A DNA stretch of 64,000 nt from contig JAIQEV010000014.1 of assembly GCA_020073585.1 (NCBI GenBank), forward strand, positions 22,914 to 86,913, written 5' to 3'. Made by a program: the position numbers and the translations under genes. How positions within the stretch are numbered: position 1 is the stretch's first letter; each line of letters begins with the position of its first letter. This document shows, piece after piece, positions 1 through 64,000 of this stretch. The DNA is from Terriglobia bacterium. GTDB taxonomy: Bacteria; Acidobacteriota; Terriglobia; Acidiferrales; UBA7541. The notes beneath the pieces are model-generated. The model was not told the origin of the DNA and searched no databases. It saw nothing but the letters and a program-made list of their open reading frames with translations.

Positions 1-435
1 GCGCGCGAAGGCGCGCTGCACCATATCCCCTCGTGCGCCATGTCGCTGTGTTCGAAAAGCCCCGTTGCGACCTTCGACGGCGCGGCCCGCCTGGCGCGCG
101 CCATGGCCGAGTTGATCCTGCGCGAGGGCCTGCCCGACCAGGTGCTGCTCAACGTGAACGTGCCGCAGCCCTGGGACGGCGCGGTGAAGTTCACGCGGCA
201 GTCGCGGAAGATCACGCGCAACCAGTTGAAAGAAGGCCAGGACCCCAAGGGCAGCACGTACTACTGGCTGTTCGAACAGAAGATCGACAAGGATTTCGAG
301 CCCGACACCGACTACGCCGCGATCTTCGCGCGCGCCGCGTCGGTCACCCCGCTGCACCTCGACCCCACGCACGGCGAATCGCTCAGCGATCTCTCGCGCT
401 GGACCGCCGCGCTGCAGAACGCCTTTCCGCGCTGA
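1..435 (+). CDS. surE: 5'/3'-nucleotidase SurE, C-terminal fragment truncated by the window edge
   Basis: Open frame from base 1 (AREGALHHIPSCAMS...) matches the SurE 'AAREGALHGIPS' region; the C-terminal 'LLNVNVP...DPKGSTYYWLF...TDYAAIFARAASVTPLHLD' is SurE-like. Confidence 0.85.
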   Translation, partial: AREGALHHIPSCAMSLCSKSPVATFDGAARLARAMAELILREGLPDQVLLNVNVPQPWDGAVKFTRQSRKITRNQLKEGQDPKGSTYYWLFEQKIDKDFEPDTDYAAIFARAASVTPLHLDPTHGESLSDLSRWTAALQNAFPR

Positions 436-450
436 CGATTCCCCGCGGTT

Positions 451-3400
451 TCAGCGGCCCCCTGCCGCGACCAGCGGGACGCTGGCCTTGCGCATCTCTT
501 CGTTCAGCGCCGGCACATCCTTGGCCAGGACTTCCCGCCAGCGAACAAGCTGTGTCTCGAGCCTCGCGTCGAGCTCGGCAAACACCGCCATCTGTGCCGC
601 CGTCGGCGCCGTGTCGGCGCTGTCCACGGCCTCCTGCAGATAGCCCAGCTTGCTGTTCAGCTTCGTCGGATAGTTCAGCTCGTCCTCCGAAGCTTTCGAC
701 TGCACCTGGATCAGCTCCTCCTCGATCGCCCCGCTCTTTTTGCGCAGCGCGCCGGACGCCGCGACGATGCTCTTGGCCGCTTCGTTCGCGGCCAGCCGCT
801 TTTCGATCGCTTCCAGCTGCGCCCGCAAGTCGCGCATCCCCAGGATGGCCTTGTTCATCTCGTCCTGCCGGTCGCGCATCCGCAGCATCAAGTCGAACTG
901 CTTGCGCAGCTCCTCCGATGAGCTCTTCACCCGCGGGTCGAGCCGCACTTCCAGCGCCGCCGTATAGCTCTTGCCTCCCGCGGTGAGCCGCGCCTGATAC
1001 GCGCCCGGCAGCACCAGCGGGCCCGCGGGCTTGCCTTCGTCGTAGATCGCCTTGGGAATCTTCACCGGCGGTTCATACCGCAGGTCCCAGGCAAAGCGGT
1101 TGAGCCCCGCCTCGGCCGGAATGTACTCGGCTTCCTCGTCCTTCTCCCACTCCTCGGGCGCTTCCTCCTTCTTCTTGGCCTCGCTCGTGAACGTGCGCAG
1201 CACCTTGCCCTGCGCGTCGAGCAACTCCAGCTTCGCCGGCTCCTTCGGCGCTTCCTTCAGGTAGTAGTAAAGGACCGCGCCGGACGGCGGATTTTCGCCG
1301 ATGGGGTAGCGGCGCACCGTCGTGTGGCCCATGCGCGTGCGCACGGCAACCGCTGGCGCAAAGAGATGCGCCTCTTCTCCGGCAATGCCGACGGTCATCT
1401 GCCGCAGCGGGCTGAGGTCGTCGAGCACCCAGAAGGACCGCCCGTGCGTGGCCACCGCCAGGTCGTCCCCGTGCACGATCAGGTCGTGGACCGGCGAAGT
1501 GGGCAGGTTGAGCTGCAGCGCCTGCCAGTGGCCGCCGTCGTCAAACGACACCCACACCCCCGTCTCCGTCCCGGCATAGAGCAGCCCCTTGCGCTTGGGA
1601 TCCTCGCGCACCGCGTGCACGTAGGAATTGTCGGGAAGTCCGGCGACGATCTTCGTCCAGGTCTTGCCGAAGTCGCTGGTCTTGAAAATATACGGATGGA
1701 AATTGTCGAGCTTGTGGGCGTCCACCGCGGCGTAAGCCGTGCCGGCATCGAACGGCGAGGCCTCGATCAGGCTCACCAGCGCCCACTCGGGCATCGGGTT
1801 GGGCGTCACGTTGTTCCAGCTCTTGCCGCCATCGCGCGTGAGTTGGATGAGGCCGTCATCCGTCCCGGCCCAGATCACGCCGGCCTGCTTCGGCGATTCC
1901 GCCACGCTGAAGATGACGTCGTAGAACTCCACGCTGGCCTGATCCTTGGTGATCGGCCCCCCGGAATCCTGCTGCTTGGATTTGTCGTTGCGCGTCAGGT
2001 CCGGGCTGATGACGCTCCAGTTCCGCCCCCCGTCCGTGGAGCGGAAGAGCACGTGGGCCGGCTGGTACAGCACATTGGGATCGTGCGGCGAGAACAGAAT
2101 CGGCGCAGTCCAGGTGAAACGGTACTTCTGCTCCGCGGCGTTGTGGCCGTCGGCGTCCTCCGGCCACTGCTGGATGTTCTGCGCCTGCCCGGTGCGCCGG
2201 TCGAAGCGGGTGATGATGCCGAAATAGGCGCCGGCATAGACGATGTTGGAGTCCCGCGGGTCCACCGCGATGTAGCCGCTCTCGCCGCCCCCGACCGCGT
2301 CCCAGTCGCCGCGTTCGATCGCCCCGTGGTCGCTCCTGCTCAGGATGCCCACGGTGGAGTTGTCCTGCTGCGCGCCGTAGACGCGGTAGGGAAACTCGTT
2401 GTCCGCGGCGACGTGATAGAACTGCGCGGTGGGCTGGTTGCCCTGCGTGGTCCAGTTCTTGCCGCCATCCACCGTAATCGTTGCGCCCCCGTCGTTGCCG
2501 TTGATCATCCGCAGCGGATTTTGCGGATCGATCCACAGGCCGTGATGATCGCCGTGCGGCGCGGGCAGCCGCTCGAAACTCTTGCCGCCGTCGATGGATT
2601 TGAAGAGCCCGGTATTGGCGACGTACACCGTCGAGGCGCTCTGGGGGTCGGCCCACACGTGCGTGAAATACCAGGCGCGCTGGCGGAAGCGGTGATCGTC
2701 GTTGATCAGCGCCCAGTGCTCGCCGCCATCGTCGCTGCGGTACAGCCCGCCCTTCTTCGCTTCGATCAGCGCGTAGACCACGTTCGAATCCCCGCCGGAG
2801 ACGGCCACGCCGATCTTTCCCAGCGGGCCTTCCGGCAGGCCATCGCCCTCGATGCGCTTCCAGGTGCTGCCGCCGTCGGCCGAGCGGTACAGGCCGTCCT
2901 TGGCCCCGCCGCTGTTCAGCGACCACGGCGTGCGGTAGCCCTCCCACATGGCGGCGAAGAGAATGCGCGGGTTGGCGGGGTCGAAGACGATGTCGGCGCC
3001 GCCGGTGCGCTCGTCCAGGTACAGAACCTTTTCCCAGCTCTTGCCGCCGTCGCGCGTGCGGAAGATCCCGCGCTCGGCGTTGGCCCCGTAGGCGTGGCCC
3101 AGCGCCGCGACGTAGGCGGTCTCCGGATCGCCGGGATGCACGATCACCCGGCTGATCTGCCGGGTATCCTTGAGGCCCACGTTGGCCCAGGTCTTGCCTC
3201 CGTCGGTGGATTTGTAGACCCCGTCGCCGAAGGAGATGTTGCCGCGGATGCAGGCTTCCCCGGTGCCGGCGTAGATCACGTTGGGGTCCGAGGGCGCCAC
3301 GGCGATGCTGCCGATGGACGAGACGCTCTGCTTGTCGAAAAGCGGGTCCCAGGTATTGCCGCCGTCCGTGGTCTTCCAGACGCCGCCGGCCACCGCGCCG

Positions 3401-3603
3401 AAATAATAGGTGTTCGGCTGGCCCGGCACGCCGGTCACGGCCAGCGCGCGGCCGCCGCGGAAGGGGCCGATAAGCCGCCACTTCATGCCCGAGAGAGTTT
3501 TGGGCTCCATCTGCTGCGCGCTAGCGGCGAACACGGCGGCGAGAATCAAACTGCATGCGAAAAGAACGGAAAGGACGGACAGGCGAGACGTTTTCACTGA
3601 CAC
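451..3603 (-). CDS. Secreted VPS10/sortilin-like BNR-repeat protein (glycosyl-hydrolase-like beta-propeller)
   Basis: 1050-aa ORF with a signal peptide and many 'S.DGGKTW/STDGGRNW' Asp-box repeats. Confidence 0.85.
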   Translation of the reverse strand: MSVKTSRLSVLSVLFACSLILAAVFAASAQQMEPKTLSGMKWRLIGPFRGGRALAVTGVPGQPNTYYFGAVAGGVWKTTDGGNTWDPLFDKQSVSSIGSIAVAPSDPNVIYAGTGEACIRGNISFGDGVYKSTDGGKTWANVGLKDTRQISRVIVHPGDPETAYVAALGHAYGANAERGIFRTRDGGKSWEKVLYLDERTGGADIVFDPANPRILFAAMWEGYRTPWSLNSGGAKDGLYRSADGGSTWKRIEGDGLPEGPLGKIGVAVSGGDSNVVYALIEAKKGGLYRSDDGGEHWALINDDHRFRQRAWYFTHVWADPQSASTVYVANTGLFKSIDGGKSFERLPAPHGDHHGLWIDPQNPLRMINGNDGGATITVDGGKNWTTQGNQPTAQFYHVAADNEFPYRVYGAQQDNSTVGILSRSDHGAIERGDWDAVGGGESGYIAVDPRDSNIVYAGAYFGIITRFDRRTGQAQNIQQWPEDADGHNAAEQKYRFTWTAPILFSPHDPNVLYQPAHVLFRSTDGGRNWSVISPDLTRNDKSKQQDSGGPITKDQASVEFYDVIFSVAESPKQAGVIWAGTDDGLIQLTRDGGKSWNNVTPNPMPEWALVSLIEASPFDAGTAYAAVDAHKLDNFHPYIFKTSDFGKTWTKIVAGLPDNSYVHAVREDPKRKGLLYAGTETGVWVSFDDGGHWQALQLNLPTSPVHDLIVHGDDLAVATHGRSFWVLDDLSPLRQMTVGIAGEEAHLFAPAVAVRTRMGHTTVRRYPIGENPPSGAVLYYYLKEAPKEPAKLELLDAQGKVLRTFTSEAKKKEEAPEEWEKDEEAEYIPAEAGLNRFAWDLRYEPPVKIPKAIYDEGKPAGPLVLPGAYQARLTAGGKSYTAALEVRLDPRVKSSSEELRKQFDLMLRMRDRQDEMNKAILGMRDLRAQLEAIEKRLAANEAAKSIVAASGALRKKSGAIEEELIQVQSKASEDELNYPTKLNSKLGYLQEAVDSADTAPTAAQMAVFAELDARLETQLVRWREVLAKDVPALNEEMRKASVPLVAAGGR

Positions 3604-3709
3604 CCCCGGCAGAGAGACCCGAAACGCGCATGCTACAGCGCCGGCGCGCCAAACGAAAGGAATTTTTCCAATTCCTGTAACGCCGGAGGTGCGATAGGAT
3701 GGCGCGCCA

Positions 3710-4864
3710 ATGGCATCCGCCAGGCGATTTGACGTCGCGGTGATCGGCGCGGGAGTCTTCGGCGCGTGGACCGCGTGGCATCTGGCGCGGCGCGGACGGC
3801 GCGTGCTGCTGCTGGAGGCCTACGGTCCGGCGCACACGCGGGCCAGCTCCGGCGGCGAATCGCGCATCATCCGCATGGGCTATGGCCCGGACGAACTGTA
3901 TACGCGCTGGTCGCAGCGCTCGCTCGAGCAGTGGAAGGAGTTTTTCGCCGCCACCCGGCAGCCCCTGTTCCACGAGACCGGCATGCTCTGGCTGGCCGGC
4001 GAGGACACCGCCTGCCTGCTGCAGACCGAAGAGACGCTGCGGCGCTGCGGGGTGCCCCTCGAGCACCTGGACCGCGCGGCGCTCGAGCGCCGCTATCCGC
4101 AGATCGCCTTCGACAACGTGGGCGCGGGATTTCTCGAGCCGCAAAGCGGGCTGCTGCTCGCGCGCCGCGCGGTCGCCGCGGTGGTCGCGGACGCGCTGCA
4201 GCGCGGCGCGGACTACCGCCTGGCGGCCGTGGAAACCCCGCGCGGCGCGGGGCGCCTGGACGCCATCGAGTCCTTCAGCGGCGAGCATTTCTCGGCCGGC
4301 GCCTATCTCTTCGCCTGCGGCCCCTGGCTCGGCAAACTCTTTCCGGAAATTCTCGGCCCGCGCATCTTTCCCAGCCGCCAGGAGGTCTTTTTCTTCGGCG
4401 TTCCGGCGGGCGACGCGCGCTTTGCCGCGCCGGCCTTGCCCGCCTGGTTCTTCCAGGCCGACGAGGCCTACGGCATGCCGGACCTCGAGAACCGCGGCTT
4501 CAAGATCGCCCTGGACCATCACGGCGAGCGCGTGGACCCCGACACGCAGTCGCGCATGGTCACGCCCGAAGTGGCCGCCTGGGTGCGCAACTACGTGGCG
4601 CGCCGCTTCCCCGCCCTGGCCGGGGCCCCGATCATCGAGACGCGCGTCTGCCAGTACGAAAATACCTCCAACGGCGATTTCCTGATCGACCGCCATCCGG
4701 AGCTGGACAACGTGTGGTTCGTGGGCGGCGGCTCGGGACATGGCTTCAAGCACGGCCCGGCGCTCGGCGAATACGTCGCGGAACTCCTCGAGGGCCGCGC
4801 CCAGCCCGAGCCGCGCTTCTCCCTGGCCGCCAAGCACACCGTGCAGCACCGCTCCGTCCACTAA
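3710..4864 (+). CDS. FAD-dependent oxidoreductase (sarcosine / N-methyl-amino-acid oxidase-like, DAO family)
   Basis: N-terminal dinucleotide-binding 'VAVIGAGVFGAWTAWHLARRG'; C-terminal 'CQYENTSNGDFLIDRHPELDNVWFVGGGSGHGFKHGPALGE'. Confidence 0.85.
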   Translation: MASARRFDVAVIGAGVFGAWTAWHLARRGRRVLLLEAYGPAHTRASSGGESRIIRMGYGPDELYTRWSQRSLEQWKEFFAATRQPLFHETGMLWLAGEDTACLLQTEETLRRCGVPLEHLDRAALERRYPQIAFDNVGAGFLEPQSGLLLARRAVAAVVADALQRGADYRLAAVETPRGAGRLDAIESFSGEHFSAGAYLFACGPWLGKLFPEILGPRIFPSRQEVFFFGVPAGDARFAAPALPAWFFQADEAYGMPDLENRGFKIALDHHGERVDPDTQSRMVTPEVAAWVRNYVARRFPALAGAPIIETRVCQYENTSNGDFLIDRHPELDNVWFVGGGSGHGFKHGPALGEYVAELLEGRAQPEPRFSLAAKHTVQHRSVH

Positions 4865-4891
4865 CCCCCATCCCTCACCAGCGTCCGCGTA

Positions 4892-4951
4892 GGGGCACGG
4901 CACGCTTTGCTCCACACAGCTTGCCCCGGACAGCAGTCGGAGCCGTGCCCC
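4892..4951. repeat. Inverted repeat GGGGCACGGC / GCCGTGCCCC (10-bp arms), possible REP/transcription-end hairpin
   Basis: ggggcacggc at 4892-4901 and its exact reverse complement gccgtgcccc at 4942-4951, in the spacer just after the oxidoreductase stop. Confidence 0.55.
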
Positions 4952-5006
4952 GGCATGCACGAGCACGATTGCGCGATTATATACTTAATACAAGAACGGC
5001 TTCCTG

Positions 5007-5144
5007 CTATGCTCTGTTTGTGCTTGAGACCTTCTCCAACTCAACAATGTGCTTCTTGATGAGGATGTGGCCCTTTGGTTTGAACAGGTGCCGCATTGCC
5101 TCTTCGCTCGTCATGTCTTTCGGATGCTTCTTTTTCTTTGGCAT
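5007..5144 (-). CDS. Small 45-aa lysine-rich protein within the IS element, divergent from the transposase
   Basis: MPKKKKHPKDMTSEEAMRHLFKPKGHILIKKHIVELEKVSSTNRA. Its ATG (5144-5142) lies 10 nt from the transposase ATG; this is the internal start of the listed 86-aa ORF. Confidence 0.45.
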   Translation of the reverse strand: MPKKKKHPKDMTSEEAMRHLFKPKGHILIKKHIVELEKVSSTNRA

Positions 5145-5154
5145 AAGGTGATCT

Positions 5155-6072
5155 ATGGACGATATGAATCTAGTCGAACTTCTTGAAAAATTCGCAGACG
5201 ATGAAAAATGCCGCGCATACCTTGAGGCTCTGCGTTGGCCCGATGGCGCAATGTGCACACGGTGCAAGTCTGAGAAGGTCTACCGCATCCTAAAGCGCGA
5301 TCAGTTCGTCTGCGATTCATGCAAGTACCAGTTTAGCGCCACCGCGGGAACGATCTTCCATGATTCTCACCTGCCGCTCTGGAAGTGGTTTCTCGCAACG
5401 TACTTCATGGCCGAATCCAAGAAGGGAATGTCTGCCAACCAACTCAAGCGCACACTGGCCGTGAGCTATAAGACGGCGTGGTATCTCTGCCATCGCATCC
5501 GCAAAGCCATGCAGGAAGCGAATCCCCGGCCTTTGAAGGGCACAATTGAACTCGACGAAACTTGGATCGGCGGAAAGTGTCATTGGAAAAACCGCACCTA
5601 TCTCCGAAATAAGACAATGGCCCTTGATGCAATCGAACGTGGCGGACCTATCCGAATGAAGGCCGAGAAGCGCGGCAAGAATCCAAGCCAGAAAATGATC
5701 CATCAGTGGATTGCAAAAACTGCCGCGTCCAACGCTGAGAAACTTTACACGAATGAACATGCGGCTTACTTCAGAATCCACGACCACAACATCAAGCATG
5801 AATCGATGAATCACAAGGAAGAAGAATACGTGCGCGGGGATGTTCACACGAACAGCATTGAAAATGCTGGGTCTTTGTTCAAGCGATCCATCGTAGATTC
5901 CTACCATAAAGTCTCTGAGAAGCACTTAGACGCCTATCTCGATGAATTCAAGTGGCGTTTCAATAACCGCAAGAATCCGTATCTTTTCCGCGATACGCTC
6001 CTCAAACTAATTCAATCCCCGAATTTCAAATACAAAGAACTGACCGCGCAGCAGACCGAACCAGCGGCCTAG
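5155..6072 (+). CDS. IS1595-family transposase (zinc ribbon + DDE, ISXO2-like)
   Basis: N-terminal 'CTRCKSEKVYRI..RDQFVCDSCKYQFSATAGTIFHDSHLPLWKWF' zinc ribbon; 'GTIELDETWIGGK', 'YTNEHAAYFRI', 'VHTNSIENAGSLFKRSIVDSYHKVSEKHLDAYLDEFKWRFNNR' DDE region. Confidence 0.95.
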   Translation: MDDMNLVELLEKFADDEKCRAYLEALRWPDGAMCTRCKSEKVYRILKRDQFVCDSCKYQFSATAGTIFHDSHLPLWKWFLATYFMAESKKGMSANQLKRTLAVSYKTAWYLCHRIRKAMQEANPRPLKGTIELDETWIGGKCHWKNRTYLRNKTMALDAIERGGPIRMKAEKRGKNPSQKMIHQWIAKTAASNAEKLYTNEHAAYFRIHDHNIKHESMNHKEEEYVRGDVHTNSIENAGSLFKRSIVDSYHKVSEKHLDAYLDEFKWRFNNRKNPYLFRDTLLKLIQSPNFKYKELTAQQTEPAA

Positions 6073-6725
6073 ACTTCTAATGCTGAACACTTAATGCACG
6101 TCGTATACGACAGCCGCGCAAGTTCATGAATCGAACCAAAATAAATCGGCCTTTCCGTCCCATCTTCTCCCTGCTCTAGTCCGTAGCCGCAATCTCTCAA
6201 ACCCCTTTGAGTTTCTTTTAGAAAATACAGCCACCGATAGACCTGATTCGATTCCGAACGTATGGCTTCGGAAAGAGCGGCGGCTACATTCGCGGAACGC
6301 AGGAGCATTGCTCCCGCGAGTTGACACAGAGATTCACACTCCTCGATTCGTCCGCCGCAGATGCGCCACGACTCTATGCCGTCACTCCCTCGATCCCAGT
6401 CAGCTCTTATGTCACTCGGAAGTTTTTCAAACCGTGACGCCAATGCTTGCCATTCGGGGGCCACACGCAATGCGGCGAGAGAAATGTTCTGTGCTTTGAT
6501 TTCTGCTATTTTACTTAGCGCCTTCTCTTTTTCGTTTACCTGATCGTTCCACGCCTTGAAGAATGCAATGAAAAGACCTGCTATCGCCACAATCCAATAG
6601 ACCCATGGCCTTACTGGATGTCCTGTGCCTTGCCAGATACCAAGTACACCAATAGCAAAGCCGCCTGTCACAAGCACGCCCCAATGCTTGACAACGGCTT
6701 GGAGAAATTGAGAGACGCGGCGCAT
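6069..6725 (-). CDS. IS passenger gene: predicted inner-membrane protein with two N-terminal TM helices, unknown function
   Basis: 218-aa ORF inside the TIRs, convergent with the transposase (stop codons share the CTAG at 6069-6072). Hydrophobic segments VLVTGGFAIGVLGIW and WVYWIVAIAGLFIAFF. Confidence 0.75.
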   Translation of the reverse strand: MRRVSQFLQAVVKHWGVLVTGGFAIGVLGIWQGTGHPVRPWVYWIVAIAGLFIAFFKAWNDQVNEKEKALSKIAEIKAQNISLAALRVAPEWQALASRFEKLPSDIRADWDRGSDGIESWRICGGRIEECESLCQLAGAMLLRSANVAAALSEAIRSESNQVYRWLYFLKETQRGLRDCGYGLEQGEDGTERPIYFGSIHELARLSYTTCIKCSALEV

Positions 6726-6976
6726 AGCTCGAAATTATACACCTCTACTTGCGTCAGGTACATAATCGCGCACGATTGCCCCTCGGCCGGGAAGTTCTGT
6801 ATTGTCTTGCGCGTACAGCGAGGCGCCCACCCTCGGTTCTTGAGGCTAGGGGTTTTGCCTCCCTGCGTCGCAAACCATTCGAAACTAGTACCACTCAGTA
6901 ATAAGTATGGACACGCCATCCACGCCATGCTACCCTGTCGCCGTGACCCTCGCACCTCACCGCTCACCTCCTCTCC

Positions 6977-7008
6977 TTACCTCGTTACCTCATTACTTCT
7001 CTACCTCT
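6977..7008. repeat. Imperfect 8-bp tandem (ttacctcg ttacctca ttacttct ctacctct) in a pyrimidine-rich spacer
   Basis: Direct reading; four degenerate 8-bp units. Confidence 0.5.
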
Positions 7009-7033
7009 TCTCCCCGCTTCATCTCCTGCATTC

Positions 7034-7140
7034 TCAATAACTTGCGCACTCTTTTCTCCCACGGCCACCGCCTAACTCCTTTGCAATCAAGCACAACCGC
7101 ACTCTTTCCGTCGCCACGGCACCGGTACACCCCCTCCCCC
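7034..7140. repeat. Degenerate composite intergenic repeat (copy A), ending in GGTACACCCCCTCCCCC
   Basis: TCAATAACTTGCGCACTCTTTT (7034-7055) matches 45856-45877 at 20/22; core GGTACACCCCC at 7124-7134. Confidence 0.6.
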
Positions 7141-7332
7141 CTCCTCCCGGCTCACAATGAGACAAGAAAATGCGCCAGCCCTCCCCACCGCCATGCTTTC
7201 CTCTGTCACCACTCTTCAAATCATGAAACTTCCTTCCAATTTATCCGTCTTTACCAGAAGGGTGTTATTTTTGTGTCCCAGGATCCCGCCCGCATCACCG
7301 GCCATGCCCGATCGTCCGTTCGTGGAGGAAAC

Positions 7333-8778
7333 ATGCCATCGCCAGAGAGAAAATCCCGCTTCGCCTTGAAAATCCTCGCCGCGCTCGTGGCCCTCTGTCT
7401 GGGCGCCGCCGCGCCGGCCGCGGCCGCCCCGCCCGCCGGCGAAAAGGAGTTCCGCGTTCCGGTCGAGTACTTCAAGCTGCCCAACGGCCTGCGCGTCGTG
7501 CTCTCCCCGGACCACACCGCTCCCACCGTCTGCGTCGCCGTCTATTACCGCATCGGGTTCCGCATCGAGCCGAAAGACCGCACCGGCTTCGCGCACCTCT
7601 TCGAGCACATGATGTTCCAGGGCTCGCAGAACCTGGGCAAGATGGAGTTCATCAAGCTCGTCCAGCAGAACGGCGGCATCCTGAACGGCTCCACGCGCTT
7701 CGACTTCACCAACTATTTCGAGGTGCTGCCGGCGAACAAGCTGGAGACCGCGCTGTGGGCCGAGGCCGACCGCATGGGCGGCCTCGCCGTCACCGAAGAC
7801 AACCTCAAGAATCAGCAAGGAGTGGTCGGCAACGAAGTGAAGGTCAACGTGCTGAACCGGCCCTACGGCGGCTTCCCCTGGCTGGACATGCCGCAGTACG
7901 CCAATTCCAACTGGTACAACGCGCACAATTTTTACGGCGACCTGAAGGACATCGATGCCGCCACGCTGGTGGACGTGCGCTCCTTCTTCAAGACCTACTA
8001 CGCGCCGAACAACGCGGCGCTGGCCATCGTCGGGGACTTCGATCCGGCGGAGGCCAAACGCTTCGTCGAGAAATATTTCGGCGCGCTCCAGCCTTCGCAG
8101 CTCCCCGCGCAGCCCGACCTGACCGAGCCCAAACAGACCAAGGAAAAGCGCGCGACGAAGCCCGACCGCATGGCCAACCGTCCGGCTCTGGCTTTCGCTT
8201 ATCACCTGCCGGAGCGCAACACCCCGGAATACTACGCCATGGGCGTGATTGACCAGCTCCTGCTGCAGGGCGACGACAGCCTGCTGCACCAGGAGCTGGT
8301 GCAGAAGCGCGGGCTGACCGGCGACGTCAGCGGCGGAATCAACATGCTGGGCAACCTCTACGACTACAACGGGCCGATGCTGTGGATTGCCAGCCTCTTC
8401 TACGACCCCGCGACGAACCCCGACACCATCCTGGCCGCCGCCGACAGCGCCATCGACACGCTGCGCAGCAAGCCCGTGGACCAGAAGACTCTGGACCGCG
8501 CGCGCGTCAAGCTGCGCTCCGACCTCTACGACAACATGGGCTACCTCGGCGGATTCGGCCTGGCCAACCTGCTGGCGAGCTTCGCGCTCTTCGACGACAA
8601 CCCCGCGCGGGTGAACTCCCTCGCCGCGGAATTCCAGAAAGTCACTCCGGCGCTGATTCAGAAAACGGCGCAGGAATATCTGACCCCCGCGAACCGCACC
8701 GTACTGATCGTCGAACCGCAGGCCAAACCGGCGGAGACTCCCGCCAAAACCCCGGCCGCGCCGGCGAAGAACCAGTAG
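7333..8778 (+). CDS. M16 family zinc metallopeptidase (active-site subunit)
   Basis: HxxEH in 'FAHLFEHMMFQGS'; signal peptide from ATG 7333 (MPSPERKSRFALKILAALVALCLG). Confidence 0.9.
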   Translation: MPSPERKSRFALKILAALVALCLGAAAPAAAAPPAGEKEFRVPVEYFKLPNGLRVVLSPDHTAPTVCVAVYYRIGFRIEPKDRTGFAHLFEHMMFQGSQNLGKMEFIKLVQQNGGILNGSTRFDFTNYFEVLPANKLETALWAEADRMGGLAVTEDNLKNQQGVVGNEVKVNVLNRPYGGFPWLDMPQYANSNWYNAHNFYGDLKDIDAATLVDVRSFFKTYYAPNNAALAIVGDFDPAEAKRFVEKYFGALQPSQLPAQPDLTEPKQTKEKRATKPDRMANRPALAFAYHLPERNTPEYYAMGVIDQLLLQGDDSLLHQELVQKRGLTGDVSGGINMLGNLYDYNGPMLWIASLFYDPATNPDTILAAADSAIDTLRSKPVDQKTLDRARVKLRSDLYDNMGYLGGFGLANLLASFALFDDNPARVNSLAAEFQKVTPALIQKTAQEYLTPANRTVLIVEPQAKPAETPAKTPAAPAKNQ

Positions 8779-8795
8779 GAAGAGGAGAACCGATC

Positions 8796-10211
8796 ATGAA
8801 GCGCACAAGCACACCAAACGGATTGCTGGTTCTGGCCGCATTCTTTTTCGCCGTTCCCGTCTTTGCGCAGGCGCCCGCCGCGCCGAAGCAGACCCCGCCG
8901 GCGGGCGGTCCTCCGAAAGCCTTCACCGTGCCGGCGCACGAAAACTACGCCCTGCCCAACGGCATGCAGGTCACGCTGGTGCCCTACGGGAATCTGCCGA
9001 AGGTCACGGTCAGCCTGGTTCTGCGCGCCGGCCAGGCCAACCAGCCTGCGGAGAAGCTCGGCGTCGCCAGCCTGACCGGCGAGCTGCTCAAGGAAGGCAC
9101 CGCCACGCGCAGCGCCAAGCAGGTGGCCGAGGAAGCGGCGCAGATGGGCGGCGCGCTGGAGATCGGCATGGGCGAGGACGAAAGCTCGATCGCCACCGAC
9201 GTGCTCTCGGAATACGGCCCGGAGGCCGCGCGGCTGATGGCGGACGTGGCCCGTCACGCCCTGCTGCCCGAGTCGGAACTGCCGCGGCTGAAGAACGACG
9301 CCCTGCGGCACCTGGCGATTGCGCGCACCCAGCCGCAGCAGATCGCCTACGAACGCTTCCGCAAGGTTCTCTACCCCGATCACCCCTACGGGCGGGTGCT
9401 GCCGGAGGCGGCGACCCTCGAGAAACTGGCCATCGCCGACGCGCAGCAGTTCTACGCCGGGAATTTCGGCGCGGCCCGCGCCCACCTCTACGTGGCGGGG
9501 CGCTTCGACGCCGCGGCCATGAAGAAAGCCATCGCCGAGAGCTTCGGCGACTGGGCGCGCGGGCCGGCGTCGTCCGTGGCCGTACCCAAGCCGGCGCCGC
9601 AGCGCGTGCTGGACGTCACCGACCGCCCCGGCGCGGCGCAGTCCACGCTCTTCGTGGGCCTGCCGGTGCCCCCGGCGGCCAGCCCCGACAATATCCCCCT
9701 GGTGGTAACCAACGCGCTGCTGGGCGGCTCGTTCGGCTCGCGCATCACCTCCAACATCCGCGAGCAGAAGGGTTACACCTACTCGCCGCGCAGCGAACTT
9801 TCGCGCCGCTACCGCGACGCCTACTGGGTGGAAACCGCCGACGTCACCACGGGGGTCACCGGCCCGGCGCTCAAGGAGATCTTCGGCGAGATCGAGCGCC
9901 TGCGGAAGGAAGCGCCGCCCGCCGATGAATTGACCGGGATCCAACGCTATCTCTCCGGAATCTTCGTCATCCAGAACTCCTCGCGCGGGGCGCTGATCAG
10001 CCAGTTGCGCTACGTGAACCTGCAGGGGCTGGGCGAGGAGTACCTGAAAACCTACGTGCAGAAGGTCAACGCCGTGACCCCGGCGGAAGTGCAGCGCATC
10101 ACCGCGCAATACATCCAGCCGGAACAGATGACCATCGTGGTCGTGGGGGACAAGGCCAAGATCAGCGAGCAGCTCGTGCCGTTCGCCCCGGCCGCACCCC
10201 CGGCCAGGTAG
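8796..10211 (+). CDS. M16 family peptidase-like partner lacking the HxxEH motif
   Basis: M16 fold signatures (LPNGMQVTLVPYGNLPKVTVSLVLRAG...; GGSFGSRITSNIREQKGYTYS) but 'LGVASLTGELLKEGT' in place of HxxEH; immediately downstream of the active subunit. Confidence 0.85.
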   Translation: MKRTSTPNGLLVLAAFFFAVPVFAQAPAAPKQTPPAGGPPKAFTVPAHENYALPNGMQVTLVPYGNLPKVTVSLVLRAGQANQPAEKLGVASLTGELLKEGTATRSAKQVAEEAAQMGGALEIGMGEDESSIATDVLSEYGPEAARLMADVARHALLPESELPRLKNDALRHLAIARTQPQQIAYERFRKVLYPDHPYGRVLPEAATLEKLAIADAQQFYAGNFGAARAHLYVAGRFDAAAMKKAIAESFGDWARGPASSVAVPKPAPQRVLDVTDRPGAAQSTLFVGLPVPPAASPDNIPLVVTNALLGGSFGSRITSNIREQKGYTYSPRSELSRRYRDAYWVETADVTTGVTGPALKEIFGEIERLRKEAPPADELTGIQRYLSGIFVIQNSSRGALISQLRYVNLQGLGEEYLKTYVQKVNAVTPAEVQRITAQYIQPEQMTIVVVGDKAKISEQLVPFAPAAPPAR

Positions 10212-10232
10212 AGGCAGCGCGCTCCGTGGAAT

Positions 10233-11588
10233 TTACGTGATGCGCGGAGTGCGCCGTCGGTTCGTCTGGATGGGGGAAGCGCCGCGCTTCTTGCGCTGCG
10301 CCTTCTCCGAATAGAGTTTTTCGTCGGCCTGCGACAGCAGCTTTTGAATGCGCTCGCCGTCTCCCCGATAGACGCTGACCCCGATGCTCGCGGAGATGGA
10401 GGGCTGCTCCGTATCGTTGGCCATTACCGCGCGGATGCGCTCGACCACCCGCCGCGCTTCTTCCTCCTCGGTTTCCGGAAGCACGAGAGCGAATTCATCG
10501 CCGCCGTAGCGCGCGGCCATGTCTATGGCGCGGCAGTGCACGCGCAGGATGTCCGAGACGCGCAGGATGGCGCGCGTGCCGGTGAGATGCCCGTAGGTGT
10601 CGTTGATCTGCTTGAGACCGTCGAGGTCCAGCAGGAGAACGGAGAAGGGACGGCCGTTGCGGTTAGTGCGTTCGGTCTCGGCTTCGAGCACGTCGAGCAG
10701 GCGGCGGTAGTTGGCGAGGCCGGTGAGGGGATCGCTGGTGGCGAGATGACGCACCTGCTGGAAGAGGCGCGCGTTGTCGAGCAGTGCGCCGCCCAGGGCC
10801 ACGGCGTAGCTGGTCACCTGCAGACCCTGGGCCAGCAGAAACGGCCCGTCCAGCAGGCGCACGGACTGCGAGGCCGCAAGCTGCGCGGCAAGGCACAACC
10901 AGACCGCGGCGTAGACGGTGCGGTCAAAGGCGGAATCGGCGTAGAACAGGCGGCCGCGGTAGCCGAACAGGGCCAGAAAAAAAAGCGCCGCGGGAAGCAA
11001 CTGCAACGGGTTGGGGACGAGCGCGCCGGGCTGCGCCGAGATTTCCGCGGGAAGATGCCGCAGCGCGGCGGTGATCAAATACGTGAGGCCCACCACGCTC
11101 AGGAGCGCGGCGGCGGTTTCTCCCTTGGGATGCCGCGACCTCGGAAGGAACCAGTCCACCAGATAGGCGGCGACGAAAAGCAGGCAAAGCAGCAAGCGGT
11201 TGACCCACCACGCCACCGGCGCCGACAGGATGTGCGCGGCGGACTCGCGCGAAAACTGAAAGAAAAGAATGCTGGAGGCCATGAGGATGGCGCCGGAAAG
11301 CAGGAAGCCCGCGCCGAGGATCAGCGAGACGCGGTCCTGCACGCCGTAAAAACGCACGATGGCCACAGCGGCGAAGACCACCGCCAGCAAGCCGGCGATG
11401 ACCTGCACGTAGCCGTGCAGCACGGGATCGAGCGGCAACGGCGTGTAGCGCAGCCACACGGCCAGTCCGAGAATTGCCAGGAATCCGCCGGCGTGGAGCA
11501 GAAAAGCCGAGCCAGCGGAACGGCCCGCGGGCGGACGTTCTTCCCCCGCGCTACATGCGCCCGTGTTGGGTGGGCGTGCAGGTTTCAT
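10233..11588 (-). CDS. Membrane-bound diguanylate cyclase (GGDEF)
   Basis: Several TM helices, then 'ATSDPLTGLANYRRLLDVLEAE...RYGGDEFALVLPET'; start at M37 of the listed ORF. Confidence 0.9.
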   Translation of the reverse strand: MKPARPPNTGACSAGEERPPAGRSAGSAFLLHAGGFLAILGLAVWLRYTPLPLDPVLHGYVQVIAGLLAVVFAAVAIVRFYGVQDRVSLILGAGFLLSGAILMASSILFFQFSRESAAHILSAPVAWWVNRLLLCLLFVAAYLVDWFLPRSRHPKGETAAALLSVVGLTYLITAALRHLPAEISAQPGALVPNPLQLLPAALFFLALFGYRGRLFYADSAFDRTVYAAVWLCLAAQLAASQSVRLLDGPFLLAQGLQVTSYAVALGGALLDNARLFQQVRHLATSDPLTGLANYRRLLDVLEAETERTNRNGRPFSVLLLDLDGLKQINDTYGHLTGTRAILRVSDILRVHCRAIDMAARYGGDEFALVLPETEEEEARRVVERIRAVMANDTEQPSISASIGVSVYRGDGERIQKLLSQADEKLYSEKAQRKKRGASPIQTNRRRTPRIT

Positions 11589-11892
11589 GTGCGGCGGAGT
11601 CCCCCCAGTACCGATGGATCGCCGCCAGCATGCGCGAAATGCCAGGCCTTTGGAAACTGGCCGGAAGAACAGGTGTGGCCGGAGAGCGACCTCCACCTCC
11701 GGGAGTGCCGCAGCGCGAGGCCGGCGCAGCGGCAGCGCGGCAGGTTTGGGCTTGCGCGAAGAGGGGCATTCGGCGCACAGTACGTGACTTGAACCGATTC
11801 AAAAGAAACGGCCGGAGGTTTCCGCGCGAGAGCCGGATGCGCGCGGCGCAACTCGCGGCAGCGCCGCGGCGAGCGACGCGGAAGAGAAAACC

Positions 11893-13236
11893 ATGAGCAC
11901 GGAGGCACAAAACAGCGGAGGCCCGCGCCTGCGGCGCACGCTCACGCTGGGGGACCTGATCCTCTACGGGGTGATCGTGATCCAGCCGGTGGCGCCGATG
12001 TCCGTCTTCGGGGTGCTGAGCGAGCGCGGGCGCGGCCACGTGGTCACCGCGCTGCTCATCGCCATGGTGGCCATGCTCTTCACCGGCATCAGTTACGGGC
12101 GCATGGCGCGGGCCTATCCCAGCGCGGGCTCGGCCTTCACCTACGTGGCGCAGGAGATTCATCCCGGGGCGGGCTACGTCACCGGCTGGAGCATGGTGAT
12201 GGACTACATGCTCAACCCGCTGATCTGCACGATTTGGTGCGCGCAACAGGCGCATCAGTTCGCGCCGGGCGTGCCGGTCTTCGCCTGGAAGATTTTCTTC
12301 GCCGCGGCCTTCACGCTGCTGAACATCCGCGGGGTCAAGACCTCCGCGCGCCTCAACGCCGGCATGGCCGCGGGAATGGGCGCGGTGATCGCGGTGATCT
12401 TCGTGGCCGCGGCGCGCTACCTCTTCAGCCACCCGCACAGCGACCCGGCCTTTTTCACGCGGCCCTTCTACGACCCGCAGACCTTCAGTTACGGCGGCTT
12501 GTTCGGGTGCACTTCCATCGCCGTGCTCACCTACATCGGCTTCGACGGAATTTCCACGCTTTCCGAAGAGGCGGAAAATCCGCGGCGCAACATCTTGCTG
12601 GCCACGGTGCTCACCTGCGTGGTCATCGGCCTGCTTTCCGCCGTGGAAGTCTACGCGGCGCAACTGGTGTGGCCGGCCGCGCAGCCCTTTCCGGATGTGG
12701 ACACGGCGTACGTGCACGTGGCGGGGCGCATGTGGGCGCCACTGTTCGGGGTGGTAGGCTTCACGCTGCTGCTGGCGAATTTCGGCTCGGGCATGGGAGC
12801 GCAACTGGGCGCGGCGCGGCTGCTCTACGGCATGGGGCGCAGCAACGCCCTGCCGAAATCGTTTTTCGGGGCGGTGGACGCCAAGCACCGCGTCCCGCGG
12901 AACAACGTCTTCTTCATCGGCGCGATCGTGCTGCTCGGCTCCTTCGTGCTCTCCTACGGGCTGGGCGCGGAGATGCTCAATTTCGGCGCGCTGATCGCCT
13001 TCATGGGCGTCAACGCCGCGGCGTTTTTGCGCTATTACGTGCGCGAACCGGAAAAGAAGCTCACCCATCTGCTTCCGCCGGTGCTCGGCTTCCTCATCTG
13101 TCTGGCCTTGTGGGTGAACCTGAGCCGCCCGGCGATGATCGCGGGCTCGGTGTGGATGGGGCTGGGGATCGCCTTCGGCATCTGGAAGACACGCGGCTTC
13201 CGCAATCCGCTGTCATTCGAAATTCCGGAGGAGTAG
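11893..13236 (+). CDS. APC-superfamily amino acid permease
   Basis: Multi-TM; 'LTLGDLILYGVIVIQPVAPMSVFG', 'YPSAGSAFTYVAQEIHPGAGYVTGWSMVMDYMLNPL', 'YIGFDGISTLSEEAENPRRNI'. Confidence 0.9.
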   Translation: MSTEAQNSGGPRLRRTLTLGDLILYGVIVIQPVAPMSVFGVLSERGRGHVVTALLIAMVAMLFTGISYGRMARAYPSAGSAFTYVAQEIHPGAGYVTGWSMVMDYMLNPLICTIWCAQQAHQFAPGVPVFAWKIFFAAAFTLLNIRGVKTSARLNAGMAAGMGAVIAVIFVAAARYLFSHPHSDPAFFTRPFYDPQTFSYGGLFGCTSIAVLTYIGFDGISTLSEEAENPRRNILLATVLTCVVIGLLSAVEVYAAQLVWPAAQPFPDVDTAYVHVAGRMWAPLFGVVGFTLLLANFGSGMGAQLGAARLLYGMGRSNALPKSFFGAVDAKHRVPRNNVFFIGAIVLLGSFVLSYGLGAEMLNFGALIAFMGVNAAAFLRYYVREPEKKLTHLLPPVLGFLICLALWVNLSRPAMIAGSVWMGLGIAFGIWKTRGFRNPLSFEIPEE

Positions 13237-13259
13237 CGGCCCGAGCGAGGAGCACGCCG

Positions 13260-14351
13260 ATGAAACGAGGCAAAGCAAAATCGCAGGTGGTCACCATGCG
13301 CGATGTGGCCAAAGAGAGCGGCTTCTCTTCCGCCACCGTGTCCATCGTGCTCAACAACGCGCCGCTGGCCCGCTACATCGCGCCAGCCACGAAGGAACGC
13401 ATCGAAAAAACGGCCAAGCGGCTCGGCTACCGCCCCAACGTCATGGCGCGTTTTCTGCGCAGCCAGCGCAGCCACACCGTCGGCGTCATGTTCTTCGACG
13501 TCCTGGACCCCTTCTGCACGCCGACGCTGCGCGGCATCGAAAACGCGCTCTTTTCGACTTCCTGCCTGCCCTTCTTCGCCGACGCGCAAAACCAGCGCAA
13601 CCGCTTCGAGCGCTACCTGGAGATGCTCCTGGAGCGCCACGTGGAAGCGCTGATCGTGGTGGCCAACTGGCTCTTCGTGGACATCAATCTGCTGGCCGAT
13701 CTCAGCAAGCGCAATATCCCAGTGGTGACCATCGGGTGGGAAGTGGCCAACGAGACGGTCAGCTCGGTGATGGTGGACAACGAGGCGGGGGCGCGGCTGG
13801 CGCTGGAGCATCTCTACCTGCTGGGGCACCGCAAGATCGCCTTCATCCGCGGCCCGAAGGCGATCATTGACAGCGCGCCGCGCTGGAAGGGCGTGCAGAA
13901 ATTCGCGCAAGGGGCGGGGCTGGAGATCGATCCGGGGCTGGTCGCGGAGCTCCCCGATGTGTTCGACACCTACTCGGGGTTCGAAGCCGGCTACCGCCTG
14001 ACGCAGGAGCTGCTGGGGCGCAAGAAGCGCTTTACGGCGGTGCTGGCCTTCGACGACCTGACGGCGTTCGGGGCGTTGCGCGCGCTGACCAAAGCGGGGA
14101 TAAAAGTGCCGGAGCAGTGCTCGGTCATCGGCTTCGACGACATCGCGCCGGCGGCGCTGGCGGCCCCTGCGCTGACCACCGTGCGCCAGCCGCTGGAGGC
14201 CATGGGGGCGCTGGCGGTGAGCATCGTGATGGACGGGATCAACGCCGCGACGGAAAAGCGGGCGGCCCCGGTGGTGCACCGGCGCAGCACGCCGGAGCTG
14301 GTGGTGCGGGAGTCCACGCGGCCGGCGGCGGGGCGCGGCAGCGGGGATTAG
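13260..14351 (+). CDS. LacI family transcriptional regulator
   Basis: N-terminal HTH 'VTMRDVAKESGFSSATVSIVLNN...YRPNVMARFLRSQRSHTVGV' plus a periplasmic-binding-like domain; ATG at 13260. Confidence 0.92.
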   Translation: MKRGKAKSQVVTMRDVAKESGFSSATVSIVLNNAPLARYIAPATKERIEKTAKRLGYRPNVMARFLRSQRSHTVGVMFFDVLDPFCTPTLRGIENALFSTSCLPFFADAQNQRNRFERYLEMLLERHVEALIVVANWLFVDINLLADLSKRNIPVVTIGWEVANETVSSVMVDNEAGARLALEHLYLLGHRKIAFIRGPKAIIDSAPRWKGVQKFAQGAGLEIDPGLVAELPDVFDTYSGFEAGYRLTQELLGRKKRFTAVLAFDDLTAFGALRALTKAGIKVPEQCSVIGFDDIAPAALAAPALTTVRQPLEAMGALAVSIVMDGINAATEKRAAPVVHRRSTPELVVRESTRPAAGRGSGD

Positions 14352-14368
14352 CGGGGGCGTTTTTTTGC

Positions 14369-14390
14369 TTGACAGCGGGAGCTTCTCTAG
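14369..14390 (+). promoter_or_regulatory. Promoter-like block TTGACA-N12-CTAG upstream of the Oar/TonB gene
   Basis: TTGACA at 14369-14374 and CTAG at 14387-14390; the same spacing occurs upstream of the second TonB gene. Confidence 0.5.
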
Positions 14391-14547
14391 TATTAATTCG
14401 ATTTAAAGTTTTCACTTCCCTGGGGGTCGAGGGCAGGTTCGGGGTCCGGAAAAACGGGACAAGGGCGGCCGGGGCCGGGATGCGCGGCGGCGGCCGGCGG
14501 GACACCACGAACTGCAACCATCGAAGATTCTACTGAGGGAGATCTCC

Positions 14548-17500
14548 GTGCGCAGCAATCACAAAACAATCGCTTTTCTTTTGGCGGCTTTGCTCCTGGG
14601 TTTCTCGCGCGGCCTTCCGGCGCAGGAAATTACCGGCACACTCTCCGGGACGGTGACGGACACCAGCGGCGCCATCGTGCCGGACGCCACGGTCATCGTG
14701 GTGCGCACCGAGACGGGAGCCGTGCGCCAGACGACCACGTCCAGCGCGGGCATCTTCTTCTTCAACAGCCTGCCGATCGGCTCCTACCGGATGAGCGTGG
14801 AAAAGGCCGGGTTCAAGAAGTACGAGGCCTCGGGAATCGAGCTGCACGTCAATGACAAGCTGGATCTGCCGGTGCAACTGACCGTGGGGGAGATCGCCGA
14901 GAAGGTGACGGTCACGCTCGAAGCGCCGCTGCTGCAGACGGAATCGGCGGAGCTGGCCTCGCTGGTCAGCTCCAAGCAGATCCTGGATCTGCCGCTGAAC
15001 GGGCGGGACTTCAACCAACTGGTGGACCTGGTGCCGGGCGTCGCGCCGGATAACGGGCGGGTCAACGGCGGCGTGGGCCTGTTCAGCGACACTTCGGTGT
15101 CCGTGAGCGGCTCGCAGTCGAACTCCAATCTCTTTCTGGTGGACGGCGAATACAACCTGGACAGCGGGGGAAACGGCAACCTGCTGGTCACTCCGTCGGT
15201 GGATTCCATCGAGGAGTTCAAGATTCTGCGCAATGATTACAGCGCGGAATTCGGCGGGGCCACCGGCGGGGTGATCAACGTAGTCACCAAGTCCGGCGGA
15301 TCGAATTTTCACGGCACGGTGTACGACTTCGTGCGCAACGACAAGCTGGACGCGACCGACACGTTCCTGAACGCCAGCGGGCAGCAGAAGAGCAAGCTGC
15401 GCCAGAACGATTACGGGTTCACGGGCGGCGGTCCTTTCTGGATTCCGGGCGTCTATAACACGAAGCGCACCAGCGATTTCTTCTTCGTCTCCATGGAATG
15501 GCGGCACGAGAGCCGCGGCAACGTCGTTACCGACACGGTGCCCACGCTGCGCCAACGGCAGGGCATTCTGGACCCGGCCTGCGCGGTGACGCCGCCCGCG
15601 CCGTGCACGATACAGCCCGCCGATCCGCAGGAACTCGTCCTCACCGAGCCGAATATCGCCGCTGGCCTGATCGATCCCAATGCCGCAGCCTTTCTCCAGC
15701 GCTATCCGCTGCCCAACGCGAATATTGCGGGCGGGTTCAACTTCATCGCCAGCCCGCCGCGCGTCAATACCGACATGACGCAGCTCTATCGCTGGGACCA
15801 CAGCTTCGGCAGCCGCTATGTTTTCGCCGCGCGGTACATCGGGATGACGCAGTCCCTGAACGGAATCAACTGCGACTTGTTCGGCGCCTGCGACAATTTC
15901 CCTTCGGTGAACACGGACTGGACCTGGAAGGGCAAGAGCGCGATCGTGAAGCTCACCGCACAGCTCACCTCGCGGCTGATCAACGACTTCCAGTTCGGCT
16001 ACTCCAGCAACGAGCTGGGCTACGTGACCGGGGCCACGTCCGATCCGGCAATCGCGGGGCGCGCGGGTTTTACCTACACGGAGCTCTTCCCGGAAACCAG
16101 CGGTTCGTTCCCGGCGCTGAACGGCGTAAACGGCTTCGGGGCGATCGGCAACGGCGCTCCCTTCCATAACCGCACCGACAATTTCCAGTACAAGGACGAC
16201 CTGGCCTATACCACCGGCAAGCACAACTTCAAGTTCGGCGGCTTCCTGCGCTTCAACCGCAAAACGGAGCCGGCCAACGGCGGGTCCAACTACACCGCCG
16301 GGACGTTCACGTTCGACACCTTCGAGAACTTCCTGCTGGGAAACTTCACCAATTACAACGAGGAACAGACGCAGAACAACGTCTACGACCGCGAGCGCGA
16401 TTACGCGTTTTACGCCAATGACACCTGGAAGCTCCGGCCGAACCTGACGCTGAGCCTGGGCCTGCGCTACCAGGTGCTGGCGCAGATTTTTTCCGCGACC
16501 AACAACATCTCCAACTTCCGCGTCAGCGCCTACAACCCGGGCAACTGCTCGGTGGCCGCGTTCGATGCCGCGGGCAACGTGGATCCCACGCTGTGCAGCG
16601 TGACCAACGGCATCGTGGTGCCGGGAACGGGCGGCGTCTCGCGCTCCACTCTGCCCAGCCACTACAACGACTGGGAGCCGCGCCTGGGCCTGGCCTGGCA
16701 GCCGGGCGCGGTGAAGAATCTCGTGGTGCGCGCCGGCCTGGGGATCTTCGCGGGCCGCGATGCGCTTTCGCAGACCAGCTCCCTCGGGCGGCAACTGCCC
16801 AATGACATCGTGGCCAACATCTCCGGCGGGAGCTTTTCTTCCCTGGCGGCGTTCAATTTTTCCTTGCCGCAGCCTCCGGCGTTTCTTTTTGCGCTGGCGG
16901 ATCCCTACGACAGCCCGACCACCTATCAATACAATCTCGGCGCGCAGTACCAGCTCGGGAGCAAAACGGTTTTTGACGTTTCCTACGTGGGCAATCACGG
17001 CATCCACCTGGGCCGCAACCGCAACATCAATCAGGTGCCGGACGCCAGCCGCCTGAACGTTCTGAACGGCGTTGTGCTGCCCGACACCGTGCGGCCGTTC
17101 CTGGGCTACAACGTGATCAACTACAACGAGCGGGCGGGCGTCAGCCGTTACAACTCGCTGCAGATCAGCGTGGATCGGCGGCTTGCGCACGGCTTCCAGA
17201 TTCAGGGCTCCTACACGTACAGCCGCAACATCACCAACACGGCCAACCAGGACACCGAGGCGGCTTTCGCCCCGGTGCAGAACGCCTTCAACACCGCCGG
17301 GGAAAAGGGGCTGGCCAACCAGGACACCCCGCACTCCCTGAGCATCAACTACAGCTGGGAGCTGCCGTTCTTCGCGCAGACGCACGGCATCGCGCGCCAG
17401 GCGCTGCAAGGCTGGAAGTTCGTGGGCATCGCCACCTTCCGCTCCGGCACCCCCACCAACATCTGTCTGTCGCAGGACGTGGCCGGCACGGGAACCGGCG

Positions 17501-17934
17501 GCGGAGCCTACGAATGCCAGCGGCCGGACCTGATCGCCAACCCCAACCTGGACAAGGGCGCCCGGACGCTGGCGCACTATTTCAATACCGACGCATTCGT
17601 GCAGCCCGCCGCCGGAGCGTTCGGCAATGCGGGGCGCAACGTGCTGCGCCAGCCGGGCGTCAACAACTGGGACCTTTCCATCTTCAAGGCCTTTGAGTTT
17701 CCGTGGTTCGGCAAGCACCAGGGCTGGGCCGCGGCCGAAACGGCCAAGCTGGAGTTCCGCGGCGAACTCTTCAACGCCTTCAACCATGCGCAGTACAACA
17801 GCCTGGATACCAGCTTCGTGGTCGCCGATCCCATCAACGGCGCGGGATCGAAAAGCGCCAGTCCCACCTTTGGCGCCGTGACCGGAGACCGCGGGCCGCG
17901 GGAAATCCAGTTCGCGCTTAAGCTGATCTTCTAG
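14548..17934 (+). CDS. Oar-like TonB-dependent receptor with N-terminal carboxypeptidase-regulatory-like domain
   Basis: 'ITGTLSGTVTDTSGAIVPDATVIVVRTETGAVRQTTTSSAGIFFFNSLPIGSYRMSVEKAGFKKYEASGIEL', plug and beta-barrel features, terminal F. Confidence 0.92.
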   Translation: MRSNHKTIAFLLAALLLGFSRGLPAQEITGTLSGTVTDTSGAIVPDATVIVVRTETGAVRQTTTSSAGIFFFNSLPIGSYRMSVEKAGFKKYEASGIELHVNDKLDLPVQLTVGEIAEKVTVTLEAPLLQTESAELASLVSSKQILDLPLNGRDFNQLVDLVPGVAPDNGRVNGGVGLFSDTSVSVSGSQSNSNLFLVDGEYNLDSGGNGNLLVTPSVDSIEEFKILRNDYSAEFGGATGGVINVVTKSGGSNFHGTVYDFVRNDKLDATDTFLNASGQQKSKLRQNDYGFTGGGPFWIPGVYNTKRTSDFFFVSMEWRHESRGNVVTDTVPTLRQRQGILDPACAVTPPAPCTIQPADPQELVLTEPNIAAGLIDPNAAAFLQRYPLPNANIAGGFNFIASPPRVNTDMTQLYRWDHSFGSRYVFAARYIGMTQSLNGINCDLFGACDNFPSVNTDWTWKGKSAIVKLTAQLTSRLINDFQFGYSSNELGYVTGATSDPAIAGRAGFTYTELFPETSGSFPALNGVNGFGAIGNGAPFHNRTDNFQYKDDLAYTTGKHNFKFGGFLRFNRKTEPANGGSNYTAGTFTFDTFENFLLGNFTNYNEEQTQNNVYDRERDYAFYANDTWKLRPNLTLSLGLRYQVLAQIFSATNNISNFRVSAYNPGNCSVAAFDAAGNVDPTLCSVTNGIVVPGTGGVSRSTLPSHYNDWEPRLGLAWQPGAVKNLVVRAGLGIFAGRDALSQTSSLGRQLPNDIVANISGGSFSSLAAFNFSLPQPPAFLFALADPYDSPTTYQYNLGAQYQLGSKTVFDVSYVGNHGIHLGRNRNINQVPDASRLNVLNGVVLPDTVRPFLGYNVINYNERAGVSRYNSLQISVDRRLAHGFQIQGSYTYSRNITNTANQDTEAAFAPVQNAFNTAGEKGLANQDTPHSLSINYSWELPFFAQTHGIARQALQGWKFVGIATFRSGTPTNICLSQDVAGTGTGGGAYECQRPDLIANPNLDKGARTLAHYFNTDAFVQPAAGAFGNAGRNVLRQPGVNNWDLSIFKAFEFPWFGKHQGWAAAETAKLEFRGELFNAFNHAQYNSLDTSFVVADPINGAGSKSASPTFGAVTGDRGPREIQFALKLIF

Positions 17935-17954
17935 GCGGCTTCCGGAAAGACAGG

Positions 17955-17993
17955 GCAGCCGGGCGGTGCTTCCGTCCGGCTGCTTTTCTTTTG
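17955..17993 (+). terminator. Rho-independent terminator after the TonB receptor gene
   Basis: GCAGCCGGGCGG-TGCTT-CCGTCCGGCTGC stem-loop followed by TTTTCTTTTG. Confidence 0.85.
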
Positions 17994-18165
17994 TGGGGGT
18001 GCGGATGCGGCGATCCACGCGCCGTGGCCGGGGTGACGATGCAGCCGTCCACGGCGGCCAGTGCGGATTGCGCAGAAACCTTCGCTGGCATTTCCGAGAG
18101 ATTTTGAGTATGACGGAAGCTCGCTTCCGGCGCTCGTTAGCGGCCGGAGGCGCGGCAGTCTCAGG

Positions 18166-19677
<1,512 letters not shown>

Positions 19678-19696
19678 TGCGAGGAGGAGCAGAGCG

Positions 19697-20425
19697 ATGA
19701 CATCCCCGTTGGTGGGCGAATTCCTGGGCACCATGATGCTGATACTGCTGGGCGACGGCGCGGTGGCCGGCGTGCTGCTGAAGCGCTCGAAAGGGGAAGG
19801 CGCGGGGTGGATGGTGATCACCACCGGATGGGCGCTGGCGGTCATGACCGGCGTTTTTACGGCCATCGCTTGCGGCAGCGCCGACGCCCACCTGAACCCC
19901 GCGGTGACCCTGGGCATGGCCGTACGCTCCGGCAATTTTGCGAAGTGCGCGCCGTATCTTGCGGCGCAGATGCTCGGCGCGCTGGCGGGCAGCGCCCTGG
20001 TGTGGCTGCACTATCTTCCGCACTGGAAGGAGACGCCGGATGCCGAACTGAAGCGGGCCTGCTTCTGCACCGTGCCGGCGATCCGCAGCTTCGCGGCGAA
20101 TCTAGGGAGCGAAATCATCGCCACGTTTGTCCTGGTATTCGTGGTGGGCGCTATCTTTTCGAAGGCCGTTGCCGGGACGGGACCCGCCGCGGGACTCGGG
20201 CCGTATCTGGTGGGCAGCCTGGTGTGGGGCATCGGACTCTCGCTCGGGGGAACGACGGGCTACGCCATCAATCCCGCGCGCGATTTCGGGCCGCGCCTGG
20301 CGCACGCGCTTCTGCCCATCGCCGGCAAGGGCGGCTCGGACTGGGGCTATGCGCCGGTGCCGGTGCTGGGCCCACTGGTGGGCGGAGCGCTGGCCGGCGC
20401 GCTGATGCGCTGGCTTGCGTTCTGA
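19697..20425 (+). CDS. glpF: MIP-family aquaglyceroporin / glycerol uptake facilitator
   Basis: Two NPA motifs: 'DAHLNPAVTLGMA' and 'AINPARDFGPRL'; directly downstream of glpK. Confidence 0.95.
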   Translation: MTSPLVGEFLGTMMLILLGDGAVAGVLLKRSKGEGAGWMVITTGWALAVMTGVFTAIACGSADAHLNPAVTLGMAVRSGNFAKCAPYLAAQMLGALAGSALVWLHYLPHWKETPDAELKRACFCTVPAIRSFAANLGSEIIATFVLVFVVGAIFSKAVAGTGPAAGLGPYLVGSLVWGIGLSLGGTTGYAINPARDFGPRLAHALLPIAGKGGSDWGYAPVPVLGPLVGGALAGALMRWLAF

Positions 20426-20487
20426 ATACAAGTCGCGAGGGGGCTGGGCGGAGGAGGATGCGCCGCGAACGACAACGAGGTACAGGG

Positions 20488-20937
20488 TCAGGTTCGCGAG
20501 GTCTTCTTCAGGTCCCGCAGCAATTCCTTCTTGCGCTTCACGGTGCGCGCCATCACATCCAGGGTGGTGTCCTGGAGATACTGCAGAAAACCCGCGCGCA
20601 AATCCTTCCACTGGTCGTGCAGCGGGCAGGGGGAGTCGTCCGAACAGCGCTCGAGGCCCACGGCGCAATCCTGAAACTGATCGAGACCGTCGGTTGCGGC
20701 CACGACGTCACGCAGGGTGATGAGCTCCGCGCCGCGCGCTAGCTGGAAGCCGCCGCCGGGCCCGCGCCGCGACTTGAGCAGCCCCTTGCGCACCAGTTCC
20801 TGCAGAATCTTGCTCAGCACCGGGGCCGGGAGGTTTTCCGCCGCGGCAATCTCATCGGCCCGGGCCGTGCCGTCCTTGGCAGACGCCAGATTGGAGAGGG
20901 CGCGGATTGCATACTCGCACGGTTTTGAATAGATCAT
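20488..20937 (-). CDS. Rrf2 family transcriptional regulator with three conserved Cys (C-X6-C-X5-C)
   Basis: 'MIYSKPCEYAIRALSNLA...LPAPVLSKILQELVRKGLLKSRRGPGGGFQLAR...CAVGLERCSDDSPCPLHDQW'. Confidence 0.92.
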   Translation of the reverse strand: MIYSKPCEYAIRALSNLASAKDGTARADEIAAAENLPAPVLSKILQELVRKGLLKSRRGPGGGFQLARGAELITLRDVVAATDGLDQFQDCAVGLERCSDDSPCPLHDQWKDLRAGFLQYLQDTTLDVMARTVKRKKELLRDLKKTSRT

Positions 20938-21082
20938 GAGTGAGATCTCGCTGGGGATTATTGCCTACCCACCGCAGCGCGTCAATAAGCCTTTAACTGC
21001 GCTTCTGGTCATTACTTTGCAACTATCTTTGGAGTCGTCCCGGAAAACCAGAGCTTGCTGCAGGCCAGACGCAGATTTGGAC

Positions 21083-21120
21083 TTGACATCCAGGCTATTT
21101 CGGAATACACACTCTATAAT
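21083..21120 (+). promoter_or_regulatory. Candidate sigma70-type promoter of the second Rrf2 gene
   Basis: TTGACA 21083-21088, TACACA 21106-21111 at 17-nt spacing, with an additional TATAAT at 21115-21120. Confidence 0.4.
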
Positions 21121-21141
21121 TCGTATTTAAAGGCGTTTCGT

Positions 21142-21630
21142 ATGGTTTTCCAACACGCTTCGGAACTCGCGGTCCGGGCCACCCAGTTTCTCGCCAAACA
21201 GGCTCCCGGAAAACTGACCCCCGCGCATGAGATCGCCGCGAAGGTCGGGGTATCCGAAGCCTACCTGGCGAAGATCCTGCAACGCCTGACCAGCGCCGGA
21301 TTGGTGCGCTCCTTCCGCGGCCCCGGTAAGGGCATGGAGCTGGGCCGCGCGCCAGAGGCGATCACCCTTGCCGACCTGGTGCGCGCCGCGGAAGGTTCGG
21401 GGCTCTCGGACAAATGCATTTTTGGACTGGAAGAGTGCTCGCCCGGGCATCCCTGCCCCCTGCACAATGACTGGCTTCCCCTGCGCACGGCCATTTTCGA
21501 CCTCATGGAGAAGACGACCCTTGCAGACTTAGTTCGCGCCGCACCCGAATGGCCGGAGACAAAAGAGTCCCCGTTGCCCGGGATTGCGGCTGCTGCCGCA
21601 GCGCCCGACACCCAGAGAAAAAAGAAATAA
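21142..21630 (+). CDS. Rrf2 family transcriptional regulator (second, divergent copy; C-X6-C-X5-C)
   Basis: 'MVFQHASELAVRATQFLA...VSEAYLAKILQRLTSAGLVRSFRGPGKGMELGR...CIFGLEECSPGHPCPLHNDW'; ATG 21142. Confidence 0.92.
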   Translation: MVFQHASELAVRATQFLAKQAPGKLTPAHEIAAKVGVSEAYLAKILQRLTSAGLVRSFRGPGKGMELGRAPEAITLADLVRAAEGSGLSDKCIFGLEECSPGHPCPLHNDWLPLRTAIFDLMEKTTLADLVRAAPEWPETKESPLPGIAAAAAAPDTQRKKK

Positions 21631-21766
21631 CCCTCCAGCATTGACGATTTCCGCTGGCCGTTCTTGCGATGCAGATCCTTTCCGATTGACTTCATCCACT
21701 AAAATTCAGAAAATCCCCTGTCTCTCGGTAACAAGGTAAAGAATCATCGCCTTCGAACGGGTCCAG

Positions 21767-24550
21767 ATGAAGCGGCAGACTCTTCTCACCGTGTGGCTGC
21801 TGGCCGCCAGCGGCCTCTATCTCTACGCCTTTCCGTCCGCCACCATCGCCTATTTCGGCGTCGTTCTGCTGCACACGGCCCTCGGCCTATTGCTCGCCGC
21901 CCTGCTCCTGCCGATCCTGGCGCGCCTCACGACCATCGAGAGTCTCGCCGCGCGCCTCGCTTGGATCCTCTTGGCCGCGGGCGCGGCCATCGGCGTCGCC
22001 TTCCTCTTTCTGGGTACCCCGCGTCGCCTGCATGCCTGGCTCATGGCGCACATTGTGCTGTCCGCCAGCGGTGCGCTGCTCCTTGTTGCCTCCCGGCTCG
22101 CTTCGCGCGGACAAGCCGCCGGTACCCGCCAATTCGCGCTGCGCGTGGCAACTTTGCTGGTACTCACGGCCGCCCTGGCCTACGGAGGCTGGTGGGCTCG
22201 CGAAGTTATGTGGCGCGGCTCCAGATCCAATCGCATCAGCAATCCCCCGATCGCTCCCGCGACCATGGACCAGGAGGGCGATGGCCCCCAGGGCCGCTTC
22301 TTCCCCAGCTCCGCGCAGACCCTCGACGGCGGCACCATCCCCGCGCAATATTTCATGCAGTCCGACGCCTGCCAGCGCTGCCACAAGGACGTCTACGATC
22401 AGTGGAACAGCTCCGCGCATCACTTTTCTTCCTTCAACAATCAGTGGTACCGCAAAGCCGTCGAGTACATGCAGGACGTCAACGGCGTAAAACCGTCGAA
22501 GTGGTGCGCCGGCTGCCATGATCCCGCCCTGCTCTTCAGCGGCGAGTTCGACACGCCCATCAAGCAGATCGTGGACCGCCCCGAATCCAAGGCCGGCCTG
22601 AGCTGCATGATGTGCCACAGCATCGTGCAGGTGAAAAGCACCATGGGCCAGGGCGACTTCGTGCTCGAATATCCCAAGCTGCACAAGCTGGCGGCCAGCG
22701 AAAATCCGCTGCTGCGCACGGTCCATGATTTCCTCGTGCGCCTCAATCCCGAACCCCACCGCCGCACCTTCCTCAAGCCCTTCATGCAGACCCAGACCCC
22801 GGAGTTCTGCGCGAGCTGCCACAAGGTGCATCTCGACGTCCCGGTGAACAATTACCGCTGGCTGCGCGGGTTCAACGAATACGACAACTGGCAGGCCAGC
22901 GGGGTTTCCGGGGAAGGCGCGCGCTCCTTCTACTATCCCGCTTCGCCCCTGAAGTGCCCCGATTGCCACATGCCCCTCGTGCCCTCCAAAGACGACGGCA
23001 ACATCAACGGCTTCGTCCACTCCCATCGCTTCCCCGGCGCGAACACCGCCCTGCCCTTCGCCAACCAGGACCAGACGCAGATCGAGCTCAGCCGCAAATT
23101 CCTGCAGAACGGCAACCTCTCCGTGGACATCTTCGCCCTCTCCCGCGGCGGTCCGCAGCAGGCGGGCGGCGAAGCGCCCGGCGCCGAACTGGCCACCACC
23201 TTCGCCGTCGGCGAGGAAGCCGAACAGCCCCGCCCCGCCGGACCCGCCGGAGAAGCCCGGGCACTCACCGCGCCGCTCGGCCGCGTGGACGCCGCCGTGC
23301 GCCGCGGCGACGACGTGCGCGTGGATGTGGTCGTGCGCACCAAGAAAGTCGGCCACTTCTTCCCCGGCGGCACCGTGGACGCCTTCGACGTGTGGCTCGA
23401 GTTGCAAGCCAGCGACGAAAAAGGCCAGACCCTTTTCTGGAGCGGCATGGCCGAGGATGGCGGCAAGGGCCCCGTCGAGCCCGGGGCTCATTTCTACCGC
23501 TCGCTGCAAATCGACGCGCACGGCAATCCCATCAACAAGCGGAATGCCTGGGCCACGCGTTCCGTCGTCTACGTCCGCCTCATCCCGCCCGGCGCCGCGG
23601 ACACCGTGCATTACCGGCTGCACATTCCGGAGAACGCCGGGGAAAAAATCACGCTGCACGCCAAGCTCAATTACCGCAAGTTCGCCTGGTGGAACACGCA
23701 GTTTGCCTACGCCGGGGTCCGCGACTCCGGCGACGCGCATCCCGGCGTGAGCAAGCATTACGACGACGGCAAGTGGGCGTTCACCGGCGACGCCTCGCAC
23801 GTCTCCGGAAACCTCCACCAGATCCCCGACCTCCCGATCATCGCCGTCGCCGAAGACACCAAGTCGCTCCGGGTCCTGCCGCGCTCCGTGCCGGCGCCTG
23901 CGCCGCAGGTTGCGCTCGCCAAGGACGACTGGGTGCGCTGGAACGACTACGGCATCGGGCTCTTTCTGCAGGGGGATCTGCGCGGCGCGGAATCCGCGTT
24001 CGCAACACTCACCCAACTGGACCCGCAGAATGCCGACGGCTGGGTGAACATGGGCCGCGTGCGTGTGCAGGAAGGCGCGATCCCCGGCGCGCGCGCCGCG
24101 CTCGAAAAAGCGCTGGCCCTGCGGCCCGATTTGGCCCGCGCCAACTACTTCTACGCCCGGGTGCTCAAGAGCGAGAGCCGCTTCGACGAGGCCGCCGCGC
24201 GCCTGCGCTCGGTGCTCGCGCAATACCCGCGCGACCGCGTGGTCCGCGACGAACTCGGACGCATCCTCTTCGTGCAGAAGCGCTACGCCGGAGCCGTCCG
24301 GGAGTTCCTGCAGGTTCTGGAAATCGATCCCGAAGATTTGCAAGCCAATTACAACCTGATGCTCTGCTACAACGGCCTCGGCGACGAACAGCGCGCCAAC
24401 GAGTACAAGGCGCGCTATCTGCGCTTCAAGGCCGACGAATCCGCACAAACCATCACCGGCCCCTACCGTCAGGCGCATCCCGAGGACAACAACGAGCGCC
24501 AGGCGGTCCACGAACACGTTTCCGTGGCGCTGGGCCCCGGCCGCCAATGA
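21767..24550 (+). CDS. Membrane-anchored multiheme c-type cytochrome (c554-like) with C-terminal TPR repeats
   Basis: About five N-terminal TM helices; five CxxCH motifs (CQRCH, CAGCH, CMMCH, CASCH, CPDCH); C-terminal TPR-like repeats. Confidence 0.88.
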   Translation: MKRQTLLTVWLLAASGLYLYAFPSATIAYFGVVLLHTALGLLLAALLLPILARLTTIESLAARLAWILLAAGAAIGVAFLFLGTPRRLHAWLMAHIVLSASGALLLVASRLASRGQAAGTRQFALRVATLLVLTAALAYGGWWAREVMWRGSRSNRISNPPIAPATMDQEGDGPQGRFFPSSAQTLDGGTIPAQYFMQSDACQRCHKDVYDQWNSSAHHFSSFNNQWYRKAVEYMQDVNGVKPSKWCAGCHDPALLFSGEFDTPIKQIVDRPESKAGLSCMMCHSIVQVKSTMGQGDFVLEYPKLHKLAASENPLLRTVHDFLVRLNPEPHRRTFLKPFMQTQTPEFCASCHKVHLDVPVNNYRWLRGFNEYDNWQASGVSGEGARSFYYPASPLKCPDCHMPLVPSKDDGNINGFVHSHRFPGANTALPFANQDQTQIELSRKFLQNGNLSVDIFALSRGGPQQAGGEAPGAELATTFAVGEEAEQPRPAGPAGEARALTAPLGRVDAAVRRGDDVRVDVVVRTKKVGHFFPGGTVDAFDVWLELQASDEKGQTLFWSGMAEDGGKGPVEPGAHFYRSLQIDAHGNPINKRNAWATRSVVYVRLIPPGAADTVHYRLHIPENAGEKITLHAKLNYRKFAWWNTQFAYAGVRDSGDAHPGVSKHYDDGKWAFTGDASHVSGNLHQIPDLPIIAVAEDTKSLRVLPRSVPAPAPQVALAKDDWVRWNDYGIGLFLQGDLRGAESAFATLTQLDPQNADGWVNMGRVRVQEGAIPGARAALEKALALRPDLARANYFYARVLKSESRFDEAAARLRSVLAQYPRDRVVRDELGRILFVQKRYAGAVREFLQVLEIDPEDLQANYNLMLCYNGLGDEQRANEYKARYLRFKADESAQTITGPYRQAHPEDNNERQAVHEHVSVALGPGRQ

Positions 24551-26259
24551 GAGGATCTCGCGTGAAACCGTTCCTCGCAGCGGTCGCCGTCTGCACCCTC
24601 GCTGCGTTTCTGCTCCTGCAGGCCGGGCAGGGCGCCGCCGCCCTGTCCTCCCCGGTGAGCTTTCGCGACATCACCCAGCAGGCCGGCATCCGCTTCGTCC
24701 ACAACACCGGCGGCTTCGGAAAAAGATTCCTGCCCGAAACGCTGGGCCCCGGCGTGGCGTTCCTGGACTACGACAACGACGGCTGGCCCGACATTTTCCT
24801 GGCCAACGGCATGGACTGGCCCGGGCATATCCGCCAGCACTCCACCCCGCGCCTGTACCACAACAATCACGACGGCACTTTCACCGACGTCACCCACAAG
24901 GCCGGCCTGGACATCGAGATGTACGGCATGGGAGTCGCCGTCGGCGATTTTGACAACGACGGCTTCGACGATCTGTTCCTCACCGCCTTCGGCCAGAGCC
25001 GGCTCTTCCACAACAACGGCAACGGCACGTTCAGCGATGTCACCCAGAAGGCCGGGCTCGGCGGCCTCAAGGAGTTCAGCACCAGCGCCGCCTGGGTCGA
25101 TTACGACAAGGACGGGCACCTCGATCTGGTCGTCGGCAATTACGTGCAATGGTCCCCGGAGACCGACCTGTACTGCACGCTCACCGGAAAGGCGAAGTCC
25201 TACTGCACGCCGGAATCCTACAAAGGAAGTTCCGTGCGCCTCTGGCACAATCGCGGCAACGGCACCTTCGAAGACGCCACGCAGAAGGCCGGGCTCTCCG
25301 ACCCCACCTCGAAAACCCTCGGCGTCACCGTGCTCGACTACGATAACGACGGCTGGCCCGATCTCCTCTTCGCCAACGACACCCAGCCCAACAAGCTGTA
25401 CCGCAACAACGGCAATGGCACCTTCACCGAAAAGGGCATCATCGCCGGCATCGCCTTCAGCGAAGACGGCGTGGCCCGCGCGGGCATGGGCACCGACGCC
25501 GCCGACTACGACCGCTCCGGGCATTCCAGCATCCTCATCAGCAATTTCTCGAATCAGATGCTGGCCCTCTATCACAACGAGGGCAACGGGCTCTTCGTCG
25601 ACGTCGCTCCGGCCTCGGAGATCGGCCGCGCTTCGCTCCTCTCCCTGGGCTTCGCCTGTTTCTTTTTCGATTACGATCTCGACGGCTGGCCGGATATTTT
25701 CGTGGCCAACGGCCACCTGGACCCGGACATCCAGCGCGTCCAGGCGGAGGTCAGCTACGCGCAGCCGCCGCACCTTTTCCGCAATCTCGGCAACGGGCAA
25801 TTTCAGGAAGCGACGCGCACCATGGGCGCCGCCTTCAACCGGCCTCGCGTGGCCCGCGGCGCCGCCTACGCCGACATCAACAATGACGGCCGGCTGGACC
25901 TGCTGGTCACCAGCAACGGCGGCTCTCCCGCGCTGTTCCTCAACCAAGGCGGCGGCAACAACAGCCTGCGCGTGAAGCTCACGGGCGTAAAATCCAACCG
26001 CGACGGGATCGGCGCCGTCGTCCGGCTCACCTCCGGCGGCGCGGTGCAGTCGCAGATGCTGCGCAGCGGCTCCAGTTATCTTTCCGCGAGCGAACTGGTC
26101 CTCACCTTTGGTCTTGGCACGCTGCCCCGGGCGGACAGTCTCGAAATCCGCTGGCCCAGCGGGCAGACCGACAGACTCAGCAACATCGCCGCGGGACAGA
26201 CCATCACCGTCAGCGAAGGAAAAGGGATCACCGCGTCGCGGGCCTACGCCAGGAGATAG
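24547..26259 (+). CDS. CRTAC1-like FG-GAP/VCBS repeat protein with ASPIC/UnbV domain
   Basis: Repeated 'DYDNDGWPDIF', 'DFDNDGFDDLFLT'; C-terminal 'NNSLRVKLTGVKSNRDGIGAVVRLTSGG'; ATGA overlap with the cytochrome gene. Confidence 0.9.
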   Translation: MRGSRVKPFLAAVAVCTLAAFLLLQAGQGAAALSSPVSFRDITQQAGIRFVHNTGGFGKRFLPETLGPGVAFLDYDNDGWPDIFLANGMDWPGHIRQHSTPRLYHNNHDGTFTDVTHKAGLDIEMYGMGVAVGDFDNDGFDDLFLTAFGQSRLFHNNGNGTFSDVTQKAGLGGLKEFSTSAAWVDYDKDGHLDLVVGNYVQWSPETDLYCTLTGKAKSYCTPESYKGSSVRLWHNRGNGTFEDATQKAGLSDPTSKTLGVTVLDYDNDGWPDLLFANDTQPNKLYRNNGNGTFTEKGIIAGIAFSEDGVARAGMGTDAADYDRSGHSSILISNFSNQMLALYHNEGNGLFVDVAPASEIGRASLLSLGFACFFFDYDLDGWPDIFVANGHLDPDIQRVQAEVSYAQPPHLFRNLGNGQFQEATRTMGAAFNRPRVARGAAYADINNDGRLDLLVTSNGGSPALFLNQGGGNNSLRVKLTGVKSNRDGIGAVVRLTSGGAVQSQMLRSGSSYLSASELVLTFGLGTLPRADSLEIRWPSGQTDRLSNIAAGQTITVSEGKGITASRAYARR

Positions 26260-26369
26260 CCAGGCGCGCGGCGGTCCGCTGCGGAAGCAACAGACGCGTC
26301 GCGCGCGGCAATCTCGTCTAGAATGGGGGCGGTTCCGGCGCGAACCGGCCGCATTCCAACTCCCTGGGG

Positions 26370-27311
26370 ATGGAGAACCTCATGAGCCTCATGCGTTCAC
26401 TGCTGCTGGCGGCTTCGCAAAATGCGCGGCTCCGCGAGCGCGCCTCGCGCTACCGCTTCGTGCGCCGCAGCGTCTCCCGCTTCATGCCCGGCGAAACCCT
26501 GGAGGACGCTCTGCGCGCCGCGCAGGCCCTGAGCGTGCGCAAGATCGGCGCGGTCTTCACGCACCTCGGCGAAAACATCAACGACGCGGGCGAAGCCAAG
26601 CAAGTCACCGAACACTACCTGGGCGCGCTCGAGCGCATCCACGGGCAAAACCTCCGCGCGGAGATCTCCGTCAAGCTCACGCAGCTCGGCCTGGACCTTT
26701 CTCCCGACCTCTGCTTCGCCAATTTGCAGGAGATTATCGCCCGCGAGAAAAAAGACTGCATCGTGTGGATCGACATGGAAGCCAGCAACTACGTGGACGT
26801 GACGCTGGATCTCTACCGCCGCGCCCTCGCGGTTTTCCCCAACGTGGGCATCTGCCTGCAAGCCTATCTCTACCGCACCAAAGACGACCTCGCGAAACTT
26901 CTGCCCCTGCGCCCGTCCATTCGCCTGGTCAAAGGCGCGTACAGCGAGCCGCCGGAGACCGCCTTTCCGCGCAAAGGCGACGTTGACGAAAACTATTTCG
27001 CCCTGGCCCAGGAGATGCTGCGCGCGCAGGCCGCCGGGCAATGCCCCCGCGCCGCCTTCGGCACGCACGACGTCGCGCTCATCCGCCGCATCGCCGCGTT
27101 TGCCGCGCAGGAAAGCTTCCCCAAGGAGGCCCTCGAAGTCCAGATGCTCTTCGGCATCCAGCGCGCCGAGCAGGAGCGTCTGGCCAGCGAAGGCTACCGT
27201 TCCATCGTGCTCGTCGCTTACGGCACCTATTGGTACGCCTGGTTTATGCGCCGCCTGGCCGAGCGCCCCGCCAACCTGTGGTTTTTGATCCGCAACGTCT
27301 TTGCAAGCTGA
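26370..27311 (+). CDS. Proline dehydrogenase
   Basis: 'VFTHLGENINDAGEAKQVTEHYLGALERI', 'ISVKLTQLGLDL', 'IRLVKGAYSEPPETAFPRKGDVDENYF' typical of PRODH. Confidence 0.9.
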   Translation: MENLMSLMRSLLLAASQNARLRERASRYRFVRRSVSRFMPGETLEDALRAAQALSVRKIGAVFTHLGENINDAGEAKQVTEHYLGALERIHGQNLRAEISVKLTQLGLDLSPDLCFANLQEIIAREKKDCIVWIDMEASNYVDVTLDLYRRALAVFPNVGICLQAYLYRTKDDLAKLLPLRPSIRLVKGAYSEPPETAFPRKGDVDENYFALAQEMLRAQAAGQCPRAAFGTHDVALIRRIAAFAAQESFPKEALEVQMLFGIQRAEQERLASEGYRSIVLVAYGTYWYAWFMRRLAERPANLWFLIRNVFAS

Positions 27312-27345
27312 GCGCTTTCGAGGGCGCAAGTTTTCCGCCGCGCCG

Positions 27346-30300
27346 TTAGTGAGCGGCGAATGGTGTGAGCGGCGGAATCAGCGCGTAAGCGGGGCGCGTC
27401 TGAAAGAGGCGCAGGTAACGCTGATGCTCACGGTCGCGGCGGCGGGCCTTGTTCGACGCCAACCCGTATTGGGACATGCGGCGAGAGGGCAAGGGTTCCG
27501 CCGTCCGGAAGAATGCGGTATTCGGCTCGCCATCCTTGGCCCAGCCGCTCAGGCGCAGGAAGAAAGTGCGCCGGTATCCTGACCGGAGTGGCGGAAGCCG
27601 CGTGGCGTCGAATCGCACCGTCAACTCATCTCCCGGAGCCATCACCACAAGTTGATCGTCCGGCTTGCGAAGGAGCGCTTCGACCGGTCCATAGCGCGTG
27701 TAAGGACCCAGCGGGGGATTCCACGGGGCTTCGGCCAGAACGTGGTCATAGTCGAAAGAATCCGGCTGGCGGTGCGAAGGATCGCTGGTGGGCGTGGAGA
27801 AACCGCGGTAGTGGAGATCCGCGGAAAGCAACGGCAGTTCGGCCGAAGCGGGCGCCGCGGAATCGCCGAGGGTGAAAAAGATCTGATCCCAGTAGACGCA
27901 GAGGTTGGTGACGATGCGCACGTGATGATCGGGGGAGAGGAATTTACCCGTGAGGTCCACGCGCATGGTGCGATCGGTGGCGCTGGGGATGCCGATGTCG
28001 GGAATCACCGTGACCCATCGCCCCTGCGCATCGCGCACCTGAAGAAAAGGAGAGATCATGCGCAACTCGGAACTCGAACTGGCCGCGCGGATGCCGTTCG
28101 AGTCCGCCCAGAAGACCCATCCTGTCAGCCAGAGCGCCACGGGGGCCGAATCGGGGAGACTGCCCAGATCCAGCGTCAGGGTGTGAAGCTCCGCCAGACC
28201 CAGCAAGCGCGCGGGACGGAACGCGGCAGGATAGCGGCGGTCGTGCTCGCGCAGCAGGGGCAAAACATCCTGGCCGCGGTCATCCACTGCCGAGAGCGGG
28301 AAACGCTTCTCGCCAAGGGCGGAGAGAGCGGGAGCGACCGCCGTCGCAGAATAGATTTCGTTGGCGTAGATCGCCGCGCCCGCGGGATGATCCACCGCGA
28401 GCATCTGCACCCGGTCGAAATATTCCACCTCGCGCATCTCGTCGCTGATCTGAAAGACGAAGGAACCGTCCTGCTCCGGCAGGGAGTCCGGCAGGCGCAC
28501 GTATTCCTCCGTGTTCGGAGGAACGCCGCTTCCGTCGGCCGACATTTCACCGAGCGGGGCGATGCCCAGGACGTCGGTGAGGTAGACGAAGCTCTTGCCA
28601 TCCCAGATGTAAAGCAGCGGGCAGGAACTGGCCAGGCGTTCGGACTCGCGAACTTCGACGCGCTGGTTGGTCGCGACGTTGGTCATGTTCTGCACGATCA
28701 GATTCGGCCAGGTTACGCGCAGCACATCGATGCGCGCCAGATCGCCAAGGTACATGCGGACCGTGCCGCCGGTGGCCTGAACCTTGCTGTAGAAATTTCC
28801 CGCCTTGAATTCCAGAGCCGCCCCGACGCCCTGCGTGGTGCTCTTCGACCCGCTGAGCTTCACTTCCAGCCAGCGGCCGGGAGGGCCGTCCTTTTCGAAG
28901 ACACGGAGATGGCCCAGGCGCGTCATTCCTACCAGATCGAGACTGCCGGACTTCCCGAGCCAGGCCGGCGCCAGGCCGGCAAAACGGCCGTCCGCGCTGG
29001 CGGAGAGCGGGCAGGGCACCGCTTCGAAATGCCGGACGCGATTGACGAGGAAGCGGCAATTCCCCTGAGCATCGGCGGCCAGCAGATCCTCAAAACTGTC
29101 GCCGTTCAGATCCGCAGTGGTGCCGCGAAATGCGAACGGGCCGGCCGGAGCAGCCAGTGGCGGAAGGGCCGAGACGGCAACGAATCTGGCGTCGCCACGA
29201 TTCATGAGCACTCGGTAGCCGGCGGGCGTCCACAGCACCAGGTCGAAATTGCCGTCGTGATCGAAGTCCGCCACCTGCGCATCCAGCGCAACCGACTGCG
29301 CCAGGTCTTTCCCCGCTTGCGGCGTGCGGTCCGCGAACTTGCCCTCACCCTGGCCGGTATAAAGCAGCGGCGGTCCATCGTCGCGGACGAACAGGAGGTC
29401 CTGAAAGCCATCGTTGTTGAAGTCCGCAAAAAGGGCTTTTCGCACGCGGCCGCTCGCGGAGGCCAGGCCGGCGGCGCGGGTCATCTCCGTGAACGTGCCA
29501 TCGCCGTTGTTGCGATAGAAACGAACGGCAGCGCCCGCAAAATCGTCCGGAAAGAGGAACGCCTCTTTTTGCGGCGGCGAATTCAGATCGGTGTACGCGG
29601 TGACAAGCAGGTCCAGGAAGCCGTCGTTGTCCGCGTCGAATAGCACCGCGCTGGTGTCCAGCTCTCCGGGCGCGGCGGGCAGTCCGGCCTTTTGGGTCTG
29701 GTCCGTGAATGTGCCGTCGCCGTTGTTGCGGTACAAGCGAACGCCGCCGAGGCCGGCGACAAAGAGACTGCTCTTCCCGCTGTTGTCGTAATCGGCGAAC
29801 GCGGCCGAAAGGCTGGCCCCGGGGCCGGCGACTCCGGATTTTTCCGTCACGTCGGTAAATGTTCCGTCACCGTTGTTGTGGAAAAGGTGATTCGTTCCGG
29901 CCGGGTTGACCACGTAGAGGTCGGGAAGGCCGTCGCCATCGTAATCTCCGACGGCCACCGAGGGGCCGAAAAGCGGCACGAGGCTGCTGCGGGCAAAGTC
30001 CGTCGAATACGCGGTCTTCTGAATGGTTAGCGGCGCCTCCACCGCCGGCGCCGCGCCCGCGGAAAACGACGACAGCCCCAGCCTCGCCGTGATCTCGGAG
30101 AACGTTATCTTTTCGGCACCGGCTCTGGGCCGCATTGCCGGAAGGGGCGCCAGCGGGATAATGATCATGCCGTACTTCCCGCCTTCGAGCGCGGCGTTCT
30201 GCAGCGAGACATCGGGCACCTTGCCATGCATCTTCTGATGCAGATCGAGAAATCCGCGGGCTTCCCCGGGACGTTTCAATTGCGTGAGCGTGGTGAAAGT

Positions 30301-30903
30301 GCGGAAGAGCGACGCAACGTAGAAATTCTGCCCGCGACCGAAACCCATTTCGATCACGCGCTGGTATTCCTCCAGCGCCTCCTCGAGTTTCCGCTGCGCA
30401 AAGAGCACATTGCCCAGGTTGAACAAAGCGGCCGGATCAGCGGGGTCGGCGGCGACCACACGCTTGAATGCGGCCTGCGCATCGGGATAACGCAACTCGC
30501 GCTTATAGAGGATGCCCAGATTGTACTCGGCAGCCAGCAGGCCCGCGTCCATCTGCCTGGCCGTGGTCAACGCGCCGAGCGCTTCGTCCAACTGGTTCGC
30601 CTGCATCAGCGCAAGGCCGAGATTCAGATAATCCGCCGCCAGCGCGTGGCCCGAGGCAACCACTTTCTGAAAAGCCGCAAGGGCTTCCGCGTACTTGGCC
30701 TGCTCGTAGTAGGCCTTGCCAAGATTCCGATTGGTCTGGATCGCAGCCGGAGGAAGAGCGGCGGATTTCTTCGCGGTGGCCGCCGCGGAGGGCCGGCGCA
30801 TCGGCCTGCTCTCCTGCGCCCCCAGCGCCGGGAGCAGCCCGGCCGCAAGAGCCACGAGAATGCTCAGGGTGCTACGAACAATAGTTCTGCCGAAGTAATT
30901 CAT
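27346..30903 (-). CDS. TPR + FG-GAP/VCBS + ASPIC/UnbV (CRTAC1-like) secreted protein
   Basis: N-terminal TPRs ('NRNLGKAYYEQAKYAEALAAFQKVV'), FG-GAP repeats ('VGDYDGDGLPDLYVV'), UnbV-like 'WLEVKLSGSKSTTQGVGAALEFKAG'. Confidence 0.88.
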   Translation of the reverse strand: MNYFGRTIVRSTLSILVALAAGLLPALGAQESRPMRRPSAAATAKKSAALPPAAIQTNRNLGKAYYEQAKYAEALAAFQKVVASGHALAADYLNLGLALMQANQLDEALGALTTARQMDAGLLAAEYNLGILYKRELRYPDAQAAFKRVVAADPADPAALFNLGNVLFAQRKLEEALEEYQRVIEMGFGRGQNFYVASLFRTFTTLTQLKRPGEARGFLDLHQKMHGKVPDVSLQNAALEGGKYGMIIIPLAPLPAMRPRAGAEKITFSEITARLGLSSFSAGAAPAVEAPLTIQKTAYSTDFARSSLVPLFGPSVAVGDYDGDGLPDLYVVNPAGTNHLFHNNGDGTFTDVTEKSGVAGPGASLSAAFADYDNSGKSSLFVAGLGGVRLYRNNGDGTFTDQTQKAGLPAAPGELDTSAVLFDADNDGFLDLLVTAYTDLNSPPQKEAFLFPDDFAGAAVRFYRNNGDGTFTEMTRAAGLASASGRVRKALFADFNNDGFQDLLFVRDDGPPLLYTGQGEGKFADRTPQAGKDLAQSVALDAQVADFDHDGNFDLVLWTPAGYRVLMNRGDARFVAVSALPPLAAPAGPFAFRGTTADLNGDSFEDLLAADAQGNCRFLVNRVRHFEAVPCPLSASADGRFAGLAPAWLGKSGSLDLVGMTRLGHLRVFEKDGPPGRWLEVKLSGSKSTTQGVGAALEFKAGNFYSKVQATGGTVRMYLGDLARIDVLRVTWPNLIVQNMTNVATNQRVEVRESERLASSCPLLYIWDGKSFVYLTDVLGIAPLGEMSADGSGVPPNTEEYVRLPDSLPEQDGSFVFQISDEMREVEYFDRVQMLAVDHPAGAAIYANEIYSATAVAPALSALGEKRFPLSAVDDRGQDVLPLLREHDRRYPAAFRPARLLGLAELHTLTLDLGSLPDSAPVALWLTGWVFWADSNGIRAASSSSELRMISPFLQVRDAQGRWVTVIPDIGIPSATDRTMRVDLTGKFLSPDHHVRIVTNLCVYWDQIFFTLGDSAAPASAELPLLSADLHYRGFSTPTSDPSHRQPDSFDYDHVLAEAPWNPPLGPYTRYGPVEALLRKPDDQLVVMAPGDELTVRFDATRLPPLRSGYRRTFFLRLSGWAKDGEPNTAFFRTAEPLPSRRMSQYGLASNKARRRDREHQRYLRLFQTRPAYALIPPLTPFAAH

Positions 30904-31004
30904 GGGATTGTGTAGGAACCGTCTTTCGCAGCCAAATCAGGATTTCACCTGGGAAGCATACCCTTAGACGTGGCCGGAACAGAAGCCTTTGCTTTCTGAA
31001 ACAG

Positions 31005-31041
31005 CAAGGCCCTCTTCATCGAAACGATGAAGAGGGCCTTG
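31005..31041 (-). terminator. Perfect 17-bp stem / 3-nt loop hairpin (CAAGGCCCTCTTCATCG-AAA-CGATGAAGAGGGCCTTG), putative terminator of the EPS operon
   Basis: Exact inverted repeat downstream of the last EPS gene; no strong U-tract on either strand. Confidence 0.6.
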
Positions 31042-31294
31042 TTCTATGCAGCGGGTGGAGCGCTCCTGCAGTGCTCCTTGTTAAGAGCGGACAGGCAATT
31101 TTGGTGTGATTCGGGCTTCCGAGGCAGGATTAGCAAACGGGAGCGCGGGTAGCGGAGAAGGAGCCGGAGATCGCGACCTTAAATACGTCGTGGGTCGTGG
31201 CAGGAGCAAGCTGCAGTGAGGTTTACTCCTTGGCACGGGAACTGGTTGAACAGGACTCTGCGACGCCGCTCGTGTTGGGAAACTAACCAGCAGA

Positions 31295-32848
31295 CTAGAT
31301 GGATCCTGCTCGATGAGCCCTTGCGACCTCGACGAGTTCGTTTTCTCCTGCATGGGCGGACCCGTTGGCCAGGGCACGATCGACAGCGCCGGACAGTGCC
31401 ACCCGAAATGCCGAACACAAGAGATGACTATCCACGCAGATGGGCTCAGCACATGACGATCGAAACAGCGATACCTTGCCAAGGCTCTGCTCCTCAAGCG
31501 GAGCCAGTTCCAGGCGGAGTTCCCATTCCGGCCTGCGGGCTAACTCATCACCCCAGTAGCACCAGAGCCCGCCGTTTCCATCGTCCCGCAAGGGTGCAAA
31601 CAGCCCGTTGGAAGCGCCGTTTTTCGCATCCAACTGAAAACATACGCCGGCAAAACCCAGAGGTTCGAGAGTTGTCCGCACGACCTTGCAAATCCCGTCG
31701 AAATCAGAACCGGACTCCAGTGCCTCGGCCGCCTGCCGGACAGCAAGATTGTTGGCAAGAATCTGCCTGCGCCGCAGGAGCAGCGCACAAATGCCTTGCA
31801 CTTCGGAGATTTCGGCATATCTCAGATAGCGAACACCGGACCATACCCCGATCCCTACCACGCTCAAGACCAAAGCAATTCTGTTCTGGCCATGAAGCAG
31901 CGAGAGACTGAGAAGTCCGAATCCCGCGGAAATGGCATACAAGAGGATTACAGCTTCCCGGTGGGAAAAACCTTTTTTCAACAGCCGGTGATGGATGTGA
32001 TCGTTGTCACCGGAGAACAGGTGGCTGCCGCGGATGAGGCGCCTCACGACAGCAAGAGCGACATCCACGATAGGAAGGCCGAACGCAACCACCGGAATGG
32101 CCACAGCGATCGCGGTCGTCGCCTTCGCGGATCCAGCCAAGGCCAGGGCGCTCAACAAATAGCCGATGAAAAGACTGCCGGAATCGCCGAGGAAGATCGT
32201 TGCCGGATGAAAATTGAAGCGCAGGAAGCCGCAGGTCGCTCCAGCCAGCACTAAGATCATAATGCTTACCGTTGGGTCATTTCTGAGCAGCGCCACCACG
32301 AACATCACAGCCATCGAGAACAACGCAGATCCCGCCGCCAAACCGTCCAGGCCATCAATCAGATTGAATGCATTCGTAATCAGGAGAACCCAGAGAACCG
32401 TCAGCAACAGACTTAGTCCCGAGCTGAGAACGTGTCCGGCGCCCAGGAGATCCATCTGGTTGATCTTGAAACCAGCGAGGTAGAGAACCACCGCAGCGAG
32501 GGATTGAATGGCAATCTTCCAATTCGCACTGACAGACCGCAGATCGTCATACAACCCGAGTAAAAAGACGGCCGTAGCTGAACCCAGAAGAATGCAGATC
32601 GTCCGCCAAGAGTACGGCGCAGAAAAACCAGCCGCCCCAGGAAGGAAGCTGACGATACCCAGAACACAGACGACAGAGAGAAAAATGGCGACGCCACCCA
32701 TCCGGGGAACAGCGCGGGAGTGAATATGGCGTCCATTACCGGGTGAATCGATCCATCCGTGACGCAAGGCGAAATCCCGCACCCAACGCGTGAGCGCGCT
32801 GGCGCAGAATAGCCCTCCGGCAAACACAAGCAGATAGCGTGCCCACAT
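31295..32848 (-). CDS. WecA/MraY-type undecaprenyl-phosphate sugar-1-phosphate transferase with C-terminal GAF-like extension
   Basis: 'RAVPRMGGVAIFLS', 'LLGLYDDL', 'TNAFNLIDGLDGLAAG', 'FLGDSGSLFIGYLLS', 'NDHIHHRLLKKG', followed by a soluble region of about 170 aa. Confidence 0.88.
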   Translation of the reverse strand: MWARYLLVFAGGLFCASALTRWVRDFALRHGWIDSPGNGRHIHSRAVPRMGGVAIFLSVVCVLGIVSFLPGAAGFSAPYSWRTICILLGSATAVFLLGLYDDLRSVSANWKIAIQSLAAVVLYLAGFKINQMDLLGAGHVLSSGLSLLLTVLWVLLITNAFNLIDGLDGLAAGSALFSMAVMFVVALLRNDPTVSIMILVLAGATCGFLRFNFHPATIFLGDSGSLFIGYLLSALALAGSAKATTAIAVAIPVVAFGLPIVDVALAVVRRLIRGSHLFSGDNDHIHHRLLKKGFSHREAVILLYAISAGFGLLSLSLLHGQNRIALVLSVVGIGVWSGVRYLRYAEISEVQGICALLLRRRQILANNLAVRQAAEALESGSDFDGICKVVRTTLEPLGFAGVCFQLDAKNGASNGLFAPLRDDGNGGLWCYWGDELARRPEWELRLELAPLEEQSLGKVSLFRSSCAEPICVDSHLLCSAFRVALSGAVDRALANGSAHAGENELVEVARAHRAGSI

Positions 32849-33130
32849 AACTGGCGACTCCTGGTTGTCACTCTAGGAACGCACGAGAAATGCGCACTCT
32901 GGAGGGAAGAGCGCAACTACACCGCACGGCCAGAACACGAAACGGAATCGAATCCGGACAATTCATTCGGGGAAAGCGAGTTTCCGCACTGCAGGAATCG
33001 AAAAGAATGCGGCATCCGGGAACGCCAGTGCATTGCAGATGCAGACCATCCTGAATAAGGACAAGTCTCACAGCCGCCGCACAACTCACGCCGAAACTGC
33101 GCTCCCCTGCTCATCGGGAACCGTTCAGGA

Positions 33131-34375
33131 CTACGCCACATGATTGGCGGCTTGCAATACCAGATTCTCTTCCGCTTTCGCTCGCCGCTGCGCGGCAAAG
33201 GAGATGATTTGATGAACCGCTGCGCCGACGGAGAATTGCCGTTCCAACAATCGGCGCGCATTCACGCCCATCTTGGCGCGCAGTTCCGGATCGTTGGAAA
33301 GGATCAGGGCGGCAGCCGCCAGACTCTCGTCTTCCCCGTTCTGGAGACAGAAGCCCGCATCGTTTTTCTCAATCAGATCGAAGAGGTCATTACCCGGATT
33401 GATGCTCGCAAGTATGGGCATTCCCCAATACATGTAGCCGAGCATCTTCCCCGGCAGGTTATGTGTGCTGAGCCTCCGGTCCAGCGATATCAGACCCGCA
33501 TCCCACTCGGAAAGCATAGCGAGATACTCGTGCTGCCCGACCGCGGGCAGAATCTGAACGTTGCTCAGGGCTTTCGCTGCCACCAGCCTTTTCAGCCGGG
33601 GCACTTCGCTGCCCTCGCCCACGAGCAGGAAGTGAATATGCGTGTGGCGAGCAAGGCGAGCGGCCAAGCGAACGATGTTGTCCATATCCTGGGCCACACC
33701 GAGGTTGCCCCCGTAGACAAATACAACTTTGTCCTGAAGCCCAAGCTTTCTACGGTAATCAGTCGCCGGCAGTTCGGGCTCCTGCAGAGCCATCCAGTTG
33801 TACAGCACGTCCAAAGGATATTTCCGCAGGGGAAATTCTTTTGCGAAATATTCTGCGTTTGCCGGCGACTGAATTCCGATCTTATCCGCAACATCGTATT
33901 GCTCAATTTCTTTCTTACGAAAGAACCGCCAGACCGGGCCCCGGCGCAGGAGGCCGGCGTCCACCGCCCACTGAGGAAAGATGTCGCGCAAGATTAGATA
34001 AGCGGGGCACCCCCACAATTTCTTTAGCCGCCGCACCAGGGCACCCCAGAAAATCGTGGGAGAATAGAAGACAATCAAATCCGCGGGATTCTCCAGCAAG
34101 AACCGCCCGGCGCGGCGCCACACGGCGCCGGAAAGCCTGATCTCTTCCACAGCACGCCATATCTTTCCTGCTCCCTTGATTTTCCCCGTTCTTACCCGAA
34201 CGATGCGCACCCCTTTTTCATGGGCGATCTGCGCGTCTCCTGTAATCTCGTGGCTGGAAGTGAGAACGATAACGTCATGACCTTGCCGATGAAATTCCAC
34301 CGCCAGATCCCGCATTTGCTTGGCGCCGGATTTCGCACTCGGAACATAGCAATCGACGAGTATCAGAATTCGCAT
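33131..34375 (-). CDS. Glycosyltransferase family 4 (WbuB-like)
   Basis: 'MRILILVDCYVPSAKSGAKQMRDLAVEFHRQGHDVIVLTSS...VFVYGGNLGVAQDMDNIVRLAARL'. Confidence 0.85.
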   Translation of the reverse strand: MRILILVDCYVPSAKSGAKQMRDLAVEFHRQGHDVIVLTSSHEITGDAQIAHEKGVRIVRVRTGKIKGAGKIWRAVEEIRLSGAVWRRAGRFLLENPADLIVFYSPTIFWGALVRRLKKLWGCPAYLILRDIFPQWAVDAGLLRRGPVWRFFRKKEIEQYDVADKIGIQSPANAEYFAKEFPLRKYPLDVLYNWMALQEPELPATDYRRKLGLQDKVVFVYGGNLGVAQDMDNIVRLAARLARHTHIHFLLVGEGSEVPRLKRLVAAKALSNVQILPAVGQHEYLAMLSEWDAGLISLDRRLSTHNLPGKMLGYMYWGMPILASINPGNDLFDLIEKNDAGFCLQNGEDESLAAAALILSNDPELRAKMGVNARRLLERQFSVGAAVHQIISFAAQRRAKAEENLVLQAANHVA

Positions 34376-34387
34376 TTCACGATCTGC

Positions 34388-35644
34388 TTATCGGGCACAC
34401 AACACTTTTTCGGACGGCTGGGACAAATGCTGGAGACTGCACTGCGCGAGACCATACGCCTCGCGAACAAATTGATTCTCCTGGAGCATCGCCAGGCTTC
34501 GCGACCTTGCAAAATAGCCCGATCGCATCCTGCTCAAGAGATCCTCGTAGATTCGCTCGCTGGGGCTTCCTCCCAGGGGATTCAGGACAGTGCGGTCCCA
34601 CTGGGGCGCCATTTGCAATGCTCGCTGAGCATTCGAATACAGATCCCCTTCGGCTAGAATGCTTGCGCCTGCTGCGATTGTCTCCGGGCGCTCGGTGGAA
34701 CGCCGTGTCACCAGGCAAGGCACGCCCAGGAGGAGCGCTTCCTCTTGCACGGTGCCGCTGTCGGTAACGATCATCTTCGCTTCCGCTTCCAGTTTGAGAA
34801 AATCCAAAAATCCCAAGGGTTCCGTCAAAATGATCCCCGGACTCTTCAGGAGATTCGCCAGCCCGAACCTGCGGAGCCGAGCGCGGACGCGCGGCATCAC
34901 CGGAAACACGACGGGCAACAGGCGCGAGAGCTGCCGAAGACCCTTTATTTTTGCGGCAAGAATCTTCCGGTTTTCGATGTTTTCTTCCCGATGCAGGGTG
35001 CAGAGCGCATATTTCCTGGCTTGAACTCCAAGGCTCTGCAGGATTGGTCTTTGCCGTGCCGCGGGCAGAAACTCCTCCAACGCATCAATAATGATGTTCC
35101 CTACGGAGACAACCCGATGTTCCGCCACGCCTTCGGCCAGTAAGATCTGTTTATAGCGCTCGAGATAACAATAGATGACGTCCGATAGATGATCGATGAT
35201 GATCCGGTTCTTTTCCTCGGGCATTCGCCAATCGAAGCTCCGGCCTCCCCCCTCGACGTGAATCACTGGAATGTTATATTTCGCCACGACGACCGCAGAG
35301 AGGACCGTGTTCGTGTCCCCCAGGAACAAGACGGCATCGGGACGCATGCGCTCAAGCATTTGAGCGGTTTTCTCAAAAAGGAAGGCTGCCTGGTAGACAT
35401 GGCTCGTCTTGGCCCTTTTCTTCAACGTCCTTCCCGTCCGCATGTTGAATTTCGGGCGCCGCACATCCAGTTCCCGGTGAAAGATTCCATCCAGCGAGTA
35501 GTCGTAATGCTGGCCGGAATGAACGTAGAGATGCTGATAGCCGTGGCGCGCCTGTCCGCGGTCGAGCAGATGCAGCAGCTTGCGCATGCGTATGATGTCC
35601 GGCCGGATCCCCAGCAGGGTTACCAGCTTGAACTTTCTTCTCAT
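34388..35644 (-). CDS. UDP-N-acetylglucosamine 2-epimerase (non-hydrolysing, WecB family)
   Basis: 'LGDTNTVLSAVVVAKYNIPVIHVEGGGRSFDWRMPEEKNRIIIDHLSD', 'VTDSGTVQEEALLLGVPCLVTRRSTERPETI'. Confidence 0.9.
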   Translation of the reverse strand: MRRKFKLVTLLGIRPDIIRMRKLLHLLDRGQARHGYQHLYVHSGQHYDYSLDGIFHRELDVRRPKFNMRTGRTLKKRAKTSHVYQAAFLFEKTAQMLERMRPDAVLFLGDTNTVLSAVVVAKYNIPVIHVEGGGRSFDWRMPEEKNRIIIDHLSDVIYCYLERYKQILLAEGVAEHRVVSVGNIIIDALEEFLPAARQRPILQSLGVQARKYALCTLHREENIENRKILAAKIKGLRQLSRLLPVVFPVMPRVRARLRRFGLANLLKSPGIILTEPLGFLDFLKLEAEAKMIVTDSGTVQEEALLLGVPCLVTRRSTERPETIAAGASILAEGDLYSNAQRALQMAPQWDRTVLNPLGGSPSERIYEDLLSRMRSGYFARSRSLAMLQENQFVREAYGLAQCSLQHLSQPSEKVLCAR

Positions 35645-35647
35645 GAT

Positions 35648-36538
35648 CTATTGCTCGGGTAGCGCATCCAGCATTTCTGGAAACGAGGGAATCTTCAGTT
35701 TTGCGTTGAGATCCTTGCAGGTGGTGAGGGTTCGATTCAGCTTCTGGTCGTAATCCGGCCGGATCGTGCATGGGACCCGGTACTTCTTCTGGAAAGCCAG
35801 CAGCATCTCGTACTTCGAAACAGGTGTTGAAAATACGTGGTAAACGCCGTGCCGCGTAAACCCGTTGGGCGACTCCATGATCTGGTGACAGATTCGCCCA
35901 AATTGATGGGTGGTGATTCCGTTCCAGTAGTGCTCCGCGAAACCGGTAATCGTTTGTCCTTCCTGCCGCCGGAACCACTCGAGCAGCCCCGTAAAGCCAT
36001 TCAGCTCACGACCAATGATCGAAGTGCGGATCGTGAGACAGCCTGTCGGCTCGCCAAGACTCTTGGACAGACCGTAGATGTCCATGGGCGTTTTTGGAGA
36101 TCTTTCGTCGTACGGAAAACCTTCCGTGCCGTTGTACACGCAGTCGGTCGTGATGTGTATGAATCTTTCTGCGAACTGCTGCGCGAATAGATGAGGGAGT
36201 GCCCCGTTGATGAAGAACGTCAGCGCCGGCTCGCTCAAGGAAAACGGAATCGTCACGCCGATCGCATTGATGATGAAGTCGACTTTACTCACGGACTTCA
36301 GGAATGCAGCGAAGTATCCGTTCGAAGCTCCTCGCTTGGTGAGGTAGTCCTGATAGACGGCTGCAGCATCGAACGGAACGATCGTGCGGCACCGGCCGGC
36401 TGCACCGCACGCCTGATCGAGCAATGCAATCTTGTCCGGGTTCCGGACCCCTAGCACGAGGTCGTACTTGCCCTTGAGAACGTCATAAACGGCGCTCCCG
36501 AGCATGCCGGTGGCCCCCAGCAGCAGAACCCTCTTCAT
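35648..36538 (-). CDS. RmlD-like NAD(P)-dependent sugar-nucleotide reductase (SDR)
   Basis: 'KRVLLLGATGMLGSAVYDVL', 'FIHITTDCVYNGTEGFPYDERSPKTPMDIYGLSKSLGE'. Confidence 0.85.
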   Translation of the reverse strand: MKRVLLLGATGMLGSAVYDVLKGKYDLVLGVRNPDKIALLDQACGAAGRCRTIVPFDAAAVYQDYLTKRGASNGYFAAFLKSVSKVDFIINAIGVTIPFSLSEPALTFFINGALPHLFAQQFAERFIHITTDCVYNGTEGFPYDERSPKTPMDIYGLSKSLGEPTGCLTIRTSIIGRELNGFTGLLEWFRRQEGQTITGFAEHYWNGITTHQFGRICHQIMESPNGFTRHGVYHVFSTPVSKYEMLLAFQKKYRVPCTIRPDYDQKLNRTLTTCKDLNAKLKIPSFPEMLDALPEQ

Positions 36539-36637
36539 TCACGCTCCTTCTGCCCGGCTCCGTATTGCTGGCCGCACATGTCTATCCTTTGTTTCGGAAT
36601 CGTTCGCTTCACCGGTTCCGATCCCGAACTGGACAAC

Positions 36638-37096
36638 TCAGCGCGGCTCCACTTCCCACACACTTGGTCCCCAATAATCGTGCGGAAAGCGGAAATCGTC
36701 GCTCTTCGCCTGTTCCAGCGTGGCCGTTGAGAAAAACAGTATCTTCGTACCGGGCTCCAGCGGCCGAAATCCGTTCGCGTAGCCTGCCGGAACGTGCAGG
36801 ATCTGCGGCTGCCGGGCGGAAAGAACAAAGCGGTCGGGCTTGATCTGCCGGTTGGGACGGATCGGATCATCAATTGGCACGGCCGCCACGATGGCCGATC
36901 CGGCCACGACCAGGACGAATTTTTCTTCCTGGAGGTGGCCGTGAAACGCACGCACGACTTGCGTGGAAAAGTTCTCCACCAGATAGAACCGCTGGACGGC
37001 GTTAAATGCAAAGCCGTTCACGAACGACACCTGGCCGCGGTCGTCCACCGCGAAACCGCCAGGGATGAGGCTGGGGGCTTTAGGCGAACTGTCCAT
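36638..37096 (-). CDS. Cupin-type dTDP-4-dehydrorhamnose 3,5-epimerase-like sugar isomerase
   Basis: 'QRFYLVENFSTQVVRAFHGHLQEEKFVLVVAGSAIVAAV...ILHVPAGYANGFRPLEPGTKILFFST'. Confidence 0.75.
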   Translation of the reverse strand: MDSSPKAPSLIPGGFAVDDRGQVSFVNGFAFNAVQRFYLVENFSTQVVRAFHGHLQEEKFVLVVAGSAIVAAVPIDDPIRPNRQIKPDRFVLSARQPQILHVPAGYANGFRPLEPGTKILFFSTATLEQAKSDDFRFPHDYWGPSVWEVEPR

Positions 37097-38033
37097 AGGC
37101 TTTCAGCTTCTCCGCATGGCGCACGTTGAAGTAGACCTCGTCCTCGGTCTGCTTGATCCGCCCCAGTCCGACCAGTTCCGTGATCTCCCGCACGCCGTCC
37201 TGCACCGTGCGCATGGTATGCGGATTGAAGATGCCGTCGCGGAGCGCTTTTCTGCAGCTGACGTGATAGTTGCGCTGGTCCTGGAACTTCTGTTCCGTGC
37301 ATTTCACCTTGCATCCGGTCATCTCGCTGACGATGGCCGCCAGATCCTTGATCTGCAGATTCGCTGCCGCCAGGTTGTACACTCCCCGCACGGGCCGCTC
37401 CAGGTTGTGCACGATCGCCTGCGCGATGTCCTTGACATGGACCAGCGGCCTCCATTGCGTACCGCCAAAGACCGACAGTTCACCCTTGGTCAGGGCGTTC
37501 GTCGTCATGTAATTCACCACCAGGTCCATTCGCGGACGCGAATAGGTGTCCGAAACTCCAAACGCCGTCCCCAGCCGGAAGATCAAGCTGTTCTCCTCGT
37601 GCAAAAAGCCTTCCGCCGCCAGCTTCGTCTTCGCGTATAGCGACAACGGCTGCACCGGGGACTCCTCGTCCACCTCGGCGTCGTATTGCCCGTATACCGA
37701 GCAGGTCGAAGTGAACACGATCCTCCCGTGATAGTTCTCCGCCAGCGACCGCACCGCCTCCTGATTCACTTCCACCGTCAGCTCCGGATTCACCTCGCAC
37801 GCCCCGTCGCCCACGATCGCCGCCAGCCAAATCACATGCGTGTAGCCGGGCAGCAGACCGCTCAACCGCCCTGCATCCCGCACGTCCCCGCGGATGAAAT
37901 CCACTTTCTTCAGATAATGCGGCTCATACACCAGGCTGTCGTACACGGAAAACGGAATCTTCTCCGCGATGAGCAGCTCCGTGATTGCTCCGCCGATATA
38001 TCCCGCTCCTCCAACCACCAGTACTTTCGCCAT
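37080..38033 (-). CDS. NAD-dependent epimerase/dehydratase (extended SDR)
   Basis: 'AKVLVVGGAGYIGGAITELL', 'VFTSTCSVYGQ', 'SLYAKTKLAAE'. Confidence 0.85.
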   Translation of the reverse strand: MAKVLVVGGAGYIGGAITELLIAEKIPFSVYDSLVYEPHYLKKVDFIRGDVRDAGRLSGLLPGYTHVIWLAAIVGDGACEVNPELTVEVNQEAVRSLAENYHGRIVFTSTCSVYGQYDAEVDEESPVQPLSLYAKTKLAAEGFLHEENSLIFRLGTAFGVSDTYSRPRMDLVVNYMTTNALTKGELSVFGGTQWRPLVHVKDIAQAIVHNLERPVRGVYNLAAANLQIKDLAAIVSEMTGCKVKCTEQKFQDQRNYHVSCRKALRDGIFNPHTMRTVQDGVREITELVGLGRIKQTEDEVYFNVRHAEKLKAYGQFA

Positions 38034-38069
38034 TGTGTGCCTCCCGAAACCCGTATCGTTCCACACCAC

Positions 38070-38105
38070 GGGGAAAGGAACAGGGCCACGGCCTGTTCTT
38101 TCCCC
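38070..38105. repeat. Strong hairpin GGGGAAAGGAACAGGGCC-AC-GGCCTGTTCTTTCCCC in an EPS intergenic spacer
   Basis: Arms complementary over 16 bp with two single-base bulges. Confidence 0.65.
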
Positions 38106-38148
38106 AGAGGAGCGCTTCTCTCCCGCAAACTTTCTTCAGATGAAATGA

Positions 38149-38160
38149 GGGGGGTGTACC
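38149..38160. repeat. Core GGGGGGTGTACC shared with the two composite repeats
   Basis: GGGGGTGTACC occurs here, at 45949-45959 and (reverse complement) at 7124-7134. Confidence 0.5.
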
Positions 38161-38208
38161 GCTTTACGGAAACTCAAAAACAGTTGCCTGCTGCTTTTCC
38201 AGGTACGG

Positions 38209-39435
38209 TCAGTCTCCCGCTCCCGCAGACCTCTGCATTACAGGTGGAGCTTTGGGCTTTCTGTTTCTTTCCAATGCCTGTTGAAACAGTTCCATGCTGC
38301 CGCGGCGATAGGGTGAAGAAGACATCCACTCTTCGAAGTAGCGCCGCGCGCCCTGGGAGAGCAGTTGATAAGTCTCCTGGTTCATCTCCACGCAACGCTG
38401 AATCGCCTGCCGCCATTGCTCGCGATCCCCTAGAGGCAATTCCCGTCCGGCCGTCTTCTCGCGCAGATCCCGCCACGGCGTTTGGTCACTGATCAGAACT
38501 GGACAGCCGGCCGCAAGCGCCTCGAGGATTACGTAGCCGAAGTTTTCTCCCTGCGTTGGCAGAAGGTGGAAGTGGTACTCGGCAAAGACGCGCGGCACTT
38601 GCTCTTGAGGAACGGACCCCTTGTAGCTGACGCGGATGGAATTGGGCAAACGGCGAATTTGTTCCTGGCATGCCTCCCAATAGGCGCCGTCGTCTATTGG
38701 ACCCCAAATATCAAATTGGATTTCGCCATAGGCGGAAGCCAAAAGCTCCAGGGCAAAATGCAGATTCTTCATCTTCGAGATTCGTGACAGAAAAATGAAC
38801 CGTACGGCCCCTGAAAGCTTCCTTGGCCTCACTGCGGAGCCGGGCACCGCGAGTAGCCCTGGATTTGGCACGTCCGGAGCAAGCAGGATATCGTCAGAAC
38901 TTCCAGCATTGCCACGTCGAGTCATCGCGCGGATCTGTTCTTCCTCCCGCATCGAGGATGCCTGCCACAGCAAATCCCGATACAGGCCCGTCGCAAACGC
39001 CACCTTGCGGTAGAGCCACTTGCGAAAACCCTTCAGCCCCAGCGCACCAGGCGAAAACTCTCCCCGGGGGGCCAGGACGACGGCCGCGGGCGGCAACAGG
39101 CCCAGCTTGCGGAGCAGCAACGTCTTCACCGTCAGCCTCGAAAAAAAACTGTTCAAATAAAAAATGTCCGGCGCGATCTCCCATATCCGCCGCCGGATAC
39201 TCCGCAGGGAGGGCTCCGGCGCATAGAAAACCTCCGTCTTCCCTACCCCCTCCCAGCAATCCGCGCGAATCCCCGCGTACCGCCTCTTCTCCCCGTTGTC
39301 CCGGTCGCGCGTGTACACGTAAAACCCATACTCGTCTCCCAGCAGCTCGATCAGATTCGCAATCGCCGTCACCGCCCCTCCCCCGTTCTGCCCGGGCAGG
39401 TACCAGTCGGCGAATGCCAGAATTCGCGGTTTCAT
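38209..39435 (-). CDS. Glycosyltransferase family 4
   Basis: 'FADWYLPGQNGGGAVTAIANLIELLGD', 'FIFLSRISKMKNLHFALELLA', 'PTQGENFGYVILEALAAGCPVLISDQTPWRDL'. Confidence 0.88.
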   Translation of the reverse strand: MKPRILAFADWYLPGQNGGGAVTAIANLIELLGDEYGFYVYTRDRDNGEKRRYAGIRADCWEGVGKTEVFYAPEPSLRSIRRRIWEIAPDIFYLNSFFSRLTVKTLLLRKLGLLPPAAVVLAPRGEFSPGALGLKGFRKWLYRKVAFATGLYRDLLWQASSMREEEQIRAMTRRGNAGSSDDILLAPDVPNPGLLAVPGSAVRPRKLSGAVRFIFLSRISKMKNLHFALELLASAYGEIQFDIWGPIDDGAYWEACQEQIRRLPNSIRVSYKGSVPQEQVPRVFAEYHFHLLPTQGENFGYVILEALAAGCPVLISDQTPWRDLREKTAGRELPLGDREQWRQAIQRCVEMNQETYQLLSQGARRYFEEWMSSSPYRRGSMELFQQALERNRKPKAPPVMQRSAGAGD

Positions 39436-39484
39436 TGGGGATTTCCGATTTCCGAATTATGAACAGCAGATATCATTAACAGCA

Positions 39485-40687
39485 TTAATTGAGGATCAGG
39501 TTAGCCATCCGATTGAGGACCACACTGCGGTTATAATCACGCTTCAGAATACCACGCAATTCTTCCGCCGAATGGGTTGGCAATCGCCCATCCATAAAAT
39601 CTGCCATGATTTCTGCAATAGATTCTTCATCGGCGGAACGGGCGATCCAACGCGCCTCAAAGCCATTCAATACCTCTGGGATGGCTCCCACGGGGGTGGC
39701 CAAGACTGGACGGCCGCACGCGAGTGCCTCAACCACGATGAGCCCGAAACACTCTAGATTCGTGCTGGGAAGAATAAATGCATCGCAGGCGCCGTACATG
39801 AGCGGTAAAACCTCGTCCGAGACACGCCCCGCAAAATGCACAGAGTTCTGAAGAGACAGGTCACGCGTAAGCTCTTGGAGTCTACCCAGAAGAGGTCCAG
39901 CTCCACCGATGACAAGCTGAAATTTATATCCCTGATCAAAAAGTCTGCGCACAGCCCGCAACAACCGATCAAGTCCCATGCGTGGCACAAGTCTACGAAG
40001 GGTAAAAAAGACCGGCACATCGGTTCGCCAGCCCATCCCCATCCTGACTTCGTCGCAGTTTTCTAAAGCCGTGAACCGATCCAGATCGACCCACCCAGGC
40101 AAGGTGACAGTGCGCGAATCAGATTCGCTGCCGTGTATCTCCTGCAATGCCTTCCTCGTAAATTCGGAAAGCACCGTAATGCAGTCAGATCGCCTTAAAC
40201 AGTCCTGCTCAATCCAATCTAATCTGCGAAGTCCCAAAATTCTTCGTAGGCGCGGAATGAGACCAGCGCCCGACCATGCAAATTCCATCTCCCGCCTCAC
40301 GGGCGAGTGAACCGTAAAGCATTTCCTGGCTTGCTTCTCATATAATTCACATGCGCCTTGATATTGAAGAGGAGCATGGCCGTATACAACATCAACCGAA
40401 CCGCGGATGTACTGTTGGAGAATCGCTTTCGTTGCGTTCTGATGGGCGCGAGCTCGCCTCGGATCAAGTGGGTGAAATATTGGCAATCGGTAGCGCAGGA
40501 GCCATACTCCATTAATACATTCGCACTCGGGAGCATCGCGCAAAGCAGTTGGAGCCACAAGCCAGACACTGTTCCCCTTCTCAGCGAGAAAGCATGCGCA
40601 ATCGTATGCAAGGCGCGCCGAACCCGAAGGAGCATCCCGATAATGTTCAACTGCTGCAACTAGGATACGACACGGTTTTTCTAGCAT
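39485..40687 (-). CDS. Glycosyltransferase family 4
   Basis: 'CITVLSEFTRKALQEIHG', 'FFTLRRLVPRMGLDRLLRAV', 'FILPSTNLECFGLIVVEALACGRPVLATPVGAIPEVL'. Confidence 0.9.
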   Translation of the reverse strand: MLEKPCRILVAAVEHYRDAPSGSARLAYDCACFLAEKGNSVWLVAPTALRDAPECECINGVWLLRYRLPIFHPLDPRRARAHQNATKAILQQYIRGSVDVVYGHAPLQYQGACELYEKQARKCFTVHSPVRREMEFAWSGAGLIPRLRRILGLRRLDWIEQDCLRRSDCITVLSEFTRKALQEIHGSESDSRTVTLPGWVDLDRFTALENCDEVRMGMGWRTDVPVFFTLRRLVPRMGLDRLLRAVRRLFDQGYKFQLVIGGAGPLLGRLQELTRDLSLQNSVHFAGRVSDEVLPLMYGACDAFILPSTNLECFGLIVVEALACGRPVLATPVGAIPEVLNGFEARWIARSADEESIAEIMADFMDGRLPTHSAEELRGILKRDYNRSVVLNRMANLILN

Positions 40688-40719
40688 ACGGAATGCCCAA
40701 AGGCTGTAATCAGGGACAC

Positions 40720-42240
40720 TTATCTACTCATTGTGACAGCCGGCAAGGCTGGCGACTGTTCCCTTTGAATAGGGATTACAAGCAGGAAGAGCCGATAAAG
40801 AAGATATACGACGACAACCTGACGCAGAGCCATCAAAACGCCCAGAATGGCATCGGTCTCAACCATCGCAAGGCTGCCCCACACCCACGCCAAAACCATC
40901 CAGCGTCCTGGATGGATCGAGTTTACTGCGTACGTCGTGACCGCTCCCAAGAACCATCCTAGAAACGCATAACCCAGGATCACCCCGGGCCACCCGAATT
41001 CCGTATAGAACAAGGTAATCGGGCTTGGCGAATTGTCCAAGTCCGGCAGCCCCAGGTGTCTCTCCATACGGAGCTGGGTGGAGACTTGGATTGGTTTGTC
41101 CCTCCATAGGGCCCGAGGTATTAGCCCAACAAGGGTCTCGATCGTCAATAAGCCGTGCGTATGTGGCCGTCCGGCCCGCGTCACGTCGACGATGTCGGAC
41201 AGAAACTGCAACGGCAGGGTCGCACGTATCGCAATCAAATCTGCTATTTCCGAGACAGTTTCCCGGAAGTCCTGGCGAACACTCTCGAAAGAACGCTTGG
41301 CAACCTCAACCACTTGCTCGCCGGAAGAGGCCAGGGCCTCTTCAGCTACGCTGACTCGCGTTGCCTGGATGATAAAGAGAGCCAAGAGACTCCCCAGGGC
41401 ACCCGCCAGCACGTGACGCCGCCGTAGGACGAAACCGCCAGTTACGTGAAGCGAGGCAGATAAGAACACCAGAAGCGTTAAGGCCAGTCGGAATTGCGAG
41501 GAGGTGACATAAATGAGAAAAAGAATCGTGACATAGGCCAGCATAAATCGGTTCGCGTGCCGAGTAAGAGCGCCGTTTGATGTCCTTCCAACGAGTGCAA
41601 GCAAGAAGACAATTGGCAACTCACACATTCCTGCGAAAACATACAAAAAGGAACCTTCCAGGGTGGCCGGTTGTTCGTAGTCGAGAGCATGTGTGTAATA
41701 TGCACCTTGGGAAGCTAACCAGGCATAGTGAATAATGACCAACGACGCGCAAACGTAGCAGAGCAATAGCAAGGCCCTATATTCCCGAGGGCATCGAATC
41801 GATGCGGCTTTTGGCCGGGCGAGTGTACGCGTGGCCAGCCTGATTCCATACCAAAACACTACATATCCGGCAAGAATCAAACTCATGATTTCGAGATGAT
41901 TCTGTGTATCCCTGGAACTGGAGAACAGAAAAAGGAATCCTTCTACGACGTAGTAGAGGAAAAAGAAAAAGCTGTAGAGTGATAGCGGGCGCGTGAGATC
42001 AAAAGTCAGAGTCAGGCGGCCCTGCGCAAACAGGTTGCCAAGCACGAGGACGGCAGTAATAGCCAATAAGAACAACGGCGCTAAGGATGGCCTTTGTCCA
42101 TGGAGGTCATTCTTCGGAAAATAGAAGACAAGAACAAGAATCACGAACAGGACAACAATCCCTGGCAAGACAAATCGAGCTCGATTGGCGCATGAATTCC
42201 CCTTATCTTGCCTTCCCATTAGATTGTGCGCGTGGCGCAT
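40720..42240 (-). CDS. O-antigen polymerase-like multi-TM protein (Wzy candidate)
   Basis: Long polytopic membrane protein inside the EPS cluster; 'RALWRDKPIQVSTQLRMERHLGLPDLDNSPSPITLFYTEFGWPGVILGYAFLG' typical of polymerase-like proteins. Confidence 0.7.
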   Translation of the reverse strand: MRHAHNLMGRQDKGNSCANRARFVLPGIVVLFVILVLVFYFPKNDLHGQRPSLAPLFLLAITAVLVLGNLFAQGRLTLTFDLTRPLSLYSFFFFLYYVVEGFLFLFSSSRDTQNHLEIMSLILAGYVVFWYGIRLATRTLARPKAASIRCPREYRALLLLCYVCASLVIIHYAWLASQGAYYTHALDYEQPATLEGSFLYVFAGMCELPIVFLLALVGRTSNGALTRHANRFMLAYVTILFLIYVTSSQFRLALTLLVFLSASLHVTGGFVLRRRHVLAGALGSLLALFIIQATRVSVAEEALASSGEQVVEVAKRSFESVRQDFRETVSEIADLIAIRATLPLQFLSDIVDVTRAGRPHTHGLLTIETLVGLIPRALWRDKPIQVSTQLRMERHLGLPDLDNSPSPITLFYTEFGWPGVILGYAFLGWFLGAVTTYAVNSIHPGRWMVLAWVWGSLAMVETDAILGVLMALRQVVVVYLLYRLFLLVIPIQREQSPALPAVTMSR

Positions 42241-43292
42241 CGATAGTCCTCCTGGAGGGATGCTGCCAATTCACCAATGGATTGGCCCTCGGAAGGCAGT
42301 TTTAAGATTTCGAACATTCTTTTGAGTCTTATTTCGTAGGTGTGCTCCCGATGTGCCCGTGCGTAAGCGCGCTCCGCGATTACCTTACGCTCTTCTGGAT
42401 GCCCCAAGTAATAGTTAACCTTTTCCTTTAACTCCTGCCGCGTGCGGAACGTGACAACCTCGTATTCCGGTTCAAAGAATTGCGGCAAGTCAGGCTTCCA
42501 ATCGGCAATTTGGAACGCGCCACAACCAGCAACTTCAAATAGGGTACAGTTAACCCCCTCAATCTCTGCACAGTGAATCGTATTGATCACAACCTTGCTG
42601 GCCAGCAGTGCCTTGGCTTTCTCCTCTTCAGCCACGTAGTGGTTCCGGTAATATTTTTGGATAGGAGAGATCAGCCACTTCGGAGAACTGCTTCCCCATA
42701 CTTTAAGGTCATATCCATCGAAGGGTTCCAGCATGCGTGCCCTATAGTAGTGAAGCGTACCGATTGCCGAGAGATCGCAGCCGTACTCCTGATGATCTCG
42801 TTCGGTCAGGGGAATACGCCTATGCCAAATAGGATTGCAGCATTCCGGCAAATGATAGGCGTTCAATCCCAGTTTTTCCCGGAGTATCCGGGTCAAGAAC
42901 GGTTCCTTGAGGAAAAAAGCATCGAAATCGCTTGCGATCAAGTACAGGCGGTGAAGATTCATGATTGCATCGGTGTACCAGCACACTATCTTGGATCTGG
43001 AACTCTCCTTCAACTCCCGGATAACAACGGGCGGTACCGCACCATAGGTCACGAGAACAAGGTTTGGCTGCAGATCCTTGGCGGTTTGAATTAGACCTCG
43101 ATAGCTCACTCTCTCAAACGCAGGAAAAGCAGTGCGCAGGTACGTATGCAACAATCCCCGTAATCTCCTATGCTGGTGATAGACGCGCAGCCCGTCCACT
43201 GCCATCACTTGGTGCCCCATCGCTGTCAGCGTGACTGCGACACTCCGGGCAAATGAATCTGGATATTGCGGGCCAACGACGAGTATCTTCAT
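42219..43292 (-). CDS. CgeB-like glycosyltransferase family protein
   Basis: 'MKILVVGPQYPDSFARSVAVTLTAMGHQV', 'GVNCTLFEVAGCGAFQIADWKPDLPQFFEPEYEVVTFRTRQELKEKVNYYL'. Confidence 0.75.
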   Translation of the reverse strand: MKILVVGPQYPDSFARSVAVTLTAMGHQVMAVDGLRVYHQHRRLRGLLHTYLRTAFPAFERVSYRGLIQTAKDLQPNLVLVTYGAVPPVVIRELKESSRSKIVCWYTDAIMNLHRLYLIASDFDAFFLKEPFLTRILREKLGLNAYHLPECCNPIWHRRIPLTERDHQEYGCDLSAIGTLHYYRARMLEPFDGYDLKVWGSSSPKWLISPIQKYYRNHYVAEEEKAKALLASKVVINTIHCAEIEGVNCTLFEVAGCGAFQIADWKPDLPQFFEPEYEVVTFRTRQELKEKVNYYLGHPEERKVIAERAYARAHREHTYEIRLKRMFEILKLPSEGQSIGELAASLQEDYRCATRTI

Positions 43293-43393
43293 TTCAAGTC
43301 CAATTTGTCGGGGGCTGCCAATTGCATTGCACAAGTGAGGGCGCCTTGCATCTCACATGAAGGTTAATCTAAGTGCGAACTGAAGCTTAGTTT

Positions 43394-44791
43394 TTACGAA
43401 GCACCGTAGGGCCTTACATGAATCCGATTGATGAAAGCCCGTACGAGAGTGCCGATTTCCTTGAAGGCGGAGGCGTCCAACGCCCAGAAGCTTTTCGCCG
43501 TCATCTTCAGTCTTGCCACGCAGAACCCAATCACTACGGCGAGATTGAGAAATTGCGCCCCCAGCGCAGCGGACGCCAGCCCAATAATTCCGTAACGAAC
43601 GCACGCCGGAATACCCACTCCAACCAGCACGCCCAGCCCCAGCAAATTCGAAACAATCCCCGGCCGGGGATGCCCCGCCGCGCGCAAGCCCTGTTCCAGC
43701 ACCTGCTCCATGCCCCACACCACCGTCGCGCCAATCAACAGATACGCCGTGGTCACCGCGCCGGTAAACTTTGCGCCAAACATCAGCCGCACGAGCCACG
43801 GAGTTGCCGCGGCGGCCACCAGCCCGACGCCGATAACCGCGAGTTGCGCCAGACGGAAGTGCCGCGCCAGCGTCTGCAAAGCCTGCCGCGGCTCGGTTTC
43901 TCCCGCCACGGCGGAGAAGCCCACCTGAATGAACGGGCTGACCGCGCCGATCTGCCCCAGGGCGATGGCCTGCGCCACAGCGTACAGCCCAATCGCTTCG
44001 CTGGGCGCCAGCCGCACCAGGATGAACATGTCCGCGCGGTACAGCGCGATACTGGCTACTGTCGGCAAATAGAAGCTCCAGCCCCGCTGCAACAGCCTCC
44101 GCGCCGTCGTCCAGTCCGCCAGCCGCGGCGAAATGGCACCCCAATCCATCCGCGTGCGCACCCCGCAGACTACTAGCGTGGCCGCCAGCAGCCCCGCGGC
44201 AAAGACCGCCGGTGAGACGTGCCCGCTGGCCCATGCCGCCACGATGGCGGCCACATAAAGGGCTCCTGGCAGCGCCAGCAGCGCGCTGAACCGCCCAAAC
44301 CTCCCTCTTCCCTGGTCGCTCCCCAACAGCGTGGCCGTAATCAGCGTCGCCGGCAGGTAGACCATGAACCACCGCGAAGCCCCCAGCAGATGCAGCTTGT
44401 CCGCCGGCAAATACAACGGCAGCAACCCCGCCAACAGCGCCGCCTGCATCAGTCCCAGCCCCGCGGCCAGCCAAAAGCTTGTGGCGATCACCGCGCGCGG
44501 AACCTCCTCCAGACGGCTCACTTCATACGCCAGGCTGCGCGGCAGCTCCAGTTCCCCCAGCGGCACCAGCAGCATCGGCAAGAAGATGATGACGGCCAGT
44601 TCCCCGCGGCCCGCCGGGCCGAGCAGGCGCGCCGCCAACACGCCGGAAACCACGCCCAGGCAGCGGATGGCCGCGGTCGCCGCAAAGGTCTGCGCATAAG
44701 CGCGCCGGTTGGAAAACCGCGCGCCGCCTCGGGGCGGCGCTATCGAGGCGGCGGAAAGCACCACTGTCTCTTCGATGGAAATAGTCGTCAT
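43394..44791 (-). CDS. Polysaccharide biosynthesis/oligosaccharide flippase (Wzx-like)
   Basis: Multi-TM; 'AATAAIRCLGVVSGVLAARLLGPAGRGELAVIIFLPML'. Confidence 0.85.
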   Translation of the reverse strand: MTTISIEETVVLSAASIAPPRGGARFSNRRAYAQTFAATAAIRCLGVVSGVLAARLLGPAGRGELAVIIFLPMLLVPLGELELPRSLAYEVSRLEEVPRAVIATSFWLAAGLGLMQAALLAGLLPLYLPADKLHLLGASRWFMVYLPATLITATLLGSDQGRGRFGRFSALLALPGALYVAAIVAAWASGHVSPAVFAAGLLAATLVVCGVRTRMDWGAISPRLADWTTARRLLQRGWSFYLPTVASIALYRADMFILVRLAPSEAIGLYAVAQAIALGQIGAVSPFIQVGFSAVAGETEPRQALQTLARHFRLAQLAVIGVGLVAAAATPWLVRLMFGAKFTGAVTTAYLLIGATVVWGMEQVLEQGLRAAGHPRPGIVSNLLGLGVLVGVGIPACVRYGIIGLASAALGAQFLNLAVVIGFCVARLKMTAKSFWALDASAFKEIGTLVRAFINRIHVRPYGAS

Positions 44792-44794
44792 CCC

Positions 44795-45577
44795 TTAGGG
44801 TTGTTTCTGTCCACTGCGCAATTTCGTCTTGTCGCCAACACCACAAATTGTTGCGGTAAAAATCTCTGCGAGCGCCCCCCGGGGACCACCTTCCGTGGCC
44901 TGCATGAAGCGCAGCCCAGATGAAATCCCCTTCCAGAGGATTTTGCGAATTGCGCTTCGAAAGCCATGGACTATCGGTCCAACCGGCAGAATTCGAATAT
45001 TCTCAAATTCCGCTACTTCCATAACCTGTTTCAGGCTCGTTCCTGTAAACGGACTTTCGTGAGTGAAATCCATGAAATACAGCGGCGCATAGAAAGCCGC
45101 CAGGTTTGGAACCTGACAGATAAGCCTGCCCCCACAGCGAAGAGAATCGTGTATCCGGGCGAGGAAATCGAGCACCTGAGATTTGGGAATATGTTCCAAC
45201 ACATCAATCGCTGCAATCGCATCGAATTCTTCGCGGTGCTCGTGCAAGAACTCGTCGGCTCCAATACAGTGCATATTCTTGACGCCGAGTTCTTGGCCAA
45301 CTCCCAATTGCACACGGTCACGGTCGATCCCAACCACGTTTTCGTAGCCGGAAGACTGTAGGAAATAGACAAGATCCCCGTAGCCGCAGCCAAGGTCGAG
45401 AATTCGGGCTTTTTTGTCCTTCGGTAACAGAGGAGCGAAAATCTTCCGGAAAACAGGCACTCTCCCTTCAACGAGTTGGAACGGAGAAGTAGGTACAGAA
45501 CGTGAAGGCCTTGTTTGACCGTACTTCGCGTAAAATTGCTCCAAATAGGGACGGCTATTGGCTTCGCAATTGTTCAT
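44795..45577 (-). CDS. Class I SAM-dependent methyltransferase
   Basis: 'ARILDLGCGYGDLVYFLQSSGYENVVGIDRDRVQL', 'FDAIAAIDVLEHIPK'. Confidence 0.88.
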   Translation of the reverse strand: MNNCEANSRPYLEQFYAKYGQTRPSRSVPTSPFQLVEGRVPVFRKIFAPLLPKDKKARILDLGCGYGDLVYFLQSSGYENVVGIDRDRVQLGVGQELGVKNMHCIGADEFLHEHREEFDAIAAIDVLEHIPKSQVLDFLARIHDSLRCGGRLICQVPNLAAFYAPLYFMDFTHESPFTGTSLKQVMEVAEFENIRILPVGPIVHGFRSAIRKILWKGISSGLRFMQATEGGPRGALAEIFTATICGVGDKTKLRSGQKQP

Positions 45578-45680
45578 ATCACACCAGCATTAGCGGAATT
45601 TGGCGAACCATGGGAAATATTGAGAGATCTCAATGCAGACGGACTGAAAACTCTTTAAGAATCAATCTTATCCATATAGG

Positions 45681-45702
45681 GTATTGCATTTTAATACAAT
45701 AC
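45681..45702. promoter_or_regulatory. Inverted repeat GTATTG-N10-CAATAC in the AT-rich region upstream of the methyltransferase
   Basis: Perfect 6-bp arms at 45681-45686 and 45697-45702 in an AT-rich island. Confidence 0.4.
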
Positions 45703-45855
45703 ATTTTATAATTTGTAATGTTTTCGCCGCGCTACCCCAATCACCCGCCTTTGCTCACGGCCCCGCGCTCCATCGCTGCTAACCCCTTCATTTTCATTCC
45801 CCCGCGCACTCTTCGCACTCACGCGATTTCTTATCCCAATTTGGAATCTGTAGAA

Positions 45856-45960
45856 TCAATCACTTGTGCACTCTTTTGCACTATGAAAAACAGGAGCGCG
45901 CCGCATCACTCTTCTTTTCAACTGCTTCCCCACTCTTTGCAAAAACAGGGGGGTGTACCC
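45856..45960. repeat. Degenerate composite intergenic repeat (copy B)
   Basis: TCAATCACTTGTGCACTCTTTT (20/22 to copy A) and GGGGGGTGTACCC core 70 nt further on. Confidence 0.6.
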
Positions 45961-45988
45961 CTCTCTTCTCTAATTTTTCTTTACTTCT

Positions 45989-46615
45989 TTAGCCCGCGAC
46001 CGGCTGCAAATCCCCGGCGTCCATCTCCACCGCCATCGACCGCTGGATCAACTCCACCGACACCACCAGCCGCATCTGCTTCTTCTTTCGCACCACAATC
46101 CCCTCCATTCCCGCCAGCGACCCTCGCACCACCCGCACCCGCCGCCCTTCAGTCAGGAAGGGATGCGGCTCTGCCCGCAACTCTCCCCCCAGCCCCGCGC
46201 GCAGGATCTCCATCTGTTCATCGGGCAGCGCCGTGGGCAAGCCGCCGAAGCCGACCAGGCGCACCACACTGGGCACCTGCAACACGCGCAGCCGGTCGCG
46301 CAGCGCCAGGCGCACGAAAATGTAGCTGGGGAACAGCGGCAGCTCAAGCCGCACCCGGCGGTCTTTCCACTGGCGCACGGAAGCGTAGAGCGGCAGGAAA
46401 TGCTCGACCACGCGCTCGGCGAGCTGCTCGGCCACGCGCTTTTCGTGCTGCGCGCAGGTATACGCCGCGTACCAGTGCGGCTCGGCCATTGCGTCAGGAA
46501 GCGCAATACTTTCCGCCGTCAGAACCGCCGCAGTGGAAGCAGGTGCCATTTGTTCATTGCCCGCGCTCAAACCCGGATACAGCTTCGCCCCGTCAGCCAC
46601 AGGGCCATTCCCCAC
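45989..46615 (-). CDS. NusG-like/UpxY-type transcription antiterminator
   Basis: 'HWYAAYTCAQHEKRVAEQLAER...LPLFPSYIFVRLALRDRLRVLQVPSVVRLVGF' NGN domain plus KOW-like 'GRRVRVVRGSLAGMEGIVVRKK'. Confidence 0.92.
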   Translation of the reverse strand: MGNGPVADGAKLYPGLSAGNEQMAPASTAAVLTAESIALPDAMAEPHWYAAYTCAQHEKRVAEQLAERVVEHFLPLYASVRQWKDRRVRLELPLFPSYIFVRLALRDRLRVLQVPSVVRLVGFGGLPTALPDEQMEILRAGLGGELRAEPHPFLTEGRRVRVVRGSLAGMEGIVVRKKKQMRLVVSVELIQRSMAVEMDAGDLQPVAG

Positions 46616-46638
46616 TTAACGCCTTTCACTGCAACTAC

Positions 46639-48039
46639 TTACAAACGATCCGACGGCTCTTCCGCCGGTTTCGCGGAAGCGCTCCGCCGCACCACCCGCA
46701 CCCAGACCCGATGCGTCATCGCCTGCACGCGCGAGCCATTCGGAGACGCCCATGGCATCTGCGCATTCATGGTCTGAAAAACTTCCGTCGCAAAAACTTT
46801 TCCCGGATCATCGGCCGCGACTTCCTGCCAACGCGCCCGCGTCAGCACCCACCCCATGGCTCCGGCCAGCCCGAAAAACGCGCACAGAAACAGGATCAGC
46901 ATCCGCGGCGGAAATGATTTCCGCTCCGGCACGCTGGCCGCGTCGAGCACCTTGACGCTGGGCGTTTCCTTGGCTTCCTGCACCTTGGCCAGCTCGTACT
47001 GCTGGGTCAGCGTCTCGAAAACCGCTTCCTGAATCTTGGTGCGCCGGTAAAGATCGCCGTAGGTGACGCCGAGAATCGGCAGCTTGCGGATCGAGGGATA
47101 GATCGACTTCTCGCTCCCGCCCGCCATCGAATCCCCTTCGTTGCCGCCGATCTTCGCGAGCTGCTGCTTCAACTCCCCGATCCGCGCCCGCAACGCGCGC
47201 ACCCGCACGTTGTTCCCCGTGTAAATCTGTTCGAGCCCGCTCAGTTCCGACTGTGCCGCAATCAACTGCCCCTGCAGCGTCGCCGCCGCATCGACCATGG
47301 CCCGGCCCTGCTCCTTGATGTCAATCGCGCCGCTTCGGCTGGCGAACTGGCTGAACTCCTGCGCCGCCCGATCCAGATCCAGCTTCACCGCTTTCAGCCG
47401 CTCTTCCAGGAATACCCGCTCGCGCCGCGCCGCCGAAGTGGAAAGCTCCGCCACCAGCCGGTCCAGCTCCTCGACGTAGGCCTGCGCGAGCGCCGCGGAA
47501 CGCCGCGCATCTCCATCGGTCACGGTGATGGTGATGATTCCGCTCTTGCGGTCTTCGGCGATGGCGGTGTTTTCCAAAAGCTTCCGCCGGGCGTCCTCTT
47601 CGAGGCGAAGCGAATACACCTTCTTCAGGTTGAATCGTTCGATCAGGCGGTCTTCCACCGTCCGGCTGCGCAGGATGCCGATGAACAGCGCTCCGGAACT
47701 CTTCATACCGAGCAGGTCGCCAGCAACAGCTCCCAGGCCGCTGCCGGTGCGCGCGCTCATCGCCGCGAGCATGGCCATCCCCGAACTGGACTGGCTGTCC
47801 GGCGGCATCAATTGCGTCGAAGCCTGATACTGTTTCGGCAGAAGAAACGCGAAGAGCAGCCCTGCCGCCATGCTCGCCAGGACCGCGCGGCCCAGGAAGC
47901 GCCGCTCGCTCCACAGCAGGCGCAGCCGAGCGATGGCGCGCTCGCGAACGCGGCCCGGCGCGGAATCGCTCTCTTCCACCGCCTCTACTGGGGGCGGAGG
48001 AGCGGCTTCCGGCTGCAATTTGGCTCCCGTCTGCATCAC
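46639..48039 (-). CDS. Wzz/GNVR polysaccharide chain-length determinant
   Basis: N- and C-terminal TM helices, 'FAFLLPKQYQASTQLMPPDSQ', C-terminal 'YELAKVQEAKETPSVKVLDAASVPERKSFPPRMLI'. Confidence 0.92.
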   Translation of the reverse strand: MMQTGAKLQPEAAPPPPVEAVEESDSAPGRVRERAIARLRLLWSERRFLGRAVLASMAAGLLFAFLLPKQYQASTQLMPPDSQSSSGMAMLAAMSARTGSGLGAVAGDLLGMKSSGALFIGILRSRTVEDRLIERFNLKKVYSLRLEEDARRKLLENTAIAEDRKSGIITITVTDGDARRSAALAQAYVEELDRLVAELSTSAARRERVFLEERLKAVKLDLDRAAQEFSQFASRSGAIDIKEQGRAMVDAAATLQGQLIAAQSELSGLEQIYTGNNVRVRALRARIGELKQQLAKIGGNEGDSMAGGSEKSIYPSIRKLPILGVTYGDLYRRTKIQEAVFETLTQQYELAKVQEAKETPSVKVLDAASVPERKSFPPRMLILFLCAFFGLAGAMGWVLTRARWQEVAADDPGKVFATEVFQTMNAQMPWASPNGSRVQAMTHRVWVRVVRRSASAKPAEEPSDRL

Positions 48040-48070
48040 TGGCGATTCCCTTCTGACCCTTTCCTCTTGC

Positions 48071-50494
48071 TCAACGCTTTCCCATCCGCCCCGGCGAATA
48101 ACTCAGCTCGAGCGACGCGGTGACATTGTTGGCCCGCTCGAGCGACAGCGCCGGGTACTGCAACTGCTCCACTTGAACAAAACCCTTGATCCAGAATCCG
48201 GATTTCAACTGCTGCTCATGCCGCACTCCATAATCGTTCCAGTGGGCTCCTCCCGGAACGAACGTGGGACTCACCTGCATGCGCTTGAAGCTCACTTGCA
48301 GACGGCTGGTGGGCGAGAACCAGTGCGCGGCGGAGGCCTGATACATCTGGGCGATGCGCCCCATCGCATTCCCCAGAATCATCCCGTCGTTGGTGTAGCC
48401 GTTCTTGTAAGTGGAATGAAAATAGTGAAGAAAACCCTCGTTGATCAGGGGAGCCGTGTTCAGCGGGGAATCGGTGTATCCGCTCTCGATCCGCAGATCC
48501 GTATTGCGCAGCCAGGGCAGCCGGGGAAAGTACAGCCCCCCGAGCGGGGCCAGGCGCCCGAAGTTATCGAAGGGAGTGAACATGTCCCGCGCCCACAGCT
48601 CGGTATAAAACGTGGCCACTTTGCCGAAACGGTATTGAAAATCAAAGGAAAGGCTTTGCACGCTCAGGCTCGGTTTCCCCGCGAGTTCTCTGCCTAATTC
48701 GTGAAACGGCAGCAGCACTTTGAAGAACGGACCGATGCCGTTGGGCTGGCCGTCTCCTCCCCACTGCGCCGTATGCGTCGCGCCGAATTCGAAATTGCGG
48801 AACGTCTTCAGGCTGACCCGCTGCATCTGGATCCAGTTATGCGCGGCGACCGTATGCCCGCCCAGTTGCCCGACGGCAAATTCGGCTTTCGCGGGACCCA
48901 GCAGGCGGAACAGTCCCGGCAACCGGAACGGCGTGGGCCGGTCGATGCGAAACAGATTCACAGGCGCGGCGTTGTTGCTCCACAAAAACGGCCCGCTATC
49001 GTCGGTGCCCAGCCACAACGATTGCCGGCCGAACGACACCTGCCAGTTGCCCAGGCTCATCCCGAAGTAGGCATCCAGCAACTGAAACCGGTTGATCGCC
49101 GGGAACACGACCCCCGGCTGCACGGGAAGCCAATTCTGCACGGCGTTCAACTGCCGGACGGCATCGCTCAGAGCGGGTTGCCCCGGCGCGTGCTGGACCT
49201 CCCCGCGCACGTAGGCAAAGAAGTTTCCGTAGCTGCCCGAAAACGACGCCCCGGTGATTACGTTCGTGCCGCGGCGGAACGGCCGCCCGTAATCGTTCAC
49301 GATCGTCTGCCCGAAGTGCATGCTGTCGTTCAGCACCGGCCCGCTCAAGCTCATCACCCGCGTATAGAGCGAATCCACCGCGAACGAGCGGCCCAGATGC
49401 CCGCCCTCCGGCAGTTCCAGTTCCGGCGCGAATTCCTTGCGCAGCGCCTCCACCATCCGCTCCGTCAGATGGCTCGGCGGATGCCCCTCGGCCTCTTGCA
49501 TCGCTTCGCCGGCCTCTTCCACCAGCCGCGCGCATTCGAGGCGCGTCCACGGCCGCTGCCCGCGGGCGTCCGTCGTGATGTAGTGCAGCGCCGCCAGCCG
49601 TTCGAACGCGGGATAGACCCAGCTCTCGAGCGGCACATAGACCGCGCCGGACCGCGCGATCTTCCGCTCGAATATCTCCGCATGCTCGTCCAGCGGGCTG
49701 CCCCACGGCGCGCCGCCCAATTCCGGATTGTGGTGCGCCCGATACACCTGCCGGCCCATGAGGTATCCGATGGCCGAGCCGATCAGCACGTCGGAAGGAA
49801 AGTGCTCTTTCCCCGTCACCCGCGTCACGCTCACCGCCGAAGCCAGCCCGTAGGCAAAAATCTTCGTCAGCGGCCCGGGATATTCATGCGCGAGGACGCT
49901 GGCTACCGACCAGGCCGCGGCCGCATGATTCGACGGAAAGGAATTTCCGTTGGTGCCGTACTGCCCCAGCCGCCCCGCGGCGTTATTTGCAAACGGCCGC
50001 TCCCGGCTCGTTATCTGCTGAAAGGCCGAGGTCACCGCCAGCGCATTGAAGAAAGCTTCGCCGCTCAGCAGTCCCGCTTCGCGCCGGTGATCGTCGTGGC
50101 TCAGCTTTCCCCACAGATAGAGCCCGCCGCCCACACCCACCAGCGCGCCCACGCCGTAGTTGGAAACGTTGCGGCTGCGCTGCACATTCTGCGGCGACAA
50201 GGTGATGTGCTGCACGGCTTCCCGCTCCACTGAGATGACTCCCGCCGTCACTCCCGCGAGCGGCACCAGCCAGGCCGTATCCCGCCAGCGCAGCCGCGCC
50301 GGGCTCGTCCAGATCTCGCGCTGATCGCGGGCCATATTCTCCAGCAGCGAGAGTCCCACCCGGGTATCGCGGAATTCCGGCGCCTTCGCCGCGGTGGAGA
50401 CCGGTTGCACCTCCTGCTGCCCTGCCCAGGCGCAGGAAGCCATCGCGCTCAGCAGCACCGCCATCCACGCCGCACTGGACCGCTCTGCCCTCAT
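48071..50494 (-). CDS. Fusion of PAP2 phosphatase and capsule-assembly Wzi-like beta-barrel
   Basis: PAP2 motifs 'RERPF', 'SFPSNHAA', 'RVTGKEHFPSD'; C-terminal Wzi-like 'QVSFGRQSLWLGTDDSGPFLWSNNAAPVNLFRIDRPTPFRLPGLF'. Confidence 0.88.
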   Translation of the reverse strand: MRAERSSAAWMAVLLSAMASCAWAGQQEVQPVSTAAKAPEFRDTRVGLSLLENMARDQREIWTSPARLRWRDTAWLVPLAGVTAGVISVEREAVQHITLSPQNVQRSRNVSNYGVGALVGVGGGLYLWGKLSHDDHRREAGLLSGEAFFNALAVTSAFQQITSRERPFANNAAGRLGQYGTNGNSFPSNHAAAAWSVASVLAHEYPGPLTKIFAYGLASAVSVTRVTGKEHFPSDVLIGSAIGYLMGRQVYRAHHNPELGGAPWGSPLDEHAEIFERKIARSGAVYVPLESWVYPAFERLAALHYITTDARGQRPWTRLECARLVEEAGEAMQEAEGHPPSHLTERMVEALRKEFAPELELPEGGHLGRSFAVDSLYTRVMSLSGPVLNDSMHFGQTIVNDYGRPFRRGTNVITGASFSGSYGNFFAYVRGEVQHAPGQPALSDAVRQLNAVQNWLPVQPGVVFPAINRFQLLDAYFGMSLGNWQVSFGRQSLWLGTDDSGPFLWSNNAAPVNLFRIDRPTPFRLPGLFRLLGPAKAEFAVGQLGGHTVAAHNWIQMQRVSLKTFRNFEFGATHTAQWGGDGQPNGIGPFFKVLLPFHELGRELAGKPSLSVQSLSFDFQYRFGKVATFYTELWARDMFTPFDNFGRLAPLGGLYFPRLPWLRNTDLRIESGYTDSPLNTAPLINEGFLHYFHSTYKNGYTNDGMILGNAMGRIAQMYQASAAHWFSPTSRLQVSFKRMQVSPTFVPGGAHWNDYGVRHEQQLKSGFWIKGFVQVEQLQYPALSLERANNVTASLELSYSPGRMGKR

Positions 50495-50506
50495 GCTCTC
50501 GTCTTT

Positions 50507-53500
50507 CTAGCGCATCGCCAGGAGCGCCGTGAGCGCGCCGCTCTGCGCAATCTGCGCAACCGCGAGCATGTTCTTCCAGACCACCCCGCCGCCGATGGCC
50601 TTCTCCGGTACGACGATGGTGTCCCCGGGCCCCACGGGACGCGACAGCACCCCGCCGCTCCACAGGCTGCCGTGCCCGCTTTCCACGCTGCCGTTGGCGC
50701 GAATGATGAAAATGGCGCCGTGGTCGGCCATGTTGGTGGGCCCGCCCGCGCGCTGCAGGAACCACCCGGCGTTCTTGTGCGGCTGATAGGTGATGGCGTT
50801 CGAGTTGTAGACCTGCCCCACCACCAGCACAAATCCCGGCCGTTTAGGAATTTCCACGCTGTCCCCGGCACGCACCTCGATGTCGCTGGAAGATTTCACA
50901 AAGGCCTGCAGGTCGCTCGAAATATTCACCACCAGCCGCCCCGTCGCCGGCGCCTTGCGCACGCCTTCCACCGCGCGCTCGCGCTGCTGATACGCCGCCT
51001 GCCGCAGTTCCGCCTGTTCGCTGGCGGATGCATTAAAAGAGGATTTGGCGCTCGCGGCCTCCCGCTCCAGCCGCTGGATCAGATCCTGCCGGGACTTCTC
51101 CTGCAGTTCCCGCACTTCGATCCGTTCGAACACCGCGGCTCCGGGATACGCTGTCGGCAGGAATCCCCCCGCGCGCCGCAGCACCGAACTCAGCCGCTCG
51201 CCCGGCCGGATGCCGTAGACTCCGGGATTGCGCACTTCCCCGCGCACGGTGATCGTCGCCCCGACGTCGTTCCACCCGGCAATCTGCGGAACGCTCAGCA
51301 CGTCGCCGTCGCGCAGCGGCAGATCCTGCGCGGCATCTCCGCCCAGCGCCGCCGCCAGGTTCACCGCGTGGTGCTCCCCCGCCGCGGGTCCGGATTCCGA
51401 AAGCGGATAGCGCGTGAGATCCACCGTTTCCGTGGCCGCGCTGCGCTTCACCCCGCCCGCCGAGCGGATCAGGTCCGACACGCGCATGTTTTCCGCCCAG
51501 GGATAGCGCCCCGGCTTGGCCACCTCGCCCTTGATCAGCACCGTCGGCGGATCCACGCGCTTCGCGTTGCGGTGCACCAGGATGCGGTCGCGCGGCTGCA
51601 GGACAATGTTCTGCAGCGGATCGCCCGCCAGCGCCTCGCTCAGGTTCACGCTCAGAATCTTCATCGTGCCGTCGGGCAGCGAACGGAAGAGCTGCGCGGA
51701 ATCCAGCAGCGCATCCTGCGTCACGCCGCCCGCCAGATAGATCGCGTCGCGCAGGTGGGCCTGCCCCGAGGTCCGGTACAGACCCGGCGCGCGCACTTCC
51801 CCGCCCACCCGCACCACCGGCGCGGGTTCGAAGTCGAAGCGGCTGAAGATGCGCACCGTGTCCCGCGGGTCGAGCTTCGGCGCTGCGGCCGGATTGGCCA
51901 GCGCCGTCGCCAGGTCGAAGCTCTCCACGCTGGGGTGGTTGTCCGGCGCGTTCAGCCGCACGATTTCCGCGTAATGCGCTGCGGGCTCGGGCAGCAGGTC
52001 GCTGTAGGAAGCGACCAGATCCGTCAGCTTCATCCCCGATTTGTAGGAGTAGCGCCCCGGCCGCAGCACGTGGCCCTCGAGGTAGATGGTGTCCGCGTTG
52101 TACGGCGCGATGGGAAAGATGTGCACTTCGTCGCCGTCGTGCACCGCGAAGCTGCTCAACTGCCCGGTAATCGCTTCCGCGTTGCTCCCCGCGGAGATAT
52201 CCAGGCTCAGCATGCTGCGCTTTTCGTGCGCGTCCAAGCGCTGCACTTCGATGTGTCGCAGCGCCGCCGCCGGCAGGATCCCGCCCGCCAGCTCCAGCAC
52301 CTCCGCCAGCGACTTTTCTCCGCGCAGTTCGTAAACCGCCGGACGCCGCACCATGCCCTCCACGGTCACTTGCGCGCCCAACGGCGGCACCAGCAGCGTG
52401 TCGCCGTTCTCCAGCCGCTTCGCGTCCCCGCGCACCCCGTGCAACAGCAGGTCGTAGGCGTCCACTTCCTCCACCAGTTGCTTGCCGCGGTAATGCTTCA
52501 GCGTCCGCAGCGATCCGCGCCCTGTCACTCCTCCCGCCGCAACCAGCGCGTTCAGCGGCGTCGAGAGCGAGCTGATGTCGTACGCCCCCGGCTCGGCCAC
52601 ATCTCCTACCACGTACACGCGGACCGTGCGCAGCCGCGACAGCGACACATCGGCGGAGACGTCGCGGAACTGCGCGCGCAGCGCGTGCTGCACCGCATCC
52701 TGCACTTCCCCGAGCGTCCGCCCGCTCACCAGCAGTGGTCCGGATTCCGGCAGCGACAGCCGCCCTTCGCTGTCCACCGTGCGCACCAGCCGCTGCGAGA
52801 CTCCGCCCCACAAATCGATCGCCAGACCGTCGCCCGGCCCGACCACGTAATCCGGCCCGACCGGAAGATCCATCGGCACCGCATCCGCCTCGCGCGTTCC
52901 GTTGCGGAACACCTCCAGCCCAAAGCGCTCCGGCTGCCGCTGCCGCACCGACGCTTGCACGTACATGTCGTAGAGCGAGGGAATGTCCGCGTACGGATTC
53001 GGCTGGCGCACCATCGCCACCGGCTGCAGTTCCGCTTCGGTCCGAACGCCGGCGCGCGCGCTCTTCGAGGAGATTCCGCGCTCCATCCCTGCGCCGGGAT
53101 TTGCGGAGGAGGACTCGCGCGCATACCGCTCACTCCGTTCCGTCGGCCCCCCGAGCGGCGCCAGCGCCTCCAACCCGCTCATCTCCGGGGCCAGCTCCGG
53201 AGCGCGCTTCACCGTGCTCGAAGCCATCTCCAGGCCCGGCTGCCCGCTCAATCTCCCGCGCTGCTCCGGCTCTGCGCCGCTGGCCTGCAAAATCTTGCTA
53301 GCGGAAGATGACGGCGGCAGAAACTCCGGCGGGGAATTCCCTTCCGGGCGGGGCGCCTCGCCGCCCGGCGCAACTCTCCGCCGCGGCGTCCGCGGCGCGG
53401 ACGATTCCGCGCAATCGGGGTCGCGCTGCGCGTCGCACGCACTCGCCCGCTCCAGCGGTTCATTGCTTTTTCCCCCGCTCAGCCCCTCGGCATCCTCCCG

Positions 53501-53983
53501 CGCTTCGATCTGCACCAGCCGCCGCGCGCGTTCCTTCCGCAGCAGTTCCTGGTCCTTGGCAAACTCCGAATCCGGATTCACGCTCGGTGTCAGGTATCCG
53601 TAACGCTGCAGCAGCCGCGTGGCTACCGCGCGGAACGGCACGTCCCGCTGCAGCCGGTCAAAAATCGCCTGGTCGGTCAGATCTCCATCCTCCACGATCT
53701 GCCCGTTGTCCGTTGCCTCTTTCGCCACCCAGCGCTTCAGTTCCACGAGCAGCCCCGCGTCCCGCCGCAACACATCCGCGATCTGTCCGGCCCCCGCCGC
53801 CACCCGATCCAGATTCTCGACCGCCAGTTCCGACAGCCCCGCCGGTTGCGCGTGCGAGCCTTCCGCCCGCACGCCCCTCCCCTTCTCGTCCTGCTGCGCC
53901 GGCAAGGGCGCGCACAGCAGCATGCTCAGAAGCACAACGCCCGCCCTGCGCCCCCACTCGCGAGCTTCCCGCTTGCTGTTCAT
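50507..53983 (-). CDS. SLBB-domain polysaccharide export protein (Wza-like, multiple SLBB repeats)
   Basis: Poly-export 'DYVVGPGDGLAIDLWGGVSQRLVRTVDSEGRLSLPESGPLLVSGRTL' and repeated SLBB units; start at internal MNSKREAR. Confidence 0.92.
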   Translation of the reverse strand: MNSKREAREWGRRAGVVLLSMLLCAPLPAQQDEKGRGVRAEGSHAQPAGLSELAVENLDRVAAGAGQIADVLRRDAGLLVELKRWVAKEATDNGQIVEDGDLTDQAIFDRLQRDVPFRAVATRLLQRYGYLTPSVNPDSEFAKDQELLRKERARRLVQIEAREDAEGLSGGKSNEPLERASACDAQRDPDCAESSAPRTPRRRVAPGGEAPRPEGNSPPEFLPPSSSASKILQASGAEPEQRGRLSGQPGLEMASSTVKRAPELAPEMSGLEALAPLGGPTERSERYARESSSANPGAGMERGISSKSARAGVRTEAELQPVAMVRQPNPYADIPSLYDMYVQASVRQRQPERFGLEVFRNGTREADAVPMDLPVGPDYVVGPGDGLAIDLWGGVSQRLVRTVDSEGRLSLPESGPLLVSGRTLGEVQDAVQHALRAQFRDVSADVSLSRLRTVRVYVVGDVAEPGAYDISSLSTPLNALVAAGGVTGRGSLRTLKHYRGKQLVEEVDAYDLLLHGVRGDAKRLENGDTLLVPPLGAQVTVEGMVRRPAVYELRGEKSLAEVLELAGGILPAAALRHIEVQRLDAHEKRSMLSLDISAGSNAEAITGQLSSFAVHDGDEVHIFPIAPYNADTIYLEGHVLRPGRYSYKSGMKLTDLVASYSDLLPEPAAHYAEIVRLNAPDNHPSVESFDLATALANPAAAPKLDPRDTVRIFSRFDFEPAPVVRVGGEVRAPGLYRTSGQAHLRDAIYLAGGVTQDALLDSAQLFRSLPDGTMKILSVNLSEALAGDPLQNIVLQPRDRILVHRNAKRVDPPTVLIKGEVAKPGRYPWAENMRVSDLIRSAGGVKRSAATETVDLTRYPLSESGPAAGEHHAVNLAAALGGDAAQDLPLRDGDVLSVPQIAGWNDVGATITVRGEVRNPGVYGIRPGERLSSVLRRAGGFLPTAYPGAAVFERIEVRELQEKSRQDLIQRLEREAASAKSSFNASASEQAELRQAAYQQRERAVEGVRKAPATGRLVVNISSDLQAFVKSSSDIEVRAGDSVEIPKRPGFVLVVGQVYNSNAITYQPHKNAGWFLQRAGGPTNMADHGAIFIIRANGSVESGHGSLWSGGVLSRPVGPGDTIVVPEKAIGGGVVWKNMLAVAQIAQSGALTALLAMR

Positions 53984-54009
53984 CGCTCTTCTCCCCTGCC
54001 AATCGGCCT

Positions 54010-54390
54010 TCACGACGGGCCCCCGGCAGAATGAGTCTTGTTGCGCACCGTGCTCAAGATGCTCTCTTCCGACGCTTCCACGTCGTGGGAATGGATCTTC
54101 AGCGACGCCCAGTAATAGACCGAGTACTTATGATTCGGCGCCACCGCGATAATCCGCATCTCCGGGTACTGGCGCAGCACGGTGTCGCAGATCGTCGGCC
54201 GCCGCCCCGGATTCTCCAGCGCAATCACCACGAAGTCCGGGTGCGTCCGCTCCACCGACGCTAGAATCTCGGCATCGTCCACCACCTCGCCCACAATTTC
54301 GATGTCCGGCTGATCGGCAAACGCTTCCAGCACCAGCTCGCGCATCAGGCGCGGACGGTTAGCCACCAGCACCCGAATGTTTTTTTCCAT
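54010..54390 (-). CDS. Stand-alone receiver-like protein lacking the canonical phospho-Asp (pseudo-receiver)
   Basis: 'MEKNIRVLVANRPRLMRELVLEAF...HPDFVVIALENPGRRPTICDTVLRQYPEMRIIAVAPN'; the expected 'hhhhD' position is Ala in VVIALENP. Confidence 0.75.
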   Translation of the reverse strand: MEKNIRVLVANRPRLMRELVLEAFADQPDIEIVGEVVDDAEILASVERTHPDFVVIALENPGRRPTICDTVLRQYPEMRIIAVAPNHKYSVYYWASLKIHSHDVEASEESILSTVRNKTHSAGGPS

Positions 54391-54463
54391 AACACACTCC
54401 AAGTGCCCCGAGAGTATCTGTGGAGGTGGCGGCGAACGGCAGGTTCAAAGAAGAGTGGTTCTA

Positions 54464-54547
54464 GTACAGTACGAAGTACCGGGCTGGCGTACTCATTGTA
54501 GTGGTATTTTACCGTATGGTACACCGCCCTAGGCATTCCCGCAGTAC
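54464..54547. promoter_or_regulatory. GTAC-rich leader/promoter region of the EPS operon
   Basis: Six GTAC tetramers (54464, 54469, 54476, 54489, 54519, 54544) in 84 bp; contains GGTA-TTT-TACC-GTAT-GGTA at 54503-54521. Confidence 0.45.
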
Positions 54548-54569
54548 CTATCCACGATAAACGAACCGC

Positions 54570-55256
54570 TTAGGAGGAAAATCCGCAGTTGCGCACTGTC
54601 GCCACGATTTCCGAGCGGCTGCGCGCGTGAACCTGCCGCAAGATCCGGTGAACGTGGTTTTTGACGGTCTGTTCGGAAAGATGCAGATGGTCGGCAATTT
54701 CTTTGTTTGTAAGGCCTTGCGCCACGAGAGAGACCAACTGCTGCTGCCTGGGGGTCAAACCCAGTTCCGCCTGCACGGCGGGGACGGTCCCTTCCCGGGC
54801 TTGCTGGGCAATATAGTGGAAGAGCGCTTGGCACAGCCGGGGCGGACAAACCGCTTCTCCCTGTGTCACGGCGCGCACCGCGGCGACGACTTCCATGGCC
54901 GAGGCGTCTTTGAGGAGGTACCCGGCTACGCCGGAGCGCACTGCCCTCACAAAGGTCTCCTCTTCCTCTTCCATGCCAATCAAAAGCACCCTTAGGTCCG
55001 GGAGCGCGCGCAGAAGCTCGTGGATCAGATCCGTGCCCGCATGAACCCTCGTGACACCATCCAGCAGCAGAATGTCGCACTGCGACGCCAGCACCTGCTC
55101 GATCACGGCGTCGCTATACGCGCCTTCCCCAACTACGCGGAACTCCGTCTTCTTCTGCAGCAGACGGGATAGAGTTTCTCGGAGCAGGCGATTTTCCGCT
55201 AGCAAATAGACGCCGGCCTTCCAGGTCGCATTACCCGGACCGTTCGGCCTCCCCAT
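54570..55256 (-). CDS. NarL/FixJ-type LuxR response regulator
   Basis: Receiver domain 'CDILLLDG' plus HTH 'LTPRQQQLVSLVAQGLTNKEIADHLHLSEQTVKNHVHRILRQV'. Confidence 0.93.
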   Translation of the reverse strand: MGRPNGPGNATWKAGVYLLAENRLLRETLSRLLQKKTEFRVVGEGAYSDAVIEQVLASQCDILLLDGVTRVHAGTDLIHELLRALPDLRVLLIGMEEEEETFVRAVRSGVAGYLLKDASAMEVVAAVRAVTQGEAVCPPRLCQALFHYIAQQAREGTVPAVQAELGLTPRQQQLVSLVAQGLTNKEIADHLHLSEQTVKNHVHRILRQVHARSRSEIVATVRNCGFSS

Positions 55257-55372
55257 TTGAATCTCCTTCTTTCCAATTGCAAATTCCGTCGCGGCCGGGG
55301 CGCCATGGCCTGGCTCCCGCTACTCTCAGTTAGGAAACCATCGGATACACCGGGGCAGGAGGACTACGCGTT

Positions 55373-55537
55373 CTAGCAAGTTGCGGAAAAAAACTTCGAA
55401 TGAAACTGCGGCGACATCTCCTTCAGCGCTGTGTCTACCATCCCCCGCAGCCGCCGTAACGAATAATCGGATGGCCTTCGCTTCTCCGGAGAAAGGTAGC
55501 TGTACATGCTCTCTTGCTGTTCGTCGTGTCCTCGTAT
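55373..55537 (-). pseudogene. IS5-type transposase N-terminal remnant
   Basis: Reverse-strand reading IRGHDEQQESMYSYLSPEKRRPSDYSLRRLRGMVDTALKEMSPQFHSKFFSATC*. This resembles the IS5-type N-terminus ('...LRxIRxxVDxALxxLSPxF'), is then cut off, and has ATA where a start is expected. Absent from the ORF track. Confidence 0.75.
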
Positions 55538-55803
55538 GCCTGCTTAGACGAACCTACCTCGTGCTCCGTTGCACTTCGGGGCGCTTTTTTCGCAGCCTGC
55601 TTGTGGGTGACGATAAACCGTTCACTTCGCTTGGTACTGCCATAGCACGACCCAGCAGGAATGGGCCTCCGCCCACACCAATCCCCGTCATTGGCGCATG
55701 CACAAATAGACGCATATTATACTCCACTTTTCTATTCACTGTACTCCCTTCGCTATAGCTAGCTCTGCAGGATTAGTGGAGCCTGGCGTACATCTGTCTT
55801 CCA

Positions 55804-56088
55804 GTGGTGGATCCCAAAATGCAGCACCCTCCGACCCTGACCGGCGAGGAGATCACGCAGATCCTCGTCCTGGCCACGGGCCGCTACCGCGTGCTCTACG
55901 CACTCCTGGCAGGCACCGAAATGCGCATCTCGGAAGCCCTGGGGCTCGAAGTCGGAAAACAGTTGATCGAAGACGGACCATTCCGGCAGCAATCGGCGGA
56001 AAGAGCCGGCCTGAGCTTCACTTTGCCTGCGCAACAGCCTGCTGTTAGGCAACTGGGGCAACCGGAAGGAACCACAAAAGCGGCGTAA
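55804..56088 (+). pseudogene. Tyrosine recombinase/integrase remnant, internally deleted, adjacent to tRNA-Pro
   Basis: 'HPPTLTGEEITQILVLATGRYRVLYALLAGTEMRISEALGLEVGK' is the integrase core-entry region with the first catalytic Arg. The HxxR and Tyr boxes are missing and the frame ends 13 nt before the tRNA. Confidence 0.75.
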
Positions 56089-56101
56089 CTCGTTGAAAAA
56101 A

Positions 56102-56178
56102 TGGTCGGGGCGATTGGATTTGAACCAACGGCCTCCTGGTCCCGAACCAGGCGCGCTACCAGGCTGCGCTACGCCCCG
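56102..56178 (-). tRNA. tRNA-Pro (anticodon CGG), CCA encoded
   Basis: Reverse complement CGGGGCGTAGCGCAGCCTGGTAGCGCGCCTGGTTCGGGACCAGGAGGCCGTTGGTTCAAATCCAATCGCCCCGACCA folds as a cloverleaf; anticodon loop TTCGGGA. Confidence 0.97.
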
Positions 56179-56300
56179 ACAGTTCGGCCCAGACCGTTTC
56201 CACTGGCCTGTGCCGACACTAAAGATTAACATAGCTTGAGGGCGGCGGCTAGACGCGCCCGGCAATATCCCGCGCGGCTCCTCCCGTTCCACGCACGGCC

Positions 56301-57773
56301 ATGCCCATTCCCCGCAGCGCGCTGCAAAAGCTCGACGACCTGCGCTGGCTCGTTCCGCGCAGCACCCGCGAAGGCATGCGCACCGACGCCGTCATCTACG
56401 CCGACGAAAAGCTCCTCGCGCAGATCCTCGGCGACCTCTCCATCGACCAGGCCATCAACGTGGCCTTCCTCCCCGGCATCGTCGGCCGCTCCCTGGCCAT
56501 GCCCGACATGCATCAGGGCTACGGCTTCCCCATCGGCGGTGTGGCCGCCACGCGCCTCAGCGACGGCGTGGTCTCTCCCGGCGGCGTGGGCTTCGACATC
56601 AACTGCGGCGTGCGCCTGCTCGCCAGCAATCTCGAGCGCGATGCTCTCCTGGCCCGCGACGACTACGAAAAAAATGTTCCCAAGCTGCGCACCCTCGTCA
56701 ACCAACTCTTCCGCGACATCCCCTCCGGCACCGGCGCCGAAGGCCCCATCCCCGTCACGTTCCCCGAACTCGACGACGTCCTCGCGCGCGGCGCCGCCTG
56801 GGCCGTCGACCACGGCTACGGCGAAGCCTCCGACACCGAATACTGCGAGGAGCACGGCGCCCTGCCCAGCGCCGACCCCTCCCAGGTCTCCCACCGCGCC
56901 AAGCAGCGCGGCCGCACGCAACTCGGCACCCTCGGCAGCGGCAACCACTTCCTCGAAGTGCAGTACGTCGAAAAAATCTTCGAGCCCGCCACCGCCAATG
57001 TCTTCGGCCTGCACGAAGGCCAGGTCGTCGTGCTCATTCACTGCGGTTCGCGCGGCCTCGGCCACCAAGTCTGCACCGACTTCCTCAAAACCATGAACGA
57101 GGCCATGCGCAAATACAACATCACCCTGCCCGACCGCCAGCTCGCCTGCGTCCCCTCGCAATCCCCCGAGGGACAGGCCTACCTCGGGGCCATGGCCGCC
57201 GCCGCCAATTTCGCCTGGGCCAACCGCCAGGTCATCACCCACTTCACCCGCCGCGCCTTCCAGCGCATTCTCGGCGACGCGGTGCGCCTGCGCCTCGTCT
57301 ACGACGTGGCCCACAACATGGCCAAAACCGAACACCATCGCGTGAACCACGACGAAGCCGACATCCTGGTGCACCGCAAAGGCGCCACGCGCTGCTTCGC
57401 GGCCGGTTCGCCCTTCATCCCTTCCGCGTACCGCGGCGTGGGCCAGCCCGTGATCATTCCCGGCTCCATGGGCACCGCCAGCTACGTCCTCGTCGGCACC
57501 CAGCGCGCCATGGACGAAACCTTCGGCACCGTCTGCCACGGCGCGGGACGCGCCATGTCCCGCACCGCCGCCAAGCGCGGCCGCAACGTCCGCGACGAAA
57601 CCCAGAAGCTCGAAGCCCAGGGCGTCCTGCTGCGCTCCGAAACCCGCGACGGCATCCTCGAAGAAGTTCCCGAAGCCTACAAGGACATCGACGCCGTCAT
57701 CGACGTCGTCCACCGCGCCGGCCTCGCCCGCCGCGTCGCCCGCCTCAAACCCATGGGCGTCATCAAGGGCTAG
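56301..57773 (+). CDS. rtcB: RtcB family RNA ligase
   Basis: 'MPDMHQGYGFPIGGVAA', 'PGGVGFDINCGVRLL', 'GTLGSGNHFLEVQYV', 'HCGSRGLGHQVCTDF', 'PGSMGTASYVLVG', 'CHGAGRAMSRTAAKR'. Confidence 0.97.
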   Translation: MPIPRSALQKLDDLRWLVPRSTREGMRTDAVIYADEKLLAQILGDLSIDQAINVAFLPGIVGRSLAMPDMHQGYGFPIGGVAATRLSDGVVSPGGVGFDINCGVRLLASNLERDALLARDDYEKNVPKLRTLVNQLFRDIPSGTGAEGPIPVTFPELDDVLARGAAWAVDHGYGEASDTEYCEEHGALPSADPSQVSHRAKQRGRTQLGTLGSGNHFLEVQYVEKIFEPATANVFGLHEGQVVVLIHCGSRGLGHQVCTDFLKTMNEAMRKYNITLPDRQLACVPSQSPEGQAYLGAMAAAANFAWANRQVITHFTRRAFQRILGDAVRLRLVYDVAHNMAKTEHHRVNHDEADILVHRKGATRCFAAGSPFIPSAYRGVGQPVIIPGSMGTASYVLVGTQRAMDETFGTVCHGAGRAMSRTAAKRGRNVRDETQKLEAQGVLLRSETRDGILEEVPEAYKDIDAVIDVVHRAGLARRVARLKPMGVIKG

Positions 57774-57870
57774 CTCCTCGCAGCAATCCGCATTGCGCGT
57801 TGCAGCCTTGCCCCGTAGGGCCGCAGCTCGCCGCGCCCGCCGACCGGCCCCATCCCCCGAAACGCTCCAC

Positions 57871-57908
57871 AAAAACAAAACCGCCGGAAAGCTTACGCTT
57901 CCCGGCGG
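57871..57908 (-). terminator. Rho-independent terminator of the second TonB receptor gene
   Basis: Minus strand CCGCCGGGAAGC-GTAA-GCTTTCCGGCGG followed by TTTTGTTTTTG. Confidence 0.9.
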
Positions 57909-57933
57909 CGAATGGCCTGAACGTTGCTCTGCG

Positions 57934-60900
57934 CTAGAACTCGTACCGCAGCGCGAACTGCATCACCCGCGGGTTCGTGAGCAAGCCAGAGTACTGCCCA
58001 AATGAGCCAACCTGATCGATTCCCGTGGTGACGGTCTGAACATCGAAGCGCTGCAGGTTTGGAACGTTGAAGACCTCCCAGCGGAACTGCAAGCTGTGAG
58101 ACTCCTTCCAAGGCATCTTCCAGCGCTTGGTAAGGCTCATATCCAGTCCCGCAAAGCCGTCGCCCCGAATAAAGTTTCGGATACCGCTTTCCCCCGGGTA
58201 GGCGTGGCGGAATGCGCCTATCCCTGTCGGTCCCTGGGGATTCGGGAACAGATTCACGGAACCATCCGGGTTCTTGGTCGTCCCAGTGACCACTGCGCCG
58301 ATTTTGCTGGCATTCCCGCCAAAGTCCCAGTTGGTTGGCCAAGTGGCGCCGTTGCTGATGCTTACCGGAAAGCCGCTGGTCCAGCGGGCTAGGCCAGAAA
58401 GCTGCCAACCGCCGATCACTGCGTCCATTAACCCGCTGACGTTTTTGCCGAGCACCTTCCCCTTGCCAAACGGCAGCTCTACGATCCAATTGGCGTTGAT
58501 CTGGTGCGGCGTATCGAAGTCCGAAACCGCGCGAAGCTGCTTGGGTTGCCAGGCATTAAAAATCATGCCGAGACTGCCCGCGCCGAGGGAGTCAACGCGT
58601 TCGGCATCCGATTCGAGGTCGAGAGACTTCGAAAACGTGTAATTTAGGTCAAATTGCACGCCATGGGACATCCGCTTGCGCAGGCTGACCTGAAGCGCAT
58701 GGTAGCTTGCAGTACCGATCGACCGCCAGGCATAGACGGAAGCGTATTGCGAGTTCACATAACAGTTAGGAAGGCCGTGGGGGTTGGGAACAGCGCCGCC
58801 CGTAGCACCGCAATTGCCGTAAACGGAGGCACCTCCATTCGAAGGATCGGTCAAACCCCACCCCTGGTCCAGCCCCTGTATGGCTGTCGTCTCGTTCCCG
58901 GCGAAGCAGCTGAACAGCGCGTAATTCGCTTGCAGCGCGTCCGTTGTGGTGGTTAGACCGCAGACATCGGCATACGCCCCTGCGGGCTGCGTCATGTCGT
59001 ACCAATATTGGGCCGTAGGCCCGACCATCTGCGGCGTAATGGCCCCCGGAGCTGGGGCGTTCGGCTGGCTGTAGATTTTTGCCAGGGCCTGCGCCGCCGT
59101 GTAGTAGTCAATGTGCGTCTTCGGGTCCACCAGATCGGCCGGTTGTGCCAGGTCCTCTTGCACCAGCAGTCGGTGGGAGAGACGCCCCACGTAGGAGACT
59201 TCGAGAAAGAAATCTCTCGGCAATTCACGTCCGACCGATAGGTCGAGCGTGTAGGAATAAGGGGTCTTGATCGAACTGTCCAGCCCCCAAGTCGCGGCGT
59301 ACGCTCCATTCTGGTTCCCCCAGGGAAACGTCTGCGGGAAACCCCCTGCAGGCGGATTCGCCGGAAATAGCTGGATCGTGCCCGTTGTGTCCGTTAGGGG
59401 AATGGTGTTCAGGCCGACACCGTTCTGGCCCACTCGCGGAGAGTTCGCGAAGTTAATCAGGCCATTGCCGCTGGTCAGCGTCGACGACATTCCGAAGGAA
59501 CCCCTGCGGTCAAAGGTACTGAGCAAACCCTGGCCGATGCGGTCATACACGATTCCGAACCCTGCCCGAATGCTGCTCTTCCCAGGACCTCCGAGGAGGC
59601 TTTTCAAGAAACCCTCGCTCGCACTGGGAGACCAGGCCACGCCGATCCTGGGCCCAAAGTCCTTTTTATCCCAGTTATAGAATCCGGGCTTCCCGTTCGC
59701 CGGCCCGGCCAGATCGAACGCGACCAGGGGATCCGCAAACGAGCCTATGCCTTGCACCATGTTGCGGGCCCGCTGCATGAACCAATCCCCGAGACTAAAG
59801 GTCGGCGTCACTTCCAGACCATTGGTTTCCCAAGGCGGCGAAAAAAGCGAATAGCGCAAGCCGTAAATGACCGTGAGGTTTGGCTTCACCTTCCAGGAAT
59901 CCTGCACATAAAACTCATAGGAGTTCACCGCAAAGTGTCGCGTCAAAGGAGTGCCCTGAGGAAGCACGCTGCCGTCTTTCTTGTAATTAAATGTGGCGTC
60001 CACCTCGGTTATGGCTCCCATTAGCGCAATCAGCGGGTAGTCATAATTGTTGGCAAAACCCGAATCCACCGCCGGAAGACCGGATATCGCTGGATCCATG
60101 TAGCTGCCCTTATTCGCGATTCCAGCGGCGGACAACCAGGAAGCATTCGTTGAGGCGGAACTGAACGAACTCAGTGTGCTCAACTTCGGGTTGCGGATGA
60201 AGGCGATGTTTGTGCCGAATTGTATCGTATGCTTCCTCTTCGACCAGGATACGTCATCCACCAGATTGTGGACGGGAACCTGAAAGGCATTCGTCCGGGT
60301 GACCGCGCGGCTGGAGTTGTTCGACGTGCTGTTGTCGTTCAAACCGCGGAAATAGATAACCGGCTGACTCGAGTTCCCAATCTGGCCATAACTCTGGCGC
60401 GTGAATCCCCAGCGGAAATTGTTCAGAAGCGTGGGCCGCAGCGTACCCGTGTAACCCACAGTGAATCCCTTGCTGTAGTCGGCCTGGTTCAGCTCGGGAC
60501 CTTGACCCGGCAGGTAGGGCACGTCGCCGTGGGTGTCATTGCGCAGGGCGCCGCGCCAGAACACGGTGTGGCTGCCGCTGCTCGTGATCTTGTAGTCGGC
60601 GCGCGCAATATACCAGTTGTTGTTGGTCGGTACTGGCCCCGGGAAGCGGAACCCCACGTAGTTGACTCTATCCCCGGCCGTTAAATCATTGGGCGCGGGA
60701 AAGTCGTTCTGGAAATGCTGCATCATCAGTTGGCTGGGGCCCAGCCCCTGGGGGTCCATGGCCGCCATTTGTGTCGGACTGAGTGCGTAGTATCCCACCG
60801 GCACGGTGTAGGTCCCGTGGGCGCCGGTTATGCTGCCCGGACTGTTCGGGTTGCACAGCGTACTGTAATTGGGATCAGTCTGGTTGCACGCGTACATGAT

Positions 60901-61920
60901 GATCCCGTCGCGCATGGCCAGGCTGGGCACGATGCGCAGTACGCTGTTCTCTTCGCGCTGCCGGGCAGCTTCAAAATTGGCAAAGAAGAAAAGGCGGTTC
61001 TTCCACGCCGGCCCGCCCACGGAGCCCCCGAAGTTATTCCGGAGCAGCTTGGGAGGCACATTGGGATTCCCCTGGGACAATTCCGCCTGCTTGACGAAGT
61101 AATCGTTGGCGCTGGTGACGGTGTTGCGGTGGTACTCGTAGAGGGACCCGTGGAAATCGTTCGTGCCGCTCTTGGTGACGAGAGAAATTTGCGCACCCGA
61201 AGAACGCCCTTGATCCGCGTTGTAATTCGTGGTCGTGACGCGGAACTCCTGCACCGAATCCAGGGTCACAGGCAATACCGAAGTGAACGCGTATCCGTTG
61301 GTCTGGTCGTTGACGTCCACGCCATCCAGGGTGACGTTGCTCTGGTCGCTGTGGGCTCCATTCACGGCCCCGCTGCGCGTGTCTACGTTGCGGTTCACAT
61401 CCGACCGATTCCCTGTGTACGTAACGCCAGCTTGCAAGGACAGCAGGTCGGGCACGTTGCGCCCTTCCATGGGGAGCTGCTTCACCTGATTTTCATTGAA
61501 GGCGATGCCCAGCGAGGCATCCGTAGTGTTGATGGCCACGGCCTGCGCCAGAACTTCGACCGTCTCCGTAGCCGCCCCGATATTGAGCGTCACGTTTACG
61601 GTTGCGGGCGTGTTGACCAGCAGTTGCAGATTCTTCTGCTCATGCTTGCGGAATCCCTGCATTTCCACGGTCAGCGTGTAGGTCCCGGGAGGCAGCGCGA
61701 CAAATTCGTAGGTTCCCGCTTCGTTGCTCGTGCCCACCCGTTCGAAGGCCTGCGCGGGGTTCGCCAGCGTCACTTTCGCGCCCACCACCACCGCGCCGCT
61801 CTTATCCAGCACCGTCCCGCGCAGCGAAGTCGTGCCCGTCTGCGCCCGCCCGTTGGACGCCGCAAACAAGGACAAAACCAGCGCCGCCACGATCGCACTC
61901 CGGCGAATCATGCTCTTCAT
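57934..61920 (-). CDS. Oar-like TonB-dependent receptor with carboxypeptidase-regulatory-like N-terminal domain
   Basis: 'TSLRGTVLDKSGAVVVGAKVTLANPAQAFERVGTSNEAGTYEFVALPPGTYTLTVEMQGFRKHEQKNLQLL'; terminal 'QFALRYEF'; start at internal MKSMIRRS. Confidence 0.93.
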   Translation of the reverse strand: MKSMIRRSAIVAALVLSLFAASNGRAQTGTTSLRGTVLDKSGAVVVGAKVTLANPAQAFERVGTSNEAGTYEFVALPPGTYTLTVEMQGFRKHEQKNLQLLVNTPATVNVTLNIGAATETVEVLAQAVAINTTDASLGIAFNENQVKQLPMEGRNVPDLLSLQAGVTYTGNRSDVNRNVDTRSGAVNGAHSDQSNVTLDGVDVNDQTNGYAFTSVLPVTLDSVQEFRVTTTNYNADQGRSSGAQISLVTKSGTNDFHGSLYEYHRNTVTSANDYFVKQAELSQGNPNVPPKLLRNNFGGSVGGPAWKNRLFFFANFEAARQREENSVLRIVPSLAMRDGIIMYACNQTDPNYSTLCNPNSPGSITGAHGTYTVPVGYYALSPTQMAAMDPQGLGPSQLMMQHFQNDFPAPNDLTAGDRVNYVGFRFPGPVPTNNNWYIARADYKITSSGSHTVFWRGALRNDTHGDVPYLPGQGPELNQADYSKGFTVGYTGTLRPTLLNNFRWGFTRQSYGQIGNSSQPVIYFRGLNDNSTSNNSSRAVTRTNAFQVPVHNLVDDVSWSKRKHTIQFGTNIAFIRNPKLSTLSSFSSASTNASWLSAAGIANKGSYMDPAISGLPAVDSGFANNYDYPLIALMGAITEVDATFNYKKDGSVLPQGTPLTRHFAVNSYEFYVQDSWKVKPNLTVIYGLRYSLFSPPWETNGLEVTPTFSLGDWFMQRARNMVQGIGSFADPLVAFDLAGPANGKPGFYNWDKKDFGPRIGVAWSPSASEGFLKSLLGGPGKSSIRAGFGIVYDRIGQGLLSTFDRRGSFGMSSTLTSGNGLINFANSPRVGQNGVGLNTIPLTDTTGTIQLFPANPPAGGFPQTFPWGNQNGAYAATWGLDSSIKTPYSYTLDLSVGRELPRDFFLEVSYVGRLSHRLLVQEDLAQPADLVDPKTHIDYYTAAQALAKIYSQPNAPAPGAITPQMVGPTAQYWYDMTQPAGAYADVCGLTTTTDALQANYALFSCFAGNETTAIQGLDQGWGLTDPSNGGASVYGNCGATGGAVPNPHGLPNCYVNSQYASVYAWRSIGTASYHALQVSLRKRMSHGVQFDLNYTFSKSLDLESDAERVDSLGAGSLGMIFNAWQPKQLRAVSDFDTPHQINANWIVELPFGKGKVLGKNVSGLMDAVIGGWQLSGLARWTSGFPVSISNGATWPTNWDFGGNASKIGAVVTGTTKNPDGSVNLFPNPQGPTGIGAFRHAYPGESGIRNFIRGDGFAGLDMSLTKRWKMPWKESHSLQFRWEVFNVPNLQRFDVQTVTTGIDQVGSFGQYSGLLTNPRVMQFALRYEF

Positions 61921-62095
61921 GAAAAACTCCCTTTCCGCACCGCACACATGGATCTCACTGCAGGAAGGACGCGGCCCGCGCACTCGGGGAAAAACAGCCG
62001 GTCACGCTTCTCCAGCGCGACGCGGAAACATGCTACGAACACCCCACGGACACCCCGCCCCACCAAACTCCGTTTAAATTTGGTAAGGTTTTAGG

Positions 62096-62130
62096 CTAGA
62101 TACAGGCGGTCTGTCAAGGAAAGTTCCTTG
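62096..62130 (-). promoter_or_regulatory. Promoter-like TTGACA-N12-CTAG with overlapping palindrome CAAGGAA-AG-TTCCTTG
   Basis: Minus-strand TTGACA at 62117-62112, CTAG at 62099-62096; palindrome at 62115-62130. Confidence 0.5.
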
Positions 62131-62160
62131 CATCCCTCGCTGCACTTTTTTGGATAGGTT

Positions 62161-62238
62161 GACCGCTTTGCGGTCACACGACGCTTGACCGCTTTGCGGT
62201 CACACAACGATCGACCGTTTCGCGGTCACAAAAATAAA
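62161..62238. repeat. Three 26-bp tandem units, each containing a GACCGC-TTT-GCGGTC hairpin
   Basis: gaccgctttgcggtc at 62161-62175 and 62187-62201, gaccgtttcgcggtc at 62213-62227; exact 26-bp period, third copy degenerate. Confidence 0.85.
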
Positions 62239-62261
62239 GTTGCGGCCCGCCGCCGCCCGCC

Positions 62262-63491
62262 TCAGCTCTTGCCGAGATGCACCAGCTTCGCTTCGGTCAC
62301 CGCCGGGAGCTTGCGGATCGGCTCCACGGCCGATTCCGGCACGTCGCCGTCCAGCCGCACCAGCGACACCGCTTCCGCTCCGCGCGCCGCTTCCCGCCGC
62401 CCTAGCGCGAACGTGGCGATATTCACGCCCTGCTGCCCCAGCAGCGTGCCCACCTGCCCGATGACCCCGGGCTGGTCGTGGTTGCGCAGATACAGAATCG
62501 TCCCCTCCAGCTGCGATTCCAGCGGAATCCCGTCGATCGCCAGCACCCGCGGCGAGGCGTCGTGCAGCACCGTGCCCTCCGCGCTCAATCCCGGCTGCTT
62601 GCTTCCCGGCTCCGGCAGCGACGCCACTTCCAGCGTGTTCGGAAAACCGTGCTCGCGCCGCCGCGTCTCTTCCTCCACCGTCAGCCCGCGCGCCGCGGCC
62701 ACCGCCGCCGCGTTCACCAGGTTCACTTTCTCGTCCAGCACCGCGTTCAGAATCCCCGCCAGCACCGCGCTCTTCAGCAGGTGCGTTCCCGCCTCCGCCA
62801 GCTCCCCCGAGTAGCGGATGCGGATGCGCGCCGGCCGCACCGCGGCCGCCTGCGACACCAGCGAACCCAGCCGCTCCGCCAGCTCCAGGTACGGCAGCAC
62901 GCGCCGGTACTGCTCCGCCGACAGCGCCGGCAGATTCACCGCGTTGCGGATGATCCCATCCGCGAGGTAATCACGCACCTGCTGCGCGATCTGCGTGCCC
63001 ACCTCTTCCTGCGCTTCCGTCGTCGACCCCGCCACGTGCGGCGTGGCGATCACGTTGGGCAGCGCGGTCAGCGGCGAATTCTTCGGCGGCTCTTCCACGA
63101 ATACGTCCAGCGCCGCCCCCGCCAGCCGCCCGCTCTTCAGCGCCTCGGCCAGCGCGCCTTCGTCCACCAGCTCGCCGCGCGCCGCGTTCACCAGCCGCGC
63201 CCCCTTCTTCATCTGCGCGATGGTCTGCGCGTTGATCAGGTTCTGCGTCGCCGGGCTCAGCGCCGTGTGCAGCGACACGAAGTCGCTCTCCGCCAGCAGC
63301 TTCTCCAAAGGCGCCAGTTCCACCTGCGCCTCGCGCGCCGCCGCTTCGCTGATGTACGGGTCAAACGCCAGCACCCGCATCTCGAACGCCCGCGCCCGCC
63401 GCGCCACTTCCCCGCCGATGCGCCCCAGTCCGATCAGCCCCAGCGTCTTCCCGCGCACCTCGGTGCCCGCCGCCGAGGACTTCTCCCATCG
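62262..63491 (-). CDS. serA: D-3-phosphoglycerate dehydrogenase, N-terminally truncated at a junction
   Basis: 'RWEKSSAAGTEVRGKTLGLIGLGRIGGEVARRA...ALDVFVEEPP...TPHVAGSTTEAQEEVGTQIAQQV' and a C-terminal ACT domain. The residues N-terminal to RWEK are absent. Confidence 0.92.
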   Translation of the reverse strand, partial: RWEKSSAAGTEVRGKTLGLIGLGRIGGEVARRARAFEMRVLAFDPYISEAAAREAQVELAPLEKLLAESDFVSLHTALSPATQNLINAQTIAQMKKGARLVNAARGELVDEGALAEALKSGRLAGAALDVFVEEPPKNSPLTALPNVIATPHVAGSTTEAQEEVGTQIAQQVRDYLADGIIRNAVNLPALSAEQYRRVLPYLELAERLGSLVSQAAAVRPARIRIRYSGELAEAGTHLLKSAVLAGILNAVLDEKVNLVNAAAVAAARGLTVEEETRRREHGFPNTLEVASLPEPGSKQPGLSAEGTVLHDASPRVLAIDGIPLESQLEGTILYLRNHDQPGVIGQVGTLLGQQGVNIATFALGRREAARGAEAVSLVRLDGDVPESAVEPIRKLPAVTEAKLVHLGKS

Positions 63492-64000
63492 GGGATCTTC
63501 TCAATCTCCTCTCTCATGCTTTTCTCTGTCCGGCTGATCACCTGATCTGCAAGGTCATCCAGATTCTCTAAATCATTTTCCCTGAGCATCTGGCCTATCT
63601 TCTCCGAGCAGACATGATTGGCTGCAATCTGGGAGCGGATATCTCCGATCACCTCATCGGGTGTCCGGACATTCCAGCGAATCATCTCCATCACGGACGG
63701 ATTAAGCACCCCTCCGTCGTAGAGCTTCACAAGGGGGATGAAGAGTCCTTCCTCAAAGACATCATGGTTGTCCGAGGAGACGCGACCCCCGATATCCGAA
63801 TGATGAAAAACGCAGGCAGTGAAGGCCACTACCTTATTTTCATAGAATATAGGACTCATCACGCAGACATCATTCAGATGGCCTGCCAAAGCCCAGGGGT
63901 CATTCGTGATGAAGATGTCGCCGGGTTTGTAAGTTTCCAAAGGAAGTTTGGTGACGAGATTTTTAATTCCCAATGCCATCGCTCCGGATTGGCCGGGGGT
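63482..64000 (-). CDS. Hydantoinase B/oxoprolinase family fragment (truncated at both the window edge and the internal junction)
   Basis: 'KPGDIFITNDPWALAGHLNDVCVMSPIFYENKVVAFTACVFHHSDIGGRVS...EEGLFIPLVKLYDGG...EEIEKIPDGR'. Confidence 0.9.

Follow-up and report, generated by a model that had tools for sequence, protein, structure and literature searches.

The window analysed here, a stretch of 64,000 nucleotides, carries an IS1595-family element at 4972-6770, between two TSD copies (Table 1). The exact 8-bp TSD, the 23-bp TIRs (18/23 identical) and the length of 1,799 bp are as proposed in an earlier reading of the bare sequence (the sequence-only reading), and these boundaries are borne out by a chance test: in first-order Markov shuffles of the region, the best TIR pair accompanying an 8/8 TSD matched at 14/23 positions, and 0 of 200 shuffles reached 18/23. 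The direct repeat at both ends is actually a 10-mer, GCACGATTGC, and taking 8 bp of it as the TSD gives the symmetric phase. The window TIRs match the clade consensus CGGGATTATATACTTGACACAAGG, within which, at the left end, lies an inward -35 hexamer, TTGACA. Across the clade the -10 match at the left end scores 4.17 of 6, as compared with 2.7-2.9 at control positions, and the left TIR is predicted to supply the transposase promoter, with its -35 facing inward and the -10 at 17-bp spacing.

Table 1 Features of the IS1595-family element and its borders (window coordinates).
Feature	Position	Strand	Basis
Left TSD, CACGATTG	4964..4971	.	sequence; chance test by shuffling
Left TIR, CGCGATTATATACTTAATACAAG	4972..4994	+	sequence
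Predicted transposase promoter: TTAATA (4985-4990, within TIR), 17 bp, TATGCT (5008-5013)	4985..5013	+	conserved position across clade
Accessory ORF, 45 aa, MPKKKKHPKDMTSEEAMRHLFKPKGHILIKKHIVELEKVSSTNRA, divergent from transposase	5007..5144	-	cross-validated HMM
IS1595-family transposase, 305 aa, zinc ribbon and DDE domain	5155..6072	+	profile matches
Codon AAT (Asn200), second catalytic residue	5752..5754	+	alignment with relatives
Shared CTAG, stop codons of transposase and passenger	6069..6072	.	sequence
Passenger gene, 218 aa	6069..6725	-	ORF, hydropathy, homologue comparison
TATAAT box, 8 nt before passenger ATG, predicted promoter of leaderless mRNA	6734..6739	-	motif count in clade
Right TIR, CGCGATTATGTACCTGACGCAAG, inward reading	6748..6770	-	sequence
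Right TSD, CACGATTG	6771..6778	.	sequence; chance test by shuffling

The assignment to the IS1595 family, also made in the sequence-only reading, is confirmed by the TSD and TIRs and by the profile scores of the transposase, which matches NF033547 (IS1595) with 182.3 bits (cut-off 75), PF12762 with 99 bits (cut-off 27) and, in its N-terminal zinc-binding domain, PF12760 with 51.3 bits (cut-off 25.4); the four cysteines of the zinc ribbon are at positions 34, 37, 53 and 56. D134 and E236 of the catalytic triad are intact. The second catalytic position is Asp in all 108 relatives having a residue there and Asn200 in the window copy, a replacement that had gone unnoticed when the transposase was first recognised. 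The element that had been called complete is thus so in structure and not in its catalytic triad, and since the second Asp has been replaced by Asn, the window copy is probably not self-mobile. Asn200 may be a recent loss or else an assembly error. In the transposase tree the window copy is placed among L081, L084 and L125, and no starred set contains it.

The 218-aa passenger ORF runs against the transposase, with the two stops overlapping in CTAG, and has hydropathy peaks at residues about 10-28 and about 38-56, in agreement with the two-TM protein described earlier; its predicted layout is two N-terminal TM helices, a helical linker and a C-domain of residues about 86-218. It has no Pfam or NCBIfam match at cut-off, and at E<=0.01 it matches 0 Pfam and 0 PADLOC families. 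An AlphaFold model of the protein alone, a check proposed in the sequence-only reading, turned out poor (pLDDT 55.6, pTM 0.31). The same reading had asked whether the passenger always travels with its transposase clade; it does not, having been found only in the window copy among 61 relatives and 396 genomes of the phylum. Its N-terminal module resembles those of L078 (23% over 115 aa), which adjoins an IS1595 transposase, and of L076, which directly follows a Type ISP specificity domain. The C-domain is also found in proteins from the genomes G201 (29% over 153 aa), G047, and, by profile, G503 (E 2.6e-27). The G503 homologue and an IS1-like transposase gene are convergent, their stops overlapping by 4 bp, and the homologue of G201 lies within a 4,025-bp IS1-like element with TSD GGCGACCC; both have the same C-domain behind N-terminal TM segments. 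The G047 homologue has no transposase nearby. Homologues mostly at conserved chromosomal loci would have spoken against the gene as a passenger, and what we find is that two of the three full homologues are beside another transposase family and none is at a shared chromosomal locus.

The window element is single-copy in its 4.03-Mb genome. In the nearest species (G009), whose flank is 91% identical to that of the window, the same flanking genes are present, the element is absent at the syntenic place, and a different 375-aa ORF lies in between. This absence lends weak support to the fairly recent insertion proposed earlier; no precise empty site was seen at the G009 syntenic place, where the intergenic DNA differs. 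Just left of the insertion, at about 4887-4950, is an intergenic palindrome, GTAGGGGCACGGC...GCCGTGCCCC, which has many matches in its own genome and in G008 and G009 and is thus a repeated intergenic element. Diverged copies of the right flank at about 6868-7335 (CGCAAACCATTCGAAACTAGTACCACTCAGTAATAAG... with a CTCCTTACCTCGTTACCTC stretch) occur at several sites of the same genome (G000) and of G009. The nearest same-genus elements, L006 (G027:C29) and L007 (G023:C77), both lie in a like intergenic repeat, with surroundings that read C-rich tract, TGTTTTTCATAAG, TGATTCTAA, GTT[AG]AAG, then the element, then GTTGTTTGTTTTGATAG; this shared setting suggests a preferred target.

Relatives of the element and the content of their slot

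Relatives were collected from 61 genomes, which were searched in full, and by scanning GTDB genomes (80 loci) with a transposase alignment as query, a single-transposase query having matched nothing. They were picked by transposase similarity, which suits a description of the clade rather than a census, and the sequence base is nearly all metagenome assemblies. Close transposases have 47-61% identity and come from 13 phyla by NCBI name. We delimited 41 elements from the 80-locus set (TIR 18-24/24, TSD 7-8/8), with lengths of 1,159-4,618 bp. As read from these loci, one element plan is shown to be shared by the transposase clade in about 13 phyla: it consists of a left TIR supplying the predicted transposase promoter, then a divergent accessory gene for 40-66 aa, the transposase, a passenger slot and the right end. 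One relative from Gemmatimonadota (L153; 1,159 bp, with its own TSD) has the small accessory gene and no passenger.

The limits of the slot can be seen in four pairs of elements with similar transposases (L089/L099, 91.5% identity; L092/L096, 88%; L098/L100, 87%; L122/L130, 92%). For L089/L099, L092/L096 and L122/L130, DNA homology covers the left TIR and everything up to the transposase stop and is then lost until the last 28-29 bp (29 bp for L122/L130), which are 96-100% identical; the break pattern of L098/L100 is similar. The passengers of L122 and L130 are only 29% alike over 111 aa. Because homology ends at the stop and resumes at the right end, these alignments show a passenger slot that opens at the transposase stop codon and closes at the last ~28 bp, and whose content has been replaced with the rest of the element kept. 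This bears on the possibility that the passenger is an accessory of transposition, anchoring the transposase or the DNA of the element at the membrane, or tuning transposase activity. Its constant position and orientation beside the transposase would fit such a role, and overlapping convergent stops could allow transcription of one gene to limit the other. However, passengers that differ wholly between transposases about 90% identical do not behave like a conserved partner, a bare element (L153) exists, and the C-domain is also found beside IS1-like transposases, all of which makes an accessory function unlikely.

The passengers are orphans in sequence. In an alignment of 47, made up of the window protein and 46 others from relatives, some of these taken from loci that were not delimited, mean column identity is 8%, and recognisable kinship is confined to a few pairs. 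Pfam gave 12 scattered, mostly weak matches to the 47, PADLOC no credible match, and PHROGs and PDB sequence searches with passengers nothing usable. What is common is architecture. Defining a two-TM class by hydropathy calls on size-matched ORFs (at least two TM segments within residues 1-100, none past 120), we find it in 29 of 55 passenger ORFs vs. 3 of 229 flanking ORFs at the same loci (OR 84, p=4e-21). The flanking control includes some spurious ORFs, and a second control was therefore added, the cargo of other-clade IS1595 elements, of which 4 of 55 ORFs belong to the class (p=2e-7). A two-TM passenger is present in 28 of the 41 delimited elements, from nine phyla, and is on the minus strand, convergent with the transposase, in 26 of these 28. 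The remaining 13 elements lack the class; some passengers are one-TM, plus-strand or without clear TM. Two-TM status is not clustered on the transposase tree. Overlap between the stop codons of transposase and passenger is common, and in many cases it measures 4 bp, as in the window; the passenger start codon is as a rule 41-67 bp inside the right end. What elements of the clade usually carry is thus a convergent gene for a protein with two N-terminal TM helices; the window gene, whose function was not recognised in the sequence-only reading, is two-TM as stated and, given the 28 of 41 relatives with this class, not a one-off.

This regularity also argues against random capture, i.e. the passenger as a host gene taken by chance via a distant right end and without a selected role. 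Cargo-bearing transporter IS are known (PMC3129680, PMC12888890), and the cargo of other IS1595 clades is very mixed. Random capture nevertheless does not predict one architecture (two-TM, convergent, start mostly 41-67 bp from the end) in 28 of 41 elements, given how rare two-TM ORFs are in the flanks. We disfavour this explanation and give it little credence. A TAnnnT box lies 5-9 nt before the start in 17 of 27 passengers, as compared with 4 among 42 starts of transposase genes (p=6e-6), and leaderless passenger expression is predicted from it.

The accessory gene is the third gene of the element and had been missed in the sequence-only reading, which had correctly identified the transposase and the passenger. 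HMMs trained on half the loci recover the 45-aa ORF family in 77 of 81 loci, every one antisense to the transposase, and the window ORF has a cross-validated E of 2.9e-14. Its pN/pS is 0.32 over ten pairs (range 0.09-0.54). This recovery, the invariant antisense orientation and the pN/pS show that the 45-aa ORF codes for a protein and evolves under purifying selection. It matched no Pfam or NCBIfam model. Its identity to the counterparts in the two closest elements of the same genus is 67-73%, higher than that of the transposase (57%). Because it is retained when passengers change, beside unrelated ones, and is present in the passenger-less L153, the protein most likely regulates or assists transposition. 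The same facts weigh on the idea that it serves as antitoxin to the passenger in a toxin-antitoxin or addiction pair, such that loss of the element harms the cell. A small charged protein and a membrane protein are indeed encoded in the same element, and cargo of toxin-antitoxin type is found in other IS1595 clades (PIN_10 with DUF433, SocA_Panacea), but the 45-aa family follows the transposase and not the passenger, being the same beside unrelated passengers and in the bare element, whereas a matched antitoxin is expected to vary with its toxin. Such a pairing is improbable.

Possible roles of the passengers

Our preferred explanation, and in our view a probable one, is that the element is a transporter IS of the IS1595 family whose passenger slot is exchangeable and mostly houses two-TM proteins; for these a protective or addictive role may tentatively be proposed. 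The slot mostly holds one convergent gene, encoding two N-terminal TM helices and a copy-specific C-domain. Each passenger would arrive with a -10 box of its own, a few nucleotides upstream of the start codon, allowing expression wherever the element lands, often from a leaderless mRNA. From the predicted topology, the two-TM hairpin would be an inner-membrane anchor with the C-domain in the cytoplasm, where it could sense a ligand or partner, the membrane part acting on that signal. The likeliest pay-off, which we put forward with some reserve, would be that the passenger guards the host cell against phages or rival elements, and with the cell the element residing in it, or else that it has an addiction-like effect.

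For a passenger family of related class (L108), AlphaFold gives a beta-sandwich C-domain at moderate confidence (pLDDT 64.4), and one passenger has a GAF-like domain; the modelled fold and this domain are compatible with binding of a ligand or partner. The Foldseek matches of L108 were limited to Ig-like ear/appendage domains of a general kind (best E 2e-3, TMq 0.27) and to Kir channels at low scores (TM about 0.24), and we accepted homology to neither. The membrane sensor-effector role, protective or addictive, is drawn from company, turnover and architecture and is a tentative assignment. Its defence component is inferred from company and turnover, 0 passengers matching a known defence protein. 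An earlier idea, that clade cargo is random or consists chiefly of known defence genes, was dropped after the two-TM enrichment and the passenger Pfam and PADLOC results.

The company in question comprises the two-TM relative L076 beside its Type ISP specificity domain and, in related genomes, cargo of defence or toxin-antitoxin type. The cargo of other-clade IS1595 elements there includes restriction-modification and other genes, namely N6_N4_Mtase with Mrr, C5 MTase with Vsr, AIPR and RelA_SpoT, and further SocA_Panacea, DUF433 with PIN_10, NYN, DUF3800 and P63C (elements L056, L060, L062, L066, L070, L045, L049, L048, L067 and L071, delimited by TIR and exact TSD).

Several other IS1595 elements have contents of their own. 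The genome of the window contains a second one, from another clade (L051, G000:C27:2505-3329; 2,110 bp, TIR 22/24, TSD CTTACAAA), with a 291-aa cargo protein that has no Pfam match. Cargo that by eye is proteasome-like (Ntn-hydrolase-like) occurs in L162 (99-734, minus strand), L037, L038 and L057 and resembles an ORF beside the G503 IS1-like transposase; a sub-threshold match to Pfam Proteasome was obtained for L037 only. The 4,011-bp element L043 has a tRNA-Pro (TGG) gene inside (1763-1852, ARAGORN). In L058, L071 and L078, from other IS1595 clades, the transposase is followed by a different small ORF with the pattern F..L...L..V.K.E, possibly another accessory gene.

If the pattern holds, the transposase clade, its 45-aa companion and the ends together form a marker that leads to dozens of orphan membrane proteins, which share architecture and position, not sequence, and are candidates for new defence or addiction effectors. 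It would also provide a natural system for passenger exchange in a minimal transposon. The family of the 45-aa gene, conserved across these transposons, has no Pfam or NCBIfam model. These data suggest that the lineage provides membrane sensors or effectors in mobile form. More speculatively, and as a possibility that we hold loosely, a cross-phylum clade of tiny transposons might be shuttling a large number of two-TM sensor-effectors that have so far escaped recognition and that probably act against phages or rival elements; these would be replaced in a fixed slot, come with their own leaderless promoter and be carried by IS1-like elements too. We found no report of this passenger class in the open-licence literature.

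Comparison with known systems

The IS1595 family was reportedly treated by Siguier, Gagnevin and Chandler in 2009. The window element has the transposase domain, zinc ribbon, 8-bp TSD and short TIRs typical of the family, in which the zinc ribbon is N-terminal and passenger-bearing members are known (PMC8101967). Members are usually described with a single gene, to which the window element adds the divergent 45-aa gene and the exchangeable slot; unlike the family, the window copy is missing the second catalytic Asp. A parallel in the notion of cargo is the transporter IS (tIS), such as tIS66 ISPa75, which carries fosZ (PMC12888890; PMC3129680). In both, the TIRs enclose an extra gene downstream of the transposase, here the 218-aa ORF. 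In a tIS this gene is dispensable for transposition; among the relatives of the window element, L153 lacks a passenger. However, fosZ is a recognisable resistance gene, whereas the slot of this clade mostly holds unrelated orphan two-TM proteins. Tn7-like transposons carry defence cargo (PMC8649781) and, like the clade, combine variable cargo, in their case often defence-related, with a conserved transposition frame. They are much larger and rely on a multi-protein transposition machine, as opposed to one transposase, usually one passenger and no proven defence gene in the clade.

Some defence effectors, e.g. those of CBASS, likewise place a soluble sensor or effector domain after two N-terminal TM helices. 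The likeness to the passengers, which have neither a PADLOC match nor a partner nucleotide cyclase, is architectural only. Finally, the IS1-like elements of G503 and G201 share the C-domain with the window element and differ from it in having an IS1-type transposase and different ends.
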